Assembly: GCF_000025625.1 (NCBI RefSeq)
Contig: NC_013923.1
Location: 62,001-126,000, forward strand
DNA length: 64,000 nt
Source: Natrialba magadii ATCC 43099
GTDB lineage: Archaea > Halobacteriota > Halobacteria > Halobacteriales > Natrialbaceae
Direction of reading: 5' to 3'
Part shown: positions 1-64,000 of the stretch, in pieces
Position numbering within the stretch: the stretch's first letter is position 1
How the letters are laid out: every line of letters begins with the position of its first letter
Made by a program: the position numbers and the translations under genes
The notes under the pieces: model-generated
Seen by the model: the letters and a program-made list of their open reading frames with translations, nothing else
What the model was told of the DNA's origin: nothing
Databases searched by the model: none

Positions 1-174
1 AGGTGGACGTTGCGAAGGCCGATCGTTTCGAAGGCGTCACGGACGTTCTGCACCGTCCCGTTCGCCCTGCTGTCCGGCCATTCGGTTTCCGATGTCGACC
101 AGATCCTCCAGCACGTCCCGGTGGAAGGTGCTCGTGTACGCGTCGCCGACGACCTCGTTCGGGAGTTTTGTCAT
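1..174 (-). pseudogene. M28-family peptidase, 5' end, frameshifted and cut by the window edge
   Basis: The reverse strand opens with an ATG at 174 and codes for 45 residues, including the stretch VLEDLVDIGNRMAGQQGE. This resembles the start of haloarchaeal M28 metallopeptidases (zinc aminopeptidase family); that match is from memory. The frame then hits TGA at 37-39. Another frame immediately continues sensibly as NVRDAFETIGLRNVHL to the window edge, so a small indel near position 45-55 would restore one protein. The rest of the gene lies outside the window. A sequencing error cannot be excluded. Confidence 0.5.
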
Positions 175-409
175 GAATGGGTGGCCGTGGGGCTGTCAAA
201 AGAAGCTGTGGAATGCGGAACTCTCACATGGATGTCGGTTCGGGCCAGTGTACTGAAGCTGTGCTAGCCGAACTGGCTATTCTGCTCTCTCTATACTGAC
301 AGGAGAACGGATTTGTACGCGTCAACTCGTGTGTAGTCGACTTCTGACTGGCTACTCGTCTGTCGTCGTCTGCACAGCCGTTGCAATCGTCCGGCTTCCT
401 AATACTTTT

Positions 410-425
410 GACTGACTGGTTAGTA
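410..425. promoter_or_regulatory. TetR-type operator-like dyad before the tetR remnant
   Basis: GACTGAC-TG-GTTAGTA is an imperfect inverted repeat with 5 of 7 arm positions paired, 16 nt before the remnant tetR ATG. It resembles the TGACT/AGTCA dyads seen in front of haloarchaeal tetR genes. No binding evidence exists. Confidence 0.3.
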
Positions 426-440
426 AGCACTCGTACTCGA

Positions 441-755
441 ATGGACGATTCGGAACGAGCACTTCTTGAAGCGACCTATCGCGCTCTCTGCGAATACGGC
501 TACGTGGACCTGACGATGCAAGGGATTGTGGACGAACCGGCGCTGCGCAAGACGATCGTTGACGGTGTCGATGTGGGTGAGTTCGACGATCACGCCAATC
601 CCGATCTGACAGTCGACCTCTCGACGACGGCGAGTAAGGGTGCCCACACACGGCAGGTTGCTGGTTCTCATCAGATTGGCTGCACTTGCGGGGCTGCATG
701 CACGTTCGTCGTCACTTCCCTTGTCGGCGAGAACGCATCAGAGGTGACCACCTGA
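441..755 (+). pseudogene. TetR-family regulator with internal deletion
   Basis: The first 33 codons match the DNA-binding helix-turn-helix start of haloarchaeal TetR/AcrR repressors (MDDSERALLEATYRALCEYG, then DLTMQGI). After DEPAL the reading jumps directly to a stretch that looks like the C-terminal end of the same family (VDGVDVGEFDDHANPDL, then KGAHTRQVA). The normal protein is about 190-200 residues. The central ligand-binding helices are absent here and the tail runs on to a stop that overlaps the next ATG. I infer that the middle of the gene was deleted. The following MATE exporter would be its natural target, so loss of repression is possible. A small protein made from the remnant could still hold a DNA-binding domain. 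Confidence 0.6.
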
Positions 756-2257
756 TGGGGATCAGGGAGTCTGTCGACTCGCTGTTTAAGGGTCCTGAGT
801 CGCTAGATCTCACGTCAGGTGGTATCAGCTGGCCGCTATTTTACCTCTCGCTGCCGATCATTATCCAGAATCTCTTTCAGGTGTTGTACAACCTGGCCGA
901 TACCTTTTGGCTTGGCCGCCACAGCACCGAGGCGCTGTCTGCGATTACGTTTGCATTCCCGATCGTTTTCCTGATGATTTCTCTTGCCCTGGGCGTCTCT
1001 GTTGCGGGGAGCGTCCTCGTCGCCCAGCATACTGGGGCTGGCAACGAGAAGCGTGCCGCATACGCCGCCTCGCAGACGATGGCTTACGCGTTCATCATCT
1101 CTATTGTGCTGGGCGTTCTGGGGTACGCCTTCGTCGACGACATCACTGTACTCCTCGGCGTGAACGAAACTGTCGCGCCGCTGGTCGTCGAATACATGCG
1201 CATCTACGCTATCGGCCTGTTCGCCGTCTTTGGCTTCGCGGTCTTTATGGCGCTCATGCGCGGCTACGGCGATACGGTGACGCCGATGTACGTTATGGCC
1301 GGATCGGTGGTTCTTAACATCGTCATCGACCCGATCCTTATCTTCGGTTTCGACGCGAATCCGTTGTTCGGCTTTCTCGGCCTCGGTGGACTGGAAGCTG
1401 CGGCACTCGACGCAACAGGGTACACCGGCTGGGGGATCGGCGGTGCCGCGGTGGCAACGGTGTTCTCGCGGGCAGTCGCGCTGGTGATCGGGCTCGCCAT
1501 CCTGTTCCGTGGCAATCACGGCGTACAGATTCGCCTCTCGGAGATGGTTCCGGACCTCGAGTTCGGCCGAACCATCCTCGACATTGGACTACCGGCCTCC
1601 GTCGAGGGGGCAGCCCGATCGCTCTCTATCACTGCACTTCTCGTCGTCGTCGCGACCTTCCCGAACGCAGTCAGCGGGGCGTATGGCATCGGGACGCGAA
1701 TCTTTTCGGTGATCTTCTTGCCGGCACTCGCCGTCTCGCAGGGGATCGAGACGATGACCGGCCAGAATATTGGGGCCGAAGAACTCGATCGCGCCGCCGA
1801 GACAAATCACTTCGGTGCACGTGCCATGCTGGTGCTCCTCACGGTGGGCGGCGGACTCATTATGCTCGCCGCGAGACCGATCGCCGGCATCTTTTCACCC
1901 GACCCGGCAGTCGTCGACCACACCACGACCTTCCTCCGTGTGACTGGGCTTTCCTTCGGATTCATCGGCGTCATGCGGGCCTACACCGGTGGTTTCCGCG
2001 GTGCCGGTCACACGATGATCGCGGCCATCATCTCTCTCGTGACGCTTGGTTTCGTTCGGCTCCCGGTCGCCTGGCTCGCCTCGGGTCCACTCGACGTAAT
2101 GGGCCTCTGGATCGCTTTCCCAATCTCGAATATCGTCGGTGGGGTCGTCGCGTATCTCTGGTTCAAGCGCGACACCTGGCGCGACGGTAACCTGACTGAG
2201 AGTAGCCCGTCACCCGAGGGACTCGAGTCGAACGTCGCATCGACTGACAATGACTGA
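755..2257 (+). CDS. MATE-family multidrug/Na+ (or H+) antiporter
   Basis: A 500-residue integral membrane protein with about 12 hydrophobic segments in two homologous halves, the expected MATE size. It exports cationic drugs or organic cations using an ion gradient. Residues 20-40 carry the typical start of the first bundle (SWPLFYLSLPIIIQNLFQ). The ATG at 755 is chosen because it overlaps the TGA of the tetR remnant and follows GAGGTGA at 741-747, a good ribosome binding site. The acidic C-terminal tail is haloarchaeal in style. Its neighbour suggests a former TetR-controlled efflux operon. Confidence 0.9.
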   Translation: MGIRESVDSLFKGPESLDLTSGGISWPLFYLSLPIIIQNLFQVLYNLADTFWLGRHSTEALSAITFAFPIVFLMISLALGVSVAGSVLVAQHTGAGNEKRAAYAASQTMAYAFIISIVLGVLGYAFVDDITVLLGVNETVAPLVVEYMRIYAIGLFAVFGFAVFMALMRGYGDTVTPMYVMAGSVVLNIVIDPILIFGFDANPLFGFLGLGGLEAAALDATGYTGWGIGGAAVATVFSRAVALVIGLAILFRGNHGVQIRLSEMVPDLEFGRTILDIGLPASVEGAARSLSITALLVVVATFPNAVSGAYGIGTRIFSVIFLPALAVSQGIETMTGQNIGAEELDRAAETNHFGARAMLVLLTVGGGLIMLAARPIAGIFSPDPAVVDHTTTFLRVTGLSFGFIGVMRAYTGGFRGAGHTMIAAIISLVTLGFVRLPVAWLASGPLDVMGLWIAFPISNIVGGVVAYLWFKRDTWRDGNLTESSPSPEGLESNVASTDND

Positions 2258-2329
2258 TCGTTCGTTGTGACCTGTGACGGTTCTCCCCGTACAGGACCCT
2301 ACCGGGAAACCGATGGTCGAGCACTCGTT

Positions 2330-2983
2330 CTACCCTGGTCCGAAGGCCGCGATGTCAGCGCCCACTGTCGCCAGCGCATCGGCGGGATTCGGGTCGCTGT
2401 CGGCCAGATGCGTGTACTGGTGTTCCGGGATGGTCGACAGTGCTGCTGTAACGGCCTCACTGTACGGCTCGACGCCCGGCTCTGTGGGTTCCTCGCCACC
2501 CCAGATGTCTCGGATGACAGTCATCGAATCGATGCGCACTTCCAGCCTGTCCGGTTCGTAGCGAGCCAACAGTTCGGAGAGCCCGAGCTGAAGGGCGGCG
2601 TATTCGGCGGTGTTGTTCCCCGTTCGGGAGCCGACAGGCCGGCCAAGGGGAGCGAGTTGCTCCTCCCCGCCGTCCATGATGACAGCGCCCGCTCCTGCGG
2701 GGCCAGGGTTGCCGCGCGAGCTGCCGTCGACGTAGAGGACGAATGTGCTGCTCGTCGGCTCCGAGATCGGTGGCCGGGTGAGGCCTGACTCTCGCAGGTT
2801 CTCGAGTGCTTCCCGCAACTCGGTCGGCGTGGTCGCGGGGTCAAATAGACCGCCGTAGCCGGGGACGGCGTCGTCGATGGCGTCAGTGGCGGCCGCCATT
2901 TCGTAGCCGACGCCCGCAAGTACGTCGTCGACGAGCGTGGCGAGCGGCGAGAGATGTTCGTTCGAGAGTGGTTCGTCGGTCAC
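2330..2983 (-). CDS. rnhA: Ribonuclease HI (RNase H fold)
   Basis: A 217-residue protein that cleaves RNA in RNA-DNA hybrids. The C-terminal 140 residues form the RNase H fold, with YVDGSSRGNPGPAGAG (first catalytic Asp), NTAEYAAL (catalytic Glu) and RIDSMTVI (second Asp) all visible; a late acidic residue is in SDPNPADAL. The first 70 residues are the N-terminal extension found in haloarchaeal RNase HI. It converges on the MATE gene, with about 70 bp between the stops. The ATG at 2983 starts the only full-length frame. Confidence 0.9.
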   Translation of the reverse strand: MTDEPLSNEHLSPLATLVDDVLAGVGYEMAAATDAIDDAVPGYGGLFDPATTPTELREALENLRESGLTRPPISEPTSSTFVLYVDGSSRGNPGPAGAGAVIMDGGEEQLAPLGRPVGSRTGNNTAEYAALQLGLSELLARYEPDRLEVRIDSMTVIRDIWGGEEPTEPGVEPYSEAVTAALSTIPEHQYTHLADSDPNPADALATVGADIAAFGPG

Positions 2984-2988
2984 GCTAT

Positions 2989-3037
2989 TTGCACCTCACG
3001 GCTTTGACTCCAGGACCTTTGCACCTCACGGCTTTGC
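2989..3037. repeat. 19-bp direct repeat in the rnhA upstream region
   Basis: TTTGCACCTCACGGCTTTG occurs at 2989-3007 and again at 3019-3037, exactly 30 bp apart. A third partial echo (TTGCACCC) follows. It lies just upstream of rnhA, where a promoter is expected, so it could be a duplicated regulatory site or simply slippage. Confidence 0.6.
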
Positions 3038-3183
3038 CTTGCACCCTTGTTCCCGGACGATTTCGGTGGCTGGTCGCACCACTGCATACCGGTTCTCGGT
3101 GGTCAAGCAGGATAATTGGACTGAAGAATGTCCGTATACCTCGCAAGTATCCTTTTCGGGATGGGGCTCAAAGCAGTGACAAT

Positions 3184-3591
3184 ATGGGTGAACGGGCTGA
3201 AACTGACCCCACTATACTCCTCGTTGAGGACAACCCTGGCGATGTTCGCCTCATTGAGGAGGCACTTCAGGAACCTGTCAACTCTCTCTATATCACGCGA
3301 AATGGGAGGGAAGCACTCGACTTTCTACACCGACGTAACGAGTTCAGCGATGCCCCTCGTCCCGACGTCGTTCTCCTCGATTTGAACTTACCCAAAGTCG
3401 ATGGCGGCCAGGTTCTCGATGAGATCCGAAGCGATCCTGACCTCGCCCACATTCGCGTCGTTGTCATCACCAGCGCACGGGCAGAGCACACTGCTCTCGA
3501 ACCGGGCGCGATCAACGAAGAGGATTTCATCACCAAACCTGCTGACCCCGACGAGTTTCTGGCCCGCGTGCGGACAGTAATCTTCGACTGA
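3184..3591 (+). CDS. Single-domain response regulator (CheY/Rcp1-like receiver)
   Basis: A 135-residue receiver domain with no output domain. The acidic pair E15-D16 (LLVEDNPGD), phosphoacceptor Asp66 (VVLLDLNLPK), the Ser/Thr in VVITSAR and the Lys in FITKPAD are all in place. Such Rcp-like receivers shuttle phosphate from PAS-type histidine kinases in haloarchaea. The ATG at 3184 precedes TILLVEDN at the usual spacing; longer in-frame starts would add an unrelated tail. The loop after ITSAR is slightly unusual (EHTALEPGAINEED). The partner kinase is not adjacent. Confidence 0.85.
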   Translation: MGERAETDPTILLVEDNPGDVRLIEEALQEPVNSLYITRNGREALDFLHRRNEFSDAPRPDVVLLDLNLPKVDGGQVLDEIRSDPDLAHIRVVVITSARAEHTALEPGAINEEDFITKPADPDEFLARVRTVIFD

Positions 3592-3815
3592 AACGTTCCC
3601 GGGGCAGGATGTGCATATGAGTTCGCCTCTATGACCGTCGCTCTCAATCCGGTGACTTCAATCGGAAGCGATCTCCTGCGCCGCTGTCTGCGTCGACGGA
3701 AGCGTGAACGCATTACCGCACCGATCTGTCACCGTCATCTGTACGGCCCCTGAGTCTCGAGTTCACTCTCTACTGACAGCTCTTCCGTGACACTCAGAAG
3801 GGGTCCACGGGCGGG

Positions 3816-4463
3816 TCACTGTTGTGACAGCTTCTCAGCAAACCACTCTCCTGCATGATCGGCGACCGTCTCGAGTGCACCCGGTTCTTCGAAGAGGTGC
3901 GACGCGCCGTCGACGATCTCGAGTGATTTCTCTCCTGCCAGCAGGTCGAACGCTTCCTCGTTCCACTCGAGGACGGGATGGTCGTTTCCACCGACGATGA
4001 AGAGCGTCGCTGCCGTCACGTCGTCGAGGACAGGTTCTGCCAGGTCGACGCGACCGCCGCGCGAGACGACGGCTTCGACATCGGTTTCGGGACGTGCCGC
4101 GGCTCGAAGCGCCGCCGCGGAGCCAGTACTGGACCCGAAGTAGCCGAGTTGCAAGTCGGCGGTATCTTCGCGGTCCCGAACCCAGTGTGTGGCGCCAACG
4201 AGACGATCGGTTAACAGCCCGATATCGAATCGCGTGTCGTACGTCTGGTCTTCGGTTTCGGTGAGCAGGTCGAACAATAGCGTCCCGACGCCGCGTGTAC
4301 GGAGGCGTTCGGCGACGAAGTTGTTCCGTGGACTGTGTCTGCTGCTCCCACTGCCGTGGGCGAACAGGACGAGGCCGGTTGCACCGTCGGGCACGATCAA
4401 CTCTCCCTCGAGTGCAACGTCGTCGACGGTGACGGTGACAGTTGCGTTTGTCGGTGTACCCAT
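3816..4463 (-). CDS. Alpha/beta hydrolase of the dienelactone hydrolase type
   Basis: A 215-residue cytoplasmic alpha/beta hydrolase. The oxyanion strand reads LVLFAHGSGSSRHSPRN. The nucleophile elbow is GSSTGSAAAL, the acid Asp is in VGGNDHPVL and the His is in DGASHLFEE, so the catalytic triad is complete. This class is annotated as dienelactone hydrolase-like in many archaea, often linked to phosphoribosyltransferases, and its substrate is unknown. The ATG at 4463 is preferred over a start 7 codons upstream because it begins with the family's usual N-terminus. Confidence 0.8.
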   Translation of the reverse strand: MGTPTNATVTVTVDDVALEGELIVPDGATGLVLFAHGSGSSRHSPRNNFVAERLRTRGVGTLLFDLLTETEDQTYDTRFDIGLLTDRLVGATHWVRDREDTADLQLGYFGSSTGSAAALRAAARPETDVEAVVSRGGRVDLAEPVLDDVTAATLFIVGGNDHPVLEWNEEAFDLLAGEKSLEIVDGASHLFEEPGALETVADHAGEWFAEKLSQQ

Positions 4464-4580
4464 CAGTGATTGTCCGACGACCACGCTATTGAGTCTGGAG
4501 GGGGATCGTACATTGATTGATATGTCTCTGTCCGATCAGACCCTGTGAAGGGACTGTAGGGGACGTGTTGCAAACGTCAT

Positions 4581-4645
4581 CTATAGTAGTCACTGCACGT
4601 CACTACACGTCACTACACACCTGGTCGCACGACGAGCGCGGTTCG
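4581..4645. mobile_element. Partial, rearranged copy of the 86-bp MITE-like element
   Basis: CTATAGTAGTCACTGCACGTCACTACAC followed by ACACCTGGTCGC matches one end of the element found complete at 21941, 42936 and 63208. Here the internal CACGTCACTACA part is duplicated, and the other end has decayed into unrelated sequence near 4645. Confidence 0.6.
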
Positions 4646-4697
4646 GAGCGAGCGGAGGGACATCGACACCGCTGCTAGTTTCGGCTGGCAGGTGCTC

Positions 4698-5573
4698 CTA
4701 TCCAACCGTCAGAATCGGAGACGCTGTCCGCCGAAGGACACGCGCCGTCGTACTTCCGAGCAAGTCGCCCGTCGCTCCGCCCACTCCTCTGGTTCCCAGG
4801 ACGACGAGATCGCCACCGACCCCGTCGGCGTACGTGGTGATTTCCTCGTGAGGGATCCCTCGGCGAACGTCGGTGTTCACTGACAGCCCGCGGTCACGTC
4901 CGTCAGTAGCGACCACCTCTACTGCATTCTGGCCACCTTCCCGCAATAGACCGATGATGCTCCGCGGCGCGTCCTTGAGGTCGTACGTCGCCGTGTCGAT
5001 AACGTAGGAGACGGAGACATCCGCGTCGTACGTTTCCGCGATTTCGAGACCCCGTTCCGCGGCGCGCTCAGCGGCATCGCTCCCGTCCGTGGCGATTACG
5101 ACGCGATCGTAGTCGACCTCGTCGACGTCGGCAGCAGCCTCGTCGGTCACTGGGACAGCTACGACCGGCGCGTCGGCGAGCGCGACCACGCGTTCGGTCG
5201 TGCTTCCGAGTCCGACCTGTTCGACCCCGGTCCGACCGTGACGTCCCATGACGATCAGCTCAACACCGTGCTCGGCCGCATAGTCGAGGATGACCTGATG
5301 GGGCACTCCCTCACGAACGACTCGAGTAGTCTCGATATCGAGAGCAGTAGCGTGGTCGTGAATTCGTGCGATAGCGTCCCGTCCTCGCTGTTCGAGCGGC
5401 TGGTGGAGCTGTTCGTGCTGGTCACTGCTGAGGGTATCGGGTCCGGGTTGTGCAGCCACGACGTGAAGGACGTGGACGCTGGCTCCAACCCTCTGTGCGA
5501 AGTTCAGCGTGCGATTCACCAGTTCGTCGGACCCGCCGCTCCCGTTTACCGGGAGGAGGATGGTGGAGTACAT
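4698..5573 (-). CDS. Universal stress protein, two tandem UspA domains
   Basis: A 291-residue protein with two UspA folds. Domain 1 spans about residues 1-140, with ILLPVNGSGGSDEL and the nucleotide-binding loop MGRHGRTGVEQVGLGSTTERV. Domain 2 spans about 150-291, with VVIATDGSDAAERA and LGTRGVGGATGDLLGSTTARV. The G-2x-G-9x-G(S/T) loops suggest that both can bind ATP. The start at 5573 (MYSTILLPV) is the usual Usp start; a further in-frame start 10 codons upstream is less likely. Usp proteins are typically induced in stress, but the specific role is unknown. Confidence 0.88.
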   Translation of the reverse strand: MYSTILLPVNGSGGSDELVNRTLNFAQRVGASVHVLHVVAAQPGPDTLSSDQHEQLHQPLEQRGRDAIARIHDHATALDIETTRVVREGVPHQVILDYAAEHGVELIVMGRHGRTGVEQVGLGSTTERVVALADAPVVAVPVTDEAAADVDEVDYDRVVIATDGSDAAERAAERGLEIAETYDADVSVSYVIDTATYDLKDAPRSIIGLLREGGQNAVEVVATDGRDRGLSVNTDVRRGIPHEEITTYADGVGGDLVVLGTRGVGGATGDLLGSTTARVLRRTASPILTVG

Positions 5574-6146
5574 TGTGCCACCACTCCTACACCAGCGAAG
5601 CATATGAAACGACCACGGGCCTCGCCGGTCTTCTTCTGTCGCTGGTCTTCTTCCGTCGCCGCTCTTCTTCCGTCACCGGTCGAAGCGGCGGGCCGGGGTG
5701 TGGGTGGGGGTGGGAGTGGGAGTGAGACACCGACCAACACGCGATCTGTGGCACTGATCCGGAACGATGTCATGGGTACTGCACCCGGAAGACGGGCCCA
5801 GGTACGCCGACAATGACTGACAGCAGACCGTATGCGGTACCCGATCGACCCGTGTCAGCTCGCGTCGGCGACCGGCGACTCGTTCGTCGAACCCAGGAGC
5901 GCTCACTGGCACTCGAGTGCAAACCACAACTGGCGACCGACGGCGGTCAGGCGAACCCTGAATCCACTTTGTCGGCACCTCTCAGACTCCGGGCTGCGTT
6001 CTTCGGGGGTCTGTCTCGTTTTCCACCTGCGCTGGCGATTGTCCGCTGTGTCACGCGGCCGGTAACGGCGACCCCGTGGCGTCGACGCTCATTGGTTTTC
6101 GAGCCCTTTGCTGGCGGGTACTCGAGTCCCACGCTTCGGGGGAGGG

Positions 6147-6210
6147 GTGGAGTAGGTGTGGGGTAGGTGTGGGGTAGGTGTGGGGTAGGTGTGGAGTAGG
6201 TGTGGGGGTA
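6147..6210 (+). repeat. 11-bp tandem repeat (TAGGTGTGGGG), about five units
   Basis: Units of TAGGTGTGGGG run from about 6147 to 6210, with single-base variants (GGAGTAGG in the first and last). No coding frame is associated with it. Confidence 0.85.
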
Positions 6211-6220
6211 CTCGAGTCCG

Positions 6221-6296
6221 TTTCTGCAGTGGGTTGTGTTTCACTGGGTGGTGGGTTTGGTTGCGGTTCTGTGTGGTGTCCGTGATTGGATTACTG
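6221..6296 (+). repeat. Dispersed repeat, copy A
   Basis: TTTCTGCAGTGGGTTGTGTT followed by a GT-rich stretch and TCCGTGATTGGATTACTGG matches copy B at 8959-9048 over most of its length. A partial copy C (GGGGGTATCTGTGGTTGGAT) lies at about 7084-7113. All three lie in the same accessory region, next to small unknown genes or gene fragments. Confidence 0.6.
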
Positions 6297-6358
6297 GTAG
6301 CCGTTCGGACATCTTCACAATATTATTGTTGTTTGGGTCGAATATAATATCTAATCGA

Positions 6359-6859
6359 ATGAATTTAAGTCGAAGGAAATTCCTCGGGACGGCGGCTGCT
6401 GGACTTGTCTCAAGTACTGCTGGGTGTACCTCGGCCCTCACTTCCGAAGATGTGGGATTAGTATATGTGTCAGTACTGAATATGCACGAGGGAAGTGCCG
6501 ATGTAACAGTGACCATTCGTGCTGCCGAGTCAGAACCAGTAGCCGAAACGATACGGCTAGAGTCGAACCAACACGGACAAGATGTGAACGAGACATCACA
6601 CCCTCCGTACCAAGCGTATATCCCTCCTATTTGGGAGGAGGAAGCAGCGTATTTCGAAGTAACCGGAGAACTCAGCGGAGTCAATGAACAGTTCTCTACG
6701 GTTGGTGAAGCAACCGAGGAAAGCAATTATATCGGACTACATGGACACGTCCATCCTGACGGAGAGTCACTGATCTGGTCTATCGAACGGATTGCTCCTG
6801 AAGACGTTTCTGAATATCAAGCGGCAACCGAACGTCTCACAGCTAACTCGAGTGACTGA
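6359..6859 (+). CDS. Small Tat-exported lipoprotein of unknown function
   Basis: A 166-residue protein starting MNLSRRKFLGTAAAGL, with a twin-arginine signal and a lipobox (STAGC) that would anchor it outside the membrane. The mature part is a beta-rich, acidic domain of about 140 residues (VSVLNMHEGSADVTVTIRAA and so on). It resembles small haloarchaeal lipoproteins with an Ig-like or NEW3-like fold, but no specific family is recognised. An AT-rich segment AATATAATATC at about 6341-6351 is the likely promoter, so the mRNA may have almost no leader. No operon partner is apparent. Confidence 0.7.
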   Translation: MNLSRRKFLGTAAAGLVSSTAGCTSALTSEDVGLVYVSVLNMHEGSADVTVTIRAAESEPVAETIRLESNQHGQDVNETSHPPYQAYIPPIWEEEAAYFEVTGELSGVNEQFSTVGEATEESNYIGLHGHVHPDGESLIWSIERIAPEDVSEYQAATERLTANSSD

Positions 6860-6863
6860 GTGA

Positions 6864-7058
6864 CGCGCAGACTCTCGTCACGGCGCTGGACTTCCAACTC
6901 AGCATCGAAGTGACAACGAGGGTCTGCTCCGTGACGCCACGTTCGGAGTGCGGGCGGTGTACAACGACTCTATCTGCTTCGTTAAACAAGGCGTGGACTG
7001 GGCCGTGGCTTCCGGTCGAGAGGCCGGCGACGTTGACCTCGTGACGAACACGACATAG
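6864..7058 (+). pseudogene. Possible C-terminal fragment of an unidentified gene
   Basis: This is an open frame of 64 codons with no usable start, ending at TAG 7056-7058. Its composition is protein-like (for example RDATFGVRAVYNDSICFVKQ and WAVASGREAGDVDLV), unlike the Arg/Ser-rich shadows nearby. I do not recognise the family. It could be the tail of a gene whose front was lost at the junction after the lipoprotein gene. Confidence 0.3.
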
Positions 7059-7287
7059 CGCGCCGTTGCGAAGGGCTCTGCGGGTGGGGGTATCTGTGGT
7101 TGGATTGCTGGGGAGCTGTGTGGACGGGGGTTGTAGTGTGGTCTAGTGTAGTGCAGTGTAGTGTTGTGTTCTCCCGGTATAGCAGAGTGTGACGCGATGG
7201 AACCTGATTTGTACGGTCCCAAAGACTGCGAACCCTCTTGCGCTCGCTCGAGAGGCTCTCTCAGAAGCATTCTACTACGACGGACAG

Positions 7288-7761
7288 TTACGGGGGATTC
7301 TCGAGCCCGTTTATGACGTCCAACGAGTCGTTCTCGTAGGCGTGCCTCCAGGCCTTGAGTACTGCCCTGGAGACTGTTTCGACGTCTCGTACTTCGATAC
7401 AGGTGTCTTCTACGTCGTCATCATCGTTCGATGCACACGGTGGTGGATGATGGTGGCCGTCATCGTTGGGCTCGGTGTAGCTGTGGAGGTGGACGTCCCA
7501 TCGGAAGTCGTGGGACGGATCCGAGTAGTGGATGTTGTAGTCGTCTTCAGTCGACCATCGCACGTCGAATCGACCAGTTGTGTGGTCACCAATCCCGTCG
7601 TCGAGGATGATCGTGAGTTCACCGGGATCGATATAGTCGTCGAGTTCAGCTGTCGCCAGCGGTTCCTGCGTCTCGGCGATGTCGCGAACGTCGAGCAGGG
7701 ATTTCCGATCGATCACTCCTCTGAGGCTGTGGGACTCATCAGTATCGTCGAGCGATGCCAT
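7288..7761 (-). CDS. TumE-like toxin (DUF6516-type) of a toxin-antitoxin pair
   Basis: A 157-residue acidic protein. Residues 45-105 follow the TumE/DUF6516 pattern as I know it. A strand (GRFDVRWSTEDDYNIHYSD) leads into DFRWDVHLHSY and a His/Pro-rich turn (DDGHHHPPPC). A helical C-terminus (VSRAVLKAWRHAYEN) follows. TumE is described as the toxin of TumE-TumA systems. The ATG at 7761 directly abuts the stop of the upstream HTH gene, giving the antitoxin-then-toxin order typical of type II pairs. The family match is from motif memory, not a search, and the toxin activity is inferred. Confidence 0.6.
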   Translation of the reverse strand: MASLDDTDESHSLRGVIDRKSLLDVRDIAETQEPLATAELDDYIDPGELTIILDDGIGDHTTGRFDVRWSTEDDYNIHYSDPSHDFRWDVHLHSYTEPNDDGHHHPPPCASNDDDDVEDTCIEVRDVETVSRAVLKAWRHAYENDSLDVINGLENPP

Positions 7762-8271
7762 CTATGTCGTCACGGTTTTTCGGACGTTGTCTTCTGCCTG
7801 ATCCAGCGCAAGGGCGACCTTTGCGAAGCTTAGATTCCGACGAGTGGTTTTCCATTGCTGGATCGTCTCCTCATCAGCGTCGGTCTCGGCCCAGGCGATG
7901 TCCGTTGGATCGTCGAGACCGGTCTCCCGTCGGTACGCCTCGATCTCAGCCTGCATTTCTTGTACTCTCGTGAGTAGCGTGTCCGAATCTGTGTTCTCGA
8001 GGATATCAGTGGCCTGCTCGAACGTAAGCGAGGCCCACGATCGAGCGTACAGCGTTGCTTTCGTCGTTGGGTCAGTCGCTGTTTCAACGAACCCATCTTC
8101 GGCAAGGTCCTCGAGGTGGGTTCGAGCCGTGTTTTCAGCAACGAGCGCCCGCTCTGCGATCTCCCCCGCAGTCTGTCCGTCGTACGCCCGACTCACGACG
8201 GATTTTATTCGCTGAAAGGTGGTTGTTTCCTCCTTCCAGTCAGCTTCTGCTTCCTCGTTTACGTTGCTCAT
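7762..8271 (-). CDS. Winged-helix regulator, probable antitoxin partner of the TumE-like protein
   Basis: A 169-residue protein. Residues 20-75 form a winged helix-turn-helix (FQRIKSVVSRAYDGQTAGEIA, then VAENTARTHLEDLAEDGFVE) of the TrmB/MarR/ArsR type, and residues 90-165 form helices that could bind the partner protein. It is transcribed first and its stop is immediately followed by the toxin ATG, so the two are almost certainly co-translated. A TATA-like AGATATATTAA at 8297-8307 lies about 28 nt upstream of the start. Autoregulation is expected for such antitoxins but is not shown here. Confidence 0.65.
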   Translation of the reverse strand: MSNVNEEAEADWKEETTTFQRIKSVVSRAYDGQTAGEIAERALVAENTARTHLEDLAEDGFVETATDPTTKATLYARSWASLTFEQATDILENTDSDTLLTRVQEMQAEIEAYRRETGLDDPTDIAWAETDADEETIQQWKTTRRNLSFAKVALALDQAEDNVRKTVTT

Positions 8272-8645
8272 CGGTCGTCTACTCCTACACTGCGGAGATA
8301 TATTAACCCGTGGACCAGCATATTGAGCTGGTGAGTAGCGGAGTGGTCTGGGAACTCAGTGTCGGGGGCGTTTGCACCCTCTCTTCAACGGACTCATCCT
8401 CGGCACCGGTCCCATACTGGAGGATGCACGCCCTTGATGGGAACTGGATCAACGTAGCTGAAGCCATTGGCAAACAAGTCGCTACAAGCACTGAGAGGGT
8501 GATTTCCGCATAGACCAACTAAAACCACTCCGCGTTACCCTTCAGCCGTAACTAAACACGTTCCTCGTTCGAAAGGCTAGTTATATACGCCCGCCCCTCA
8601 TAGAATAAGACGAGCGCAGAGGTGCTGCGTGGAGCCTGTGTGACC
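8272..8645. other. Intergenic stretch upstream of the toxin-antitoxin operon
   Basis: It holds the probable operon promoter at 8297-8307. A 67-codon frame on the plus strand starts with GTG at 8310 (it contains VPYWRMHALDGNWINVAEAIG) and could be a small gene, but it has no clear ribosome binding site or known family, so I do not call it. A second TATA-like TTATATACG lies at 8580-8588. Confidence 0.4.
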
Positions 8646-8723
8646 ATGGCCCGCAAGCCCGGCGGTGCAAACCAATGGGCGTTGCCGACGGACGTGGGCG
8701 CAGGAACTGCACCTATTTCCTAA
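8646..8723 (+). CDS. Very small ORF or fragment, 25 codons
   Basis: It begins MARKPGGANQWALPTDVG, and the same frame is open upstream to a TAG near 8604 (adding TSAEVLRGACVT). It looks protein-like rather than random and may be the tail of a lost gene. The TTATATACG box 60 nt before it would suit a short transcript. It ends exactly where the opposing fragment ends, so at most one of the two is functional. Confidence 0.25.
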   Translation: MARKPGGANQWALPTDVGAGTAPIS

Positions 8724-8960
8724 ATCTCAGCGAGCTTCGCTGCCAGCTCGTCGTACCCCTGTCGCTCTGCATATCTCACAACAGCATTCACTGAGCGATC
8801 TGTCGGAAACGGTTCTCCACCACCCATATAGCCTTCGAACCAGCAGTTCACTCTCGTTCTGACAGTCTCTGCACGATATTGTTGGATGGGCTCGACCGTG
8901 ACTGACTCTTCGAATACCGAACTGAGACGTGGGGATATGTCTGGGATTCGTTGAGTACGT
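8720..8960 (-). pseudogene. 3' fragment of an unidentified gene
   Basis: The reverse strand is open for about 80 codons without any start, ending in a clean protein-like C-terminus (WFEGYMGGGEPFPTDRSVNA, then a helix RYAERQGYDELAAKLAEI and TAG). Its upstream end runs into the dispersed repeat copy B at 8959. I infer that insertion or recombination at the repeat removed the 5' part. The family is not recognised. Confidence 0.35.
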
Positions 8961-9048
8961 TCCTGCAGTGGGTTGTGTTTCGCTGGGTTGACTTGAGTTT
9001 AGTTGTGGCTTTGTGTGGTGGGGGTATCCGTGGTTGGACTACCGTGGG
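8959..9048 (+). repeat. Dispersed repeat, copy B
   Basis: TTCCTGCAGTGGGTTGTGTTTC, a GT-rich middle and GGGGGTATCCGTGGTTGGAC match copy A (6221-6296) and partial copy C (7084-7113). It separates a gene fragment on its left from a hypothetical gene on its right. Confidence 0.6.
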
Positions 9049-9275
9049 TCTGTGTGAACCTCTGAAAAGGAGTGTTCGCAAGATGGTGTCGGGGGTCCTA
9101 CATCGCCTGGTACCGGAAGATTCGCTCCTCCGGAACCGGGAAATCGAAGCGGAGTTTCGACGTTTGGATGTTCTGCAATTATTTGCATCTCATGAACAGG
9201 CTTCGGGGAGCACAGACGCCACGCCGGAGTTGTTTGAGACAATTGCCAACCGAACGCAGGACGACGACCTCGACG

Positions 9276-9291
9276 TGTCCCCAAGGGGACA
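9276..9291. repeat. Perfect palindrome TGTCCCC-AA-GGGGACA, copy 1
   Basis: A 16-bp dyad that lies inside the leader region of the 9353 gene. A near-identical 17-bp copy occurs at 10143-10159, flanking the same gene on the other side. It could be a protein-binding site or an RNA hairpin. Confidence 0.55.
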
Positions 9292-9352
9292 GAGCCGCAC
9301 CTGTATACCTGTCCCCGAAGCATTTATTCGCCATTCTAGACAACTAAGCATC

Positions 9353-9832
9353 ATGAACTCGGATAACGAAGAAACAAACACATCCAATCTTCCCTTTCCC
9401 GACACTCCGGATCCGTCTAACAACGAGGAGTTCTTGGACAAAAGACTGGACACCCTCAGAGAGCGGTATTCATACGAACGACTTTCGGATCTAAGTGCTC
9501 TCCGGCTCGGGGCAATAAGCCCGGACGAAGAAGGTATGTCAGAGAGAGACTTTCTACATCGAGAATTCAGGGACCTCTATGGTCGGTTTCCCGATAAAAA
9601 CAGTAACAATGCCCTACGTCGGGTGGCGTTGGGTGATGATTATCAAGGTTTAGCCCCGCTAACGCTCGAACAGGAGCAACGTATTCACGAATGCCATCAC
9701 GAGTGTAGCAGAAATCTCGACAGAGCACGTCAAGATGCATTAGATCGTGAGGATTTAGCCGGTCCCTTATCGAGGTTCGCTGCGTGGCTGGTTGATTTCG
9801 CAGACGCTGCCACCCCTATCATCCAAAGGTGA
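9353..9832 (+). CDS. Hypothetical protein, 159 residues
   Basis: It starts MNSDNEETNTSNLPFPDTPD and is soluble and highly charged, with a mostly helical prediction (LDKRLDTLRERYSYERLSDL; QEQRIHECHHECSRNLDRAR) and no signal or membrane segment. Family not recognised. The frame is open far upstream (to 8951). I choose the ATG at 9353 because AGCATTTATTC at about 9329-9339 looks like a promoter box directly before it and the upstream part runs through a repeat and a palindrome. The 9083-9350 part of the frame may be a remnant of another gene. Confidence 0.5.
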   Translation: MNSDNEETNTSNLPFPDTPDPSNNEEFLDKRLDTLRERYSYERLSDLSALRLGAISPDEEGMSERDFLHREFRDLYGRFPDKNSNNALRRVALGDDYQGLAPLTLEQEQRIHECHHECSRNLDRARQDALDREDLAGPLSRFAAWLVDFADAATPIIQR

Positions 9833-9908
9833 TGAATTTGAAAACGACATCACACCCTCTGTCTCTCCTCCGCACGTGTAGATAATCAGAACGAGGTCAA
9901 TCACTGTG

Positions 9909-10106
9909 ATGCGTCACCCTCAAGATGACCTACAGATCGTGTCCGCATTAATCGAAATTGCTTGAGACCACGAGGATACACCAACGGAAAATCATGCGCG
10001 TGACCTAGCAAACCAGATCGCAAATCGACACGGACTCACCCCGATCGAGGTCCACCAACTCGAGGATCGCAGCGATGCTCACTTTTGGGACGAAGATTGT
10101 GGCTAA
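9909..10106 (+). pseudogene. Small gene interrupted by an in-frame TGA
   Basis: ATG at 9909 and TAA at 10104 enclose 65 codons in one frame, with a single TGA at 9963-9965 (codon 19). The parts read MRHPQDDLQIVSALIEIA and then DHEDTPTENHARDLANQIAN, with the tail HGLTPIEVHQLEDRSDAHFW. Both sides look like one acidic haloarchaeal protein. A point mutation (for example CGA to TGA) is the simplest explanation. Translation from a later start is possible but no good start is visible. Confidence 0.45.
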
Positions 10107-10498
10107 GGCCAAATGTCCAAATCAACCGCTCCGCCTCCGTACTGTCCCCAAGGGGGACAAGGCCGAAAAATTACACTGCCCCGCCCCGCCTCCGCACGAA
10201 ATTCTCGAGTTGAAGCACATGAAATAGTAGATTGGCCTTGACACAGTCGTCTAACCAAGAGAAGGTGTCTGTCTATCTCGTGAAGATGATTCTACACCTA
10301 CTGAAATAGGGACAAGAAGGACAATTATGCGGACTGATGGTTTCTTTCAACTCAAACTGTAGCGGTTAAGGCTAAAGGTTCACATTTAACTGTTTATCCT
10401 CTGTAGTTCCAATTGAAACGCAACTTCGCACACATGCTAATTTAGAAGAATATGTTTGTGAAATAGAATACAACTGCATGACATTTCCCCAGATGTTT
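10107..10498. other. AT-rich intergenic stretch with palindrome copy 2
   Basis: No gene is seen. It contains TGTCCCC-AA-GGGGGACA at 10143-10159 (the counterpart of 9276-9291) and becomes markedly AT-rich from about 10200 onward. That marks the start of an island whose base composition differs from the rest of the window. Confidence 0.6.
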
Positions 10499-10849
10499 TT
10501 ATCTTTCATTGGTGTCTAAGTCAATATTTTCACCAACCTCCTCAACAAAAACATGAACATAATTAAATGTTTTATCGACCCATTCTCCTTCTTCGTCCCT
10601 GAATTGAAGAAGAGAATAATCACTTCCAACTTTTTCTACTTCATACATATTCATTGAACGCGTATCATATCCCTCTTCATCAGGTTTTTCATCAACAATA
10701 TGTCTCAGAGTAATTCGAGATCCAACTTCTGGGATATGTATACCTTCTGTATCGTCAAAAGTAGCCACAGTCTCATCAGTCGAATTATCTGTGAAAATAA
10801 CCATTTGTGAAACACCAGCAGACTTGTGGTCTGGGTCTTCTTTTATCAT
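10499..10849 (-). CDS. Hypothetical partner protein of an HTH regulator, AT-rich island
   Basis: A 116-residue acidic protein with a predicted beta-rich core (MVIFTDNSTDETVATFDDTE; VGSRITLRHIVDE; MNMYEVEKVGSDYSLLQF) and no known motif. Its ATG overlaps the TGA of the upstream HTH gene (ATGA), so translation is coupled. The AT-rich codon use differs from chromosomal neighbours and suggests acquisition from a provirus or plasmid. The order regulator-then-small-protein with overlap resembles a toxin-antitoxin or phage regulatory pair, but the function is unknown. Confidence 0.6.
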   Translation of the reverse strand: MIKEDPDHKSAGVSQMVIFTDNSTDETVATFDDTEGIHIPEVGSRITLRHIVDEKPDEEGYDTRSMNMYEVEKVGSDYSLLQFRDEEGEWVDKTFNYVHVFVEEVGENIDLDTNER

Positions 10850-11307
10850 GGTGTGACTTCTGTATTTGTGGGGGCATATGCAGCACTATTCACATTGTCC
10901 GAATCATCTTCAGGAGGTGCCTCATCTAATAGGTTTTCTATCTCCGGGTCTGGTAAGTACCTCAACTCTTTATTTATAAAGCTCTGTGAATGTTTAACTA
11001 GTTCAACCCTGAGCTTTCCAAGTAATTTGGAAATTTCCGAATTGTTGTTCAAACTATAGACATCACCCTGAGTCGGAGCTTCAGTTTTTTTGATAACGTC
11101 TATCTCAATTAGCTCTTCAATGTTCCGGTGGAATGTACTCCGGGAGATATCGGCCTGGTCGCTCACCTGCGAAACCGTCAAATCTGAATATGGTCTTTGA
11201 AGGAAAACATCCAATATCTTTGCTCTCCCCTCTCTTGAGAATAAACTCACAAAGGGAGAATCCCGATCACCAACTCCCCGATCAGCAGGTGATTCTTTGT
11301 ACTCCAT
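10846..11307 (-). CDS. Winged-helix transcriptional regulator, AT-rich island
   Basis: A 153-residue protein. Residues 20-85 form a winged helix (FSREGRAKILDVFLQRPYSD, then LTVSQVSDQADISRSTFHRN, IEELIEIDVIKKTE) of the ArsR/MarR-like kind seen in haloarchaeal viruses and plasmids. Residues 90-125 form a helix that may dimerise. It starts at ATG 11307. The next gene overlaps its stop by 4 nt. It probably regulates this short operon and perhaps the divergent gene at 11417. Confidence 0.7.
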   Translation of the reverse strand: MEYKESPADRGVGDRDSPFVSLFSREGRAKILDVFLQRPYSDLTVSQVSDQADISRSTFHRNIEELIEIDVIKKTEAPTQGDVYSLNNNSEISKLLGKLRVELVKHSQSFINKELRYLPDPEIENLLDEAPPEDDSDNVNSAAYAPTNTEVTP

Positions 11308-11416
11308 ATTGGAGACACTACGTCACCAGAGCAATAAAGCTGTTGCGTGAATAGCACAGAGTGTTGCATTGATGTGGGGCTAAAAAATATGACCCTTGCA
11401 CGAGATTGGATGGATA

Positions 11417-11704
11417 GTGGATTTGAGTAAGCAAGAGCACGAAGCTGTGTTTAAATTTGAGGTTATAGCATATCTGCGGACGCGATATTATAACCCCTAC
11501 TCGGTTGATATCCAGGAAATTTATGAGATTTATGACGGGGATATTGGAGAAAACCAAATAGAGAAAGCGATACTCAATATGGATACAAATAGTGATTGTC
11601 CACTGAGGTACAATAAATCAAACAATCGAATATCGGTGAGTAGTACAACCGAAGCGGACAACTATATTGATGAAATAAAGGATCAGATGCCCTATTATGA
11701 TTAA
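11417..11704 (+). CDS. Hypothetical protein, 95 residues, AT-rich island
   Basis: A small acidic, Tyr/Ile/Asn-rich protein (VFKFEVIAYLRTRYYNPYSV, IQEIYEIYDGDIGENQIEKA) with a possible winged-helix-like pattern. Family not recognised. I prefer the GTG at 11417 because AAAAAATAT at 11382-11390 lies about 27 nt upstream, the spacing expected for a leaderless haloarchaeal transcript. A TTG at 11396 is the longer alternative. It is transcribed divergently from the HTH operon at 11307. Confidence 0.5.
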   Translation: MDLSKQEHEAVFKFEVIAYLRTRYYNPYSVDIQEIYEIYDGDIGENQIEKAILNMDTNSDCPLRYNKSNNRISVSSTTEADNYIDEIKDQMPYYD

Positions 11705-11758
11705 GTTCTGATGTTAATATTTATATTTGAATCTCTCGTGCTTCTTTACTCCCAGGGG

Positions 11759-11890
11759 TTACACGTCGGCAAAATCAGTTTCCCGAACATGCACACGAAC
11801 ACCGAGCTGCTGTGTGCATATTTTGAACAGTGCTGTATACTCATTGAGATTGACGATTTTAGCCGGCGTTGCTTCTGATATAGGGTTGTT
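11759..11890 (-). pseudogene. C-terminal gene fragment, family unknown
   Basis: An open reverse-strand frame of 43 codons without a start ends at TAA 11759-11761. It reads like a real C-terminus (ATPAKIVNLNEYTALFKICT, then QQLGVRVHVRETDFADV). It is bounded upstream by an in-frame stop at 11891-11893. It is likely the tail of a deleted mobile-element or regulator gene. Confidence 0.35.
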
Positions 11891-12042
11891 TTATGACCGG
11901 TTCCTTTAATATGAACACTCTGTGTTCACGAGCGACTATTTGCCTCTGAGAACCACCACAGCAGATTCAGCCGATCACATCAACTATACCGGCAACCAGA
12001 ACAGTAACCCTTCAAAATTGGACAACACGAATTGGCCTAGAA

Positions 12043-12312
12043 TCAACCTCCGCTCGTTGACTCTTCTAACTCGTCGGCGTCGAGTTCACCTTCCAGATAC
12101 TTTTTCCCTTGCTCAGTGATCTCGTAATACCCTTCTTCAGGGCACGCTACGAGTCCATACCTCTGGAGTTCTCTCAGTCGGTCACTCACTGTAACGCGAT
12201 GTTTGTCGATGTTCTTCGCAATTGCAGTTGGACCAAGCAGTAACCCGGTGTCGAGAATCTCTAACACTCTGTCGTCAGTCGGATTCTGCATCCAACCTCC
12301 GGGCTTTCTCAT
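12043..12312 (-). CDS. PhiH1-repressor-like winged-helix protein
   Basis: An 89-residue HTH protein: MRKPGGWMQNPTDDRVLEIL leads into a winged helix (LGPTAIAKNIDKHRVTVSDR, RLRELQRYGLVACPEEGYYE, ITEQGKKYLEGELD). Proteins with this start and size are common repressor-like regulators in haloarchaeal genomes and proviruses. An internal Met 7 codons in is an alternative start. A perfect 12-bp palindrome at 12389-12400, about 77 nt upstream, could be its operator. Confidence 0.7.
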   Translation of the reverse strand: MRKPGGWMQNPTDDRVLEILDTGLLLGPTAIAKNIDKHRVTVSDRLRELQRYGLVACPEEGYYEITEQGKKYLEGELDADELEESTSGG

Positions 12313-12388
12313 TAGTTCGAACTCGCAGAACCAGTGCTTACATCCATCGAAATACCAGAATTTGGTTGCTATATCGGAATCTATCTAT

Positions 12389-12400
12389 TACGATATCGTA
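12389..12400. promoter_or_regulatory. Perfect palindrome TACGATATCGTA
   Basis: A 12-bp dyad in the AT-rich gap upstream of the 12312 HTH gene. Small HTH repressors often bind such sites in their own promoter. This is an inference from position only. Confidence 0.3.
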
Positions 12401-12545
12401 GCTACATTTATTACAATGGAGTCTAGAATGATTGTCTAACGGGAGATTCCGTACGTCCAACTATTCGTTGGGAAGTGCGGCAAAATGCGAGTCGGTGGTA
12501 GTGACACCGGCCCGCAGCGGCTCCCGTAATCACGGTACGGAAGCC

Positions 12546-12653
12546 ATGTCCGACAAGCATCCACGGGGCCTTGAAGGTCCCGACCGACCAGACGCATCAC
12601 TCGAGTACCCACCTCATTCCAGCCCCTCGCCAGCGGGTGATCGTCATGCCTAG
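12546..12653 (+). CDS. Possible small ORF overlapping the RuvC-protein start
   Basis: The 35-codon ORF MSDKHPRGLEGPDRPDASLE continues to a TAG at 12651-12653. It overlaps the ATG of the next gene (ATGCCTAG), a coupled-translation arrangement. The high Pro/Asp content is compatible with a real small haloarchaeal protein but equally with leader sequence. No ribosome binding site is evident. Confidence 0.25.
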   Translation: MSDKHPRGLEGPDRPDASLEYPPHSSPSPAGDRHA

Positions 12654-13368
12654 GGTCGCCCCCGAGGTGACTGCCGCCGACCGCACTGCGACCGCGACCG
12701 CGATCGGCGTCGACCTCGGTGAGTACAACCTCTACACCGCCTGCCCGGCCACGATGCCGGACTGGAAGGGAGCCTACGCAATCTGCGGCGACGACCTTTG
12801 CACCCGCCTGGACGAGCTCCGCGCACAGGTCGCCCACCTGCTCGGTAGCGAGTACGACCGCGAGACGATCACCGCGTACGTCGAGCAACGCCGCACCGCG
12901 CTTCTCGAGCGTCTCGACGACGCCGCGCGAACCATCTGCGACTACGCGAGCGCGTACGACCGGCCCGTGCTGGTCACCGAGAACAGCCACTTCGAGCCCG
13001 ATCTCTGGGCGTGGCTGACCGATCCCAACGCCCACCGCGGGACGGCGTGGCTCCTCCCGGCGGCGCAGCTCCGACTCCGAGCCGTCGCCGCCGTGTACGC
13101 CATCGAGGTGACGACCGTGCCGGTGTCCTACTCCTCGCAGGAGTGTCACGCCTGCGGCGTCATCGGCGAGCGCGCCCAGAGTCCCTCGTTTCGCTGCACG
13201 AATCCTGACTGTGCCGTCGGCGTCGTCTCCGCGGATCACAACGCCGCGAAGGTCCTCGCACAGCGGTACTATCCCGGCCAGCGCTGTGCCTACCAGCCGT
13301 CGAACTCAGACACGGCAGCCACAGACACTGCTCCAGCGCCCGTCCCCGACGGTGGTTCACCACAGTAG
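12646..13368 (+). CDS. TnpB-derived stand-alone RuvC nuclease with zinc ribbon
   Basis: A 240-residue protein that matches only the C-terminal half of TnpB, the RNA-guided nuclease of IS200/IS605 elements. The RuvC parts are complete: D23 (AIGVDLGEYNLY), E112 (VLVTENSHFEPD) and D197 (VSADHNAAKVL). A CxxC...CxxxxC zinc ribbon is inserted as usual (C167, C170, C184, C189; ECHACGVIG, RCTNPDC). The N-terminal WED/REC half that holds the guide RNA in TnpB is absent, and the protein begins directly at the first RuvC strand. Keeping the three acids argues against simple decay. Neither a TnpA gene nor flanking element ends is seen. A GC-rich coiled-coil gene follows 200 bp downstream on the same strand. 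A longer TTG start at 12571 is possible but adds a poor tail. Confidence 0.65.
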   Translation: MPRVAPEVTAADRTATATAIGVDLGEYNLYTACPATMPDWKGAYAICGDDLCTRLDELRAQVAHLLGSEYDRETITAYVEQRRTALLERLDDAARTICDYASAYDRPVLVTENSHFEPDLWAWLTDPNAHRGTAWLLPAAQLRLRAVAAVYAIEVTTVPVSYSSQECHACGVIGERAQSPSFRCTNPDCAVGVVSADHNAAKVLAQRYYPGQRCAYQPSNSDTAATDTAPAPVPDGGSPQ

Positions 13369-13568
13369 AACGCCTGCCCCACCGTCACCGAGTGCCGACG
13401 ATCGAACTGGGCCACTGCCACGACTCACGCCCAAATCGCGTACACGTAGATCGGTTATCGTTCGCGCTGCGCCGTCGAGGCCAGCGGCCCCACGGTCTCC
13501 CACGGCACGCCCGCTGTCTCGCCTTCCAACTGCCCACCGACACACCCCACGATACATCCACGATCACG

Positions 13569-14540
13569 ATGAGCACCAACTCCGAGCACGCGACCGCCAC
13601 TGACACAGACACCGGTACCGACACCAATACCAGCACCGTCACCGGCACTGACACAGACGCAAAAACCGCCACCTGCACCAACACCAGCACCGACACCAAC
13701 ACCACCCCAGACGAACCGACCACCCACTCACTCGCCACCGAACTCGAGTCCCTCCGAAATCGACTCGAGACACTCGAGTCCACCCTCGAACAGAAAACTG
13801 CCCGGATCGAGCACCTCGAGCAGGAACTCGACCGCACCCGGGCGGAAAACGAACGCCTCGAGAGCCGCGTGACCGAACTCGAGGAGACGCGAGCCCCCAA
13901 CGAGGCGATCGAGGCACGACTGGACGCCCACGAAAAGAAACTCGCGGCGAACAAAGCGCGCGTCAGCGAACTCCAGGCGCGCGAACTCGAGAAGGGTGCC
14001 CACCTGCTCGAATCCCACGTCGATCCCAGTACAATCGACGTCACCGATGGTCGCCTCGAGCGGATCACCAAGGACGACGGCGCGCAGTACGTCCGCCTGC
14101 CTGAGAGCGATGACCCACTCGAGCGCGGTGGCGACGTCGCCGTTGCCCACGGCGATCTGCTCCCGGTGCAGCAACTCGCGAGGATGGACGACGAGATGCG
14201 TCGTGCGACGACGTCTGCCCTCCCCGTCCGACTCGCGGCGCACCTCTGGAAGGCTCGCACTGATCCGAGCGTCGGCGATAACCCGTGGAAACAGGGGTGC
14301 AAGAACGTCCGCGAGTACGTCACGGCGAGCGACATGAAACACTGGATCCGCAGACAGGAATCGGGGATCAGCGACACATACGCGAAAAAACTCGTCTCGC
14401 GAACGATCGACGCACTCCTCGATCTCTCGCGGAATCGGCTGGCGATCAGGCGCACCAGCCAGCGAAAGAACGGACTCGAGTACACCGAGCGTCGCGTTCT
14501 GCTGCCGGCGGATGCGGCGATTCCAGGTGAACGGCTGTGA
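13569..14540 (+). CDS. Coiled-coil protein with conserved C-terminal (winged-helix-like) domain, partner of the RuvC protein
   Basis: A 323-residue protein in three parts. Residues 1-55 are Thr/Asp/Asn-rich and disordered. Residues 58-140 form a long coiled coil (LESLRNRLETLESTLEQKTA; LEQELDRTRAENERLESRVT). Residues 150-323 are globular, with DEMRRATTSALPVRLAAHLW, NVREYVTASDMKHWIRRQES, YAKKLVSRTIDALLDLSRNR and a basic tail RRTSQRKNGLEY, which looks like a DNA-binding helix-turn-helix. I do not recognise a named family, though the C-terminal domain looks well conserved in style. The ATG at 13569 starts the acidic composition; upstream codons in this frame are Arg/His-rich and unlikely to be coding. 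A 33-bp repeat array begins at its stop codon. Confidence 0.6.
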   Translation: MSTNSEHATATDTDTGTDTNTSTVTGTDTDAKTATCTNTSTDTNTTPDEPTTHSLATELESLRNRLETLESTLEQKTARIEHLEQELDRTRAENERLESRVTELEETRAPNEAIEARLDAHEKKLAANKARVSELQARELEKGAHLLESHVDPSTIDVTDGRLERITKDDGAQYVRLPESDDPLERGGDVAVAHGDLLPVQQLARMDDEMRRATTSALPVRLAAHLWKARTDPSVGDNPWKQGCKNVREYVTASDMKHWIRRQESGISDTYAKKLVSRTIDALLDLSRNRLAIRRTSQRKNGLEYTERRVLLPADAAIPGERL

Positions 14541-14712
14541 CGATTGGGATGCCGCGATGACACGTGGCCGCAACGATCGAGAGAGCCCAATAGCACGTGG
14601 CTGTGACGACCGGTACGGCCCGGTGACGCGTGGCTGTGACGATCGGAATTGCCCGGTGACACGCGTCTGTGACGACCGGTACGGCCCGGTGACACGTGGC
14701 GTCGATGGCTGA
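14528..14712 (+). repeat. 33-bp tandem repeat array, five units plus a partial
   Basis: Units start at 14528, 14561, 14594, 14627, 14660 and 14693 (partial). The best-conserved unit contains TGGCTGTGACGACCGGTACG and GCCCGGTGA. The array begins over the last codons of the coiled-coil gene and runs 170 bp past it. Each unit reads as RGCDDRYGPVT in one frame, but there is no convincing start, so a non-coding role (binding array, RNA, or slippage) is as likely. There are no spacers, so it is not a CRISPR. Confidence 0.85.
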
Positions 14713-15016
14713 GACTGTCGGCGGCAGGCACACGCTACCCTGAGAAGGGATTCGACTCTCCAGACGGGACAGGAATCCAGCGCGATGCGGCTGTCAGTGC
14801 GTCCGGCTACTCGTGAGTCTGTCACTCGATCGGTCGTCGACGGTCCGCACCGAGCGACGGTTCGAGAGCGGCCACTGAAGACGTCAGGTGTCTCCGGGAA
14901 CTGCTGTGTTGTAACGCGCTCTTGTTGAACTCTGTCGGTACAGCGGAGAGTTACTTCCTTCTAACCGACCCATGGAATTCAGCAGATATACAGTACAGCG
15001 ACAGCGTGTGTCAGGT
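14713..15016. other. Intergenic stretch, nothing recognised
   Basis: Between the 33-bp repeats and the next small membrane protein I see no gene or clear RNA. A promoter-like AGCAGATATACAG at 14981-14993 precedes the following ATG by about 25 nt. Confidence 0.5.
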
Positions 15017-15268
15017 ATGGCTGCGCAACGAGATCGGGGACAGGGACGGGAACGAGAACGAACCGTATTGCTGTCGAACCCACCGGTAAAGAACGCTCTC
15101 GTCATCTTCGGTCTGCTCGCCGGTTCGACGTTCGTCGGGGTCTGGGCTGCGGTCGAGGTAACGAATAGTCTCGGTACAGCAGCGACGTGGCTCTGGCTCG
15201 GCATCGGACTGTCTGTGGTCTACCTTCTCAACGATATTGCGAACGGCGTGAAGGACCTCGTCGACTGA
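15017..15268 (+). CDS. Small two-helix membrane protein, unknown function
   Basis: An 83-residue protein with a basic/charged N-terminus (MAAQRDRGQGRERERTVLL) followed by two transmembrane helices (residues about 25-47 and 53-73: ALVIFGLLAGSTFVGVWAAV; ATWLWLGIGLSVVYLLNDI). The charge pattern suggests the N-terminus stays inside. A start 15 codons upstream (14972) is possible; GATATACAG at 14985-14993 favours the shorter, nearly leaderless form. No family recognised. Confidence 0.6.
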   Translation: MAAQRDRGQGRERERTVLLSNPPVKNALVIFGLLAGSTFVGVWAAVEVTNSLGTAATWLWLGIGLSVVYLLNDIANGVKDLVD

Positions 15269-15661
15269 CGCCAGTGATCGTGTGGCTCCCATCCAGCCGT
15301 TTTCGTCCGCTCCCGACCCTACTCAGGACGTTTCTACTGCAACTCCGGCTGCTCGCTGGGGTTCCAGAGGGGTGGTGGAGAGGGAGAGAGAACGGAGCGG
15401 TGAGGTGATCGATCAGTACGCACCAGGTCGTGGAAATCCTGGGTGGCGTCCGATCTGCAGACCCCAGAACGACATCGACCGGGCAAGTCTCTGTCGCGGT
15501 GGGGTCGGCTGGGGCATCCAGCACCGTCGACTAACCGTTCGGTCAATATAGTTTTGTTGCAATCTGCCGAATCTGTTGCTTGTGTCGCACCGAACCCGCA
15601 ACCGAGACGCAATGGTGAGCAATACACACTTTGACCTGACCGCTCTCTGGTGGTACTGACG
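15269..15661. other. Intergenic stretch with TetR-type operator before a dead ABC gene
   Basis: No gene is seen. At 15529-15547 GACTAACCGTTCGGTCAAT holds the perfect core dyad ACCGTTCGGT, with near-symmetric flanks followed at once by ATATAG. This is the usual look of a TetR-controlled export operon promoter in haloarchaea. No tetR gene is present nearby. Confidence 0.5.
15529..15547. promoter_or_regulatory. Near-perfect TetR-type operator overlapping a promoter
   Basis: TAACCG-TTCGGTCA pairs along almost its full length around ACCGTTCGGT, and the TATA-like AATATAG follows immediately. The likely target is the now-broken ABC ATPase gene 115 bp downstream. The regulator is not in the window. 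Confidence 0.45.
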
Positions 15662-15920
15662 ATGACCGCAATCGCTGTCGACGGGCTGACGAAGGAGTTC
15701 GGCGACGTCATCGCCGTCAACGAGTTGTCCGTCACGGTCGACTCAGGGGACCTCTTTGGCCTCCCCGGTCCCAACGGCGCGGGAAAGTCGACGCTGATCA
15801 CAATGCTCTCACCCTCTTGCGCCCGACCGCGGGAACGGCGACAGTCAACGGTCACGATATCCGTGACGAACTCGTCGAGCACTACTCCGGCGGCATGGAA
15901 CGTCGTCTCGAGATCGACTC
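15662..15920 (+). pseudogene. ABC exporter ATPase (DrrA/CcmA type), frameshifted and internally deleted
   Basis: The first 50 codons are a good ABC ATPase start (AVDGLTKEFGDVIAVNELSV, Walker A PGPNGAGKSTLITML). A frameshift near 15810-15816 follows. The other frame continues TLLRPTAGTATVNGHDIRDE, then jumps straight to the signature region HYSGGMERRLEI. That skips about 80 residues including the Q-loop, and the frame dissolves into a 9-bp repeat. Walker B and the H-loop are missing. The normal protein is about 310-330 residues. The permease gene that usually follows is also absent. Non-functional. Confidence 0.8.
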
Positions 15921-15940
15921 GCTCTCGATGCCGCTTTTGT

Positions 15941-16004
15941 TCCTCGTCTTCCTCGACTTCCTCGACTTCCCCGACTTCCCCGACTTCCTCGACTTCCTCG
16001 ACTT
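15941..16004 (+). repeat. 9-bp tandem repeat (TTCCTCGAC), about seven units
   Basis: TTCCTCGAC / TTCCCCGAC units run without interruption directly after the broken ABC gene and stop at the tail of the CBS-domain gene. This is simple slippage sequence. Confidence 0.85.
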
Positions 16005-16014
16005 ACCGTCAACG

Positions 16015-16455
16015 CTACCGCCGTGGCCACGACGGCTCACGCTGTCGCTGCTCTCGAATCGACTTCAACTCGGCCGTCAGATTCCCGTAGTGGTCGATCA
16101 GATCCTGCGTCGTGATGATCCCTTTCACCTCGAGGTCGTCGACAACGACGAGTTTCTTGATCCGCTCATCTTGCAGTCGTTTGACGGCCAACCGGGTCGA
16201 CTGGCCCGGTTCGATCGTCACGAGCGGGTGACTCGCAACACGACCCGTCGGAATCTCGTCTATCGGCCGTCCCGAGTGATACACTGCCGAGACGACGTCT
16301 GACTCCGTAACGATCCCGTACGGCGTCTGCTCGCTGGTGACGACGACACTGCCGATCTCCCGCCCGAGCATCTGGCGCGCGACGGACTCGAGTGTCGTCG
16401 TTCGCTCGACTGCGACGACATCGGTCGTCATAATATCTCCAACACGTGCGCACAT
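16015..16455 (-). CDS. CBS-domain pair protein
   Basis: A 146-residue cytoplasmic protein made of two CBS motifs (residues 5-60: VGDIMTTDVVAVERTTTLES, GIVTESDVVSAVY; residues 68-125: VASHPLVTIEPGQSTRLAVK, GIITTQDLIDHYGN). CBS pairs bind adenine nucleotides and sense energy state, often regulating a separate enzyme. The target is unknown. The start MCARVGDIMT at 16455 is the usual family start; the frame continues upstream without coding character. Confidence 0.88.
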   Translation of the reverse strand: MCARVGDIMTTDVVAVERTTTLESVARQMLGREIGSVVVTSEQTPYGIVTESDVVSAVYHSGRPIDEIPTGRVASHPLVTIEPGQSTRLAVKRLQDERIKKLVVVDDLEVKGIITTQDLIDHYGNLTAELKSIREQRQREPSWPRR

Positions 16456-16804
16456 GTGTGTTGGACAGGGCTTCGACTGGTCGGTTCCTAACTGTTGTTG
16501 CCGTGAAGGCGGTCGGTGTGTTTGTGGCGTTCGCTGGCAACTGTTCCGTTCCGTGCGAGCAGATCTTGTGCCGAATGTTCCGGTTACACAGCTGTTACCG
16601 GACGTATTTGTGGGGATGGAACGAATGAGTGCATACCGGATACCGGATACCGGATACCGGATTGCTGTCTGCGCGATGGGTGCCTGTAGTGGCGTACGCT
16701 GGCCGACATTTCTCGTGGTGCCCCGGAGTGTCGATTCCGTCACGTGGCTACAGTTCCGATTCAGTTGCAGTCCCAATCCGTTACCCACTTCCAATCCACT
16801 TTCC

Positions 16805-17722
16805 ATGACCTCACATTTGAATTCGAACTCGAACTCGAACACAAACCCGAACTCGTACACACTCCCCAAAACGACCAGCCTCGGCCGCATCGCACTCCAG
16901 GGTTCCGATCTGCCGGAACTGGCTTCGTTCTACCAGGCGGTCGTCGGTCTCACAGTCCTCGACCAGACGGCTGACTCCGCGGTTCTCGGCGTCGAGGAGA
17001 CGCCACTGCTCGTTCTCGAACAGGACGAGTCCGCATCCGAACGCGGGCGGGCGAACGCCGGCCTCTTCCATACCGCCTTCAGGGTCCCCTCACGCGCCGC
17101 ACTTGGCGATGCAGTAGAACGGATTCGAACGAACTGGCAACTTACAGGCGCATCCGACCACGGCGTTAGTGAAGCGCTCTACCTGACCGACCCGGAGGGT
17201 AACGGGATCGAAATCTATCGGGACTTTCCGCGCGAGGAGTGGCCGAGAGCCGCTGATGGTGTGGTTCAGATGACCACCCGCCCGCTCGACCTCGGTCCGC
17301 TCGAAGCGGCGGCACCGGGTGCCGATTCGGTCCCCAAGGGAACGGACCTCGGTCACGTCCACCTCGAAGTCACGTCACTGGAGACGTTTGCGGACTCCTA
17401 CGTCGACACGCTCGGATTCACGCGCCAGACCACGGTTCCGGACGCCACGTTCGTTTCCGCCGGTGGCTATCACCACCATCTCGGCGCAAACACCTGGAAC
17501 AACCGAACGGAACCTCACTCCCGTTCCGAGCGTGGACTGCGCTGGTTCGAGGTCCTCGTTCCAGACGAGCGGACACTCGAGACGGTTTCCGATCGCGTGT
17601 CACAGCGCCAGGGTACGTCTACGTCCACGCCCACGGCTACGGCCACGCTCACAGAACTCGATGATGGCATCGCCGTGACAGACCCCGACGGCATCGAAAT
17701 CCGATTCCGAGTCGCCTCCTGA
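16805..17722 (+). CDS. Glyoxalase/VOC superfamily protein, two VOC modules (CatE-like)
   Basis: A 305-residue protein. The first VOC unit is at residues about 25-140 (LGRIALQGSDLPELASFYQA; ALYLTDPEGNGIEIYRDFPR) and the second is at 170-300 (LGHVHLEVTSLETFADSYVD; GYHHHLGANTW; ITDPDGIEI-like end). His and Glu metal ligands of each unit are visible (FHTAF, GIEIY, GHVHLE, DGIEI). These folds act as ring-cleaving dioxygenases or glyoxalases; the substrate is unknown. The N-terminal 20 residues are a Ser/Asn repeat (HLNSNSNSNTNPN) encoded by tandem AATTCGAACTCGAACTCG. ATG at 16805 chosen. Confidence 0.82.
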   Translation: MTSHLNSNSNSNTNPNSYTLPKTTSLGRIALQGSDLPELASFYQAVVGLTVLDQTADSAVLGVEETPLLVLEQDESASERGRANAGLFHTAFRVPSRAALGDAVERIRTNWQLTGASDHGVSEALYLTDPEGNGIEIYRDFPREEWPRAADGVVQMTTRPLDLGPLEAAAPGADSVPKGTDLGHVHLEVTSLETFADSYVDTLGFTRQTTVPDATFVSAGGYHHHLGANTWNNRTEPHSRSERGLRWFEVLVPDERTLETVSDRVSQRQGTSTSTPTATATLTELDDGIAVTDPDGIEIRFRVAS

Positions 17723-17913
17723 ACCGGGTTCGTCGCCACACCCTCGAGTCTCACTCGTCTTTCACTACCGAACACACTCTACGCGCGCTCGCTACGTGGA
17801 TCACTGGTAACGGTCACTGCAATCGTCCTTACTACCTGAATCCCTCGGTTGCCTGCTGCCGGCGCTACCAGTCTGTACTACGGTACTGTTCACTCAGGAG
17901 AACCGTTGGACTG

Positions 17914-18153
17914 CTACTCGAGTTCGACGCGCCCACTCGAGTGGACGGTCACTGTGTAGTCCCGGTATGGAAACGAGACGTGGCCGTGACGCGAGTGTGT
18001 GGATAGATCGTCGAACAGGCGATTCAGTGCAGTGGGATCAACGACGTTGTAGAGGGGTGGTTTGACCTCCGTTGGGTCGATCCCATCTGCTTCGGCAACT
18101 GTTTCGACGACGCGGTGACTTACCTGTTCGCTTGCGAGAGTTTGGTGTGACAT
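17914..18153 (-). CDS. HalOD1 output-domain protein
   Basis: A 79-residue protein that consists only of the haloarchaeal HalOD1 domain (VVETVAEADGIDPTEVKPPL, YNVVDPTALNRLFDDL, RHGHVSFPYRDYTVTVHSSG). This domain is an output module of some haloarchaeal signalling proteins and also occurs alone, as here; its action is not established. Upstream is a GT-rich low-complexity tract at 18154-18290. Confidence 0.85.
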   Translation of the reverse strand: MSHQTLASEQVSHRVVETVAEADGIDPTEVKPPLYNVVDPTALNRLFDDLSTHSRHGHVSFPYRDYTVTVHSSGRVELE

Positions 18154-18358
18154 TGTGTGGGTTGTGTTCGGTGGGCGTGTTCGGCGAGTGTGTACGGCGG
18201 GCGTGTGCGGGATTGTATTCTGTGTGTACGGTGGTGTGGGGGTGTATTCGGTGGCTGTCTGCTCGGTATCTGGGGTATGTCCGGTAGGTGTACGGGCGTG
18301 TGCTCGGCAATCGATCGGCTCCGGCGACCGTACTCGATGCGCTACCAGACTTAGACCC

Positions 18359-18952
18359 CTAGACCAGCAGTTGGATATCCGACTCGGCCATATGCTGGAT
18401 GGCGGTCGCCGCACCGACTCCCGTCGTAACGCCGTCGTAGAAGTCGTCTTCGTCGTAGTCCATCAACTCGATGGTCATCTGGCAGGCCTGCAGATCGACG
18501 CCGCTCTCGAGTGAGAGGTCGATGAGTTCCTCGATCGTCGCCGTGCCGTTCTCGTCGATCTTCTTTTGCATCATGCGCGTGGCCATCGCGTCCATTCCTG
18601 GGAGGGCGGCAAGCGCGTTCGGCATCGGCATGTTTGGATTGCCGACGGCGCTCAGTTTGAGATCCGTCGAGTTCTCCTCGTGGAGGATGTCGAGCCCCCA
18701 GAAGGTGTGGAAGACGACGACGTCCCAGCCGAAGGCCGCAGCCGTACTCGCGAGGATCAGCGGCGGGTACGCCATGTCGAAACTCCCCTGGGTGGCGATG
18801 ATCGTCATCTTCTGGTTTCCATCGTCGTCCAGGTCGGCAACCGACTCCTCGAGTTCGTCGACGCGCTCGCGGAGTGCCTGTAGTTCGGCGGCGTCGAACT
18901 CGGGTGCACCCTCGCTGTCGTCGGCCGACGTCGTGTGTGTATCCGTGCTCAT
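18359..18952 (-). CDS. DsrE/DsrF/DrsH-like sulfur-trafficking protein, copy 1
   Basis: A 197-residue protein. Residues 1-48 form an acidic disordered start and a short coiled coil (FDAAELQALRERVDELEESV). Residues 50-197 form the DsrE fold (MTIIATQGSFDMAYPPLILA; VVVFHTFWGLDILHEEN; LQACQMTIELMDYDEDDFYD). The cysteine in DLQACQM is the likely persulfide carrier. DsrE2-type proteins pass sulfane sulfur to or from TusA, and the tusA gene ends 1 bp before this ATG. A copy with a nearly identical fold domain is at 39591. Likely co-transcribed from the promoter upstream of tusA. Confidence 0.88.
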   Translation of the reverse strand: MSTDTHTTSADDSEGAPEFDAAELQALRERVDELEESVADLDDDGNQKMTIIATQGSFDMAYPPLILASTAAAFGWDVVVFHTFWGLDILHEENSTDLKLSAVGNPNMPMPNALAALPGMDAMATRMMQKKIDENGTATIEELIDLSLESGVDLQACQMTIELMDYDEDDFYDGVTTGVGAATAIQHMAESDIQLLV

Positions 18953-18953
18953 G

Positions 18954-19199
18954 TTAGTCCGTCTTCTCGACGTAGTGGGTGTAGAGATCGTCGTCTTCGA
19001 CCTGCTCGAGGAGGTCGACCCCATCGGTGCCGTCGGCCCAGCCCTGGAGGTCACTCATGCTGCCCGAGTCGGTCGAGACGACTTCGAGCACCTCGCCCGC
19101 ACTCAGGTCGTCGATCGCCTGTTTCGTCTTGACGATCGGCATTGGGCAGGACTGTCCTTTCACGTCGAGCGTCTCCGCGATATCGTATTCTGAACTCAT
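18954..19199 (-). CDS. tusA: TusA-family sulfur carrier, copy 1
   Basis: An 81-residue SirA/TusA fold protein with the CPMP signature (LDVKGQSCPMPIVKTKQAID). The first cysteine of CPxP carries persulfide sulfur. It is followed directly by a dsrE gene, the standard pairing for sulfane-sulfur transfer in bacteria and archaea. A second, near-identical copy lies at 40225-40470. An ATTGG-N5-CCAAT dyad at 19237-19251 lies in its promoter region. Confidence 0.9.
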   Translation of the reverse strand: MSSEYDIAETLDVKGQSCPMPIVKTKQAIDDLSAGEVLEVVSTDSGSMSDLQGWADGTDGVDLLEQVEDDDLYTHYVEKTD

Positions 19200-19236
19200 A
19201 GTTTATGTCTGCTCTGTATTGGAGCTATCATACAAT

Positions 19237-19251
19237 ATTGGGGCGACCAAT
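19237..19251. promoter_or_regulatory. Dyad ATTGG-GGCGA-CCAAT upstream of tusA copy 1
   Basis: The arms pair perfectly, and TTTTATTGG read on the reverse strand could be the TATA box. Related TTGGG/CCCAA dyads occur at 32233-32255 and 39401-39411 before other genes of the same sulfur/redox island. Confidence 0.4.
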
Positions 19252-19444
19252 AAAAGAATGTCGATTATTGCACTGTATGCGAACACCCAATGCTCGGCGG
19301 ACGTTCCTAAAACATCTCCTAGTACGCGTAAACAAACCTATATCGCTGTATATCGCCTACAAACTGTCCAATCTGTATTGTACAAATAGGGAAATACCAT
19401 ACAAACCCTTAAGTGGTCGTAGCCAGTACTGGGTAGTGTACAAC

Positions 19445-20638
19445 ATGGACGACATGGACTTTCCAACCCCGGATGTCGAAATCGAATCTGTGGCGCCGGC
19501 CGAGCTGAAAGCGCGTATCGACGCGAACGAGGACGTTACGCTCCTCGATGCTCGAATGGAGTCAGATTACGACGAGTGGAAGATTGACGACGAGAACGTC
19601 GAGTCGATCAACGTCCCGTACTTCAACTTCCTCGACGAGGAGCTCGACGACGATATTCTCGCACAGATTCCGGACGACCAAGAAGTCACGGTCCTCTGTG
19701 CGAAAGGCGGCGCCAGCGAGTTCGTCGCCGGCTCGCTCAAAGAACATGGCTACGACGTGAACCACCTCGAAGATGGGATGAACGGCTGGGCGCGCATCTA
19801 CGAGGCCGTCGAGGTCGAGGACTACGACGGCGCGGGCTCGCTCCTTCAGTACCAGCGCCCGTCTTCGGGTTGCCTCGGGTACTTCGTCCACGATGGCGAC
19901 GAGGCAGCCGTCATCGACCCACTGCGTGCGTTCACTGACCGCTATCTCGCGGACGCCGACGAACTCGGCGTCGACCTGAAATACGCGATCGACACGCACA
20001 TTCACGCGGACCACATCTCGGGTGTTCGAACCCTCGCCGAGGACGGCGTCGAAGGCGTCATCCCTTCGGCCGCAGTCGACCGCGGCGTCACTTACGCCGA
20101 CGATGTAACGGTGGCCGACGACGGCGACGAGTTCCAGGTCGGTGACGCCACCATCGAGACCGTCTACACGCCCGGCCACACGTCCGGGATGACGTCGTAC
20201 CTGATCGACGGCGAACTGCTCGCGACCGGCGACGGGCTGTTCATCGAGAGCGTCGCCCGCCCCGACCTGGAAGAGGGTGACGAGGGCGCTGAAGACGCTG
20301 CGAAACAGCTCTACGAATCCCTGCAGGAGCGCGTACTCTCGCTCCCAGACGACACCCTGATCGGCGGTGCCCACTTTAGCGACTCGGCCGTGCCCGCCGA
20401 CGACGACACCTACACCGCACCGATCGGCCAACTCGAGTCGGACATGGCTGCCCTGACGATGGACGAAGCCGACTTCGTCGAGTTGATCCTCTCGGACATG
20501 CCGCCGCGTCCGGCCAACTACGAGGACATCATCGCGACGAACCTCGGCCAGCAGGCTGCTGACGACGAGGAAGCGTTCGAACTCGAGCTTGGTCCGAACA
20601 ACTGCGCCGCCAGCCAGGAGTCGCTGGCTGGTGACTAA
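19445..20638 (+). CDS. Rhodanese-metallo-beta-lactamase fusion (persulfide dioxygenase-like)
   Basis: A 397-residue protein. Residues 10-110 form a rhodanese domain with the active-site loop VLCAKGGASEFVAG. Residues 125-340 form an MBL domain with the metal motif THIHADHISG, TPGHTSGMTSY and TGDGLF. The C-terminal segment includes GGAHFSDSAVP and PPRPANYEDII, seen in persulfide dioxygenase-like (ETHE1/CstB-like) proteins. Such enzymes oxidise glutathione or CoA persulfide, and the rhodanese moves the sulfane sulfur. The order here is rhodanese first, the reverse of most CstB/PRF fusions. ATG at 19445 chosen; a second ATG is 3 codons in. The YeeE/YedE pair follows within 21 bp, which suggests an operon. 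Confidence 0.88.
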   Translation: MDDMDFPTPDVEIESVAPAELKARIDANEDVTLLDARMESDYDEWKIDDENVESINVPYFNFLDEELDDDILAQIPDDQEVTVLCAKGGASEFVAGSLKEHGYDVNHLEDGMNGWARIYEAVEVEDYDGAGSLLQYQRPSSGCLGYFVHDGDEAAVIDPLRAFTDRYLADADELGVDLKYAIDTHIHADHISGVRTLAEDGVEGVIPSAAVDRGVTYADDVTVADDGDEFQVGDATIETVYTPGHTSGMTSYLIDGELLATGDGLFIESVARPDLEEGDEGAEDAAKQLYESLQERVLSLPDDTLIGGAHFSDSAVPADDDTYTAPIGQLESDMAALTMDEADFVELILSDMPPRPANYEDIIATNLGQQAADDEEAFELELGPNNCAASQESLAGD

Positions 20639-20658
20639 CTCCCTCATCTACCAGTCGA

Positions 20659-21216
20659 ATGGCAACTGAACTCTTCGCACCCGCGCTGTATGAGTCGCTG
20701 TTTCCCGCTGGTATCAGCCGGTACGCCATCGGCGGACTACTCGTCGGGCTTGGTGCCGTCGTTATCTACCTCGGGACCGGGATTCCAGCCGGTGCGAGTA
20801 CGTTTCTCGAGTCGACGCTGTCGTACGTTTCGGACCAGTCGCGGTTCCAGCAGTACGTCAGTTCCCGTGACTGGCGCGTCGTCTTCACCCTCGGGATCGT
20901 TGCCGGCGCGTTCGTCTACGCGCTGACGTTCCAGTCGGGACTGGTTTCGAGCGGGCTCTACGAATCGGGGACGACCGGCCAACTGTACGACCTCGGTGGG
21001 ATTACGCTCTGGCTGACTGACGTTCAGCCGTGGCGGCTGTTCCTCGGGGGGATCCTCGTCGGGATCGGCACTCGGATCGGCAAGGGCTGTACGTCGGGAC
21101 ACGGCGTCTGTGGCGTCGGCTCGGCATCGAAGACGTCGATCGTCGGCGTGATCACGTTCCTGATCGTCGCGATCGGGACAGCCCAGGTCGTGATGGCACT
21201 GGGGGTGACACCATAG
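20659..21216 (+). CDS. YeeE/YedE (DUF395) membrane protein, first half-transporter
   Basis: A 185-residue membrane protein with about 5 helices. It carries the family signature RIGKGCTSGHGVCGVG near residue 145-160 (cysteine-bearing loop GCTSGHG). YeeE/YedE (TsuA) imports thiosulfate by relay over conserved cysteines. Haloarchaea often split the transporter into two adjacent half-genes, as here. It starts 20 bp after the rhodanese-MBL gene and is followed after 1 bp by the second half. Confidence 0.88.
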   Translation: MATELFAPALYESLFPAGISRYAIGGLLVGLGAVVIYLGTGIPAGASTFLESTLSYVSDQSRFQQYVSSRDWRVVFTLGIVAGAFVYALTFQSGLVSSGLYESGTTGQLYDLGGITLWLTDVQPWRLFLGGILVGIGTRIGKGCTSGHGVCGVGSASKTSIVGVITFLIVAIGTAQVVMALGVTP

Positions 21217-21217
21217 T

Positions 21218-21679
21218 ATGAGTCAGCAAAGACACCCCCTGTTCATGCCGCTGATCTTCGTCGGCGGTCTGATCTTCGGCTTCGGTCTCGGCTTTAGCCA
21301 CATGGCCCGCCCGGAAGTCGTCCTGAACTTCCTGCAGTTCGAGGACTTCGGGCTGCTGTTCGTCATGGGTGGTGCAGCGGTCGTCACCGGCATTGCGTTC
21401 GCGCTGGTGCCCCGACTATTCGACCGCGCACCGCTGACGGGCGACACCTACGGCCGACGGCTGAAGTCGTTCGATCGCAACGTCCTGATCGGCGGCGCAA
21501 TCTTCGGCGTCGGCTGGGGCCTGTCGGGAATCTGTCCCGGTGCAGCCTACGCCAGCCTCGGCGTCGGAAACGTCACGATCCTGTGGGCACTCGCCGGCAT
21601 GTTCGTCGGCGCGTACCTCCAGGGTGTCTGGCGCAGTCAACGCGCAGCGTCCTCGGCTACGGCGACTGGCGCTGACTAA
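21218..21679 (+). CDS. YeeE/YedE membrane protein, second half-transporter
   Basis: A 153-residue membrane protein with about 4 helices, the second copy of the DUF395 fold. The functional loop reads GWGLSGICPGAAYASLG (cysteine in GICPGA), matching the second conserved Cys motif of TsuA-type thiosulfate transporters. The start lies 1 bp after the first half, so the two are co-translated and likely form one pore. With the rhodanese-MBL enzyme it suggests uptake and processing of thiosulfate or persulfide sulfur. Confidence 0.88.
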   Translation: MSQQRHPLFMPLIFVGGLIFGFGLGFSHMARPEVVLNFLQFEDFGLLFVMGGAAVVTGIAFALVPRLFDRAPLTGDTYGRRLKSFDRNVLIGGAIFGVGWGLSGICPGAAYASLGVGNVTILWALAGMFVGAYLQGVWRSQRAASSATATGAD

Positions 21680-21730
21680 CCCGCTTTTATCCGCTCACTA
21701 CGGTTCGGACACCATACTCCAACACTACTG

Positions 21731-21928
21731 ATGGAACCCACACCGATACTGCTGTTCGCGCTCGCCGCGCTCTCGAGCCTGTTTCTGGTATCGTATCGCA
21801 GCAATGGACTGATTCTGCAGTGGTGGCCCCTGCTCACCGAGACGGACTCGAGTCCGGGCACAGAGTGTGTTCCTTGCCCTCTGTACGCGTCCACTCACGA
21901 CCAGACGTTCAATTCTCGAACTTTCTAG
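21731..21928 (+). CDS. Possible small membrane protein
   Basis: A 65-codon ORF with one N-terminal transmembrane helix (PILLFALAALSSLFLVSYRS) and a short tail with a CVPC motif (GTECVPCPLYA). It follows the YeeE pair by 50 bp. The helix and ATG are plausible, but the tail is not convincing and ends 13 bp before a MITE, so the original C-terminus may be lost. Confidence 0.35.
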   Translation: MEPTPILLFALAALSSLFLVSYRSNGLILQWWPLLTETDSSPGTECVPCPLYASTHDQTFNSRTF

Positions 21929-21940
21929 CGTATACGGACT

Positions 21941-22026
21941 CTATAGTAACACCTGCAACTAGTCACACACTGATCGCGGAGCAGGCTGGCGAGCAGGTGT
22001 GCAGTGACTTGCAGTGGCTACTATAG
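21941..22026. mobile_element. 86-bp MITE-like element, complete copy 1
   Basis: It begins CTATAGTAAC and ends GTGGCTACTATAG, giving imperfect terminal inverted repeats (CTATAGTA...TACTATAG). The interior contains GCAGGCTGGCGAGCAGGTGT, which can fold on itself. The same 86-bp length occurs at 42936 (opposite orientation) and 63208. It has no coding capacity and would need a transposase in trans. Confidence 0.75.
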
Positions 22027-22217
22027 CAGGTCTTGTCGGAGTCTGACTCGAACTGGCGGGTACTGTTTGAGGGCTGTCTGAGGGCTGTCTGACCTGATCT
22101 CGGTATCGTGAGTTGGACTCGAGAATCGGGACTCGAGAATCGACATCATGGACGACGGAATTGCCGCTTGATGGTACTGGCATAAACGCTTATTCTGGGC
22201 TAAATATAAGAGCCCGT

Positions 22218-24245
22218 ATGGGCAGCCTCTCCAGTTCCGTCTCGGACGTCGCGGGACGATCTGTGGCGCTGACGGAACGGCTGGAGCTTCGCCGACAGGC
22301 GGTGTTCGTCGTCCTCACGTTTTTCGGGATGATCGGCGGACTTCTCGGGAGCTGGTTCGGTGCGCCACCGTGGTTTGTCTGGGGCTGTTACGGAGTTGCC
22401 TACGTCTTCGGCGGCTGGTACGGGCTCAAAGAGAGCATTGCGGCACTGCGAGAGCCCGCCGTGGAGATCGATCTGCTCATGATCATCGCCGCGCTCGGTG
22501 CGCTCTATATCGGTGCGCCGTTCGAGGGCGCAATGTTGCTCTTCCTGTTCTCGTTGTCAGGTGTACTCGAGGACTATGCGATTGGCCGGTCGCGAACCGC
22601 GATCAAGTCACTGGTCGAGATGCGTCCGGAATCGGCACAGGTGCTCCGCGACGGTGAGGAATCGACGACGCCGATCGACGATGTCGCTGTCGGCGACGTG
22701 TTCGTCGTTCGTCCCGGTGAACGGCTGCCACTCGACGGTGTCGTCGAGTCGGGCGAGAGCACGGTCGACCAGTCGTCGCTCACTGGTGAGTCGGTTCCCG
22801 TGGCGAAAGAACCCGGCGACGAGGTGTTCAGCGGGACGATCAACGAGACGGGCAGTCTCGAAGTGCGCGTGACCCACGAGTCCGAGGAGTCTGCAATCTC
22901 TCGCCTTATCACCATGGTCGAGCAGGCACAGGAAAAGCGCGCGCCGACGCAACAACTCATCGACCGCTTCGAGCAGCCCTACGTGCTCGGTGTCTTCGCG
23001 ATGACGGCGATTGCGATCGTGCTCCCCCTCTCACTCCTGAATCACTCGTTCGAGCCGACGTTCTACCGCGCCATGACGCTCATGGTCGCTGCCTCCCCCT
23101 GTGCGGTCATCATCTCGACACCGGCGGCAGTGCTCTCGGCGATCTCCGCCGGCGGCCGGCAGGGTGTCCTGTTCAAAGGCGGCGAACACATCGAAACCGC
23201 CGGCGACGTCGACGCGATCGCGTTCGACAAGACGGGGACGCTGACCGAGGGCAACACACGACTGACCGACGTCTACGCTCGTGAGAACGTCGTGTCCACC
23301 GACGGTGGCGCGGTCGACAGCAACCTGCTCGCAGACAGCGCACTCGAGAACAACTCCCTGAACGACGACCAGTTGCTCTCGCTTGCGGCGGCCGTCCAGT
23401 CCCGGTCGGAACACCATCTCGCCGAGGCGACGGTCGAGGCCGCCGAGGAGCGGTCGCTCGACGTGCCCGACGTGAGCGACTTCGAGGCGGTCGTCGGCAA
23501 GGGGGTCAACGCGACCGTCGAGGGCCGGACGATTCACATCGGAAACCCGCGATATGTCGAGACGGTTCTCGCAGATCGACCGATCGACGGCCGCGAGAGT
23601 GGGCTCGACGCCGTGCGGGAACTCGAGGACAACGGGAAGACGAGCGTCCTCGTCGTCAGCGAGGCTGACGAGGGCCTGTCCGTCCTTGGGTGGCTCGGTT
23701 TCACCGATACGATCCGGTCCGATGCGGCTGAGATGATCGAGCAACTCCGCGAGCGCGGCGTCGAACAGATCGTCATGCTGACTGGCGACAACGAACGGGT
23801 CGCCCAGTACATCGCCGACGAACTCGGCATCGACGAGGTGTACGCGGAGTTACTCCCCGAGGAGAAAGTCGAGCACGTGGAGGAACTCCAGGAGCGCCAC
23901 GAGGCCGTCGCGATGGTCGGCGACGGCGTGAACGACGCCCCCGCGCTCGCGACGGCAGACATCAGCGTCGGCATGGGTGGTGTCGGGACCGACGTGGCAC
24001 TCGAGACGGCCGACATCGTCCTCATGTCGGACAAACTCGATCGACTCCCCTACGCGTTCGCGCTCAGCAAGGAGACGCGCCGAACGCTGTATATCAACTT
24101 CGCTATCGCGTTCGGTGCGATCGGGATCATGGTGATTGCGATCCTCACCGCTGGAATTCCGCTCCCGGTCGCGGTCGTCGGCCACGAGGGGTCGACTGTC
24201 CTCGTCAGCCTGATCGGGCTGCGACTGCTGCGGTTCGACGACTGA
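22218..24245 (+). CDS. P1B-4-type heavy-metal translocating ATPase
   Basis: A 675-residue P-type ATPase. It shows the actuator loop LTGESVPVAKEP, the transmembrane metal motif SPC (VAASPCAVIIS) instead of CPC, the phosphorylation site FDKTGTLTEGN, the hinge VGDGVNDAPALA and, in the last membrane helix, GHEGSTVLVSLIGL. SPC plus HEGxT defines the P1B-4 group, known to export Fe2+, Co2+ or Zn2+. There is no N-terminal metal-binding domain, as usual for that group. The nucleotide-domain motif reads SEHHLAEA where most have SEHPL. TAAATATAAG at 22200-22209 lies just before the ATG, so the promoter is close and the leader very short. No adjacent metal sensor. Confidence 0.9.
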   Translation: MGSLSSSVSDVAGRSVALTERLELRRQAVFVVLTFFGMIGGLLGSWFGAPPWFVWGCYGVAYVFGGWYGLKESIAALREPAVEIDLLMIIAALGALYIGAPFEGAMLLFLFSLSGVLEDYAIGRSRTAIKSLVEMRPESAQVLRDGEESTTPIDDVAVGDVFVVRPGERLPLDGVVESGESTVDQSSLTGESVPVAKEPGDEVFSGTINETGSLEVRVTHESEESAISRLITMVEQAQEKRAPTQQLIDRFEQPYVLGVFAMTAIAIVLPLSLLNHSFEPTFYRAMTLMVAASPCAVIISTPAAVLSAISAGGRQGVLFKGGEHIETAGDVDAIAFDKTGTLTEGNTRLTDVYARENVVSTDGGAVDSNLLADSALENNSLNDDQLLSLAAAVQSRSEHHLAEATVEAAEERSLDVPDVSDFEAVVGKGVNATVEGRTIHIGNPRYVETVLADRPIDGRESGLDAVRELEDNGKTSVLVVSEADEGLSVLGWLGFTDTIRSDAAEMIEQLRERGVEQIVMLTGDNERVAQYIADELGIDEVYAELLPEEKVEHVEELQERHEAVAMVGDGVNDAPALATADISVGMGGVGTDVALETADIVLMSDKLDRLPYAFALSKETRRTLYINFAIAFGAIGIMVIAILTAGIPLPVAVVGHEGSTVLVSLIGLRLLRFDD

Positions 24246-24345
24246 CACGGGTAGTGTGGTGTGATGTGATGTGGTGTGGTGTGATGTGGTGTGGTGTGGT
24301 GTGGTGTGGTGTGATGTGATGTGATGTGGTGTGCTGTCCCGGGTT
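24246..24345 (+). repeat. GTGTG/GTGAT 5-bp simple repeat tract
   Basis: About 90 bp of GTGTG and GTGAT units in irregular order, directly after the metal ATPase stop. Non-coding on the plus strand. The reverse strand reads as a His/Thr repeat but lacks any gene context. Confidence 0.85.
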
Positions 24346-24410
24346 TTGCTGTGCTGTCCGAGTGGGTGGTCCTTCCAGTCTCCAATTTCTGTCACCGGCA
24401 CACAGCAGTT

Positions 24411-24446
24411 GACATCCTTCCCGCCCTGCAGGGCGCGGCTTTCTCC
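24411..24446. mobile_element. IS200/IS605-type element end (scar)
   Basis: GACATCCTTCCCGCCCTGCA followed by GGGCGCGGCTTTCTCC closely resembles the conserved end (hairpin CGCCCTGCAGGGCG) of haloarchaeal tnpB elements, known to me as GACATCCTCCCCGCCCTGAAGGGCGAGG. No tnpA or tnpB is adjacent, so this is a leftover end or a solo guide-RNA-like piece. Confidence 0.5.
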
Positions 24447-24527
24447 TTGACTCTCCGTAAGAGCCAACGACCACACGCGAAATCACGAAAGCGTACACTC
24501 TTGTGACTCCCGCCCAAAAGTGTCGTC

Positions 24528-25082
24528 ATGGGATTCCACACGTTCCCCGTCGAGCGCGCTGATAAACTCGAGGACCCGTCACGGTACCGCTTCTGTTCGC
24601 GCGAAGAGCTACTCGAGATGCTCGCGCCGGACGCCGACGACGTCGTCGCGGATCTGGGATCTGGAACGGGTTTTTACTCGCGGGATGTCGCGCCGTTCGT
24701 CGACACAGTGTACGCGGTCGACCTGCAAGAGGAGATGCACGAGTATCACCGCACGGAAGGACTCGCACCGAACGTCACGCTGGTCACGGCCGGGGTCGAC
24801 TCGTTGCCATTCGAGGACGACGAACTGGACGGTGCGTTCTCGACGATGACACACCACGAGTACGCGACGGACGAGACGATGGCGGAACTCGCCCGCGTGA
24901 TCCGCCCAGGCGGCCGGCTCGTCACCGTCGACTGGTCTGGCGCCGGTACCGGCGATGATGGCCCGTCGATGGACGAACGATTCAGTCCTGACGAGGTCGT
25001 CGGTCAACTCGAGGACGCCGGGTTTTCGCTCGAGCGCGTTCACGACCGTCCGGAGACGCTGGCGGTCGTCGTGCGTCGCTAA
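24528..25082 (+). CDS. Class I SAM-dependent methyltransferase
   Basis: A 184-residue methyltransferase with the usual order of motifs: VADLGSGTGFYSRDVAP (SAM loop), VYAVDLQEEMHEY (acidic residue after strand 2), DSLPFEDDELDGAFS and VIRPGGRLVTVDWSG. Substrate unknown; related small methyltransferases act on metabolites such as quinones, arsenite or tellurite. It sits between the metal ATPase and the CcdA operon, which would suit a role in metal or chalcogen handling, but that is inference only. ATG at 24528. Confidence 0.82.
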   Translation: MGFHTFPVERADKLEDPSRYRFCSREELLEMLAPDADDVVADLGSGTGFYSRDVAPFVDTVYAVDLQEEMHEYHRTEGLAPNVTLVTAGVDSLPFEDDELDGAFSTMTHHEYATDETMAELARVIRPGGRLVTVDWSGAGTGDDGPSMDERFSPDEVVGQLEDAGFSLERVHDRPETLAVVVRR

Positions 25083-25132
25083 CCCCCCTCCAGTCACAGT
25101 GATACGAGCGACGAACGAACAGTATCGTTCGA

Positions 25133-25798
25133 TCAGTAGACGACGAGCGCCAGATAGAGCTGGCCGATTCCGGCGACGACCATGACTGCGCCAGCGAGTT
25201 TTTTCAGGTGACCCGAGTATGCCGCGAACCGACCCGCACTCGTCAGTAGTCCCACCCCGGTCGCAACCGTTATCGCGAGCATCAGGGGGGCCACACTCCC
25301 GACATACGTCACCAGAACGACGGCCGCTGCGTCGGCCGGGAGCGACAGTGCACGGGCGACGACGGCGAGGAAGACGGGGGCGGCACACCCTGCCCCTGCG
25401 AGCGCGTAGCCCGCGCCGAAGATACCGAACCCAAGTACGCCGGATCGACGTTTCGGAAGCGGGATCGATAGCGACGGTGCACGATCGGCGAGGACGAGGA
25501 GGCCGAATCCAATCAGCAGTGCCCCGACGAGCGACTCGAAGATCGTCAGGCGCGACACTGTCGAGTGTCCGAGCCAGAACGTCACGCCAAGGAGAGCGGT
25601 CAGTGTTCCCAGCACACCAACTCCGGCAACGATTCCCCGCATCGTTGACCCGCCGAGTGATGCATTGTTTCCATCGGCCCGACTGACATAGAACCCGACG
25701 TAGCCCGGTAACAGCGGGTACGCACAGGGACTGAAGAAGGTCGCGACGCCGGCGGTAAGTGCGAAGGCGACCGACGACAGCAACGACAGTTCGGTCAC
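25133..25798 (-). CDS. ccdA: CcdA/DsbD-type thiol electron transporter
   Basis: A 221-residue membrane protein with six helices. Its two cysteines lie in the conserved places: TFFSPCAYPLLPGYVGF in helix 1 and GAGCAAPVFLAVV in helix 4. CcdA carries electrons from cytoplasmic thioredoxin to outward-facing thioredoxin-like proteins, as used in cytochrome c and disulfide biogenesis. It begins with GTG at 25798, overlapping the TlpA stop by 4 nt (GTGA), so it is translated together with its probable electron acceptor. Confidence 0.9.
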   Translation of the reverse strand: MTELSLLSSVAFALTAGVATFFSPCAYPLLPGYVGFYVSRADGNNASLGGSTMRGIVAGVGVLGTLTALLGVTFWLGHSTVSRLTIFESLVGALLIGFGLLVLADRAPSLSIPLPKRRSGVLGFGIFGAGYALAGAGCAAPVFLAVVARALSLPADAAAVVLVTYVGSVAPLMLAITVATGVGLLTSAGRFAAYSGHLKKLAGAVMVVAGIGQLYLALVVY

Positions 25799-26370
25799 GC
25801 GTCCCGCTCCGTCTCGAGTGCCCGTTCGATCCCTGCCGCGAGTTCATCCGCGGTCTTGACACCCGAATCGGACCACTGGGCGTGACCGTCCGTATCGATT
25901 GTGACGGCGGAGGGATACCCGCCGGCGAAATACCGTGCGGTCAGTTCGGCCGCGGGATCGAGGCCGAGCAGCCAGTCACCGTCGTGGTTGTCCCACCACG
26001 CGACCAGTTCAGCCTCGGTGATGGATGACCCAACTGCCTCGTTCGTGACCGAGAGAAACAGCACGTCCTCTCCGATTCGGTCGTGGGTGTCGGCTAGCGC
26101 GGGCATCTGTTCGATACACGGTGGACACCACGTCCCGAAGAAATCGACGAACGTCACCCGGTCGTCCGCTGGAATGGTGGCCTCGCCGGCCTCACTGCCC
26201 GGTGCTGCAACCGTCTCGATCGTGATGGGATCGGCCGGTTCTGCGTCCGATCCCTCCGAGTGCGTCGCCCCGTCGCTGTCGACCGACGGCAGTCCACGAA
26301 CAGCGACCAATCCGCCGCCACCAACGACACCCAGACTGGCGACGCCTGCGATGACGTCTCGGCGTCGCAT
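25795..26370 (-). CDS. TlpA-like exported thioredoxin (Tat substrate)
   Basis: A 191-residue protein starting MRRRDVIAGVASLGVVGGGG (twin-arginine signal, retained as an anchor or cleaved). The thioredoxin fold is at residues 55-185, with the redox site FFGTWCPPCIEQMPAL and the cis-Pro region AGGYPSAVTID. It acts outside the membrane and is probably kept reduced by the co-translated CcdA. The ATG directly abuts the stop of the Sco gene, so Sco, TlpA and CcdA form one operon. Confidence 0.9.
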   Translation of the reverse strand: MRRRDVIAGVASLGVVGGGGLVAVRGLPSVDSDGATHSEGSDAEPADPITIETVAAPGSEAGEATIPADDRVTFVDFFGTWCPPCIEQMPALADTHDRIGEDVLFLSVTNEAVGSSITEAELVAWWDNHDGDWLLGLDPAAELTARYFAGGYPSAVTIDTDGHAQWSDSGVKTADELAAGIERALETERDA

Positions 26371-27078
26371 CTACGCCGACACCACCGTTTCGAAATCCCC
26401 GACCACTTGCGACGGCTCGACGGTTGCTCCGTCCGGATACACCCGCTCGATGCGCCCTCGCTCGTTGACGAGAAAGATGTAGTTGAAGTGCGGGAACATG
26501 TACTCCAGGTGTTCGTACTCCTCGGCATCCCGTTCCTCGAGTGGCAGTCCAAACTGCTCGGTAAGACTCTCTTCTGCCTCCTCGTAGCGGTCCGGGCGGA
26601 GGAAGTGCCAGTTACCCGCCTCGAGGTCGACGCCCTGTTCGCCCGCATGCGTTCGTAACACGTCCTCGGTATCACGCTCTGGGTCGAACGTCATCGCGAG
26701 AAACGCGGCGTCGTCGCAATACCCCTGTTCGGCTGTGACTTCCTGTGCTCGCCGTAACCGAAGGAGGAGCGCGGGACACGCGCCGTCTGGACACGAGGTA
26801 TAAAAGAACGTCAGCAGGACGGTTCGGTCACCCTCGAACTGGGCGGTCGAGATGGGCTCGTCGGCCAGCGGATCACGAAACTCGACCGTCGGCATCGCCT
26901 CACCGTAGCTCGGATGCGATGCCTCACGCAGGTCTATTTCCGGCGGTCCGAGCGTGACGCCCTCGGCGTGCGGTCGTTCGCGCTGTTCGTCGTTCTCCTG
27001 CGAGAGTGACTCGAGACAGCCTGCAGTAGTCACAACACTCGAGGCGGCGATCGATCGGAGGCACACACGCCGGTTCAT
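26371..27078 (-). CDS. Sco1/SenC-family lipoprotein (copper/thiol chaperone)
   Basis: A 235-residue protein. The lipobox TTAGC after a short RR-containing signal marks an exported lipoprotein. The Sco fold contains TFFYTSCPDGACPALLLR, a metal-binding cysteine pair spaced CxxxxC (C-P-D-G-A-C) rather than the canonical CxxxC, and the distal histidine in MFPHFNYIFLV. Sco proteins deliver copper to or reduce the CuA site of cytochrome c oxidase. First gene of the Sco-TlpA-CcdA operon. The extra residue in the cysteine loop is shared with some archaeal Sco-like proteins as far as I recall. Confidence 0.85.
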   Translation of the reverse strand: MNRRVCLRSIAASSVVTTAGCLESLSQENDEQRERPHAEGVTLGPPEIDLREASHPSYGEAMPTVEFRDPLADEPISTAQFEGDRTVLLTFFYTSCPDGACPALLLRLRRAQEVTAEQGYCDDAAFLAMTFDPERDTEDVLRTHAGEQGVDLEAGNWHFLRPDRYEEAEESLTEQFGLPLEERDAEEYEHLEYMFPHFNYIFLVNERGRIERVYPDGATVEPSQVVGDFETVVSA

Positions 27079-27178
27079 ACCTCGGTATTTCGATTTAGGC
27101 CGTAAACCCTGTGCGGCGATTCCCTACGGCAGAAAATATGACTCTGAACGGACTGGAAACAATCGATTGACGGCCGGT

Positions 27179-27445
27179 TCAGTGGTTCCACAGCGACAGG
27201 AGGACGAGCACCATCCCACTCGAGACGATGATTCCCTGCACGAGCGCTGCGGACGCGATCGTCGTCCCGAACACCTGGTAGATGAGCCCCTCACAGATCG
27301 CACCGACGCCGATAAAGACGAATCCGCCGGAGACGTATAGCATCGGCTTCTGTCCACTCCGGCGGTAGCCGTGATACGCGAGGTACGCGACCACGAGGCT
27401 CAAGACGAGCGTGATGAGTTTGGCAACCAGAAACGACGCTTCCAT
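27179..27445 (-). CDS. Small membrane protein paired with an HTH (DUF7521-like)
   Basis: An 88-residue protein with three transmembrane helices (LITLVLSLVVAYLAYHGYRR; GGFVFIGVGAICEGLIYQVF; ASAALVQGIIVSSGMVLVLL). This size and pattern are common directly downstream of haloarchaeal winged-helix genes. Its ATG overlaps the TAA of the HTH gene (TAATG). Function unknown; a membrane sensor for the HTH partner is conceivable. Confidence 0.75.
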   Translation of the reverse strand: MEASFLVAKLITLVLSLVVAYLAYHGYRRSGQKPMLYVSGGFVFIGVGAICEGLIYQVFGTTIASAALVQGIIVSSGMVLVLLSLWNH

Positions 27446-27825
27446 TACTCACCACCCCGGAGATCGCTCCACAGCGACGTGAAGTTGTCTGCGAGCTCGT
27501 CGCGCGTTTCGATCGTCAGCGAGAGTTGCCCGTCAGTGATGTCGACGTGGAGTTCCTCGAGTGCCGTCTCGAACTCGCTTCGGTGTGAGCCATCCGAGTC
27601 GACGGTGTGACGTTCTTCGATGAGGTCGTGTTCTTGCAGCGTCGAGACTCGGCGGTAGATCGTCGTCAGTGAGGCGTCACACTCCTCACTGAGCGTTTTC
27701 GCGGTCTTCGGCCCGTTATCTGCGGCGAGCAGAATCCGCCGTGCGTATTCGTCTGCGAGAATCTGGAAGATGTCTGCCGACTCTGTGGTCCCTCCGTGTG
27801 ACACGCCATCTATTCCGTCGTTCAC
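27445..27825 (-). CDS. Winged-helix transcriptional regulator
   Basis: A regulator of about 126 residues. The winged helix is at residues 18-75 (IFQILADEYARRILLAADNG; AKTLSEECDASLTTIYRRVS; LIEERHTVDSDGSHRSEFET) and is followed by a helical tail. It belongs to the HTH class that haloarchaea pair with a DUF7521 membrane protein, here translationally coupled. GTG at 27825 is chosen; a TTG 11 codons upstream (27858) is open, and another GTG lies 7 codons in. Confidence 0.78.
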   Translation of the reverse strand: MNDGIDGVSHGGTTESADIFQILADEYARRILLAADNGPKTAKTLSEECDASLTTIYRRVSTLQEHDLIEERHTVDSDGSHRSEFETALEELHVDITDGQLSLTIETRDELADNFTSLWSDLRGGE

Positions 27826-28049
27826 CGCGAAATAGGCCACGATTTGCAGGTTCAGCAAATCGCCGGTAGCATCTTGTCGCCACTCGCTCTCAGCAGTGAT
27901 CGCACTCCTCTTTGTCGGCTAGAGCGCGCTGTTTTACCACTATCTCGGTCAGGCGACGCTCGGGAACTGACCCAGTGAGTTCTCGATTGCGGAGTTGCTC
28001 GTCCGTCCTTCCGGAACGCCTATTGGTCCAGTTCGCGTACGTGTCGGGC

Positions 28050-28271
28050 ATGGATTCGGAGACGGCATCACGGCGGTCGTTGTTTGGTCTCGCTGGTGCA
28101 GCGAGCCTCTGCTGTCTTGTCTTTGCACCCGGGGCGGTTTCCCTGGCGGGTGGCGGTGCGGCGGCCGGATTGGGTGCTGGTCTCGGACAGATCATCGTTA
28201 CCGTGCTGACACTCGCGCTCGTTAGCGTCGTCGTCCGCTGGCGAACCGGCTGTTCGAGTTGCGAGCGGTAG
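28050..28271 (+). CDS. Small membrane protein with cysteine pairs
   Basis: A 73-residue protein with two transmembrane helices (LFGLAGAASLCCLVFAPGAV; LGQIIVTVLTLALVSVVVRW), a CC pair in the first helix and a C-terminal CSSC motif (RTGCSSCER). The cysteine layout recalls small mercury or thiol transport proteins but the family is not identified. It faces the thioredoxin operon and probably belongs to the thiol/metal theme of the region. Confidence 0.65.
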   Translation: MDSETASRRSLFGLAGAASLCCLVFAPGAVSLAGGGAAAGLGAGLGQIIVTVLTLALVSVVVRWRTGCSSCER

Positions 28272-28438
28272 CAACTGCACTGCTACGGCATGGGGCTCGA
28301 CGTCCTCACGCTCGAGGACCTCGTCATCGAGAAAGTACGGCGGTAAACTGGCCGCTCTTCAACGTCAGCGACGGCGACGGCAACGGCAACGGCAACAGCA
28401 ACAGTGAAAACGAAAACGAAAGCGAACACAAAAGCGAT

Positions 28439-28870
28439 TCACGCTGCTGCGTGAGTCTCGAGCACCTCGACAACCGTTTCGGCACTCTGGAACCCGTCGT
28501 CCAGCCGCGCGACTTCGTCACCGTCTTTCAGAACGACGAGCGTCGGAACACGCCGAACACCGAATTCGTCAGCGAGGTCCGGAACATAGCCCGCGTTCAC
28601 GGTCGCTACCGCGCCCGGCGCACTGCGTGCGACCGCTCCGAGCACTGGCTCCATCGATGCACAGATCCCACATCCCGACGTGACGAACTCGAGTAGTACG
28701 AGTTCGTGACGGTCGAGCAGGTCGTCGTAGTCGGCCACGTCGTCCAGTTTGATCGGTGTTTCTGGGGTGTTTCTGTCTTCGTTTTCGTTCTCGTTCCCAT
28801 TCCCGTTTCCGTTTCTGTTCTCGTTTTCGTCCGTTTCGGCACCCTGCGTTGCTCGTGCGTTGTCGTTCAT
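28439..28870 (-). CDS. Thioredoxin-like protein with Asn/Glu-rich linker
   Basis: A 143-residue protein. Residues 1-35 are a low-complexity NENRNGNGNGNENENEDRN linker encoded by a 6-bp repeat. Residues 40-143 form a thioredoxin fold with the redox site EFVTSGCGICASMEP (CGIC instead of CGPC), cis-Pro in RRVPTLVVLKDG and a C-terminal helix. No signal peptide, so it is cytoplasmic. It lies downstream of two membrane proteins with Cys motifs and may supply or remove their electrons. ATG at 28870. Confidence 0.82.
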   Translation of the reverse strand: MNDNARATQGAETDENENRNGNGNGNENENEDRNTPETPIKLDDVADYDDLLDRHELVLLEFVTSGCGICASMEPVLGAVARSAPGAVATVNAGYVPDLADEFGVRRVPTLVVLKDGDEVARLDDGFQSAETVVEVLETHAAA

Positions 28871-29017
28871 TATGAGCGGTACACGCCGCACACATTTGAG
28901 TATTGCGCAAAATACACAATGGAACTGGTTCAACGCCTGAGCGCACGGTCTCGGATACAGAACGGGCCGACGGCGGGTTTCGATTGGAAGGCCCGAATCA
29001 GTCGTGCTGGCCGTTGC

Positions 29018-29629
29018 TCACGCCTGCGAGACGCACGTTGGACACGTGCGCTGATGGCGAACGTAGACGAGTCCAGCCAGCAGTGCCACCGAGACGGCGC
29101 CGAGGAGGGGGCGCAGCGGATCGAAGTACGTCATCAGTGCGGACGAACTGAACAGCGCCAGCAGGACAGCGTTGCAGATCGGACACCCGACCGCCAGGAA
29201 TCCGCCGATCAGGCCGCCGAACGCAAGCCGATCGGTGTCTGCGGTGTCGCCGTTGCTGTCGTGGTCTTTGACGTGGCTGTGACCGTGGTCGTGGTCGTGG
29301 TCATGATCGTGATCGTGATCGTGATCGTGATTGTGATCGTCTTCACGGCTTGCCTCTTCCTCGCGGCTCCTCTCATCGTTGCGTTCACTCGCACCCTCGG
29401 TCGCCAGTCGCTGCGTGACGTACACCCCTGCCAGAAGCGCAGTCAGCGTGAGAAACAGATAATCGAAGCCTGTCCGCGGGACCATTCGGACGTAGATGGG
29501 ATTCGGAATGAGACCGGTGACGAGCCCAAACAGGATGAAGACACCGGCTGCTGACACAACGCCCCAGACGGCTGCACGGCGGTCCGAACGGAGCGTTTGG
29601 ACGAACCCGTCTAAACCGTATTCGTTCAT
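29018..29629 (-). CDS. Membrane protein with His-Asp metal-binding loop
   Basis: A 203-residue protein with about four helices. A central hydrophilic loop (residues 98-130) is an almost pure His-Asp repeat (DDHNHDHDHDHDHDHDH and on to HGHSH), a classic zinc/nickel/copper-binding run encoded by GATCGT repeats. Later comes GGFLAVGCPICNAVLLALFS, a conserved-looking GCPxC motif in a helix. Its ATG overlaps the stop of the upstream partner gene by 4 nt. Similar two-gene pairs occur near thiol-redox genes in haloarchaea; the function is not established. Confidence 0.7.
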   Translation of the reverse strand: MNEYGLDGFVQTLRSDRRAAVWGVVSAAGVFILFGLVTGLIPNPIYVRMVPRTGFDYLFLTLTALLAGVYVTQRLATEGASERNDERSREEEASREDDHNHDHDHDHDHDHDHDHGHSHVKDHDSNGDTADTDRLAFGGLIGGFLAVGCPICNAVLLALFSSSALMTYFDPLRPLLGAVSVALLAGLVYVRHQRTCPTCVSQA

Positions 29630-30186
29630 CGTGTCCCCTCCGTTGGAAGCACACACTGTTCGGGGTGGCCTGCCCGCCCGAGGAAAAACAGCAGCAGTGT
29701 AAGACCGCCCAGCTGGAGGAGCGTCCCGTCGAACGGCAACAGCGTCAGTCCGCCAGCGAACCCGAGGAACGCGAGCAGCCCCGCACCACAGCTTGCACAC
29801 CCGGATGCGAGCAGTCCCGGGAGGACACCGGACAGGTTCGTCACCCCCGCCAGTCCGACGATTTGGAGCTGGGAAACGGCGTTGACGACGGCGACGCCGG
29901 TGAGGAGGGCATAGAGGACGACGAGTGCAAGTCCGGCCACGCCGTCGGTCATGTACACCGATTCCGTCAGCGAGACGAGCACGTAATCGAACCAGTGGAG
30001 CCCGTCACCGAGCATCTGTATCGTGAACTCGGGCATCGTACTCAGTACGAGGACGGCGTAAGTGACCCCCGTGACGATGACGAATCCGGCCGTCCCACGC
30101 CACGTTTCGAACGGATACATCACCGCAGCTGCCAGATTTCGATTGAATTCGGTGATGGTGTTGGCGATACCGTCAGCACTGGTCAC
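29626..30186 (-). CDS. Membrane protein with GCASCG motif, partner of the His-Asp protein
   Basis: A 186-residue protein with about five helices. The key motif LASGCASCGAGLLAFLGFAG mirrors the GCPIC motif of the downstream partner; paired cysteines in helices suggest thiol or metal transfer across the membrane. GTG at 30186 is chosen because upstream codons run into a His/Val repeat encoded by a tandem DNA repeat (30267-30330). It is co-translated with the 29018 gene. Confidence 0.7.
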   Translation of the reverse strand: MTSADGIANTITEFNRNLAAAVMYPFETWRGTAGFVIVTGVTYAVLVLSTMPEFTIQMLGDGLHWFDYVLVSLTESVYMTDGVAGLALVVLYALLTGVAVVNAVSQLQIVGLAGVTNLSGVLPGLLASGCASCGAGLLAFLGFAGGLTLLPFDGTLLQLGGLTLLLFFLGRAGHPEQCVLPTEGTR

Positions 30187-30266
30187 GCCCCCGTCACCCC
30201 GTCGCTGCGCGTCGCGGACGCACTGACAGTCGGCCAGCAACTGTTCTCGGTTGGACTCGAGTACAT

Positions 30267-30330
30267 GGACACGCACACGAACACGCACACGAACATGCAC
30301 ACGAACGCAAAGACGAACATGAACACAAAC
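30267..30330. repeat. ACACGCACACGA tandem repeat
   Basis: About five degenerate 6- and 12-bp units of ACACGA/ACACGC/ACATGC. It lies in the gap between the divergent membrane-protein operon and the DsbA gene. Confidence 0.8.
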
Positions 30331-30440
30331 AACTGCATCGATGTAAGTCACCATCAAAATCCCGTCTCCGTTTTGCTGACTCAGCAAAACGACGGATCGA
30401 TTACGGGGTGGGGCTGAAAACGTCTGGCTGAGTCCACTCG

Positions 30441-31169
30441 ATGCCCCTCAACACGCCGTCTCGCCGTGCCGTTCTTGCCGGGTCCGTTCTCGCCCTCGGC
30501 GGTGGAAGTACCTACTATCTTTTCCAGTCGAGAACTGATGCCACCCACGATCTCTCACCGACACTTCACGCAAGTGAGGACACGTCGGCGCTCGGTGTCG
30601 ATCTTGCGGGAAAGCCGACCATGGGATCACCTGCTGCACCGCTCGAAATCTACTACTGGACGGACTTCCAGTGCCCGTATTGCGAACAGTTCGAACGGGA
30701 GACGCTTCCTGACCTCGTCGCCGACTATACCGACTCCGGCGACGTTCGCATCGTCTTCATTATGCTCCCGCTTTTCGGCTCCGATTCGATGACCGCCGCG
30801 GTCGCCTCCCGGTGCGTCTGGGAACAGATTCGCGAGTCCGACCCGGACAGCTACTGGGACTGGCACGCCGCGGTCTTCGACGCGCAGGACGAACGCAATT
30901 CGGGCTGGGCCGGGACTGACAATCTGCTCGAAATTACCGAGTCCGTTCCTGCTGTCGATGCTGACGCGCTTGCGACGTGTCTCGAACAGGATCGATCGCG
31001 GATCGAAGACGCGGTCGAGGCTGATGCAGCGCAGGCACAGTCGTTCGGCATCCACAGCACGCCAACGTTCGTCGTTTTCGATCCGGAAACCGAGGCTGCC
31101 GGCACACTCGTCGGCGCGCAACCGAACGAGCGGTTCGACGATGCGATCGAACAGATCCGAACTGCCTGA
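30441..31169 (+). CDS. DsbA-family exported disulfide oxidoreductase (Tat substrate)
   Basis: A 242-residue protein. A twin-arginine signal (PSRRAVLAGSVLALGGGSTY) precedes a DsbA/Thioredoxin_4 domain with the redox site YYWTDFQCPYCEQFERETL, a helical insert and the cis-Pro loop GIHSTPTFVVFDPE. It probably acts on the outer face as an oxidase or isomerase of protein thiols. Its neighbours (TlpA, CcdA, thioredoxins) make this a dense extracytoplasmic thiol-redox cluster. ATG at 30441. Confidence 0.9.
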   Translation: MPLNTPSRRAVLAGSVLALGGGSTYYLFQSRTDATHDLSPTLHASEDTSALGVDLAGKPTMGSPAAPLEIYYWTDFQCPYCEQFERETLPDLVADYTDSGDVRIVFIMLPLFGSDSMTAAVASRCVWEQIRESDPDSYWDWHAAVFDAQDERNSGWAGTDNLLEITESVPAVDADALATCLEQDRSRIEDAVEADAAQAQSFGIHSTPTFVVFDPETEAAGTLVGAQPNERFDDAIEQIRTA

Positions 31170-31369
31170 AATCCGAACCGTCTGAAATCCAAACTGCCCG
31201 ATTCCAACACCGCACAACACAACGGCTGTTGTTCGTCCACGACGAAGCGCGACCCGACACTATCGACGCGTCCCACTCGAGTAGCACGAGTCACAGCGGC
31301 TGGTCTCGTCGAAATTGTCGATGAGTGACGACGGCGACGACGAGCGCTGGTCAAACGAATGCTGTGCGA

Positions 31370-32206
31370 TCAGGACGGGGGTACGAGCATCACGTTGCCG
31401 TTCGCCTGCGCGACCAACTCTTCGGAGACGCTGCCGAGAAGCAGCCTGCGCAGTCGACTGTGACCCCGCGACCCGACGAGAATCGTCGTCGGATCGACGG
31501 CCTCCTCTACGGCGAGGATCTCGTCGGCTGGGTCGCCCTGTCGAACCTCGATTTGGGTTTCGATACCCCACTTCTCGAGTTGGTCAGCCAGTTCTGCCAG
31601 CTGCGTTTCGGGATCGTTGTCCGCCGACAGTCCCGGATCCTTGGGCGTCTCGACGTGGACGAGAGTGGTCTCCTGAGTCGCGTGACGCAGGTACGAGAAC
31701 GCCTCGAACGCGCGCTCGGCGTTCTCGGAGAAGTCCGTCGCATACAGCATCCGCTGGAAGAGGTGCTGTCTGACGACGGACGGGTCGTCGGCCTCGCGTT
31801 CGATTCGGTTGACGAGTAGGGGTGTCTCGGTCGTTCGTGAGAGGTTGCGTGCCGTCGAGCCGATGACACGGTTCTCGAGTGGACTCTTCCCGCGCGAGCC
31901 GACGACCGTGAGACTTGCACCGATCGTTTCGCCGATGCCCCGAATTCGACGGTGGGGCGTTCCACGGACGACGTGCGTCTCGACGTCGAAGCCGGCGCGT
32001 TCGATGACGCGTTCGTAATTTTTGATCGCCTTTCGGCGTCGCTTTTCGAAGTCGATACCGGGCATGCCCGCGTGGACGTTCGACGGGATTACCGTCACCA
32101 GATGCATTTCCTCGATACCGATTCGGCCGAGACACTCGAGACAGGTCTCGTTCTCGATGGTTGCCTCACTGGCGGCTGAGAGGTCTGTGGCGAGTACCGC
32201 TTTCAT
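31370..32206 (-). CDS. Universal stress protein, two tandem UspA domains
   Basis: A 278-residue protein. Domain 1 starts MKAVLATDLSAASEATIENE and has VVGSRGKSPLENRVIGSTAR. Domain 2 (from about residue 155) has MLYATDFSENAERAFEAFSY and VGSRGHSRLRRLLLGSVSEE. Both nucleotide loops fit the ATP-binding pattern. A dyad containing ATATTG...CAATAT (32233-32255) lies 27-49 nt before its start, so it is probably regulated with the sulfur genes of the island. The frame is open further upstream but loses coding character. Confidence 0.88.
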   Translation of the reverse strand: MKAVLATDLSAASEATIENETCLECLGRIGIEEMHLVTVIPSNVHAGMPGIDFEKRRRKAIKNYERVIERAGFDVETHVVRGTPHRRIRGIGETIGASLTVVGSRGKSPLENRVIGSTARNLSRTTETPLLVNRIEREADDPSVVRQHLFQRMLYATDFSENAERAFEAFSYLRHATQETTLVHVETPKDPGLSADNDPETQLAELADQLEKWGIETQIEVRQGDPADEILAVEEAVDPTTILVGSRGHSRLRRLLLGSVSEELVAQANGNVMLVPPS

Positions 32207-32630
32207 TACTACCCGTACGTTCCGATAGCATAATATTGTTTGGGTTGCCCAATATCGGTGGCGTTCGGCCGAACGTAGCGCATTCGCATCGAAATCTTCT
32301 GTGTCACCCCGTGTGTCTCCCAGAACGGTAGTACTGCCACGAGCACTTGCACCTGGGGTCGGCTCCACCGATCTGTCACCGAAACCATATTGTTTCCCTG
32401 TGAAGTTCTGATGCGGCGCGGCCGACGCGCTTCTGCAGTGCGACAGCGGCTGAAATCGCGACTGTATATCCCCATAACGTATACAGATATTCTCGTTGGA
32501 TAGCCGTTACATACTCGGCAGTAATATTGTGCTCTGTTCCCAAAAGCATTATACGCAACCTCGGACTAGAGGGTAATGAGTAGAAATCCATGAGCCGCAC
32601 ACTACCAACCCCGGACGGAGGTCGAGACGT
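32207..32630. other. Divergent promoter region between usp and the TauE operon
   Basis: No gene is seen. It contains the dyad at 32233-32255, ACCATATTGTTTCC at about 32384-32397, and a promoter-like segment around 32540-32560 ahead of the small DUF7512-like protein. A 14-codon ORF (32591-32634) overlaps the next ATG and may be a leader peptide. Confidence 0.45.
32233..32255. promoter_or_regulatory. Nested dyad ATATTG-TTTGGGTTGCC-CAATAT
   Basis: The outer arms ATATTG/CAATAT and inner arms TTGGG/CCCAA both pair. It shares GGGTTGCCCAA exactly with 39401-39411 and resembles the 19237-19251 dyad. Position suggests control of the usp gene and perhaps the divergent tauE operon. Confidence 0.45.
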
Positions 32631-32777
32631 ATGATCGAGTCTGTCCCCTTCCCCGCACCGGTACAGGCGACGCTCCTCGTGGGCGTCATCCTCGTCCAGG
32701 CCGTTGCCCTCTACGTCGGCTACGGCGTCCTCGAGCGAGTTGCAATGCCACTGATCGAAACAATCACGGACGCCTAA
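32631..32777 (+). CDS. Small membrane protein upstream of TauE (DUF7512-like)
   Basis: A 48-residue single-helix protein (FPAPVQATLLVGVILVQAVA, then LYVGYGVLERVAMPLIE). It is encoded 3 bp before the TauE/SafE gene, a recurrent arrangement in haloarchaea, so it may be a small subunit of the transporter. A purine-rich GGACGGAGG about 10-20 nt before the ATG is a likely ribosome binding site. Confidence 0.7.
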   Translation: MIESVPFPAPVQATLLVGVILVQAVALYVGYGVLERVAMPLIETITDA

Positions 32778-32780
32778 TCG

Positions 32781-33821
32781 ATGGAGATACTGGGACTTAG
32801 CCTGACCTTGCTGGTGCTGTTCGTGAGCTTCGGCTTTATGGTCGGCGTCCTGTTTGGCTTCTTCGGGATGGGCGGTTCCTTCCTGATCACGCCAACGCTG
32901 TTGATCCTCGACTATCCCGCCTCGGTTGCTATCGGCAGCGGCCTGGCGTTTTACTTCGGGACCTCAGTGATCGCCGTCCTCAAACACTACGACGTCGGGC
33001 AGGTCGACTACAAACTCGGTGCGATCCTGTTCGTCGTCCTCTCGATCGGGATCGAACTCGGTAGCCGACTCGTATTCGGCCTCGAAGCGTTGGGTATCGC
33101 GAATCTCGTCACGGGCGTCGCGTACGTCGTCCTGCTGGCGGGAATCGGCGCGCTGTTCCTTCGCCGGGCCGCTAATCTCGACGATGAGGACGATGCAGCG
33201 GAGGACAGCGACGAAGACAGCGTTAGTGACGAGGAGATTCCGGCCATCGGCCAGAAGATTCAGTCGTACACCATCCCCCCAATGATCAACCTCACCTCCG
33301 GCGGTCGAGCCTCGGTGTGGACGATCACCGGTGCCGGCGGGAGCGTCGGTCTCGTCTCGGGGTTAATCGGCGTCGGTGGCGGCTTCATCCGCATGCCTGC
33401 GATCTACTACCTGATTGGCACACCACTGACTGCAGCCGTCGGGACTAGCCTGTTCGCCGGGCTGTTCTCGGGTGCGTTCGGGACGTTCACCTACGGTATG
33501 TCGGGCAGCGTCGATCTGACGGTCGTCTCGCTGTTGCTTGTCGGTAGTGCCCTTGGCGCACGGATCGGATCGGCCGCGACGACGATGGTCGAAGAGGACG
33601 ACGTCATCATATACTTCGGTATCATGATGGTTCTCGCCAGCGGTGGGATCGCGCTTTCGGAGCTTGCGAACTGGCTCGGAACGGGCGCACTCGACCTGGT
33701 GAGCGTTCTCCTGCTCGTCGGCTCGTCGTTTTTCGTCGCACTGATGATCCTCTACAAGGTCGTTCAGGCGTTCGAGACGAACGAATCGAACACGCACGCC
33801 ACCCCAAACGGTGATGATTGA
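32781..33821 (+). CDS. TauE/SafE-family sulfite/organosulfonate exporter
   Basis: A 346-residue membrane protein with about 8-9 helices and the two pseudo-symmetric glycine motifs of the family (VLFGFFGMGGSFLITPTLLI in the first half; LVSGLIGVGGGFIRMPAIYY in the second). A long acidic loop (DDEDDAAEDSDEDSVSDEE) separates them. TauE/SafE members export sulfite, sulfoacetate or related anions, or import thiosulfate. With persulfide dioxygenase-like and TusA proteins in the same island, removal of sulfite is a sensible role here. Confidence 0.88.
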   Translation: MEILGLSLTLLVLFVSFGFMVGVLFGFFGMGGSFLITPTLLILDYPASVAIGSGLAFYFGTSVIAVLKHYDVGQVDYKLGAILFVVLSIGIELGSRLVFGLEALGIANLVTGVAYVVLLAGIGALFLRRAANLDDEDDAAEDSDEDSVSDEEIPAIGQKIQSYTIPPMINLTSGGRASVWTITGAGGSVGLVSGLIGVGGGFIRMPAIYYLIGTPLTAAVGTSLFAGLFSGAFGTFTYGMSGSVDLTVVSLLLVGSALGARIGSAATTMVEEDDVIIYFGIMMVLASGGIALSELANWLGTGALDLVSVLLLVGSSFFVALMILYKVVQAFETNESNTHATPNGDD

Positions 33822-33894
33822 TGGCGTTGACGAATCACCTGTGTGGAGCCAGAGTGGACGGGTCCGTGTTCACCTCGCTCACCGCTGATCAGTT

Positions 33895-35748
33895 GTGACT
33901 CTCATCGCAATCGTCGCGCTCATTCTGGCGCTCGGGGTCGCCTCCCGCGTTCTTGCCGACCGGCTGCGGATCCCGAGTGTCCTCTTTCTGATCTTCGCGG
34001 GGATTGTGATCGGTCCAGAGGTTCTTGGCATCGTCTCCGAGGACACCTTCGGTGGTGGCCTCTCGGCGATAGTCGGCGTCAGCGTTGCGATCATTCTCTT
34101 CGAAGGCGGGTATCACCTCCATCTCGAGAAGCTCCGGGAAAGTCCGACGGCACTGCTTCGCCTCACCACCGTCGGCGCGGTGATCACCTGGCTTGGAACC
34201 GCCGCCGCTGTCGTCGTCTTCCTCGAGACGAGCCTCGAGGTCGGACTGCTGGTTGGCGCACTGCTGATCGCGACCGGCCCGACGGTAATCGGCCCAATCC
34301 TTCAGGTCGTCACCGTCCGCGATCACGTCGCCAGCGTCCTCGAAGGAGAAGGTGTAATCAACGATATCACCGCGGCGATTCTGGTCGTCGTCGTCTTCGA
34401 GGTCCTCATCGCAGGCAACGGAACACCGGCCGCACTCGTCGGTGACTTCGCGATGCGACTGGTCATCGGGCTCTCGTTCGGGGCGCTCGTTGCAGCTGTC
34501 GTCTGGTTCCTCCTCGACCGTGGGGGGTCCCGGCCGTGTGCAGCGCCGCTCCACGCCCGACTGATCGTTCTCGCCGGCATCATCGTCGCCTACGCCGGCG
34601 CCGAAACGCTTGCCAGCGAGACGGGCATCGCTGCTGCCGCGATGGCAGGGTTCGCGCTCGGTAACGTGGACCTGCCCTACCACGAGGACGTGATCGACTT
34701 TCTAGACGACCTCTCGGTCGTCGTCCTCTCGTTTATCTTCATTGCACTGGCGGCGTTGATCGACTTCGCGGATATCCGCGCCCTTGGACTGGCCGGTCTC
34801 GCCATCGTCGTCGCGATCACGCTGGTGCTCCGGCCGGCCGTCATCTATCTCTCGACGACCAACGCGCGGTTCACCCACAACGAACGGCTCTTCCTCAGTG
34901 CCGTCGGTCCGCGCGGGATTATCCCGGCGAGCGTTGCGACGCTGTTTGCCGTCGAGTTGCAGGCACTCGGCCGACCGCAGGAAGCCCAGTTGCTCGCAGG
35001 GACCGTCTTTCTCATCATCTTCGCGACGGTCGTCCTTCAGGCCGGCCTCGCACGGCAGATCGCGAACTACCTCGACGTATCACCAATGCGCACAATACTC
35101 GTCGGCGGAGGCCGAGTCGGCCTCTCGCTCGCGGAACGACTCGAACAGGACGGAGAAAACGTACTGCTGATCGACAACGACCCTGCTGCGGTCGAGACAG
35201 CTCGAAAGCGTGGCATTCGCGCGATGGAGGGTAACGGCACTGACGCTGCTATCCTCGAGCAAGCGGGCGCAGACGATGCGAAATCTGTCATCGCGACCAC
35301 GCCCGACGACGATGTCAACCTGCTCGTCTGCCAGCTTGCGAAGACAACCTTCGACGTCGAAACGGTTGCCTCACGGGTCAACCAGCCGGATAACGTCGAT
35401 GCCTTCGAATCACTCGGGGTCCACGCGATCGATCTCTCGATGGCGACCGCGTGGTCACTCGAGAACGTCCTCGAACGTCCATCGCTGTCGGCGTGGATGA
35501 ACGAACTCGGTCGAACGGGTGACGTTCAGGAGATCGAGGTGACGGCGACGGAACTGGTCGGCAAAACGATCGCCACGCTCAATGCAGAGATCCCCGAGGG
35601 AGTCATCGTCGGGTTGCTTACGCACCAGGACGGCACAACCGAAGTGCCGACGGGTGATCACGAACTGCGGGATGGCGATCGCGTGACGTTTATCGGTCAG
35701 ACGGACGCCGTCGAACGAGCAATCAAGCGGTTCCATCCTCACGATTGA
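33895..35748 (+). CDS. CPA-type Na+/H+ antiporter with TrkA-N and TrkA-C domains
   Basis: A 617-residue protein. The membrane part covers residues 1-385 (about 12 helices; VAIILFEGGYHLHLEKLRES; LLIATGPTVIGPILQVV; SAVGPRGIIPASVATLFAVE). It is followed by a TrkA-N/RCK domain (TILVGGGRVGLSLAERLEQD, LLIDNDPAAVE) and a TrkA-C domain at about 535-617 (LVGKTIATLNAEIPEGVIVG). These antiporters exchange Na+ or K+ for protons and are gated by NAD(H) or nucleotides. A GTG at 33895 is the start, since no ATG begins the family's N-terminal helix. Confidence 0.9.
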   Translation: MTLIAIVALILALGVASRVLADRLRIPSVLFLIFAGIVIGPEVLGIVSEDTFGGGLSAIVGVSVAIILFEGGYHLHLEKLRESPTALLRLTTVGAVITWLGTAAAVVVFLETSLEVGLLVGALLIATGPTVIGPILQVVTVRDHVASVLEGEGVINDITAAILVVVVFEVLIAGNGTPAALVGDFAMRLVIGLSFGALVAAVVWFLLDRGGSRPCAAPLHARLIVLAGIIVAYAGAETLASETGIAAAAMAGFALGNVDLPYHEDVIDFLDDLSVVVLSFIFIALAALIDFADIRALGLAGLAIVVAITLVLRPAVIYLSTTNARFTHNERLFLSAVGPRGIIPASVATLFAVELQALGRPQEAQLLAGTVFLIIFATVVLQAGLARQIANYLDVSPMRTILVGGGRVGLSLAERLEQDGENVLLIDNDPAAVETARKRGIRAMEGNGTDAAILEQAGADDAKSVIATTPDDDVNLLVCQLAKTTFDVETVASRVNQPDNVDAFESLGVHAIDLSMATAWSLENVLERPSLSAWMNELGRTGDVQEIEVTATELVGKTIATLNAEIPEGVIVGLLTHQDGTTEVPTGDHELRDGDRVTFIGQTDAVERAIKRFHPHD

Positions 35749-35875
35749 GTCCTCCTGGTGAGTAAACAGGAGTTGTGTATTCGCCCCTTTCTCAATATTG
35801 TGTACTGCTCACAAGATTATTACTACTGCAGCACCTTCGTCTGGCAATGAGGCTACCGAAAACGGAGCTGGTTCG

Positions 35876-36994
35876 ATGCTAACACCGGCAGAACTTCGTG
35901 CTGACATCCCTGCACTCCAGGAAACGACGTATTTGAATTACGGTGCGCACGGTCCGAGCCCGAAGTACGTGGTCGACGCTGGCACGGATTTTCTTCGCGA
36001 CCACGAGTACGACGCGCCTGCTGTGGCTGATCCCTACGAGACCGCATTCGACGAGTTCGAGCAAACGCGGGATGCTGTCGCCTCGTTTATCGATGCGAAA
36101 CCGGACGAGATTGCGCTCACTGAAAGTACGACGGCCGGAATCAACGCCATCGCCGGTGCGATCGACTGGCAACCCGGCGACGTTGTCGTGCGTACTGATC
36201 TCGAGCATCCGGCCGGTATTCTTCCCTGGCAGCGTCTCGAGAACGAGGGTGTCGACGTCCGCACCATCGAGACGAGCGAGGGATACATCGATCGGGATGC
36301 CTTCACTGATGCAGTTGCTGATGCCAGACTCGTCACCTTCAGCGCTATCACCTGGACGCACGGGACGCGATTCCCGGTCTCGGAGCTCGTCGAAATCGCC
36401 CACGATGCTGGCACACTGACGCTCGTTGATGCCGTTCAGGTACCGGGTCAGACGCCGATGAGCGTCGCTGACTGGGGTGCAGACATTGTCGCTGCTGCCG
36501 GCCACAAGTGGCTGCTCGGTCTCTGGGGGAGTGGATTCCTGTACGTCGACCACGATGTCGCCAGTGACCTCAAACCCCGAACGGTCGGCTACCGCAGCGT
36601 CGAAACCCCGACCGCAGCGTCACCGGTGTTTGCAGCGGGCGCACGCCGATTCGAAGTGGGCTCTGCGAACCCTGCGCCACATGTCGCACTCCGGGAAGCG
36701 CTTCACACGTGCTCCGAAATCGGGCTCGGGCGAATCGAACAGCGGATACAGGAACTCGCGGCCCGACTCGCGTCGGGAATCCCCGATGATCGATTACTCA
36801 GCCCACGCGAGCCCGAGTCCGGGCTTGTAACGATCAACGTCGACACACCGGCTGAGACGATCGATCGACTCCGAAATGGTGGGTTCGTGCTTCGTGAGCT
36901 TCCGTCACCGAACGCCATTCGTGCCTCTGTACACGCAGTAAATACACCCACCGAAGTTGATGCACTGCTGGACGCGTTGCAAGACGAGTGGTAG
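35876..36994 (+). CDS. Aminotransferase class V (cysteine desulfurase-like fold)
   Basis: A 372-residue PLP enzyme with the active-site lysine in IVAAAGHKWLLGLWGSGFLY and the cofactor-binding regions ALTESTTAGINAIA and TLVDAVQVPGQTPMS. This subfamily includes SufS/CsdA-like desulfurases and isopenicillin epimerase-like proteins; the catalytic Cys loop of true desulfurases is not visible (the C-terminal part reads RELPSPNAIRASVHAVNT), so the reaction is uncertain. CAATATTGTGTACTGC at 35791-35806 resembles promoter motifs of this island. ATG at 35876. Confidence 0.85.
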   Translation: MLTPAELRADIPALQETTYLNYGAHGPSPKYVVDAGTDFLRDHEYDAPAVADPYETAFDEFEQTRDAVASFIDAKPDEIALTESTTAGINAIAGAIDWQPGDVVVRTDLEHPAGILPWQRLENEGVDVRTIETSEGYIDRDAFTDAVADARLVTFSAITWTHGTRFPVSELVEIAHDAGTLTLVDAVQVPGQTPMSVADWGADIVAAAGHKWLLGLWGSGFLYVDHDVASDLKPRTVGYRSVETPTAASPVFAAGARRFEVGSANPAPHVALREALHTCSEIGLGRIEQRIQELAARLASGIPDDRLLSPREPESGLVTINVDTPAETIDRLRNGGFVLRELPSPNAIRASVHAVNTPTEVDALLDALQDEW

Positions 36995-37167
36995 GAATCA
37001 GTTCGAGACACGCTCCTGCACTGTTGTAGATTGCGTATTCCACACGAGCGATACGGATCGTTCCCTGATAGTCTCCAGTTTCTGTTTCTCGTGGATTCTG
37101 ATCCCAACTGGTTGGAACGAGGGGTGTGCTATTCAGTTGTTGCGCTCGTACTAGTACAGAAGGGAAC

Positions 37168-37419
37168 ATGCTCGACTACTACGACAAAATACTCGTGGGA
37201 ATCGCGGGGAGTCTTCTGGGGGGAGTGCTCCTCAGTCTCGCCACCGCGATCGATAGTAATACGGGTGTGCTTCTCGGCGCACTCCTGGCGACACCGTTCA
37301 TCTACGACGCCATGTTCCGAAATCCGCCGCTGCCGGCGACGGATCCGAAAGTCGCGGCTGCAGCAATCGTCTGGCATGGCATTCTGTTCGTGCTAGCCGT
37401 CACTGCGTATATGTCGTGA
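37168..37419 (+). CDS. Small three-helix membrane protein
   Basis: An 83-residue protein starting MLDYYDKILVGIAGSLLGGV, with three helices (about residues 9-27, 33-50, 62-82) and a short cytoplasmic loop MFRNPPLPATDPKV. Similar small proteins are widespread in haloarchaea without known function. ATG at 37168; the frame continues upstream to 37126 without a good start. Confidence 0.7.
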   Translation: MLDYYDKILVGIAGSLLGGVLLSLATAIDSNTGVLLGALLATPFIYDAMFRNPPLPATDPKVAAAAIVWHGILFVLAVTAYMS

Positions 37420-37502
37420 GCACAGAGCCTCTTCTCTGAATTAGTGACCGTCACGAATCCAGTGAATGGTGTTTATTGTGTCGATGGTTGTGAGTGTACC
37501 TG

Positions 37503-37988
37503 ATGCTCGATTCAGATCACGTTTCACGCCGTACGGCACTGCGGTTGTCTCTCGCGTCTGGTGTTGCAATCCTTGCTGGCTGTGCAGATGATAATGATGA
37601 GAACGACGTCGATGACGAGAACGATGTCGACGATGAGAACGGAGTCGAGGACTGGGAAGATATCGACGAGTTCGTTTTCGAGGGGCGAGTCGAAGCCTGG
37701 ACTGGCGTCGAACCAGATATAATCGAGGACGAAGACAACCCGACACTCACCCTCATCGAGGGTGAGGAGTACGACTTCCGATGGATAAACGCCGACGGAG
37801 TGACGCATAACCTCGAAATCAGGGACGGAGACGACGAGATTATCGACGACTACCAGTCCGAGGACGTCACCGAAGAAGGTGAAGAAACGGTGCTCGAGGG
37901 AGTCGTTGCCTCCGAAGATATGGACGTCTACATCTGTGACTATCACGAATCGACGCAAGTCGGTGACATCGAGGTAGAGTCCGCCTGA
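37503..37988 (+). CDS. Tat-exported cupredoxin-like lipoprotein
   Basis: A 161-residue protein. A twin-arginine signal (SRRTALRLSLASGVAILAGC) with lipobox is followed by an acidic Asp/Asn/Val repeat linker (DDNDENDVDDENDVDDENGV) and a cupredoxin domain. Possible copper ligands are the His in GVTHNLEIRD and the Cys and His in VYICDYHEST. The methionine expected after the His in type 1 sites (CxxHxxxxM) is not seen, so the copper site may be altered. The domain resembles halocyanin-like proteins. It may carry electrons or copper on the outer surface near the Sco/DsbA cluster. Confidence 0.78.
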   Translation: MLDSDHVSRRTALRLSLASGVAILAGCADDNDENDVDDENDVDDENGVEDWEDIDEFVFEGRVEAWTGVEPDIIEDEDNPTLTLIEGEEYDFRWINADGVTHNLEIRDGDDEIIDDYQSEDVTEEGEETVLEGVVASEDMDVYICDYHESTQVGDIEVESA

Positions 37989-38006
37989 CGCCCTCGATCC
38001 TGTCCG

Positions 38007-39362
38007 CTATCCCTCGAGCTTTCCGGAAAGCACCTTCGCCGCTGTCAGGACCGGGTCCCAGACCGGGCTGAACGGTGGTGCGTACGCCAGATCGAGATTC
38101 TGCAGTTCAGTGACCGTTAGCGAGGCGTGGAGCGCGGTCGCAACCGTATCGATTCGTTTCGTCCCCTTGCGGCCGACGATGCTCGCACCGAGCACTCGTT
38201 CGCTCTCGCGGTCTGCGACGAGCGTCACTGTGAGTTCTGTCGCACCCGGATAGTAGTGTGGTCGCGTCGGCGCATCGATCGTCACCGACACCGGATCGAA
38301 GCCGGCTTCACGTGCCCGTTCCGCATCGAGGACGCCCGTCCTGGCCGCTCCCAGTTCGAAGGCCTTGACGATTGCTGTGCCGGCCGTTTTACCGATCTGG
38401 GCTGGCTCTCCTGCAACGGTTGCACCAATCGCTCGTCCCGCCCGATTTGCCGTAAGCGCTAGCGGAACGTGATCCGGTTCGCCGGTCACGACGTTCGTTG
38501 CTTCGGCACAGTCGCCCGCAGCGTAGACCGACTCGTCATTGGTCCGACCGAATTCGTCGGTCGCGATGGCTCCCGTCGGGCCGAGTTCGATTCCCGCGTC
38601 CTCGGCGAGTTCGACGTTCGGTGCGACGCCGACACCGACGATCACGATATCCGCCGGGACGGGGTCTTCGTCCCCTTCGACTTCGACTGCGTCGACGGCC
38701 TCGCCACCCGAGAATCCCTGCACTGCCGTCTCGAGCTGGAGGTCGACGCCCTGGTCACGGAGGTGGCCCTCGACGATCCGAGCGGCCTCCTCGCCGAAAG
38801 GCTGGAGCGTTCGAGGCAACATCTCGAAGATGGTAACGTCGATTCCGTGCTCGGTGAGCGCTTCGGCCATCTCGATGCCGACGTAGCCGCCGCCGACGAT
38901 GGCGGCAGTTGCCGGCTCCTGCGTATCGACGTACCGTTCGATCGCATCAGCCTCGTCCATACCGCGGAGCGTGAACACGCCATCGCGGTCGAAGCCGTCG
39001 AATGGTGGAACGATGGCCTGTGCACCAGTCCCGATCAGGAGGTCGCCGTACGGCTGTTCGAACTGCTCGTCGCCCGTGGCGACGGTGACTGTCTGCTCGC
39101 CACGATTGATCGAAACGACTTCGTGGCCGGTCCGAAGATCGATGTCGCGCTCCTCACGGAACGTTTCCGGTGTCATCGCGACGAGATCATCGAGTTCGTC
39201 GACAGACCCCTTCACGTAGTACGGCATTCCACAGGCTGCATAGGATACCCACGACCCTTTTTCGAAGACGATCACTTCTCGTGACGGATCGTCGCGTTTC
39301 GCCTTACTTGCGGCACTCATTCCGGCTGCGTCTCCACCGATCACGACGAATGGGTCGGTCAT
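38007..39362 (-). CDS. CoA-disulfide reductase/NADH oxidase-like flavoprotein
   Basis: A 451-residue pyridine nucleotide-disulfide oxidoreductase of the CoADR/NoxA group. It has an FAD-binding start FVVIGGDAAGMSAASKAKRD, a single redox cysteine in SYAACGMPYYVKG, an NAD(P)H-binding GGGYVGIEMAEAL, a second FAD motif SVYAAGDCAEATNVV and a C-terminal dimer domain (GRKGTKRIDTVATALHAS). CoADRs reduce CoA disulfide and, in several archaea, CoA persulfide or polysulfide, which fits the sulfur island. TATA-like TTTATACGG lies about 25 nt before the ATG; an operator-like GGGTTGCCCAA sits just upstream of it. Confidence 0.9.
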   Translation of the reverse strand: MTDPFVVIGGDAAGMSAASKAKRDDPSREVIVFEKGSWVSYAACGMPYYVKGSVDELDDLVAMTPETFREERDIDLRTGHEVVSINRGEQTVTVATGDEQFEQPYGDLLIGTGAQAIVPPFDGFDRDGVFTLRGMDEADAIERYVDTQEPATAAIVGGGYVGIEMAEALTEHGIDVTIFEMLPRTLQPFGEEAARIVEGHLRDQGVDLQLETAVQGFSGGEAVDAVEVEGDEDPVPADIVIVGVGVAPNVELAEDAGIELGPTGAIATDEFGRTNDESVYAAGDCAEATNVVTGEPDHVPLALTANRAGRAIGATVAGEPAQIGKTAGTAIVKAFELGAARTGVLDAERAREAGFDPVSVTIDAPTRPHYYPGATELTVTLVADRESERVLGASIVGRKGTKRIDTVATALHASLTVTELQNLDLAYAPPFSPVWDPVLTAAKVLSGKLEG

Positions 39363-39400
39363 AGCTCACAGTATGCCATCGTCCGTATAAAGAATTCCGC

Positions 39401-39411
39401 GGGTTGCCCAA
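39401..39411. promoter_or_regulatory. Operator-like GGGTTGCCCAA upstream of the flavoprotein gene
   Basis: An 11-mer identical to the core of the 32233-32255 dyad, placed directly upstream of the TATA-like box of the CoADR-like gene. Candidate site for a shared regulator. Confidence 0.4.
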
Positions 39412-39590
39412 CACTGGGAACACATTCAGCAGGGGCTGTTTCGTACACGGGTCGTACTCGAGTCCACCCTGTCCACTTGCTCGTTGCGAGCGAGTCTGCT
39501 GTGGGAGAGTTGCTGTGGGAGTGGCACAAACCGTCTGCCGTCCGGCCCATCAGACACCGGGTCCGGTCCAGTGGTGCGTTCGAATACGAG

Positions 39591-40223
39591 CTAGACTAAC
39601 AGTTGAACGTCCGACTCGGCCATATGCTGGATGGCGGTTGCTGCACCGACTCCCGTCGTAACGCCGTCGTAGAAGTCGTCTTCGTCGTAGTCCATCAACT
39701 CGATCGTCATCTGGCAGGCCTGCAGATCGACGCCGCTCTCGAGTGAGAGGTCGATGAGTTCCTCGATCGTCGCCGTGCCGTTCTCGTCGATCTTCTTTTG
39801 CATCATGCGCGTTGCCATCGCGTCCATTCCTGGGAGGGCGGCAAGCGCGTTCGGCATCGGCATGTTTGGATTGCCGACGGCGCTCAGCTTCAGGTCTCTG
39901 GAGTTCTCCTCGTGGAGGATATCGAGTCCCCAGAAGGTGTGGAAGACGATGACTTCCCAGCCGAAGGCCGCAGCCGTACTCGCGAGGATTAGCGGCGGGT
40001 ACGCCATATCGAAGCTCCCCTGGGTGGCGACGATTGTCATCTTCTTCTGGTCCTCGTTGACTTCGGTCTCCAGCGTGGCGACTTTCGACTCGAGTTCGTC
40101 GATCCGAGCGAGGAGTTCGGCGTCGCTCGGTGAGCCGTCGCCGGGTGCGCTGTCGGTGTCGGAACCGGTCGCTGCCTCGGTCTCGGCTGTGCCGTCCGTT
40201 GCTGTGGGGGTATCGCTACTCAT
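39591..40223 (-). CDS. DsrE/DsrF/DrsH-like sulfur-trafficking protein, copy 2
   Basis: A 210-residue paralogue of the 18359 gene. The fold domain is almost identical from MTIVATQGSFDMAYPPLILA to the C-terminus, while the first 55 residues (Thr/Asp/Glu-rich, then LLARIDELESKVATLETEVN) differ. The probable persulfide cysteine is again in DLQACQM. At DNA level the last 400 bp are nearly identical to copy 1, which points to recent duplication or gene conversion. It begins 1 bp after tusA copy 2 ends. Confidence 0.88.
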   Translation of the reverse strand: MSSDTPTATDGTAETEAATGSDTDSAPGDGSPSDAELLARIDELESKVATLETEVNEDQKKMTIVATQGSFDMAYPPLILASTAAAFGWEVIVFHTFWGLDILHEENSRDLKLSAVGNPNMPMPNALAALPGMDAMATRMMQKKIDENGTATIEELIDLSLESGVDLQACQMTIELMDYDEDDFYDGVTTGVGAATAIQHMAESDVQLLV

Positions 40224-40224
40224 A

Positions 40225-40470
40225 TTACGCCGTTTTCTTCACGAAGTGCGTGTAGAGCTCGTCACCTTCCTGCTGATCGAGCAACTCGACGCCGTCGGTG
40301 CCGTCTGCCCAGCCCTGAATATCGCTCATGCTGCCCGAGTCGGTCGAGATGACTTCGAGCACCTCGCCAGCACTCAGGTCGTCGATCGCCTGTTTCGTCT
40401 TGACGATCGGTATTGGGCAGGACTGTCCTTTCACGTCGAGCGTCTCCGTGGTGTCGTATTCCGAACTCAT
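40225..40470 (-). CDS. tusA: TusA-family sulfur carrier, copy 2
   Basis: An 81-residue TusA protein with the persulfide cysteine in QSCPIPIVKTKQAIDDL. It differs from copy 1 in only a handful of residues (CPIP for CPMP, and changes near the C-terminus). The 5' region TCTGCTCTGTATTGGAGCTA is shared with the promoter of copy 1. It is co-transcribed with dsrE copy 2. ATG at 40470; the frame stays open upstream to 40539. Confidence 0.9.
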   Translation of the reverse strand: MSSEYDTTETLDVKGQSCPIPIVKTKQAIDDLSAGEVLEVISTDSGSMSDIQGWADGTDGVELLDQQEGDELYTHFVKKTA

Positions 40471-40844
40471 AGTCTGTTTCTGCTCTGTATTGGAGCTACC
40501 ACACAATATAATCTCTGCCCATAAAAGGATATTGGTCATTGCACAGTATCCAAACTACCGCCTCTCAGGGGACTGGTGGCTGCCTCCTGCATGTGTCTAT
40601 ACAGGATCCACTCTATTATTCACTGTCGACCGACGAGATTGTATTGTACTATCTGTAAAATTTTGCTCGGATGCTGAGCGCTGTGGGACAGTACTCTGCG
40701 TTGGACACCGTGAACACGTGAACATCTAACTGCCGCACATCGGCTGTAACCCGTGATACCTCTCGAATATACCGATTTGATCGATTTCAGATCAGCCGTT
40801 CACAAGCATTCGAGGAACGCTTCGACCGGTAGCACGGAGAGAAT
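40471..40844. other. Promoter region of tusA copy 2, otherwise empty
   Basis: The first 60 bp mirror the tusA copy 1 promoter. From about 40540 to 40844 I see no gene or RNA. Confidence 0.5.
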
Positions 40845-41288
40845 TCACCCGTGCTGGGAGATCAGGGACTCGAGTGTCGCACGATCCTGTGCGCCAACCA
40901 TGCGTTCGACTGGTTCACCGTCGGCGTAGAGGATGAGTGTTGGGACACCTCGTGCACCGAGCTGCTGGGCGAGTTGCTGGTGCTGATCGACATCGACCTT
41001 CGCAACTGCTGCGTCCGTCTCGGCGGCCAGTGCTTCGATCGTCGGCTCTATCATCTGGCAGGGGCCACACCAGTCGGCATAGCAGTCGACCAGTACGACA
41101 TCGTGAGTGTCGACGACGTCAGTGAGGTGGGCTTCGCCCTCGATCGCGATCGGTTCTGTTGGTGTCGCTGGCTCTCCAGATGCCGATTCGTCTGCACGCA
41201 GTTCGCCGCCGTTCTCGAGTCGCTGCTGGAGTTCTCGTTTTTTCTGCTCGCGGATCCGTTCCCGCTCGTCGTCCAGTGAGTCACTCAT
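40845..41288 (-). CDS. trxA: Thioredoxin with N-terminal helical extension
   Basis: A 147-residue protein. Residues 1-50 are a charged helix and linker (ERERIREQKKRELQQRLENG). Residues 52-147 form a canonical thioredoxin with YADWCGPCQMIEPTIEALAA and cis-Pro in ARGVPTLILYADG. No export signal, so it is a cytoplasmic disulfide reductase. The helical extension is common in haloarchaeal thioredoxins. It may feed electrons to CcdA in the same island. Confidence 0.9.
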   Translation of the reverse strand: MSDSLDDERERIREQKKRELQQRLENGGELRADESASGEPATPTEPIAIEGEAHLTDVVDTHDVVLVDCYADWCGPCQMIEPTIEALAAETDAAVAKVDVDQHQQLAQQLGARGVPTLILYADGEPVERMVGAQDRATLESLISQHG

Positions 41289-41420
41289 GGAGTATGGCTG
41301 TCGCTACGGCGTCCGCAATCATAAGGATTGCGTGAGGCGAACAATACTGGTGTGCTGATCGCTGGAGTCCCACTCGATCCACTAGTCGCTGGCGCTGTCC
41401 GTGCTCAGCCACCTACGGCA

Positions 41421-42302
41421 CTAGCGAAACGGCCTCCGAATTAGTCGCTGGAGGCGAGACGGCACCGGATCGTATCGTTTCGCGAGGAATACAGTCCCAC
41501 TCGCGTGGCGGCCAACTGCCTCGGAAATCGTTCCAAGCACTGCTCGTTGAATAACTCCGCCACGAGAGACGCCAAGCAACGTGATGTCGTGGTCTACGGT
41601 TCGGTCCGTGATCGCGCCAGCGACGTGGTCGTCGACGACGACGGTACGATGGAGATCGGTCCCGCTCTCGAACTCGCGTGCGGCGTCACGCAGCAGTTCA
41701 CGCGCGGCCGTCTCGCTTCGTTCCGGTTCGGTTTCTGCCCGAACGTGTAGCAGGTGAACAGTTGCATCGTGCTTGCTGGCAATCGCGGCTGCCATCTCGA
41801 GTGCCAGCCCGTCGTGTGGTCCGCCAGCGACGGGCATCAGAATCGAGTCGACAGTCGGCTGTGGCGTCTGAATTCGCTTGACGAGGACGTCACAGGTTGC
41901 CTTTCGGAGGACGGTATCGATGTAGCTCCCCAGAATGACGTTCTGTCGCGGCGGCCGTCCGCGCCAGCCCAGCAGCGTCAGTTCGACGGGTTCTTTCTCG
42001 ATTGCGCCGAGAATCCCACTCGTGACGCTCCGTGCGAATCGTACCCGCTGGTCGACTGGAATATCGTGTTCGGCCGCGGTCGCTGCTGCGTCTGCGAGCA
42101 TCTGTTCGTCATCGTCCTCCAGCAGGCGGTCACCGGCATCGAGCGGTAACTGGTCCGGCACGGCGACGACGTAGATAACGAGAATCCGCAACGACCGCTC
42201 GGTAGCGATGTCAGTTGCGGTGTCCATCAGTCGCGTTGCCGTTTCTTCGTTCGCCACCGGAACGAGTAACGTCTCCTCAGTTGTCGTCGTATTGGCTCCC
42301 AT
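41421..42302 (-). CDS. Usp-like protein, two divergent UspA domains
   Basis: A 293-residue protein. Domain 1 (residues 10-145) has LLVPVANEETATRLMDTATD and ends LGSYIDTVLRKATCDVLVKR. Domain 2 (from about 150) has ILMPVAGGPHDGLALEMAAA and LGVSRGGVIQRAVLGTISEA. This form, with a basic tail LQRLIRRPFR, is also seen fused to or next to transporters (APC or ion channels) in haloarchaea. The nucleotide-binding loops are weaker than in the other Usp genes here. Confidence 0.8.
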   Translation of the reverse strand: MGANTTTTEETLLVPVANEETATRLMDTATDIATERSLRILVIYVVAVPDQLPLDAGDRLLEDDDEQMLADAAATAAEHDIPVDQRVRFARSVTSGILGAIEKEPVELTLLGWRGRPPRQNVILGSYIDTVLRKATCDVLVKRIQTPQPTVDSILMPVAGGPHDGLALEMAAAIASKHDATVHLLHVRAETEPERSETAARELLRDAAREFESGTDLHRTVVVDDHVAGAITDRTVDHDITLLGVSRGGVIQRAVLGTISEAVGRHASGTVFLAKRYDPVPSRLQRLIRRPFR

Positions 42303-42446
42303 GTCGTGACCGTTTGCGTTCCATCGCTATCATCTCCCACCGTGTCCTTGCCGGCGTCGTTCGGTTTGTGAATTCAGGACGACCGACAGGCCAGCCACAG
42401 ATGAACGGTACATTGAACACAGTTGGCATACTCTACGCAGTCGTCG

Positions 42447-42896
42447 ATGGATTCGAGTACGAACACGAAATCCGGCTCCGTCCTGACGTATCTCGTTCTC
42501 GGTGGGTGTGCGATCGTTGCTGCGCTCGTCTATCTTGGGCTCGTCCCACAGGCGGCGCTCACAGGGAATGAATCGCGTGCAATTCTGTATCTCGTTCTGG
42601 GATGGGTCCCGTATACGATCGTGTTCTACGGGATTGGTCGGCTCTTTACGTCTCCAGAACAACTCCCAAATATGCGCGCCGCGGACATTGGACTGGCAAC
42701 GTTCCTCCTGTTGCTCTTGCTCAGTCTCGGCCTCGATGCGTGGGGGTTCACCCCTGAGCAAGTCCCTGAAGCACACGTGCTCCAGGCAGTCGGCATCTTC
42801 CTGGGGCTGGCGCTGTTCGGCTGGGGACTGGGCCGCCGGTCGAACGCGATCATGGCGGCTGATAGCGACGCTGTCCGAACCGATCAGAAACCGTAG
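42447..42896 (+). CDS. Four-helix membrane protein, unknown function
   Basis: A 149-residue protein with about four transmembrane helices (VLTYLVLGGCAIVAALVYLG; ILYLVLGWVPYTIVFYGIGR; AADIGLATFLLLLLLSLGLD; AVGIFLGLALFGWGLGRRSN). Family not recognised. It lies between Usp genes and ends 39 bp before a MITE. ATG at 42447 chosen over a TTG 8 codons upstream. Confidence 0.7.
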   Translation: MDSSTNTKSGSVLTYLVLGGCAIVAALVYLGLVPQAALTGNESRAILYLVLGWVPYTIVFYGIGRLFTSPEQLPNMRAADIGLATFLLLLLLSLGLDAWGFTPEQVPEAHVLQAVGIFLGLALFGWGLGRRSNAIMAADSDAVRTDQKP

Positions 42897-42935
42897 ATTC
42901 GGCGTTTCTGGCCTGAAACGCCAGCCAAAAACAAC

Positions 42936-43021
42936 CTATAGTAGCCACTGAAAGTCAGTACACACCTGATCGCCAGACTGCTCGGCGATCAGTGTATAAA
43001 CCGTTTCAGTTGTTACTCTAT
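42936..43021. mobile_element. 86-bp MITE-like element, complete copy 2 (reverse orientation)
   Basis: It starts CTATAGTAGCCACTG and ends CAGTTGTTACTCTA; it is the reverse complement of the copies at 21941 and 63208 with about 85 percent identity by eye. Its right end provides the stop codon of the usp gene at 43018. Confidence 0.75.
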
Positions 43022-43476
43022 TCGTCGAAGTCGACCTGCCCGACTTGCCCATCGCCAACGACGAGTACGTCCGTCGGACTGTGTCGAGTTACACCATCCG
43101 TAACACTCCCAAGCATCATCCGACCGATCCCACCGCGCCCTCTCGACCCCATGACGATGAGATCGGCGTCGATTTCGCCTGCGTACTCGAGTATCTCGTG
43201 TACTGGCGTCCCCGTTCGAACCTCCGCCGTCGTCTCGATCCCGCGCTCGGTCGCACTCGACTCGAGTTCGGTGACGAACGACTCGGCGCGGCCGGTGAGC
43301 GTTTCGGCTGCACTCGAGTCCTCGCCGGGGAAGCGAACGGAGCCGAGCGGTCCGAGTTCGACGACGCAGATGATGGCGACGGGGCAGTCGAGCGTTTCTG
43401 CGAGGTCGAAAGCGGTTTCGGCGGCATCGGTTGCGAAGTCGCTGCCGTCTGTCGGAACGAGTAGCTGATCGTACAT
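43018..43476 (-). CDS. Universal stress protein, single domain
   Basis: A 152-residue UspA protein: MYDQLLVPTDGSDFATDAAE, central TEVRTGTPVHEIL-like strand, and the ATP loop MGSRGRGGIGRMMLGSVTDG. The last codons and the TAG stop (43018-43020) fall at the edge of a MITE, so the original C-terminus may have been a few residues different. It is one of a group of Usp genes here. Confidence 0.88.
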   Translation of the reverse strand: MYDQLLVPTDGSDFATDAAETAFDLAETLDCPVAIICVVELGPLGSVRFPGEDSSAAETLTGRAESFVTELESSATERGIETTAEVRTGTPVHEILEYAGEIDADLIVMGSRGRGGIGRMMLGSVTDGVTRHSPTDVLVVGDGQVGQVDFDE

Positions 43477-43727
43477 ACGCTTTCTTCTCGATAGAGTGGG
43501 ATAAACACGGGTGTTGGCGCGAACGTGCCGTCTTCCGATTCCTCTTCCCGGTGCTGTGCTGTCCCTTCCCGGTACTGCGTTGACTGCGCTTCACTGCCTG
43601 AGACAGTTCTCTCCTCACAGATTCCATCTCGTACAGCGGTCCGACACCGGAGAAGTCACATTGCACCAATCTGGGAATACCCACAACGACTTTTGGCCTC
43701 GTGACCGTGTTTCTACCTACGATCCAC

Positions 43728-44183
43728 ATGTACGACCGCCTGTTGCTTCCGACGGACATGAGTGCCGGCGTCGACCGCGCAATCGCACACGCAATCGATG
43801 CCGCCCAGCGATACGACGCAGAACTGCACATCCTGTACGTCGTCGACGCCGACGCGTACAGTTCCTACCCAGGTGATGAGTACGTCCACGAATTCGAAGG
43901 TCTCGAGTCGGCGCTCGAACAGGCCGGCGAGGATGCACTCGAGGAGGTCGCTGGCGCGGCCGCCACCGCCGACGTCGAGACGACGACGGAGATCCGACAC
44001 GGCGTTCCCCACGAGGAAATCCTCACCTACATCGACGACGCGGACATCGATCTCACGGTCGTCGGTTCCAAGAACCGTTCGGGGGAGTATCGCCAACTCC
44101 TTGGCAGTGTTGCAGAACGCGTGGCGACGCACGCCGAGCGACCGGTGACCATCGTCAAAACACCGGTCGAGGACGAGTCCTGA
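43728..44183 (+). CDS. Universal stress protein, single domain
   Basis: A 151-residue UspA protein beginning MYDRLLLPTDMSAGVDRAIA, with HILYVVDADAYSSYPGDEYV and a nucleotide loop VGSKNRSGEYRQLLGSVAER. It is divergent from the 43476 gene, with which it shares a 250-bp intergenic region. ATG at 43728 matches the family start. Confidence 0.88.
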   Translation: MYDRLLLPTDMSAGVDRAIAHAIDAAQRYDAELHILYVVDADAYSSYPGDEYVHEFEGLESALEQAGEDALEEVAGAAATADVETTTEIRHGVPHEEILTYIDDADIDLTVVGSKNRSGEYRQLLGSVAERVATHAERPVTIVKTPVEDES

Positions 44184-44237
44184 GCGACACACCGCTGAAC
44201 GTACCTTTTTATCGTTCGTTATCGTCGAGTCGGTTAT

Positions 44238-44654
44238 ATGCACGTTCTCGTTCCGATTGACGACTCCGACCCAGCAATGAAAGCTGTCGAACACGCCGCC
44301 GAAACCTACGCAGATGGCACCGTGACGCTCTTGCACGTCATCAATCCCAGAACCGGCATGTACGGTGACGAAGCACTGTACGCATACGAGGCGATACTCG
44401 AGTCCCAGCAGGAAGCGGCCGCGGACCTGTTCGAGCGGGCGAGTGAACTGGCAGCAGCGCACGACTGTGACGTCCACACGGAGTCGATAATTGGCTTCCC
44501 GGCCCGTGAAATCGTCTCGACCGCGGCCGAGGAGGACGCCGACCACATCGTCATTGGGAGTCACGGCCGAACCGGACCGTCGCGTGTTCTCCTCGGAAGC
44601 GTTGCCGAACAGGTGGTTCGTCGAGCGCCGTGTCCGGTAACGGTCGTGCGGTAA
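44238..44654 (+). CDS. Universal stress protein, single domain
   Basis: A 138-residue UspA protein: MHVLVPIDDSDPAMKAVEHA, then LHVINPRTGMYGDEALYAYE and the ATP loop IGSHGRTGPSRVLLGSVAEQ. It follows the previous usp by 54 bp; TTTTTATCG at about 44206-44214 may give it its own promoter. This form is close to the best conserved archaeal UspA type. Confidence 0.9.
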   Translation: MHVLVPIDDSDPAMKAVEHAAETYADGTVTLLHVINPRTGMYGDEALYAYEAILESQQEAAADLFERASELAAAHDCDVHTESIIGFPAREIVSTAAEEDADHIVIGSHGRTGPSRVLLGSVAEQVVRRAPCPVTVVR

Positions 44655-44828
44655 CCGCCGAGCAGACGTTCGAACCAACTCTCCGGTGACTCGCTATGGT
44701 CACAGCGTGACCGACCTGCCAGCTATTAGTATATAAATAGGCGATACATTCCGCCAGCAGTTACTCGCGTCTTATCGGTGAGGGAGGAGTATGGATGCAA
44801 ACGCAGAGGACGCTCGACTCAGCGGAAC

Positions 44829-45566
44829 GTGAACACCGCCGCGTCGAGGAACGCGAACACCGCCGCGTCGAGCGACCGAGGACAGGGTTATACGGACCAC
44901 CTCGAACGCAGTCAGCGGGTGTGGGATCGGTGGAGCGACTGGTACGGACTCAGTGAGAAAGATTTCGAACCAATACGGGAACGGGCAATCGACCGGTTGG
45001 ATCTCCAGGACGGTGACCACGTCCTCGACGTTGGGTGTGGGCCCGGCGTGAACTTCGCGTACAGCCGTTCGCAAATCGGCTCTGAAGGGCAACTCGTCGC
45101 CGTCGACTACAGCCCGGCGATGGTCGAAAACGCCACCGACCGCGTCGACCAGTACGGCTGGGAGAACGTCGAGGTCCGGCAGGCAGACGCGACGACTGTC
45201 GACTTCGACGAGCAGTTCGACGCCGTAATCGCGACGCTTTCGTTAGGCGTGATGCCGGATGCTCACAGCACAATCGAGAACATCTATCGGCTGCTTGCCC
45301 CCGGAGGACGACTCGCCGTCGTCGATGTCCGACCGGCGCCGAGCGGTCCACTTCGGCTCCTGAACCCGATTATTTGGCGGGTCTTCCGCTGGTACGCGAA
45401 CTGGAATCCTGAAAACGACGTTACCGAATCGCTCCACCACGTGTTCGACGAGTGTGAACTCGCGGAGACGGTGTTCGGGACCACCGCGTACGCGATGGAC
45501 TGTCGAAAGTCGAACGGCTCCGACCGATTCGGAGGCTGCTGCAGTCAGTCGGATATTGACCGGTGA
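44829..45566 (+). CDS. Class I SAM-dependent methyltransferase (UbiE-like)
   Basis: A 245-residue protein with the SAM motif VLDVGCGPGVNFAYSRSQIG, acidic residue in VAVDYSPAMVENA, ADATTVDFDEQFDAVIATLS and LLAPGGRLAVVDVRPAP. The Trp-rich segment RVWDRWSDWYGLSEKDFEP and WRVFRWYANWNPE near the substrate side resemble haloarchaeal phospholipid N-methyltransferase or UbiE-like enzymes; substrate unknown. GTG at 44829 is chosen; a GTG at 44778 gives a longer form with an unlikely basic start. A GAACACCGCCGCGTCGAG duplication sits at the 5' end. Confidence 0.78.
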   Translation: MNTAASRNANTAASSDRGQGYTDHLERSQRVWDRWSDWYGLSEKDFEPIRERAIDRLDLQDGDHVLDVGCGPGVNFAYSRSQIGSEGQLVAVDYSPAMVENATDRVDQYGWENVEVRQADATTVDFDEQFDAVIATLSLGVMPDAHSTIENIYRLLAPGGRLAVVDVRPAPSGPLRLLNPIIWRVFRWYANWNPENDVTESLHHVFDECELAETVFGTTAYAMDCRKSNGSDRFGGCCSQSDIDR

Positions 45567-45731
45567 TGGGCCAGTGATGGGCCAGTGATGGTGGCAATCA
45601 GACGGAATAGGTCGAACTGCGAATGTATGTGCAGACCCCTCCTGTGACCGAGCGACCACTCCATCCGTGCGGGCGCTGGCATTTTTGATCGTTCACTCTG
45701 CTCCCCCGTCGCTGGAGACCCATCAACGACT

Positions 45732-45918
45732 CTGTCACACCGTCACTGGTGGCTGTTCGATTACTCTGTCACACCGTCACTGGTGGCTGTTCGACTATTC
45801 TGTCACACCGTCACTGGTGGCTGTTCGACTATTCTGTCACACCGTCACTGGTGGCTGTTCGACTATTCTGTCACACCGTCACTGGTGGCTGTTCGACTAT
45901 TCTGTCACACCGTCACTG
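45732..45918 (+). repeat. 34-bp tandem repeat, five units plus a half
   Basis: Units start at 45732, 45766, 45800, 45834, 45868 and 45902 (partial). Each reads CTGTCACACCGTCACTGGTG then GCTGTTCGACTATT, with only a few changes in the first unit. CACC...GGTG within each unit gives weak dyad symmetry. No spacers. The last partial unit contains the stop codon of the bat-like gene on the reverse strand. Confidence 0.95.
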
Positions 45919-46560
45919 AACACTCTCAAGCACCTGTTCGACCGCGTTCGCCTCCCCGCGACGCAACAACTCTGAAGCTGTCGAAACCGCACAGCCGAGT
46001 TCGTCAGCAACCGCTTCGATGCCGTTCTGCCGCGGAATTTCGTAGAAACCCAGCTCCCGGGCAACCTGCAACGCCTCCACCTGCCGACCGGACACGGCTG
46101 GACCAGCCGTCGTCACGCGATTGCTCGCCCACAGAACGTCGACACTCACACCGTCCGCAAGTTCGTCTATCACCCCCGTAAGATCCGATGGGTGCCCGAC
46201 GATGGTCATCCGAATCGTGCGATCTGATCGGATCTCGATCGGTGGCACGATAACGACAGTCTCTCGTGAAAGCGCACCGAGCAACGACAACCCCTCGGCC
46301 TCGAGTTCCCGGCGCAGATAGAGAAAGAAGCCATCGCTCGTCTGTGTGATATCGTACTCGAGTACTGTGTCGAGCGAGTCAAGAATTGAGTCGTAGGCGT
46401 CGGGGTCACCGTCGACGAACGAGGTGAGCGTTTCGATGCCATCGGTTGTTTGCCCGCCGAGGATCACCTCACGATTGATGTCTGGTGATGTGGCAATCTT
46501 CTCGAGGATCGGTGGTGCTGTCTCCCCATTGTGACCCAGCGAGACGCGCACGGATTTCAT
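45913..46560 (-). CDS. Bat-like helix-turn-helix regulator (HTH_10)
   Basis: A 215-residue protein. Residues 1-150 form a sensory/dimer region of the bacterio-opsin-activator type. Residues 155-210 form the HTH_10 domain (GRQVEALQVARELGFYEIPR; GIEAVADELGCAVSTASELL; RRGEANAVEQVLESV). Bat-type HTH proteins activate or repress metabolic genes in haloarchaea. The target is unknown. Its stop codon lies in the last unit of a 34-bp repeat array, which could affect the mRNA end. It starts at ATG 46560. Confidence 0.88.
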   Translation of the reverse strand: MKSVRVSLGHNGETAPPILEKIATSPDINREVILGGQTTDGIETLTSFVDGDPDAYDSILDSLDTVLEYDITQTSDGFFLYLRRELEAEGLSLLGALSRETVVIVPPIEIRSDRTIRMTIVGHPSDLTGVIDELADGVSVDVLWASNRVTTAGPAVSGRQVEALQVARELGFYEIPRQNGIEAVADELGCAVSTASELLRRGEANAVEQVLESVQ

Positions 46561-46700
46561 TGTTCATTGGACGATCACACGCGGAGACCAGTTATAAATT
46601 CCCGATACTCCTCGCGAGCAACGCCGTTGGAACCGGTTCCCGTCTTCGGCTCCGACGTGAGTGTCCGCTAATCCCGAAACGCGTTCGTTACAGGGTTTCC

Positions 46701-47150
46701 TTATGATTCTGTGGCTACTTCCTTCCGGCCCGAAACCCGATCCGGGTCGAGATAGTAGCTCTCGAACGTTACGTCCTCACGCGGTTGCTCGAAGATATCT
46801 ACCCGTGGGAGATCGATCGCCCACATTCCTTGCACGATCGATGACTCGTACGGTTTATCACTGAGTTCGGCTAACTGGCCCGTTGCAACGACGCTGTGCC
46901 ACCCGTCCGGCGTTTCGTCGTGCACGACGAACGAGACGTGTCGGTCGATCAGGTCGTGTTTCCTGCCTCCGGGCGTGAACGACAGCTGAAAGTAGAGGAC
47001 GGATTCGTCCTCATTGTAGCCGTACGAGACCGGAATCGACACTGGCGGTTCGTTTTTCTCGGTCGCGAACGAAAGGACGCCCGTGCCGCCACTTCCGAGG
47101 AATTCGTCTCGCTCGTCGTTGCTCAGTTGGAGCCACCGAAGTCCTTGCAT
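46701..47150 (-). CDS. Pyridoxamine 5'-phosphate oxidase-like (FMN split-barrel) protein
   Basis: A 149-residue protein of the PPOX/FMN-binding split-barrel type: GGTGVLSFATEKNEPPVSIP, VSYGYNEDESVLYFQLSF, then HVSFVVHDETPDGWHSVVAT. In this family FMN or F420 supports reduction or oxidation of unknown small molecules; haloarchaea carry several. ATG at 47150, TATA-like region upstream not obvious. Confidence 0.82.
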   Translation of the reverse strand: MQGLRWLQLSNDERDEFLGSGGTGVLSFATEKNEPPVSIPVSYGYNEDESVLYFQLSFTPGGRKHDLIDRHVSFVVHDETPDGWHSVVATGQLAELSDKPYESSIVQGMWAIDLPRVDIFEQPREDVTFESYYLDPDRVSGRKEVATES

Positions 47151-47219
47151 AGCACAGGCTATGCGCTCCAGTAAGAAAATACTCGTCAGCCAGTCTTTAA
47201 AACCGGTCGCGTTTCGTTG

Positions 47220-48191
47220 CTAGTTGAACGCAGCGGCGACCAGCAACGGGAAGACGAGCGTCGCCTCGGCCTCGATGAGCGTGTGGTTCGTCTCTTCGTC
47301 GTCCTTGATCTTGCCCCAGGAGACGGCTTCGTTCGGCGGCGCACCGGAGAGCGAGCCGTCTCCTTCCATTCCAGTCGAGATGTAGATCGCGTGGTCGGCA
47401 CCGCCACGGAAGAGGTTCGTCATAATTGCGTGGTGTTTCGGAACGCCACCGCCGACTGCAATAAGCCCGGTTTCGTCTGCCAGTAACCCGTCCTCGATCA
47501 GTGAGTCGTAGTCGTCGAGGATTTCGATGCCGACGTCGGAATCGTATCCCTGCCGATAGTAGTAGAGGAAGTTCCCGACTTCAGCGTCCGTAAGCGCTGG
47601 ACAGTAGACGGGAACGTCGTTATCCGCTGCTTGCTTCAGCACCGAATCCTCATCGTCGAGCGTCTCCCCGAGTTCACGGGCGAACGCCGTCGGCGTCCGA
47701 ACCTTCTCCTCCGCGAAGAAGTCGTCGAAGAAATCATAGAGGTACTCCTCGAGCCAGACGTACCGATCGGAAGGAACGTAGATATTCCCGAGTCGGTTGA
47801 TTCCGCGTTCGCGCAACTCCGCTTCGTCTGCGTCCCACTCTCCCATCTTGAACGGTTTCTCCGTCTTGATCACGTCCTCGGTGAGCGAGCCGGACGTCGT
47901 AATGATCACGTCGACATACCCTTTCCGGACGAGCGCGGCGACGACTTCTCGCAGCCCTGAGGAAATAATGTTCGAGGTGAACGTGAGATAGACCGTCGCG
48001 TCGTTCTCCTGCATCTTCTCGGCAATGTCGATCGCTTCGGCGAGCTGTGTCGCCTGGAAGCCGGTCGTTGCGTACGTCTCGAGTAACTCCCCGAAGTCGA
48101 ACTCGCCACGGAAGTCGTACCCGCGTACGTCTGCGCTTGTCAACTCGTCCTCGCTCCCGGGAACCACGTGATCGCGTGAATCGTCGGCCAT
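47220..48191 (-). CDS. dys: Deoxyhypusine synthase
   Basis: A 323-residue enzyme that modifies a lysine of translation factor aIF5A. It shows TVYLTFTSNIISSGLREVVA, DVIITTSGSLTEDVIKT, VPVYCPALTDAEVGNFLYYY and the active-site lysine in NEAVSWGKIKDDE, followed by TLVFPLLVAAAF. In Haloferax this step is reported to use agmatine in place of spermidine; whether that holds here cannot be seen. It starts at ATG 48191. This is a core gene and indicates chromosomal context. Confidence 0.93.
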   Translation of the reverse strand: MADDSRDHVVPGSEDELTSADVRGYDFRGEFDFGELLETYATTGFQATQLAEAIDIAEKMQENDATVYLTFTSNIISSGLREVVAALVRKGYVDVIITTSGSLTEDVIKTEKPFKMGEWDADEAELRERGINRLGNIYVPSDRYVWLEEYLYDFFDDFFAEEKVRTPTAFARELGETLDDEDSVLKQAADNDVPVYCPALTDAEVGNFLYYYRQGYDSDVGIEILDDYDSLIEDGLLADETGLIAVGGGVPKHHAIMTNLFRGGADHAIYISTGMEGDGSLSGAPPNEAVSWGKIKDDEETNHTLIEAEATLVFPLLVAAAFN

Positions 48192-48309
48192 ATTCCCACA
48201 GATGGGCTTGGCCGGTTTGAATCACGCGGCTTCCGTTCGCGGGTTTCGGCTTCGGGTAGTGCACCCTCACGGCAAACGACTATACACGGCCCGCACGTGT
48301 GCCTTGCAT

Positions 48310-48624
48310 ATGGTCGAACAGCATCTCCCAGCACTCGAGGGCGAGCGCGTTCAGTACAGCGGCGATACCTGGGAGCTGACGGGTGAAATCGACATCAAGC
48401 AAAACGGCGAACTGATCCACGCGAAAGCACGGACCCCGGACCGGGTCCGAGGTAGCACGAGTCTTCTGGGCTTCACACTCGAGAGCCCACCTGCCTCGCT
48501 TAATCCTGGCAATCCCGGAAATCTCTCCGGCGAACTCGAACAGAACGATACCGGTTACGAACTCGTTGTCCGCAGACCGCACGCAACGACGCGGTACAGA
48601 CTCAACAATCTTCGATCGACGTAG
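48310..48624 (+). CDS. Hypothetical protein, 104 residues
   Basis: A soluble beta-rich protein (VQYSGDTWELTGEIDIKQNG; STSLLGFTLESPPASLNPGN; GYELVVRRPHATTRYRLNNL). This conserved-looking small protein is of a kind often found beside core genes in haloarchaea; no function known to me. ATG at 48310, with a GCATATG context; the frame continues upstream without coding character. It is the last gene before the rRNA unit. Confidence 0.65.
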   Translation: MVEQHLPALEGERVQYSGDTWELTGEIDIKQNGELIHAKARTPDRVRGSTSLLGFTLESPPASLNPGNPGNLSGELEQNDTGYELVVRRPHATTRYRLNNLRST

Positions 48625-48864
48625 GTGGCTGCCTCTCCTGGTTCTCGGCAGCACCGTTCTTTCGAAGCCTTCAGCGAACACAGTCTGTTGTACGGGTGTT
48701 GAACGGGAGTGTTGACCTCTCCTTGTGGCTGACACGTTTGCAGCGATATTGCTGCTGGTGCTTTCGGGAACAAAGAGATGGTTTGGGATGACTGGTGTTT
48801 CTGTCACCACTCTCCACTCTCGGTGTCTGTGACCGCATCACTCGGATGGACTGAATCCGTGTGC

Positions 48865-48871
48865 TTAAGTA
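48865..48871 (+). promoter_or_regulatory. rRNA promoter TATA box (TTAAGTA)
   Basis: GTGCTTAAGTAGTGG matches the usual haloarchaeal rRNA promoter core, about 200 bp before the 23S gene. Transcription would start near 48893. The stretch 48625-48860 upstream holds no gene. Confidence 0.55.
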
Positions 48872-48978
48872 GTGGACGGCACAACGATCTGATCCCAACA
48901 AAGAACTGATGCACCACTCCGCGTAAGCGTGAGTGGGAAGGGTCAATGCAGGCCGGCCGTCTACCGGCGTGCAGATGA

Positions 48979-49020
48979 GACCGTGTGTACGTGTAGTCCA
49001 GGCGTCCACTGGACCCGTTC
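48979..49020 (+). other. 23S rRNA processing stem, upstream strand
   Basis: GACCGTGTGTACGTGTAGTC then CAG, followed by GCGTCCACTGGACCCGTTC, can pair with 52011-52053 (GAACGGGTCCGGACGC and CTGGACTACACGTACAACAC then GGTC). Small unpaired bulges in the helix fit the bulge-helix-bulge site that archaeal splicing endonuclease cuts to free 23S rRNA. Confidence 0.8.
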
Positions 49021-49065
49021 CCGGGTCACGATATGCTACATTCTATGTAGCGCCGATCCGATGAA

Positions 49066-51975
<2,910 letters not shown>

Positions 51976-52010
51976 ACATTCATACATATCGCATTGGATC
52001 CGTGACGCGA

Positions 52011-52053
52011 GAACGGGTCCGGACGCAAACTGGACTACACGTACAACACGGTC
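52011..52053 (+). other. 23S rRNA processing stem, downstream strand
   Basis: Complementary partner of 48979-49020; together they close a helix around the whole 23S gene. Confidence 0.8.
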
Positions 52054-52085
52054 TGAAGAGACCACTGAGACTGGTGTCAGATAGT

Positions 52086-52102
52086 CACGGTTCGATTCCG
52101 TG
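52086..52102 (+). other. tRNA T-arm-like hairpin in the 23S-5S spacer
   Basis: CACGG-TTCGATT-CCGTG has the exact look of a tRNA T-arm (5-bp stem, 7-nt loop TTCGATT). No complete cloverleaf is found around it. It could be a tRNA remnant or a normal spacer hairpin. Confidence 0.4.
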
Positions 52103-52110
52103 GATCAGCG

Positions 52111-52232
52111 TTAAGGCGGCCATCGCGGCGGGGTTCCTCCCGTACCCATCCCGAACACGGAAGATAAGCCTGCCTGCGTATTGGTGAGTACTGGAGTGGG
52201 AGACCCTCTGGGAGAGCCGATTCGCCGCCCCT
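52111..52232 (+). rRNA. rrf: 5S ribosomal RNA
   Basis: TTAAGGCGGCCATCGCGGCG at the 5' end pairs with CGCCGCCC at the 3' end. The core CCCGTACCCATCCCGAACAC then GGAAGATAAGCC and the loop E region GGTGAGTACTGGAGTGGGAG are archaeal 5S hallmarks. About 122 nt. No tRNA-Cys follows. Confidence 0.95.
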
Positions 52233-52250
52233 ACTCATACTCCATACTTA

Positions 52251-52290
52251 CGCCCTGCAGAGTGCCAACTCTGCGGGGCGTTTTGCATTT
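52251..52290 (+). terminator. rRNA operon terminator hairpin
   Basis: CGCCCTGCAGAG-TGCCA-ACTCTGCGGGGCG folds into a strong stem followed by TTTTGCATTT, placed right after 5S. Confidence 0.75.
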
Positions 52291-52437
52291 CTGGACGTGA
52301 AGTCGTTATTGCCAACACTACTAGTACCGCTGTTGCTTGAAGAAAACCGATCTTCGTACAATTGGGATCGACGTCACTGTTCCCTCCTGCTTACACAGCT
52401 TCGAGGAGAAAGCCCACGACTTCAGTACTGGGAGTAG

Positions 52438-54249
52438 TCACTCCTGTTCGAGTTCCGTTCGCAATCGAATCCGTACTCGAGTACCGCATCCTGGGTCGTC
52501 ACACTGTTCGATGGTGAAGGTGCCACCGAGTCTGTCGATGCCCCATTTGATGAGCCAGAGGCCAAGGCCACTGCTGTGGGTTGTCGCCGAAACGGTGCCG
52601 TCGAGGACCGCTGTTCGTTCGTGCGTTGGAATGCCGGGGCCATTGTCGGTCACGATAAGCTCGATACGCGAGTTGGGTGTGTGTTTGGTGGTAGTGATGT
52701 GGACTTGTGGGGGGTGGGATGTCGTGTGTTCGATGCCGTTCTCGAGTACGTTTTCGAGGACGAGCGTTAGCAAGCGTCTGTCAGCGGCGACGATCGCCGT
52801 TGAGGGGACGTCGACGGTGATGATTGCGTCGGGATATTCTGATCGGAGGTTACTGACGACGGTCGAGAGCACGGCTGGGAGTGAGAGTGATTGTAGATCG
52901 AGTGGCTGGGAGAGGAGCTGGTTGACCATCCCGGCGTCGTTGGCGAGGTCGATCAGTTCAGTAGATTGGTCCTGTATCTGTTCGGCGAGTTTCTGTGTTG
53001 GTCCGTCGAGTTCGGTGACGAGTTCTGTCGCGTACCCGTGGACGATCTGCATATCATTTCGCAGATTGTGACGCAGGATCCGGTTGAGTACGTCCAGGTG
53101 CTGTTTGGTCTGCTTTTGGGTTGTGATCTCGGAGGAGACGCCACAGGTTGCGGAGACTGTCCCCGTTTCGTCGAACAGCGGAGTAATCCTGGTGAGATAC
53201 GTTTGGTACCCTGCTGTGGTGAGTCGTTTCTCTTCGAACGTCAGTGATGATTCGCGTTCCAGAACGTCCTGATCGCGTGCTCGAATTTCTGCGGCAATCG
53301 CATCGGAGACGACTGTTTCTGGTGGGTGTCCGACAACTGGCTGCTCGCGCGAAATTCCGTATCTGGTGCGATACTCCTGGTTGAGGAGAACGAACCGACT
53401 GTCGGGATCTCGAATCCAGACTGCGGCTTCGACGTTATCGAGGAGGGCGTGTAGCTGTGCCGTTGTTTCCTCGAGTTCGCGTTCGCGTTCCTTTTGTGCA
53501 GTAATATCACGGAAAACAACGGTGAGCCCGTTGTCGGTTGGGTAGATGTATTCGGCATACCAGCGGTCCTGTGGCTCGTAGTATTCTTCAATACGCCTCG
53601 AGCCGCCGGTATCTAGTACATCGTGGTAGTGGTCGTAGAAACTGGTCGTACTGATTGCTGGTGTGAGTTCCTGAAGCGTGTGGCCAATCAGGTCTGCGGG
53701 TGGACGCTGAAAGAACTTCTGTGCACCCTCGTTCGCGTACGTAATGGTCCACTCGGTGTCGAGGACGATAATACCGTCAGAGAGCTGTTCGAGCACTCCG
53801 GCAGAGTTTTGATCGAGCTGGTGTGTGAGCTGGTGGTGTTCATACGATGCTGTGGCCTGTGCAATCTGTTCGACGAGTTGTTGTCCTGCGTCGGGTGATG
53901 TCCGTGGAACGTATCCAGTGACGCCGGACGCAATGGCCTCGCTTGCGAGTTCCTCGCTGCCATTTTCTGGAAACAGGACGATCGGCAGTGCCGGATACTG
54001 AGAACGAATCGCTGTGAGCAGGTCGAGGCCATCCATCTTCGGCAGCTCGTGATCGGTGACAACGCAGTCGATGGCTGTTGTTTCGAGCCGCTCGAGTGCA
54101 CGTTCAGGATCGGATTCGTGTTCGAGTGTAAGGAAGACGTCCTCTATGGTGTGAAATTCGGGGTAGTCGGCGAGTGACCAGTCTGAACCGACCTGTAGTA
54201 CGGTCGCTGTTTTGGCGAGGTCACGAAGTTCGGAGGGAATACTGGTCAT
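52438..54249 (-). CDS. Hybrid histidine kinase: receiver, two PAS, HisKA, ATPase
   Basis: A 603-residue soluble sensor kinase. The receiver domain is at residues 15-135 (phosphoacceptor in CVVTDHELPKMDGLDL). PAS1 is at about 150-265 (LSDGIIVLDTEWTITYANEG) and PAS2 at about 280-390 (NVEAAVWIRDPDSRFVLLNQ). The phosphorylatable histidine is in LNRILRHNLRNDMQIVHGYA. The ATPase domain has LVLENVLENGIEHT (N box), VTDNGPGIP (G1) and SSGLGLWLIKWGID (G2). No membrane helices, so it senses an internal signal. It is divergent from the HalX regulator at 54542, a plausible partner. Confidence 0.92.
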   Translation of the reverse strand: MTSIPSELRDLAKTATVLQVGSDWSLADYPEFHTIEDVFLTLEHESDPERALERLETTAIDCVVTDHELPKMDGLDLLTAIRSQYPALPIVLFPENGSEELASEAIASGVTGYVPRTSPDAGQQLVEQIAQATASYEHHQLTHQLDQNSAGVLEQLSDGIIVLDTEWTITYANEGAQKFFQRPPADLIGHTLQELTPAISTTSFYDHYHDVLDTGGSRRIEEYYEPQDRWYAEYIYPTDNGLTVVFRDITAQKERERELEETTAQLHALLDNVEAAVWIRDPDSRFVLLNQEYRTRYGISREQPVVGHPPETVVSDAIAAEIRARDQDVLERESSLTFEEKRLTTAGYQTYLTRITPLFDETGTVSATCGVSSEITTQKQTKQHLDVLNRILRHNLRNDMQIVHGYATELVTELDGPTQKLAEQIQDQSTELIDLANDAGMVNQLLSQPLDLQSLSLPAVLSTVVSNLRSEYPDAIITVDVPSTAIVAADRRLLTLVLENVLENGIEHTTSHPPQVHITTTKHTPNSRIELIVTDNGPGIPTHERTAVLDGTVSATTHSSGLGLWLIKWGIDRLGGTFTIEQCDDPGCGTRVRIRLRTELEQE

Positions 54250-54541
54250 TGCATCTGTGTTTGTTGGAAGATACTCGACGAACGGTGTACTAGCAATGTG
54301 TTTACACGAACATGGTATATACTATGCGGCCAATATGTCCATTCTGTTACTAGTTTGGTTCGGTCGGAATATGATATCGTATCACCAATCCGTACAATGA
54401 TCTAGCACAGGGCTGTGTTGGCTGGGGGCAGTGTGAGTTGTGTCACACCCTAAATGTTGCTGGCATGCCATTTCCGAATCGTCGAATCGGTCATGAGATT
54501 TATATGCCAGTGCTACCTTTCACTTGCCAGGCGCATGACCA

Positions 54542-55174
54542 ATGACGGAACGAAATGGCTCTCCGACAAGTGAGCAGTCGGAGGTGCTTGTCGTTGATGA
54601 CGAGCCACGACTTGCGGATCTCTTCGAAAGCTGGTTGTCTGCGGAGTGGTCTGTCAGCACTGCCTATAGTGGTAAAGAGGCACTCGAGAAGATCACTGAC
54701 ACGGTAAACATCGTTTTGCTCGACCGTCGGATGCCAGAACAGTCCGGCGACGATGTTCTCTCTGCGATCCGTTCGAACGGCTATGACACGCGGGTCGTGA
54801 TGGTAACTGCCGTCGATCCGGATTTCGATATCATCGAGATGGGGTTCGACGACTATCTTGTCAAGCCGGTGTCGAAGGATGAGCTCATAGCCAGTGTTGA
54901 AGACGTTCTCGGCCGGGCTGCATACGAGTCGTCGATCCGGGAGTATTACTCGCTCGTCTCGAAGCGTGCCCTTCTCGAGAAGGAGAAAGCCGAACACGAA
55001 CTCGCTGAAAATCCGGCATATCAGGAACTCACGGTTCGTATCGAGGATATTGCTGCAGAAACCGATCGGACGATCGCGCGTCTCGAGGACCATACCGACT
55101 TCGCCGATGTCTTCCGCGATATCGACTCTGGCACGGACAGCGTTGGCGATCATCGCTCACACGGTTCGGACTGA
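54542..55174 (+). CDS. HalX-type response regulator
   Basis: A 210-residue protein. The receiver is at residues 12-125 (VLVVDDEPRLADLFESWLSA; phosphoacceptor in IVLLDRRMPEQSGDDV; DDYLVKPVSKDELIA). The HalX domain is at 130-200 (IREYYSLVSKRALLEKEKAE). HalX is a haloarchaea-specific helical output of unknown target. TTTATATGCC at 54499-54508 is a candidate promoter. It shares its upstream region with the receiver-PAS kinase, so the two may form a two-component pair. Confidence 0.92.
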   Translation: MTERNGSPTSEQSEVLVVDDEPRLADLFESWLSAEWSVSTAYSGKEALEKITDTVNIVLLDRRMPEQSGDDVLSAIRSNGYDTRVVMVTAVDPDFDIIEMGFDDYLVKPVSKDELIASVEDVLGRAAYESSIREYYSLVSKRALLEKEKAEHELAENPAYQELTVRIEDIAAETDRTIARLEDHTDFADVFRDIDSGTDSVGDHRSHGSD

Positions 55175-55279
55175 GCGGGTACCGGGCTCTGATCTTCGGT
55201 CTCTGGCCCGTTGTCTCTAATCGAGAGACCCTCGTCCTACTTCTCGCTGGAACTGGTCTGTAATGGGGTGTATTCGCGC

Positions 55280-56554
55280 TCAAATCTGCTCCCAGGCGTC
55301 ATCGTCGTCGGGATCTGGCAAGTCTGTTTTCGTGATTTCAGTCGTCGTATCCTCTTCGTCACCTTCTCCCCTCTCCTCGCTCTCGGGAACATCGACAGTT
55401 TCCGTCGCTTCTGGGTTCGACTCAGCTCTTTTCTCTGGTGTCTCTGTGGTGCCGTGAGCCGACGGTGCCTGTGGGTGTTGCTGGCCGGTCGTCTCGGATA
55501 CTGCGGACTCGTCATGGTTGATTTCGACGGTCGGCCACGCCGTTTCACCCCAGCCGCCACGATCACTGTAGTAGTAGACGACATCGCCGTTAACGGCCGC
55601 AAACAGGTCTCGTTGCGTATCGTGGACGACGCGCTCGTTCGTATCGATGGCGACGTCGACGACGTCCTCCAGCGTCTCGAGTTCGAGATGATGCTCGCCG
55701 ATCCACATCGGTATCGAGCCCCTGGAGATCCACTCGTCGTAGCGTCGCTCGTGCATCCGTCGTTTGGCGTCCGAGACATCAACATTCGATCGTGCTGCAA
55801 CGAGTGTCGCTCCCGTTAGCGAGAGCACTGCGAGCAGGGCTAGCAGACCGACACCAGCCGTATTCGTTGACTCCTGTACTTCCACCGGTGCTGTCTCTGG
55901 GTTCGTGTCTACGATTTCGTGGCTGCCCTCGAGCCAGTATGCGTTCCCAGTCAGCGTCAGTGGTGTTGCATCACTTTCCATACCACTGTTCGAGGGCGTT
56001 TCGTAGGCGCGTTCGATATCGATTGAGACAGAGACGTCTCCAACGCCATCGAGCGTCTGTTCTAACTCGGTCGTCCGTTCCCGGATCGTTCGCACATCAA
56101 CTGTCGCTGCAGTGCTTGCGTGTCCGTCCTCGACGACTGCCGTCTCGTTGCGTACCACGTCGCGGTCGCTCCAGAATACCTCGCCGTTTCGTTCGGCTTC
56201 GTAAACCACTGCTAGTTCGTGAGTGACGGTCGCCTCGTCGAGTGGCTCACCGGAATCGGTGAGCGTCGTTTCCGCTGTAATCGTTAGCTCGGGGGTGTCG
56301 TTGTACGTATAGACTGGACTCGACTCGAGTGTCGTTCCGTTTTCCCACAGCCCGTCCTGAACGACGGTGGCGCTCGTGGAGACGCTCGTCTCGATGTGTT
56401 CTTCACCGACTTCCTGTGTTACTGTTGTTGTGGCTGGTGTCGCGACGACCCACCCTGTCAGCACGAGCAGTGCGAGGCCAACGACGAGGAGTATGAGTAC
56501 AAGCCGCTGGCCGTGTCTGGCGGCAACCAGGTCGAACCGCGGATTATCGATCAT
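55280..56554 (-). CDS. DUF5305 membrane protein
   Basis: A 424-residue protein. An N-terminal helix (LVLILLVVGLALLVLTGWVV) is followed by a large extracytoplasmic beta domain (residues 35-245), a second helix (GVGLLALLAVLSLTGATLVA) and a cytoplasmic acidic tail. DUF5305 genes sit beside signal peptidase I and DUF1102 genes across haloarchaea and may help secrete or assemble surface proteins. The ATG at 56554 is used; a GTG 5 codons upstream is open. Last gene of a minus-strand operon with the signal peptidase and CARDB proteins. Confidence 0.85.
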   Translation of the reverse strand: MIDNPRFDLVAARHGQRLVLILLVVGLALLVLTGWVVATPATTTVTQEVGEEHIETSVSTSATVVQDGLWENGTTLESSPVYTYNDTPELTITAETTLTDSGEPLDEATVTHELAVVYEAERNGEVFWSDRDVVRNETAVVEDGHASTAATVDVRTIRERTTELEQTLDGVGDVSVSIDIERAYETPSNSGMESDATPLTLTGNAYWLEGSHEIVDTNPETAPVEVQESTNTAGVGLLALLAVLSLTGATLVAARSNVDVSDAKRRMHERRYDEWISRGSIPMWIGEHHLELETLEDVVDVAIDTNERVVHDTQRDLFAAVNGDVVYYYSDRGGWGETAWPTVEINHDESAVSETTGQQHPQAPSAHGTTETPEKRAESNPEATETVDVPESEERGEGDEEDTTTEITKTDLPDPDDDDAWEQI

Positions 56555-56700
56555 CGTAGTCTCCCTCACTCGTCAGTTGGACGAGTTTTCCGTTTACGCC
56601 GAGTTCCTCGACTGTCTGGCCAGTGAGTGCGGAATTCGTGTGAATGTCTGCGTGTCGGGACTCATAACGATACTGGTTCGAAACAGCTGTCAGATCGGGT

Positions 56701-57858
56701 CTAGTATCGGAATTTTCGCCGAAGCCGCGTAAGGAGGGGGAGGCTACCACCGGGATTCCGAAGTCGGAGATCGGTCGTGCCAAAGAGTGCGATCATGAGT
56801 GCGACGGTGATACCGACGATCACGCCGTTTACCGCAGCAATTGCGACGAGCGGATGGAGACTGTGAAGCCAGACCAGGAGTGTAGGCGGTAACACCAGTA
56901 GATATCGATGTTCCTCGACGTGACGGGTGTACTCGCCAGTTTCGGCCGGCGCTACGGCGGTCACAGTCGCAGCGTCAGAACTCCGCGGCGAGATCGTCTG
57001 CCACTCTGGGTTCGCGTTCACTGTCTCGTGTCCCGGTTCTCGAGTGACGACGATCGGAAGGTAGCCCGAGTTTTCGGTCTCGTGCTCTATTTCGACGAGT
57101 TCGCCGGGCTCTGCGACCTGTGGGTTCTCACTCGGTGTGGTTGCACTTCCAACGCCGAATGCGATCGTACCCGAGGGGAGCACCATCGACGCCGTTGCGA
57201 ACGTGACGAATACCAGCAACACGAGCCCGATCGTCGCCCAGATCCCGAGTATATTTGGGCGGCTTCGCGACCGTCGTGTGTCTCGTTTTCTTGGGCCGAC
57301 GGTCTCGAGTAGGACGCCGAACCCGAGGAGGGCGATCCCGACGCCGACGAGCAGCGCACCGGCGTTATCAGCGTTGAATACGGCTGTGACGCCGAGGGTG
57401 GCTGTGACCGTTCCGAACACGGATTCGATGACGGATTGGACTCCCATGATGGCGGACCCGAGATACGGGATGGTGACGACCTCTCCATTGACCTGTAGCG
57501 CGTGGGCGACGATTTGCTCGTCGCTGACGGGCGGTTCGTCGGCGTCTTGATCTGTGAACGGGTTCGCGTCGCCAGCCGTGATGTAGCCCTCGTCGGTTTC
57601 GCCGACGATCCGATGAGTTGTGAGTTCTCCGCCGTGGAGATCGATCGCGTCGAAGACGACAACGTCACCTTCCGCTGGCGAACCCGAGATGGCGCTTGGC
57701 ACGGCGATGAAGCCATCGCCTGCGTCCATCGTCGGTTCCATACTCCCGGTAGCAACATAGCCGAGGAGAATCGGTTGGCCGAGTAGCTGGCCAAGTAACA
57801 GCGCGACGATGACGAGTGTCAGAACGAGACCGAGCGCTCGACTCAGAAGTGCCCGCAT
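56701..57858 (-). CDS. Signal peptidase I (Sec11/SipW type) with C-terminal membrane extension
   Basis: A 385-residue protein. The peptidase domain is at residues 1-150, with catalytic Ser in GYVATGSMEPTMDAGDGF, the His in GGELTTHRIVGETDEG and acidic GYITAGDANPFTDQDAD, matching the Ser-His-Asp arrangement of archaeal/SipW-type enzymes rather than Ser-Lys. Two further helices and a beta domain (residues 215-320) form an unusual C-terminal extension. Next to DUF1102 and CARDB proteins it is probably dedicated to these substrates, as SipW is for TasA in Bacillus. ATG at 57858. Confidence 0.88.
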   Translation of the reverse strand: MRALLSRALGLVLTLVIVALLLGQLLGQPILLGYVATGSMEPTMDAGDGFIAVPSAISGSPAEGDVVVFDAIDLHGGELTTHRIVGETDEGYITAGDANPFTDQDADEPPVSDEQIVAHALQVNGEVVTIPYLGSAIMGVQSVIESVFGTVTATLGVTAVFNADNAGALLVGVGIALLGFGVLLETVGPRKRDTRRSRSRPNILGIWATIGLVLLVFVTFATASMVLPSGTIAFGVGSATTPSENPQVAEPGELVEIEHETENSGYLPIVVTREPGHETVNANPEWQTISPRSSDAATVTAVAPAETGEYTRHVEEHRYLLVLPPTLLVWLHSLHPLVAIAAVNGVIVGITVALMIALFGTTDLRLRNPGGSLPLLTRLRRKFRY

Positions 57859-58016
57859 TGGTCAGTGGTTGGGTGGTTGCAATATGGGGTTAGTAGCCGT
57901 TGTTCCGTCAGGAGACCACGACGATCCGTGGGAACGCCGAAACCCTGACCGTTCGTTGCTGATCACCGAAATGGGGTGTTCGCTACTGGCCTCCGTGGTT
58001 GTGTGTTCGATACTGT

Positions 58017-59267
58017 TCATCGATACAACCGAATCGACGTAATCCTTCCGACACCCCTATACCAGACGAGAACGAGCGTGATCGCTGCCGGTGGGGCTGC
58101 TACGACGACCGTCGGTGAAGCGAACTCAGTCACAGAGAGCGGTGTGAGCACGGTGGCGTTGTCCTCGCCAACCGTCACAGTCCCTGCAGGTTCGTCCGCA
58201 ACTGCCAGCTCGTATGTCCCAGGGTCGTCCATACTGAACGCGAACGCCACCGTCGCTTGCTCTCCCGGCGCGAGCGAAACAGCGCGGTCATCGACGACGA
58301 GGCCCCCGACGGCGAGTCCTGGTGTGAACGTTCCCGCCTTGTTTCCGGTGTTCGAAACCGTCGCGCGGACAGTCGTCTCCTCGCCGGGGTCAACCGCATC
58401 CGACTCGAGTACCGTCTCGTCGACGACCAGTTCGGGTTCGTGGTCCGAACCATCGCCGACGGGTACAGTCTGACTGTATAGCAGTGCGTCCTCGTCGCCG
58501 ATTCCGATCTCGAGTGGACCTGGAGAGTGTGGATGCCACTCGAACTGGAGGGTGTCGGTCTCTCCCGGATCCAGCGTTACCGAGCCGGTGTCGACGATCG
58601 TCCCGTTGGCGGACAGCGTTACCGGTTTGCTGCCGGTAGTGTCGCCCACATTTTCGTATGTTGCGGTCACTACCAGGGGCTTCCCCGGTTGTAGCTGCTG
58701 GTTTGTCCCTGTGTCTCCCGTCGTTTCGCGCACCGAAATTGCCACATCCGTTACTGTGAGTTCAGGACCCGACGGCTGTGGCCTCGTCTCGTCATCGGTC
58801 GTTTCGATCGCAACCGTATACTCTGCGTGCTCCTTGCTATACTCGTCTGCAGGCACTGTCGTATCGGCGGTCACTCCGATAGACACCGACTCATCCGCAT
58901 CGAGTGACACTGGATTGGCGGCTGTGATTGGTGTCCGGGAGGCACTCTCGTAGAACGTCAGCGCGTCACTCTCGAATGCGACTTCCTCGATAGAGTCGTC
59001 GTGTGCTGTAATCTCCATTAAGTCGTCTATCGTCGTCACTGCCTCGTCGTTGAGCTGCGTGAGGTTCACCTCGAGTTCGCCTGTCTCGGCACCGCCGGTG
59101 TCGTCGTCGATGATCGCGTAGGGACTTGTGGACTCGAGTGTGAGCGAGCCATCAGCGAGGGTTTCAGTTTGGGGTTCGGCTGCTGGTTCGCCTGCCACCG
59201 AAACGGCCACTGTCGGCACTGTGGCGCAGAGTGCGAGTAGACAGACGAGGAGGAGTTTACCGTTCAT
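58017..59267 (-). CDS. Secreted CARDB-domain surface protein
   Basis: A 416-residue protein. It has a Sec signal (GKLLLVCLLALCATVPTVAV), an N-terminal domain resembling the DUF1102 subunit (SLTLESTSPYAIIDDD; LNDEAVTTIDDLMEITAHDD), two CARDB/NEW3-like Ig domains (PLVVTATYENVGDTTGSKPV; TTVRATVSNTGNKAGTFTPG) and a C-terminal helix with a basic tail (PAAITLVLVWYRGVGRITSI). It is exposed outside and anchored at its C-terminus. It could be an anchor or accessory subunit for the DUF1102 fibre protein encoded just upstream. Confidence 0.8.
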   Translation of the reverse strand: MNGKLLLVCLLALCATVPTVAVSVAGEPAAEPQTETLADGSLTLESTSPYAIIDDDTGGAETGELEVNLTQLNDEAVTTIDDLMEITAHDDSIEEVAFESDALTFYESASRTPITAANPVSLDADESVSIGVTADTTVPADEYSKEHAEYTVAIETTDDETRPQPSGPELTVTDVAISVRETTGDTGTNQQLQPGKPLVVTATYENVGDTTGSKPVTLSANGTIVDTGSVTLDPGETDTLQFEWHPHSPGPLEIGIGDEDALLYSQTVPVGDGSDHEPELVVDETVLESDAVDPGEETTVRATVSNTGNKAGTFTPGLAVGGLVVDDRAVSLAPGEQATVAFAFSMDDPGTYELAVADEPAGTVTVGEDNATVLTPLSVTEFASPTVVVAAPPAAITLVLVWYRGVGRITSIRLYR

Positions 59268-59507
59268 CTCCGTGCGATCGTGGCGGCTATCTGTCGCTGC
59301 CTTTCAGTTTGTTGTGTCGCGTGCGAAGGCTGGACTCCAGCCACCAGTGGCAAACATGGCTGGTGAGCGTCGGTGAAGTGTTCTGGTCGCGTTCTGTACC
59401 CTGGTCACGGTACCCCACAGTTACAGACAAATGGGAACTGTTGTCCGCCGCAATCGGTATAGCGTGCTTGTGACGTGGCCGTGATCGTAGCCGTGGCTAG
59501 TTTCCGT

Positions 59508-60008
59508 TTATTCGTCGTCTGTTTCGGCGCTGATTGTGATCTGTTCTGGGAACGCCGGCTCTTCATCCCCGGTCGTATCGAATTCAACATCCAGCGTGAC
59601 CTGATTTTCGTCGTCCGCTCCAATCTCAATCTCGTCACTTGACGATTCAGGGTTGAACCACATTGGCTCACCGTCTGCACCGATGAGATCCTCTCCGCCT
59701 TCGTCTTCAATCGTGATATCTACCGTCTCTGTCCCGTTGTTTGTAATCTCCAATGCGTCCTCGAACGTCGTGGTTGCGTTCTGGTTGAGGTCATCCAGAT
59801 CGAATTCGATGACATCCTCGTTGTCGTCTCCAGCGAGTCTGTCACTTAGAATCTCGAGTCCCAGCAGTGCTCCCTCGTCGCCTGCTGTTTCGATATCCAC
59901 GGACCGATCCGCTTCGACTGTGTCGAACGCACCCGTTCCGAGTGCCGCCCCGCCGCCTGCAACAATCGTGCCCAGTCCAATCAGTGTCGTTCGTCGGTTG
60001 AGTTTCAT
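59508..60008 (-). CDS. DUF1102 (TasA/camelysin-like) fibre subunit candidate
   Basis: A 166-residue protein starting MKLNRRTTLIGLGTIVAGGG with an RR-type signal and the typical TGAFDTVEADRSVDI cleavage region. The mature domain is a beta sandwich (DQNATTTFEDALEITNNGTE-like strands, VDITIEDEGGEDLIG; NQVTLDVEFDTTGDEEP). DUF1102 proteins belong to the TasA/camelysin superfamily; a TasA-like protein forms archaeal bundling pili in Pyrobaculum. Linked signal peptidase I supports a TasA-SipW-like system. ATG at 60008. First gene of the minus-strand group. Confidence 0.8.
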   Translation of the reverse strand: MKLNRRTTLIGLGTIVAGGGAALGTGAFDTVEADRSVDIETAGDEGALLGLEILSDRLAGDDNEDVIEFDLDDLNQNATTTFEDALEITNNGTETVDITIEDEGGEDLIGADGEPMWFNPESSSDEIEIGADDENQVTLDVEFDTTGDEEPAFPEQITISAETDDE

Positions 60009-60251
60009 GATATATCTCTTTCCCGCGCGATCGACGATCTCATCGTCATCGTCATCGACCGTCGTCACGCAGTTCGTATTTCATACTGTGTATTTCCATC
60101 TACTTTGTATTCAGCAGCCAGAAAACCTTCTGACCGAGCGATACCGTCGTTCAAGCCCTCTCTGAACCTGGTTTTCGTTCCCACGGGCCGGGATATTCGG
60201 CAAGGATTATGTGTCGCGACTCCCGACTCTCTAGACGACCGATCCGTTCTC

Positions 60252-61034
60252 ATGCCTGCTCAATCCGGGACCACCGCTGAACACGTGTCCGACTCGAGTA
60301 CATCGAGTACGAATCCCTCGAGTCAGACGACAGTAGGCCAGGGTCATGCCGACCAGGAGTCCGAAACGGTGGCTGGAGAGACAGCAGAACGGACCAGCGA
60401 AGCGTCGACAGCGTCAGCGACCAATGCGCAGACCAATACTGCAGACTCCGCTGTACAGGGGGGCGCAGCTGGGCAGTCACAGTCTCGCTCTCAGTCTCGC
60501 TCTCAGTCTCGCTCTCAGTCTCTGGATCAGGGCACGATCTTCGACCTGCTGAGTAACCACCGTCGACGCTACGTCATCCACTACTGCAAGCGCGAGGATC
60601 GGCCCGTCGAACTCGGTGAACTCGCCGAGCACGTCGCAGCCTGGGAGTTAGACAAGGAGGTCGCCGAACTCACGTCTGCCGAACGAAAGCGAATCTACAC
60701 CTCGCTACAGCAGACACACCTCCCGACGCTCGATCGGGAAGGAATGGTGCGGTTCGACGACCGGACGATCGAACTCACGGAGAACGCCGCCGACCTTGAG
60801 ATCTACCTCGATATCGTCCCTGGCGACTCGGTTCCATGGGGGCTGTACTACCTCGGTCTCTCCGCGATCGCGACGGTCGTGATGGGAGGACTCTGGCTAG
60901 AACTCGTCCCGACTGAAACGGTGTCGGCACTCGGCTGGTCGACGCTCGTCGTCGCGCTGTTCGTCGGCTCTGCGCTCGTTCACGTCGTACAGAATCGCCG
61001 AATGCGTCTCGGCGACGTCGAGCGGCCGCCGTAA
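60252..61034 (+). CDS. Membrane-anchored HTH protein (DUF7344-like)
   Basis: A 260-residue protein. Residues 1-95 are Ser/Thr/Gln-rich and contain SQSRSQSRSQSRSQS encoded by a 12-bp tandem repeat. Residues 97-185 form a winged helix (IFDLLSNHRRRYVIHYCKRE; ELGELAEHVAAWELDKEVAE; RIYTSLQQTHLPTLDREGMV). Two C-terminal transmembrane helices follow (WGLYYLGLSAIATVVMGGLW; GWSTLVVALFVGSALVHVVQ). DUF7344-type regulators are usual neighbours of haloarchaeal DUF1102 loci, and a membrane-bound regulator of the fibre genes is a reasonable inference. ATG at 60252. Confidence 0.82.
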   Translation: MPAQSGTTAEHVSDSSTSSTNPSSQTTVGQGHADQESETVAGETAERTSEASTASATNAQTNTADSAVQGGAAGQSQSRSQSRSQSRSQSLDQGTIFDLLSNHRRRYVIHYCKREDRPVELGELAEHVAAWELDKEVAELTSAERKRIYTSLQQTHLPTLDREGMVRFDDRTIELTENAADLEIYLDIVPGDSVPWGLYYLGLSAIATVVMGGLWLELVPTETVSALGWSTLVVALFVGSALVHVVQNRRMRLGDVERPP

Positions 61035-61061
61035 ACGCCACTACGCTACGAAGACACACCT

Positions 61062-61880
61062 ATGCGCACGATTACAACACTGGGAATCGGGTTCATCATC
61101 CTCGGGGCAGTGGTGCTGACTGGTCCGGTGTTCGGATTCGGAACGATCAGCGCAGACCGCGGTGTTTCGGTGCAGACGGCCGCCGACAACGAGAGTCTCC
61201 TCGAAATCACTGACACCTCTGAACAGGCCACACTCACTCCCGAGAGTGACGTTGACCTCTTTCACCTGACGGATACGACGGGCCAGATCGATGGAGTCGA
61301 GATCGGGTCCGTGTCGATTGATGGTGTCGACGCAGCGGATTTCGATACCACAGTCGACCAGTCCGACGACGAGTACGTCGTCAGCATCGCTTGCGGCGAT
61401 TCTGCGGCGAATACGGCGGCTCCCGTTTCCGTCGAACTCGTGACCAGCGGTGGCGTCAGTGTCACCGCCGAGCGAACGACGGCCCATGCCATCCCACTCG
61501 AGTGCGGTAGTGACGACGAGGAGGAAACGTACGAGGATGAAGTCGACTCGAACGACGACATTGAGGTCGACGACGATGGTTCGTTCGAGGACGATGTGGA
61601 TATCCGTGGCGGCGGAAGTATCGATGCAGGTGGTGATCTCACCTTTGAAGGGGAGACCAAACTTCGGGGCGATATCAGCGCCGATGGCGACATCACGTTT
61701 GAAGGGGATGTCGATATCACGGGTGGTGCAAGCATCGAAGCAGGCGGCACTATCCATTTCAAGGCCGGTGCTGATCTCAACGGTGACGTACATGCCGGTG
61801 AGGACGTCATGTTCGACGAACCGCCTGACACGTCGGGCGGTTCGAGTATCACAGCCGATGGCGACGTGATCGGCGCATAA
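61062..61880 (+). CDS. Secreted protein: DUF1102-like domain fused to a bactofilin-like beta-helix
   Basis: A 272-residue protein. A Sec-type signal (ITTLGIGFIILGAVVLTGPV, then FGFGTISADRGVSVQTAADN) leads into a DUF1102-like first domain (residues 25-150). An acidic linker (GSDDEEETYEDEVDSNDDIE) precedes a run of short repeats (DIRGGGSIDAGGDLTFEGET; KLRGDISADGDITFEGDVDI; GGASIEAGGTIHFKAGADLN) with a 16-18 residue period. That period is typical of bactofilin/polymer-forming right-handed beta-helices. Bactofilins polymerise in the cytoplasm of bacteria; an exported form would be unusual. It lies 27 bp after the HTH gene on the same strand. Confidence 0.65.
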   Translation: MRTITTLGIGFIILGAVVLTGPVFGFGTISADRGVSVQTAADNESLLEITDTSEQATLTPESDVDLFHLTDTTGQIDGVEIGSVSIDGVDAADFDTTVDQSDDEYVVSIACGDSAANTAAPVSVELVTSGGVSVTAERTTAHAIPLECGSDDEEETYEDEVDSNDDIEVDDDGSFEDDVDIRGGGSIDAGGDLTFEGETKLRGDISADGDITFEGDVDITGGASIEAGGTIHFKAGADLNGDVHAGEDVMFDEPPDTSGGSSITADGDVIGA

Positions 61881-62396
61881 TCAATTCGAGTGAACAGAGT
61901 CGCAGACGGTCTGAGCACTCCCCCCCTCCCCAAGTTGAGCATTTACAGGCAAGGCAGGTCGAGTTCCTCGTGGTCGTTCGGAAGGCTTTGTGTCCGTGCC
62001 TGAGCGCAGCGAAACTCCGCGCGGTTCGCGAGTCCTTCGGTCTTATTTGGTGACGAGAATCGTTGATTCTCGACTTGCTAACGTGGTGAACGAGTGGGGT
62101 AGGTTGGGGTAGGGTAGGGTAGGGAAGGGTCGTTCACATAGCCGAGTCAACTGACTGAGCCACATCAAACGTTCTTGTATTCCAATATGATGACCGTTAG
62201 CTTCCTGTATTCCGTTTGTTTAAATACATATGGTGGTATTGGTAAATACCGTCAGTAACTGCTGAGGGCGCGGTGTCTGGTCATTCGCAGTTCTTCACAA
62301 CAGTTATATTTGTGACTCCCAACGTTATGACTGACTTTCAGACAACTGCGCTGTGATCGCGACCGTCAGTCGAAATCTTCGGAGGCACGCACTACT
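61881..62396. other. Intergenic stretch with hairpin and GT-rich repeat
   Basis: No gene is seen. A perfect hairpin CGAGAATC-GTT-GATTCTCG lies at 62054-62072; a GGGTAGG(T) tract runs at 62096-62128. CAGTTATATTTG at about 62301-62312 is the likely promoter box of the next gene, which starts after a leader of about 60 nt. Confidence 0.5.
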
Positions 62397-63020
62397 ATGT
62401 ACGATTTCGCGGACGTCCAGCCGGACGCCACGATTGCTCCCGGGACCAACGTCCTCGTGACGGGTCCACCGCTCGCTGGGAAGCGACGACTGGCGCTTGA
62501 CGTTCTCGCACAGGGGGCCGAACGAGGGGATGGATCGATCATTGTAACGACGAAGGACAATGCCGACACCATGCGATCCGGGTTTTCCGAGCGCATACAG
62601 ACACCTGATCCGCCGCTTGGGATCGTCGATTGTGTTTCGAAACAACAATCGAACGCGACTGCTGACAGCGACCAGGTGTCATACGTCTCCTCGCCAAACG
62701 ACATGACAGGCATTGGGATCACCGTGTCCGAGTACCTGCAAGCGTTCTACGAGAAGCGCGGACTCACCGAGAACCGGGTCATGCTACACTCGATTTCGAC
62801 GTTGTTGATGTATTCAAACCTCGAGACTGTTTTCCGCTTCCTGCACGTTTTCACGGGCCGCATTCAGAGTGCGGACGGACTCGGCATCTACCTCATCGAT
62901 TCTGCTGCACACGATGAACAGACTGTGAATACGCTCAAACAGTTGTTCGACGGTGTCGTCTCCGTCGAAACTGGTGACGATTCTGACCCGGCAGTCACGA
63001 TGACCGGACTCGCGTTGTAA
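62397..63020 (+). CDS. DUF7504 (RecA/KaiC-like) protein with degenerate Walker A
   Basis: A 207-residue protein of the haloarchaeal KaiC/RecA-like group. The P-loop position reads VLVTGPPLAGKRRLALDVL, lacking the usual GKT/S-type ending, and SIIVTTKDNADTMRSGF follows. Later strands MLHSISTLLMYSNLETVFRF and LGIYLIDSAAHDEQTVNTL match the fold. Such proteins often accompany signalling or HTR-like genes; the function is unknown. ATG at 62397. Confidence 0.75.
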   Translation: MYDFADVQPDATIAPGTNVLVTGPPLAGKRRLALDVLAQGAERGDGSIIVTTKDNADTMRSGFSERIQTPDPPLGIVDCVSKQQSNATADSDQVSYVSSPNDMTGIGITVSEYLQAFYEKRGLTENRVMLHSISTLLMYSNLETVFRFLHVFTGRIQSADGLGIYLIDSAAHDEQTVNTLKQLFDGVVSVETGDDSDPAVTMTGLAL

Positions 63021-63207
63021 GACTGTCTCCTGCCGACACTGTCGAAGGTGTCGCACACGCATCTACATCGCCCTCATGACTACCGCTTGCGACGGGTAAG
63101 TCGATGAGGATGGGGTCTCCATCACTCCCAGACCACCGGAAGACTGGTTGCTGACGATGTGCGTTGCGGAAGTCTCCCCCGTTCGGGGAGGGCGTCAATG
63201 AGTGGTA

Positions 63208-63293
63208 CTATAGTAACAACTGCAACTATTCACACACTGCTCGCCGAGCAGGCTGGCGATCAGGTGTGCAGTGACTTGCAGTGGCTACTATAG
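63208..63293. mobile_element. 86-bp MITE-like element, complete copy 3
   Basis: It begins CTATAGTAACAACTG and ends GTGGCTACTATAG; same orientation as the 21941 copy, with only about ten differences. The left half of the terminal repeat reads into the end of the aminotransferase gene on the reverse strand. Confidence 0.8.
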
Positions 63294-64000
63294 CCGAGGG
63301 ACTCGAGTGCCCGATCGAACGCGGTCGCAATCTGGTCGAGGTCCGACCCGGTCATCGGCGTCGAGAGGTTCCCCATTCCGCGCGGTGCGATGAAGACGCC
63401 TTCGCGGCGCATTTCGTGGAAGAGCTGTTCCGAGGCCGGATTGCCAGCCGACGATGACGCGAGGTCTCGGACCGGTTCGTCGGTGAAGTGGATCTGAAAC
63501 AGCGATCCCTCGCCGGTGATCGTGATCGGCTGGTCGGCGTCGTCGCCGATCTCCTGGAGCCGCGTGCGAAGATCGGCTCCCTGCTGGTTCAGCGTCTCGA
63601 TGGCGTCCGCGTCCAGTTCTCGAAGGGTTGCGACACCGCCAGCCATCGTCGCCGGATTCGCGTTGAACGTCCCGGAGTGATCGACGGAGCCTGTTTCGGG
63701 ATGGAACTGTGCCATCAGGTCGGCGCGGCCGCCGACGGCACCGACCGGAAGTCCGCCACCGATCAGCTTTCCGAACGCGGTCAGGTCCGGTTCGATCCCG
63801 CGGCGCTGCTGTGCGCCGCCGGGCGCGAGTCGGAACGACATCACCTCGTCGAAGATGAGCGGTGTGTCGGTTTCGGCGGTCAGATCCCGTGCCGTTTGCA
63901 GGAACTCGTCGGTGGCCGGAATCATGCCGCCGACGCCGAGGATCGGTTCGAGGATGAGACACGCGAGTTCGTCACCGACGGCCTCGAACGTCGCTTTCAG
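63260..64000 (-). CDS. Class III aminotransferase (glutamate-1-semialdehyde aminomutase-like), cut by the window end
   Basis: The visible 246 codons are the C-terminal part of a PLP enzyme: PLIFDEVMSFRLAPGGAQQR (cofactor Asp), the lysine region LTAFGKLIGGGLPVGAVGGR, and HSGTFNANPATMAGGVATLR. The N-terminal part is outside the window. The last ten residues (YSSHCKSLHT) and the stop come from the MITE at 63208-63293, so the natural C-terminus was replaced, apparently without loss of the core. The group includes HemL and related aminotransferases; the GSA-type signature GGGLPVGAxGG is present, but true hemL is not certain. Confidence 0.85.
   Translation of the reverse strand: MKATFEAVGDELACLILEPILGVGGMIPATDEFLQTARDLTAETDTPLIFDEVMSFRLAPGGAQQRRGIEPDLTAFGKLIGGGLPVGAVGGRADLMAQFHPETGSVDHSGTFNANPATMAGGVATLRELDADAIETLNQQGADLRTRLQEIGDDADQPITITGEGSLFQIHFTDEPVRDLASSSAGNPASEQLFHEMRREGVFIAPRGMGNLSTPMTGSDLDQIATAFDRALESLGYSSHCKSLHT

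What the first reader, a model, noticed from the sequence alone, without database searches (positions are those of the whole stretch)
12646..14712. Stand-alone RuvC nuclease derived from TnpB paired with a coiled-coil DNA-binding-like protein: candidate new system
The 240-residue protein keeps all three RuvC acids (D23, E112, D197) and the zinc ribbon but lacks the guide-RNA-holding N-terminal half of TnpB. It has no TnpA, no element ends, and is followed on the same strand by a 323-residue coiled-coil protein with a conserved-looking basic C-terminal domain, then a 33-bp repeat array. Loss of the RNA-binding part with retention of the active site is the opposite of TnpB-like repressors (TldR), which lose the RuvC acids. 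I infer a domesticated nuclease that is guided by a protein partner. Defence, plasmid control or recombination are all possible.
Basis: partly seen in the sequence, partly recalled or inferred. Interest (0 to 1): 0.75.

Follow-up and report, generated by a model that had tools for sequence, protein, structure and literature searches.

The report
Domesticated TnpB nuclease in regulated operon
Salt-loving archaea have kept only the cutting half of a transposon's RNA-guided nuclease and placed it, next to a DNA-binding-like protein, behind a repressor and a hairpin-rich leader that in other places control DNA recombinases; this points to a repurposed, tightly controlled DNA-cutting enzyme whose target is unknown.

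Summary
The window is plasmid pNMAG01 of Natrialba magadii. The 240-aa protein is a TnpB/Cas12-type RuvC domain without the WED/REC half. It belongs to one monophyletic, single-breakpoint family (35 loci in 25 of 125 Natrialbaceae genomes; not found in other haloarchaeal families sampled). D23/E112/D197 and four zinc cysteines are intact in 49 of 50 sequences and dN/dS is well below 1, so it is not decay. The coiled-coil partner, with a predicted winged-helix end, follows in 24 of 35 loci. But the partner is far commoner (83 of 125 genomes) and usually lacks RuvC, so this is not a dedicated two-protein system. Essentially every compact RuvC locus has it. Of 21 head loci examined away from partners, 18 encode tyrosine recombinases. 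Best reading: a domesticated, repressor-controlled nuclease in exchangeable DNA-processing cassettes; recruitment by the partner is plausible, not shown. The 33-bp array is the expanded, frameshifted coding tail of the partner.

The parts
12043..12312 (-). Divergent 89-aa winged-helix protein (annotated as PhiH1 repressor / winged HTH in relatives); constant part of the cassette
   Evidence: ORF; weak wHTH matches in Pfam/NCBIfam; homologue upstream of every compact RuvC locus examined except L064 and in 21 of 21 other leader loci
12481..12607 (+). Three-hairpin structured leader (hairpins about 12486-12516, 12519-12545, 12564-12582), ATG at 12546 directly after the second hairpin
   Evidence: Model R1 match 133 bits, E 8e-36; covariation; no Rfam match; hairpin 2 motif absent from 100 shuffles of the window
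12546..12653 (+). Short ORF (35 codons) starting after hairpin 2 and overlapping the RuvC start; probably the remnant of a longer first gene seen in L074/L079
   Evidence: Nearly all codon changes among four species alter the residue, so no sign of selection on the peptide; in L074/L079 the same start opens a PadR-like protein
12646..13368 (+). Compact RuvC nuclease of TnpB origin, 240 aa, D23/E112/D197 and zinc ribbon intact, no WED/REC half
13569..14540 (+). Coiled-coil protein (coiled coil about residues 50-141) with predicted winged-helix-like C-terminal domain (about residues 191-318)
   Evidence: AlphaFold pLDDT 81; weak winged-helix matches Z 4-6; homologues in 83 of 125 family genomes
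14532..14712 (+). 33-bp repeats: tandemly expanded, out-of-frame remnant of the partner's coding tail (...GPVTRGVDG*)
   Evidence: TRF; alternative frame compared with tails of homologues

Best explanation
The RuvC gene encodes a domesticated DNA nuclease, cut down from TnpB once in the Natrialbaceae and kept active. It sits in a modular operon whose constant head is a divergent winged-helix repressor plus a three-hairpin leader, most likely the structured 5' end of the mRNA. Because the same head precedes tyrosine recombinases and the coiled-coil/winged-helix protein elsewhere, the nuclease most likely serves DNA recombination or plasmid/mobile-element processing and is normally held off by the repressor. 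With WED/REC gone it cannot hold an omega-RNA and read a TAM in the TnpB way; specificity most likely comes from DNA structure or, in the 24 loci that have it, from the partner's winged-helix domain. Shown: conservation, active-site retention, single origin, operon anatomy, covarying leader. Inferred: nuclease activity, repression by the winged-helix protein, recruitment by the partner, role in recombination.
For: 35 loci, one clade with 100/99 support, uniform start just before RuvC-I; DED plus four Cys intact in 49 of 50; dN/dS 0.07-0.38; Cas12f/TnpB fold; divergent wHTH plus leader at essentially all RuvC loci; same head before tyrosine recombinases in 18 of 21 sampled loci; partner coiled coil with winged-helix-like end; in plasmid L064 a RuvC fusion is preceded by an overlapping RHH/HTH protein.
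Against: No activity or binding data. The partner usually occurs without RuvC and 11 RuvC loci lack it. The winged-helix match of the partner is weak. Several group-2 copies are imperfect or decayed (L161, L162, L210). The shared head could be plain regulation that says nothing about function; the 21 leader loci were high-scoring picks and not a random sample.
Confidence: 0.42

Rival explanations
1. Protein-guided two-component nuclease: the partner recognises a DNA site or invading DNA and recruits RuvC to cut it, as a defence or plasmid-exclusion system.
For: Partner directly downstream in 24 of 24 group-1 loci; predicted DNA-binding fold; mostly on plasmids.
Against: Partner mostly without RuvC, other proteins in the middle position; RuvC group 2 without partner; no informative PADLOC match for the partner, coiled-coil matches only.
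Confidence: 0.2
2. The leader RNA is a guide or scaffold that binds RuvC (or the partner) and forms a reduced RNA-protein nuclease.
For: Covarying structured RNA-like element at all but one compact RuvC locus.
Against: The element also precedes recombinases and partner-only units, lies upstream of and overlaps coding sequence, and shows no variable guide segment; no conserved RNA 3' of RuvC, where an omega-RNA would lie.
Confidence: 0.07
3. The three hairpins are DNA operator palindromes of the winged-helix repressor and not an RNA structure.
For: Compensatory changes also keep a DNA dyad; the element adjoins the divergent repressor gene in all cases.
Against: Kept one-sided changes are G-U pairs, hairpin 1 of the R1 subtype has a conserved internal mismatch, and an ATG follows it invariably; numbers are small.
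Confidence: 0.25
4. Truncated, decaying tnpB fragment carried along by chance.
For: One clearly decayed relative, L210, and imperfect copies such as L161 and L162.
Against: Single clade with uniform breakpoint, purifying selection, conserved active site and synteny.
Confidence: 0.04

Closest known systems
TnpB (IS200/IS605/IS607 RNA-guided endonuclease) and Cas12f
   Same: RuvC fold, D/E/D active site and TNB zinc ribbon
   Different: No WED/REC half, no conserved RNA 3' of the gene, fixed operon with wHTH and leader
TldR (TnpB-like dead repressors; recalled from general knowledge, no paper read)
   Same: Domesticated TnpB derivative, fixed next to other genes
   Different: Opposite loss: TldR keeps guide binding and loses catalysis; here catalysis is kept and the guide-holding half is lost
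HRAMP (haloarchaeal RAMP) loci, PMC8730458
   Same: A second compact TnpB-type RuvC family (L055-L059) lies beside a RAMP-like gene
   Different: That family is a separate clade; the window operon has no RAMP gene
Haloarchaeal tyrosine recombinase loci with a PhiH1-repressor-like gene
   Same: Same divergent winged helix and leader head
   Different: Downstream enzyme is a RuvC nuclease and/or coiled-coil protein instead of a recombinase

Membership tests
TnpB RNA-guided endonuclease | RuvC active site D/E/D and TNB zinc ribbon | tested here: met
   49 of 50 sequences; PF07282
TnpB RNA-guided endonuclease | N-terminal WED/REC half that binds omega-RNA and TAM | tested here: not met
   Family starts just before RuvC-I; TnpB domain layout from PMC10097598
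TnpB RNA-guided endonuclease | omega-RNA overlapping or following the 3' end of the gene | tested here: not met
   Sequence conservation falls right after the stop codon among four close species
TnpB RNA-guided endonuclease | RNA-guided double-strand cleavage | not testable with these tools
   Needs protein work
TldR (TnpB-like repressor) | Loss of RuvC catalytic residues | tested here: not met
   D/E/D conserved
HRAMP (haloarchaeal RAMP) system | RAMP (Cas5/Cas7-like) genes in the locus | tested here: not met
   Conserved neighbours of the window family are wHTH, leader and coiled-coil protein; RAMP-like gene only beside the other compact family
Known RNA family (Rfam 15) | Covariance-model hit of the leader region | tested here: not met
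   No match at E up to 5 in 11900-14900
Known anti-phage defence system (PADLOC-DB) | System-specific protein models | tested here: inconclusive
   RuvC hits only Cas12-type models over its C-terminal part, partner hits only coiled-coil regions

The most novel reading that the evidence does not exclude
The three-hairpin leader is a functional RNA component: compact RuvC, with the leader RNA and/or the coiled-coil protein standing in for the lost WED/REC half, forms a new kind of reduced RNA-protein nuclease, and the same RNA head also serves recombinase cassettes across haloarchaea.
Probability: 0.07. Interest if true: 0.92.

Novelty: new variant of a known kind. Interest (0 to 1): 0.62.

Why it matters
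It shows a TnpB domestication route opposite to TldR: the guide-holding half is discarded and the cutting half is kept, apparently twice in haloarchaea (this family, and the separate family beside RAMP-like genes). It also exposes a widespread haloarchaeal control module, a winged-helix gene plus a covarying three-hairpin leader found in 95 of 125 Natrialbaceae genomes, in front of nucleases, recombinases and a DNA-binding-like coiled-coil protein. Both are directly testable: how a TnpB RuvC domain works without a guide, and what the leader does.

Tried and rejected
Decay: rejected (single clade, uniform breakpoint, selection). Dedicated two-protein system: weakened by the partner's wider distribution. 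The 33-bp array as iterons or a separate repeat element: replaced by an expanded coding tail. Leader ORF as a conserved peptide: substitutions are nearly all non-synonymous. omega-RNA 3' of RuvC: no conservation seen. Viral collection scans: nothing with RuvC; one, then four partner loci, including one in a 49-kb plasmid with provirus-like gene content. Phage records hold only full TnpB of ISH12-type elements. Partner against PDB: generic coiled coils by sequence, weak winged-helix matches by fold. Literature searches found no description of a RuvC-only TnpB family among the papers held; the HRAMP source paper was not held. No complex structure could be predicted.

Full report
IDENTITY AND OBSERVATION. 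The window lies at G000:C2:62001-126000; contig sizes of 3,751,858 and 378,348 bp match the chromosome and pNMAG01 of Natrialba magadii ATCC 43099 (PMC3403918). The RuvC protein matches PF07282 (5e-9), TnpB/Cas12 models only over its C-terminal part, and Cas12f/TnpB/Fanzor structures by fold, although the model is only moderately confident.

A REAL FAMILY, NOT DECAY. The first search of relatives showed compact homologues of about 60-96% identity in several genera. A profile search of 125 Natrialbaceae genomes found 35 loci in 25 genomes. A class-wide sample of 292 genomes found it only in the same family. In a 66-row tree the family is one clade (100/99), apart from full-length TnpB and from a second compact clade. 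Members start just before RuvC-I. D23/E112/D197 and the four zinc cysteines are intact in 49 of 50 sequences; the exception, L210, is a decayed copy. dN/dS to the window copy is 0.07-0.38. The genome holds a second copy at G000:C2:9756 with the same arrangement.

THE PARTNER. It follows RuvC within about 1.2 kb in all 24 loci of RuvC group 1 (profile scores above 410 bits; L163), and is absent from the other 11, most of which lie beside gas-vesicle genes in Natrinema. The partner occurs in 83 of 125 family genomes, often in several copies, and in other haloarchaeal families (70 of 292 class genomes in all). It was found on 45 plasmid records, against four records with a close RuvC. AlphaFold gives a long coiled coil and a C-terminal domain with winged-helix-like topology, with only weak structural matches, Z 4-6. 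In one genome of about 49% GC (G045) it is the main ORF of a 1.34-kb unit present six times at 87-92% identity. In cassettes without RuvC, other proteins take the middle position.

THE CONSTANT HEAD. A divergent 89-aa winged-helix gene precedes every RuvC locus examined except L064. Between it and RuvC lies a region more conserved than its short ORF explains; nearly all codon changes there alter the residue. It forms three hairpins, with an ATG immediately after the second. Covariation is clear: in 47 sequences 99.7% of cells pair and 35 cells show changes on both sides, against 9.5 in shuffles and 0-7 when the pairing is slid. Key pairs are C-G to G-C in the second hairpin and G-C to A-U in the third. 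A second subtype with other sequence but the same order of hairpins covers the remaining RuvC loci. Kept one-sided changes are G-U pairs, which favours RNA over DNA dyads, but they are few. Rfam has no match. The leader occurs in 95 of 125 family genomes, up to 12 copies each. Of 21 leader loci chosen away from partners, all have the divergent winged helix and 18 encode a tyrosine recombinase.

MECHANISM. In TnpB the WED and RuvC domains bind the omega-RNA scaffold and WED/REC reads the TAM (PMC10097598). With that lobe gone the protein cannot target as TnpB does, yet the active site is under selection. A head shared with recombinases suggests DNA recombination or plasmid/mobile-element processing under a repressor. 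The partner, and in plasmid L064 an overlapping RHH/HTH protein, are candidate DNA-recognition subunits. Activity, repression and recruitment are inferences.

THE REPEAT ARRAY. The 33-bp repeats read in an alternative frame as ...RGCDDRYGPVTRGVDG*, matching the tails of other partners; L071-L073 show the same out-of-frame tail. It is an expanded coding remnant.

LIMITS. Nothing about expression or activity could be tested. E-values of the home-made RNA models are rough. The 21 leader loci were high-scoring picks and not a random sample; one integrase was checked against Pfam, the others by similarity to it. No systematic scan for TnpA or element ends was made. The statement on TldR rests on general knowledge.

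Noticed in passing
L059 (G000:C1:2864365-2864976) and L055-L058: A second, separate compact TnpB-type RuvC family (221-227 aa, D/E/D and zinc ribbon kept) on Natrialbaceae chromosomes; 4 of 5 loci have a RAMP-like gene (weak PF03787, TIGR03986) directly after it and all 5 a conserved small gene before it: a likely HRAMP-type locus.
   Followed up: partly
L177-L182 (genome G045): The partner homologue is the main ORF of a 1.34-kb unit present six times, dispersed, 87-92% identical, all six ORFs intact; the right end is sharp (TTCCGGTGACGACACCTGTCACCGGA), the left end less so, no target duplication seen.
   Followed up: partly
L188, L192-L206, L208, L209: Tyrosine recombinase genes downstream of the same divergent winged-helix plus three-hairpin head, several copies per genome in Natrinema.
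   Followed up: partly
L053, L155, L157-L160, L210: Partner-less RuvC copies sit convergent to gas-vesicle genes (gvpO/gvpN/gvpA-like by inspection); the copy in L210 is decayed.
   Followed up: partly
L064 (NZ_CP084477.1, 7042-10193 of the locus): In a 57.9-kb Natrinema plasmid the RuvC domain is the N-terminal part of a 735-aa protein whose start touches the end of a 314-aa RHH/HTH protein; no wHTH/leader head or partner found there.
   Followed up: partly
L096, L119, L122, L150, L183, L184: Partner genes occur in tandem or clustered copies, some truncated, suggesting local duplication of the cassette.
   Followed up: no
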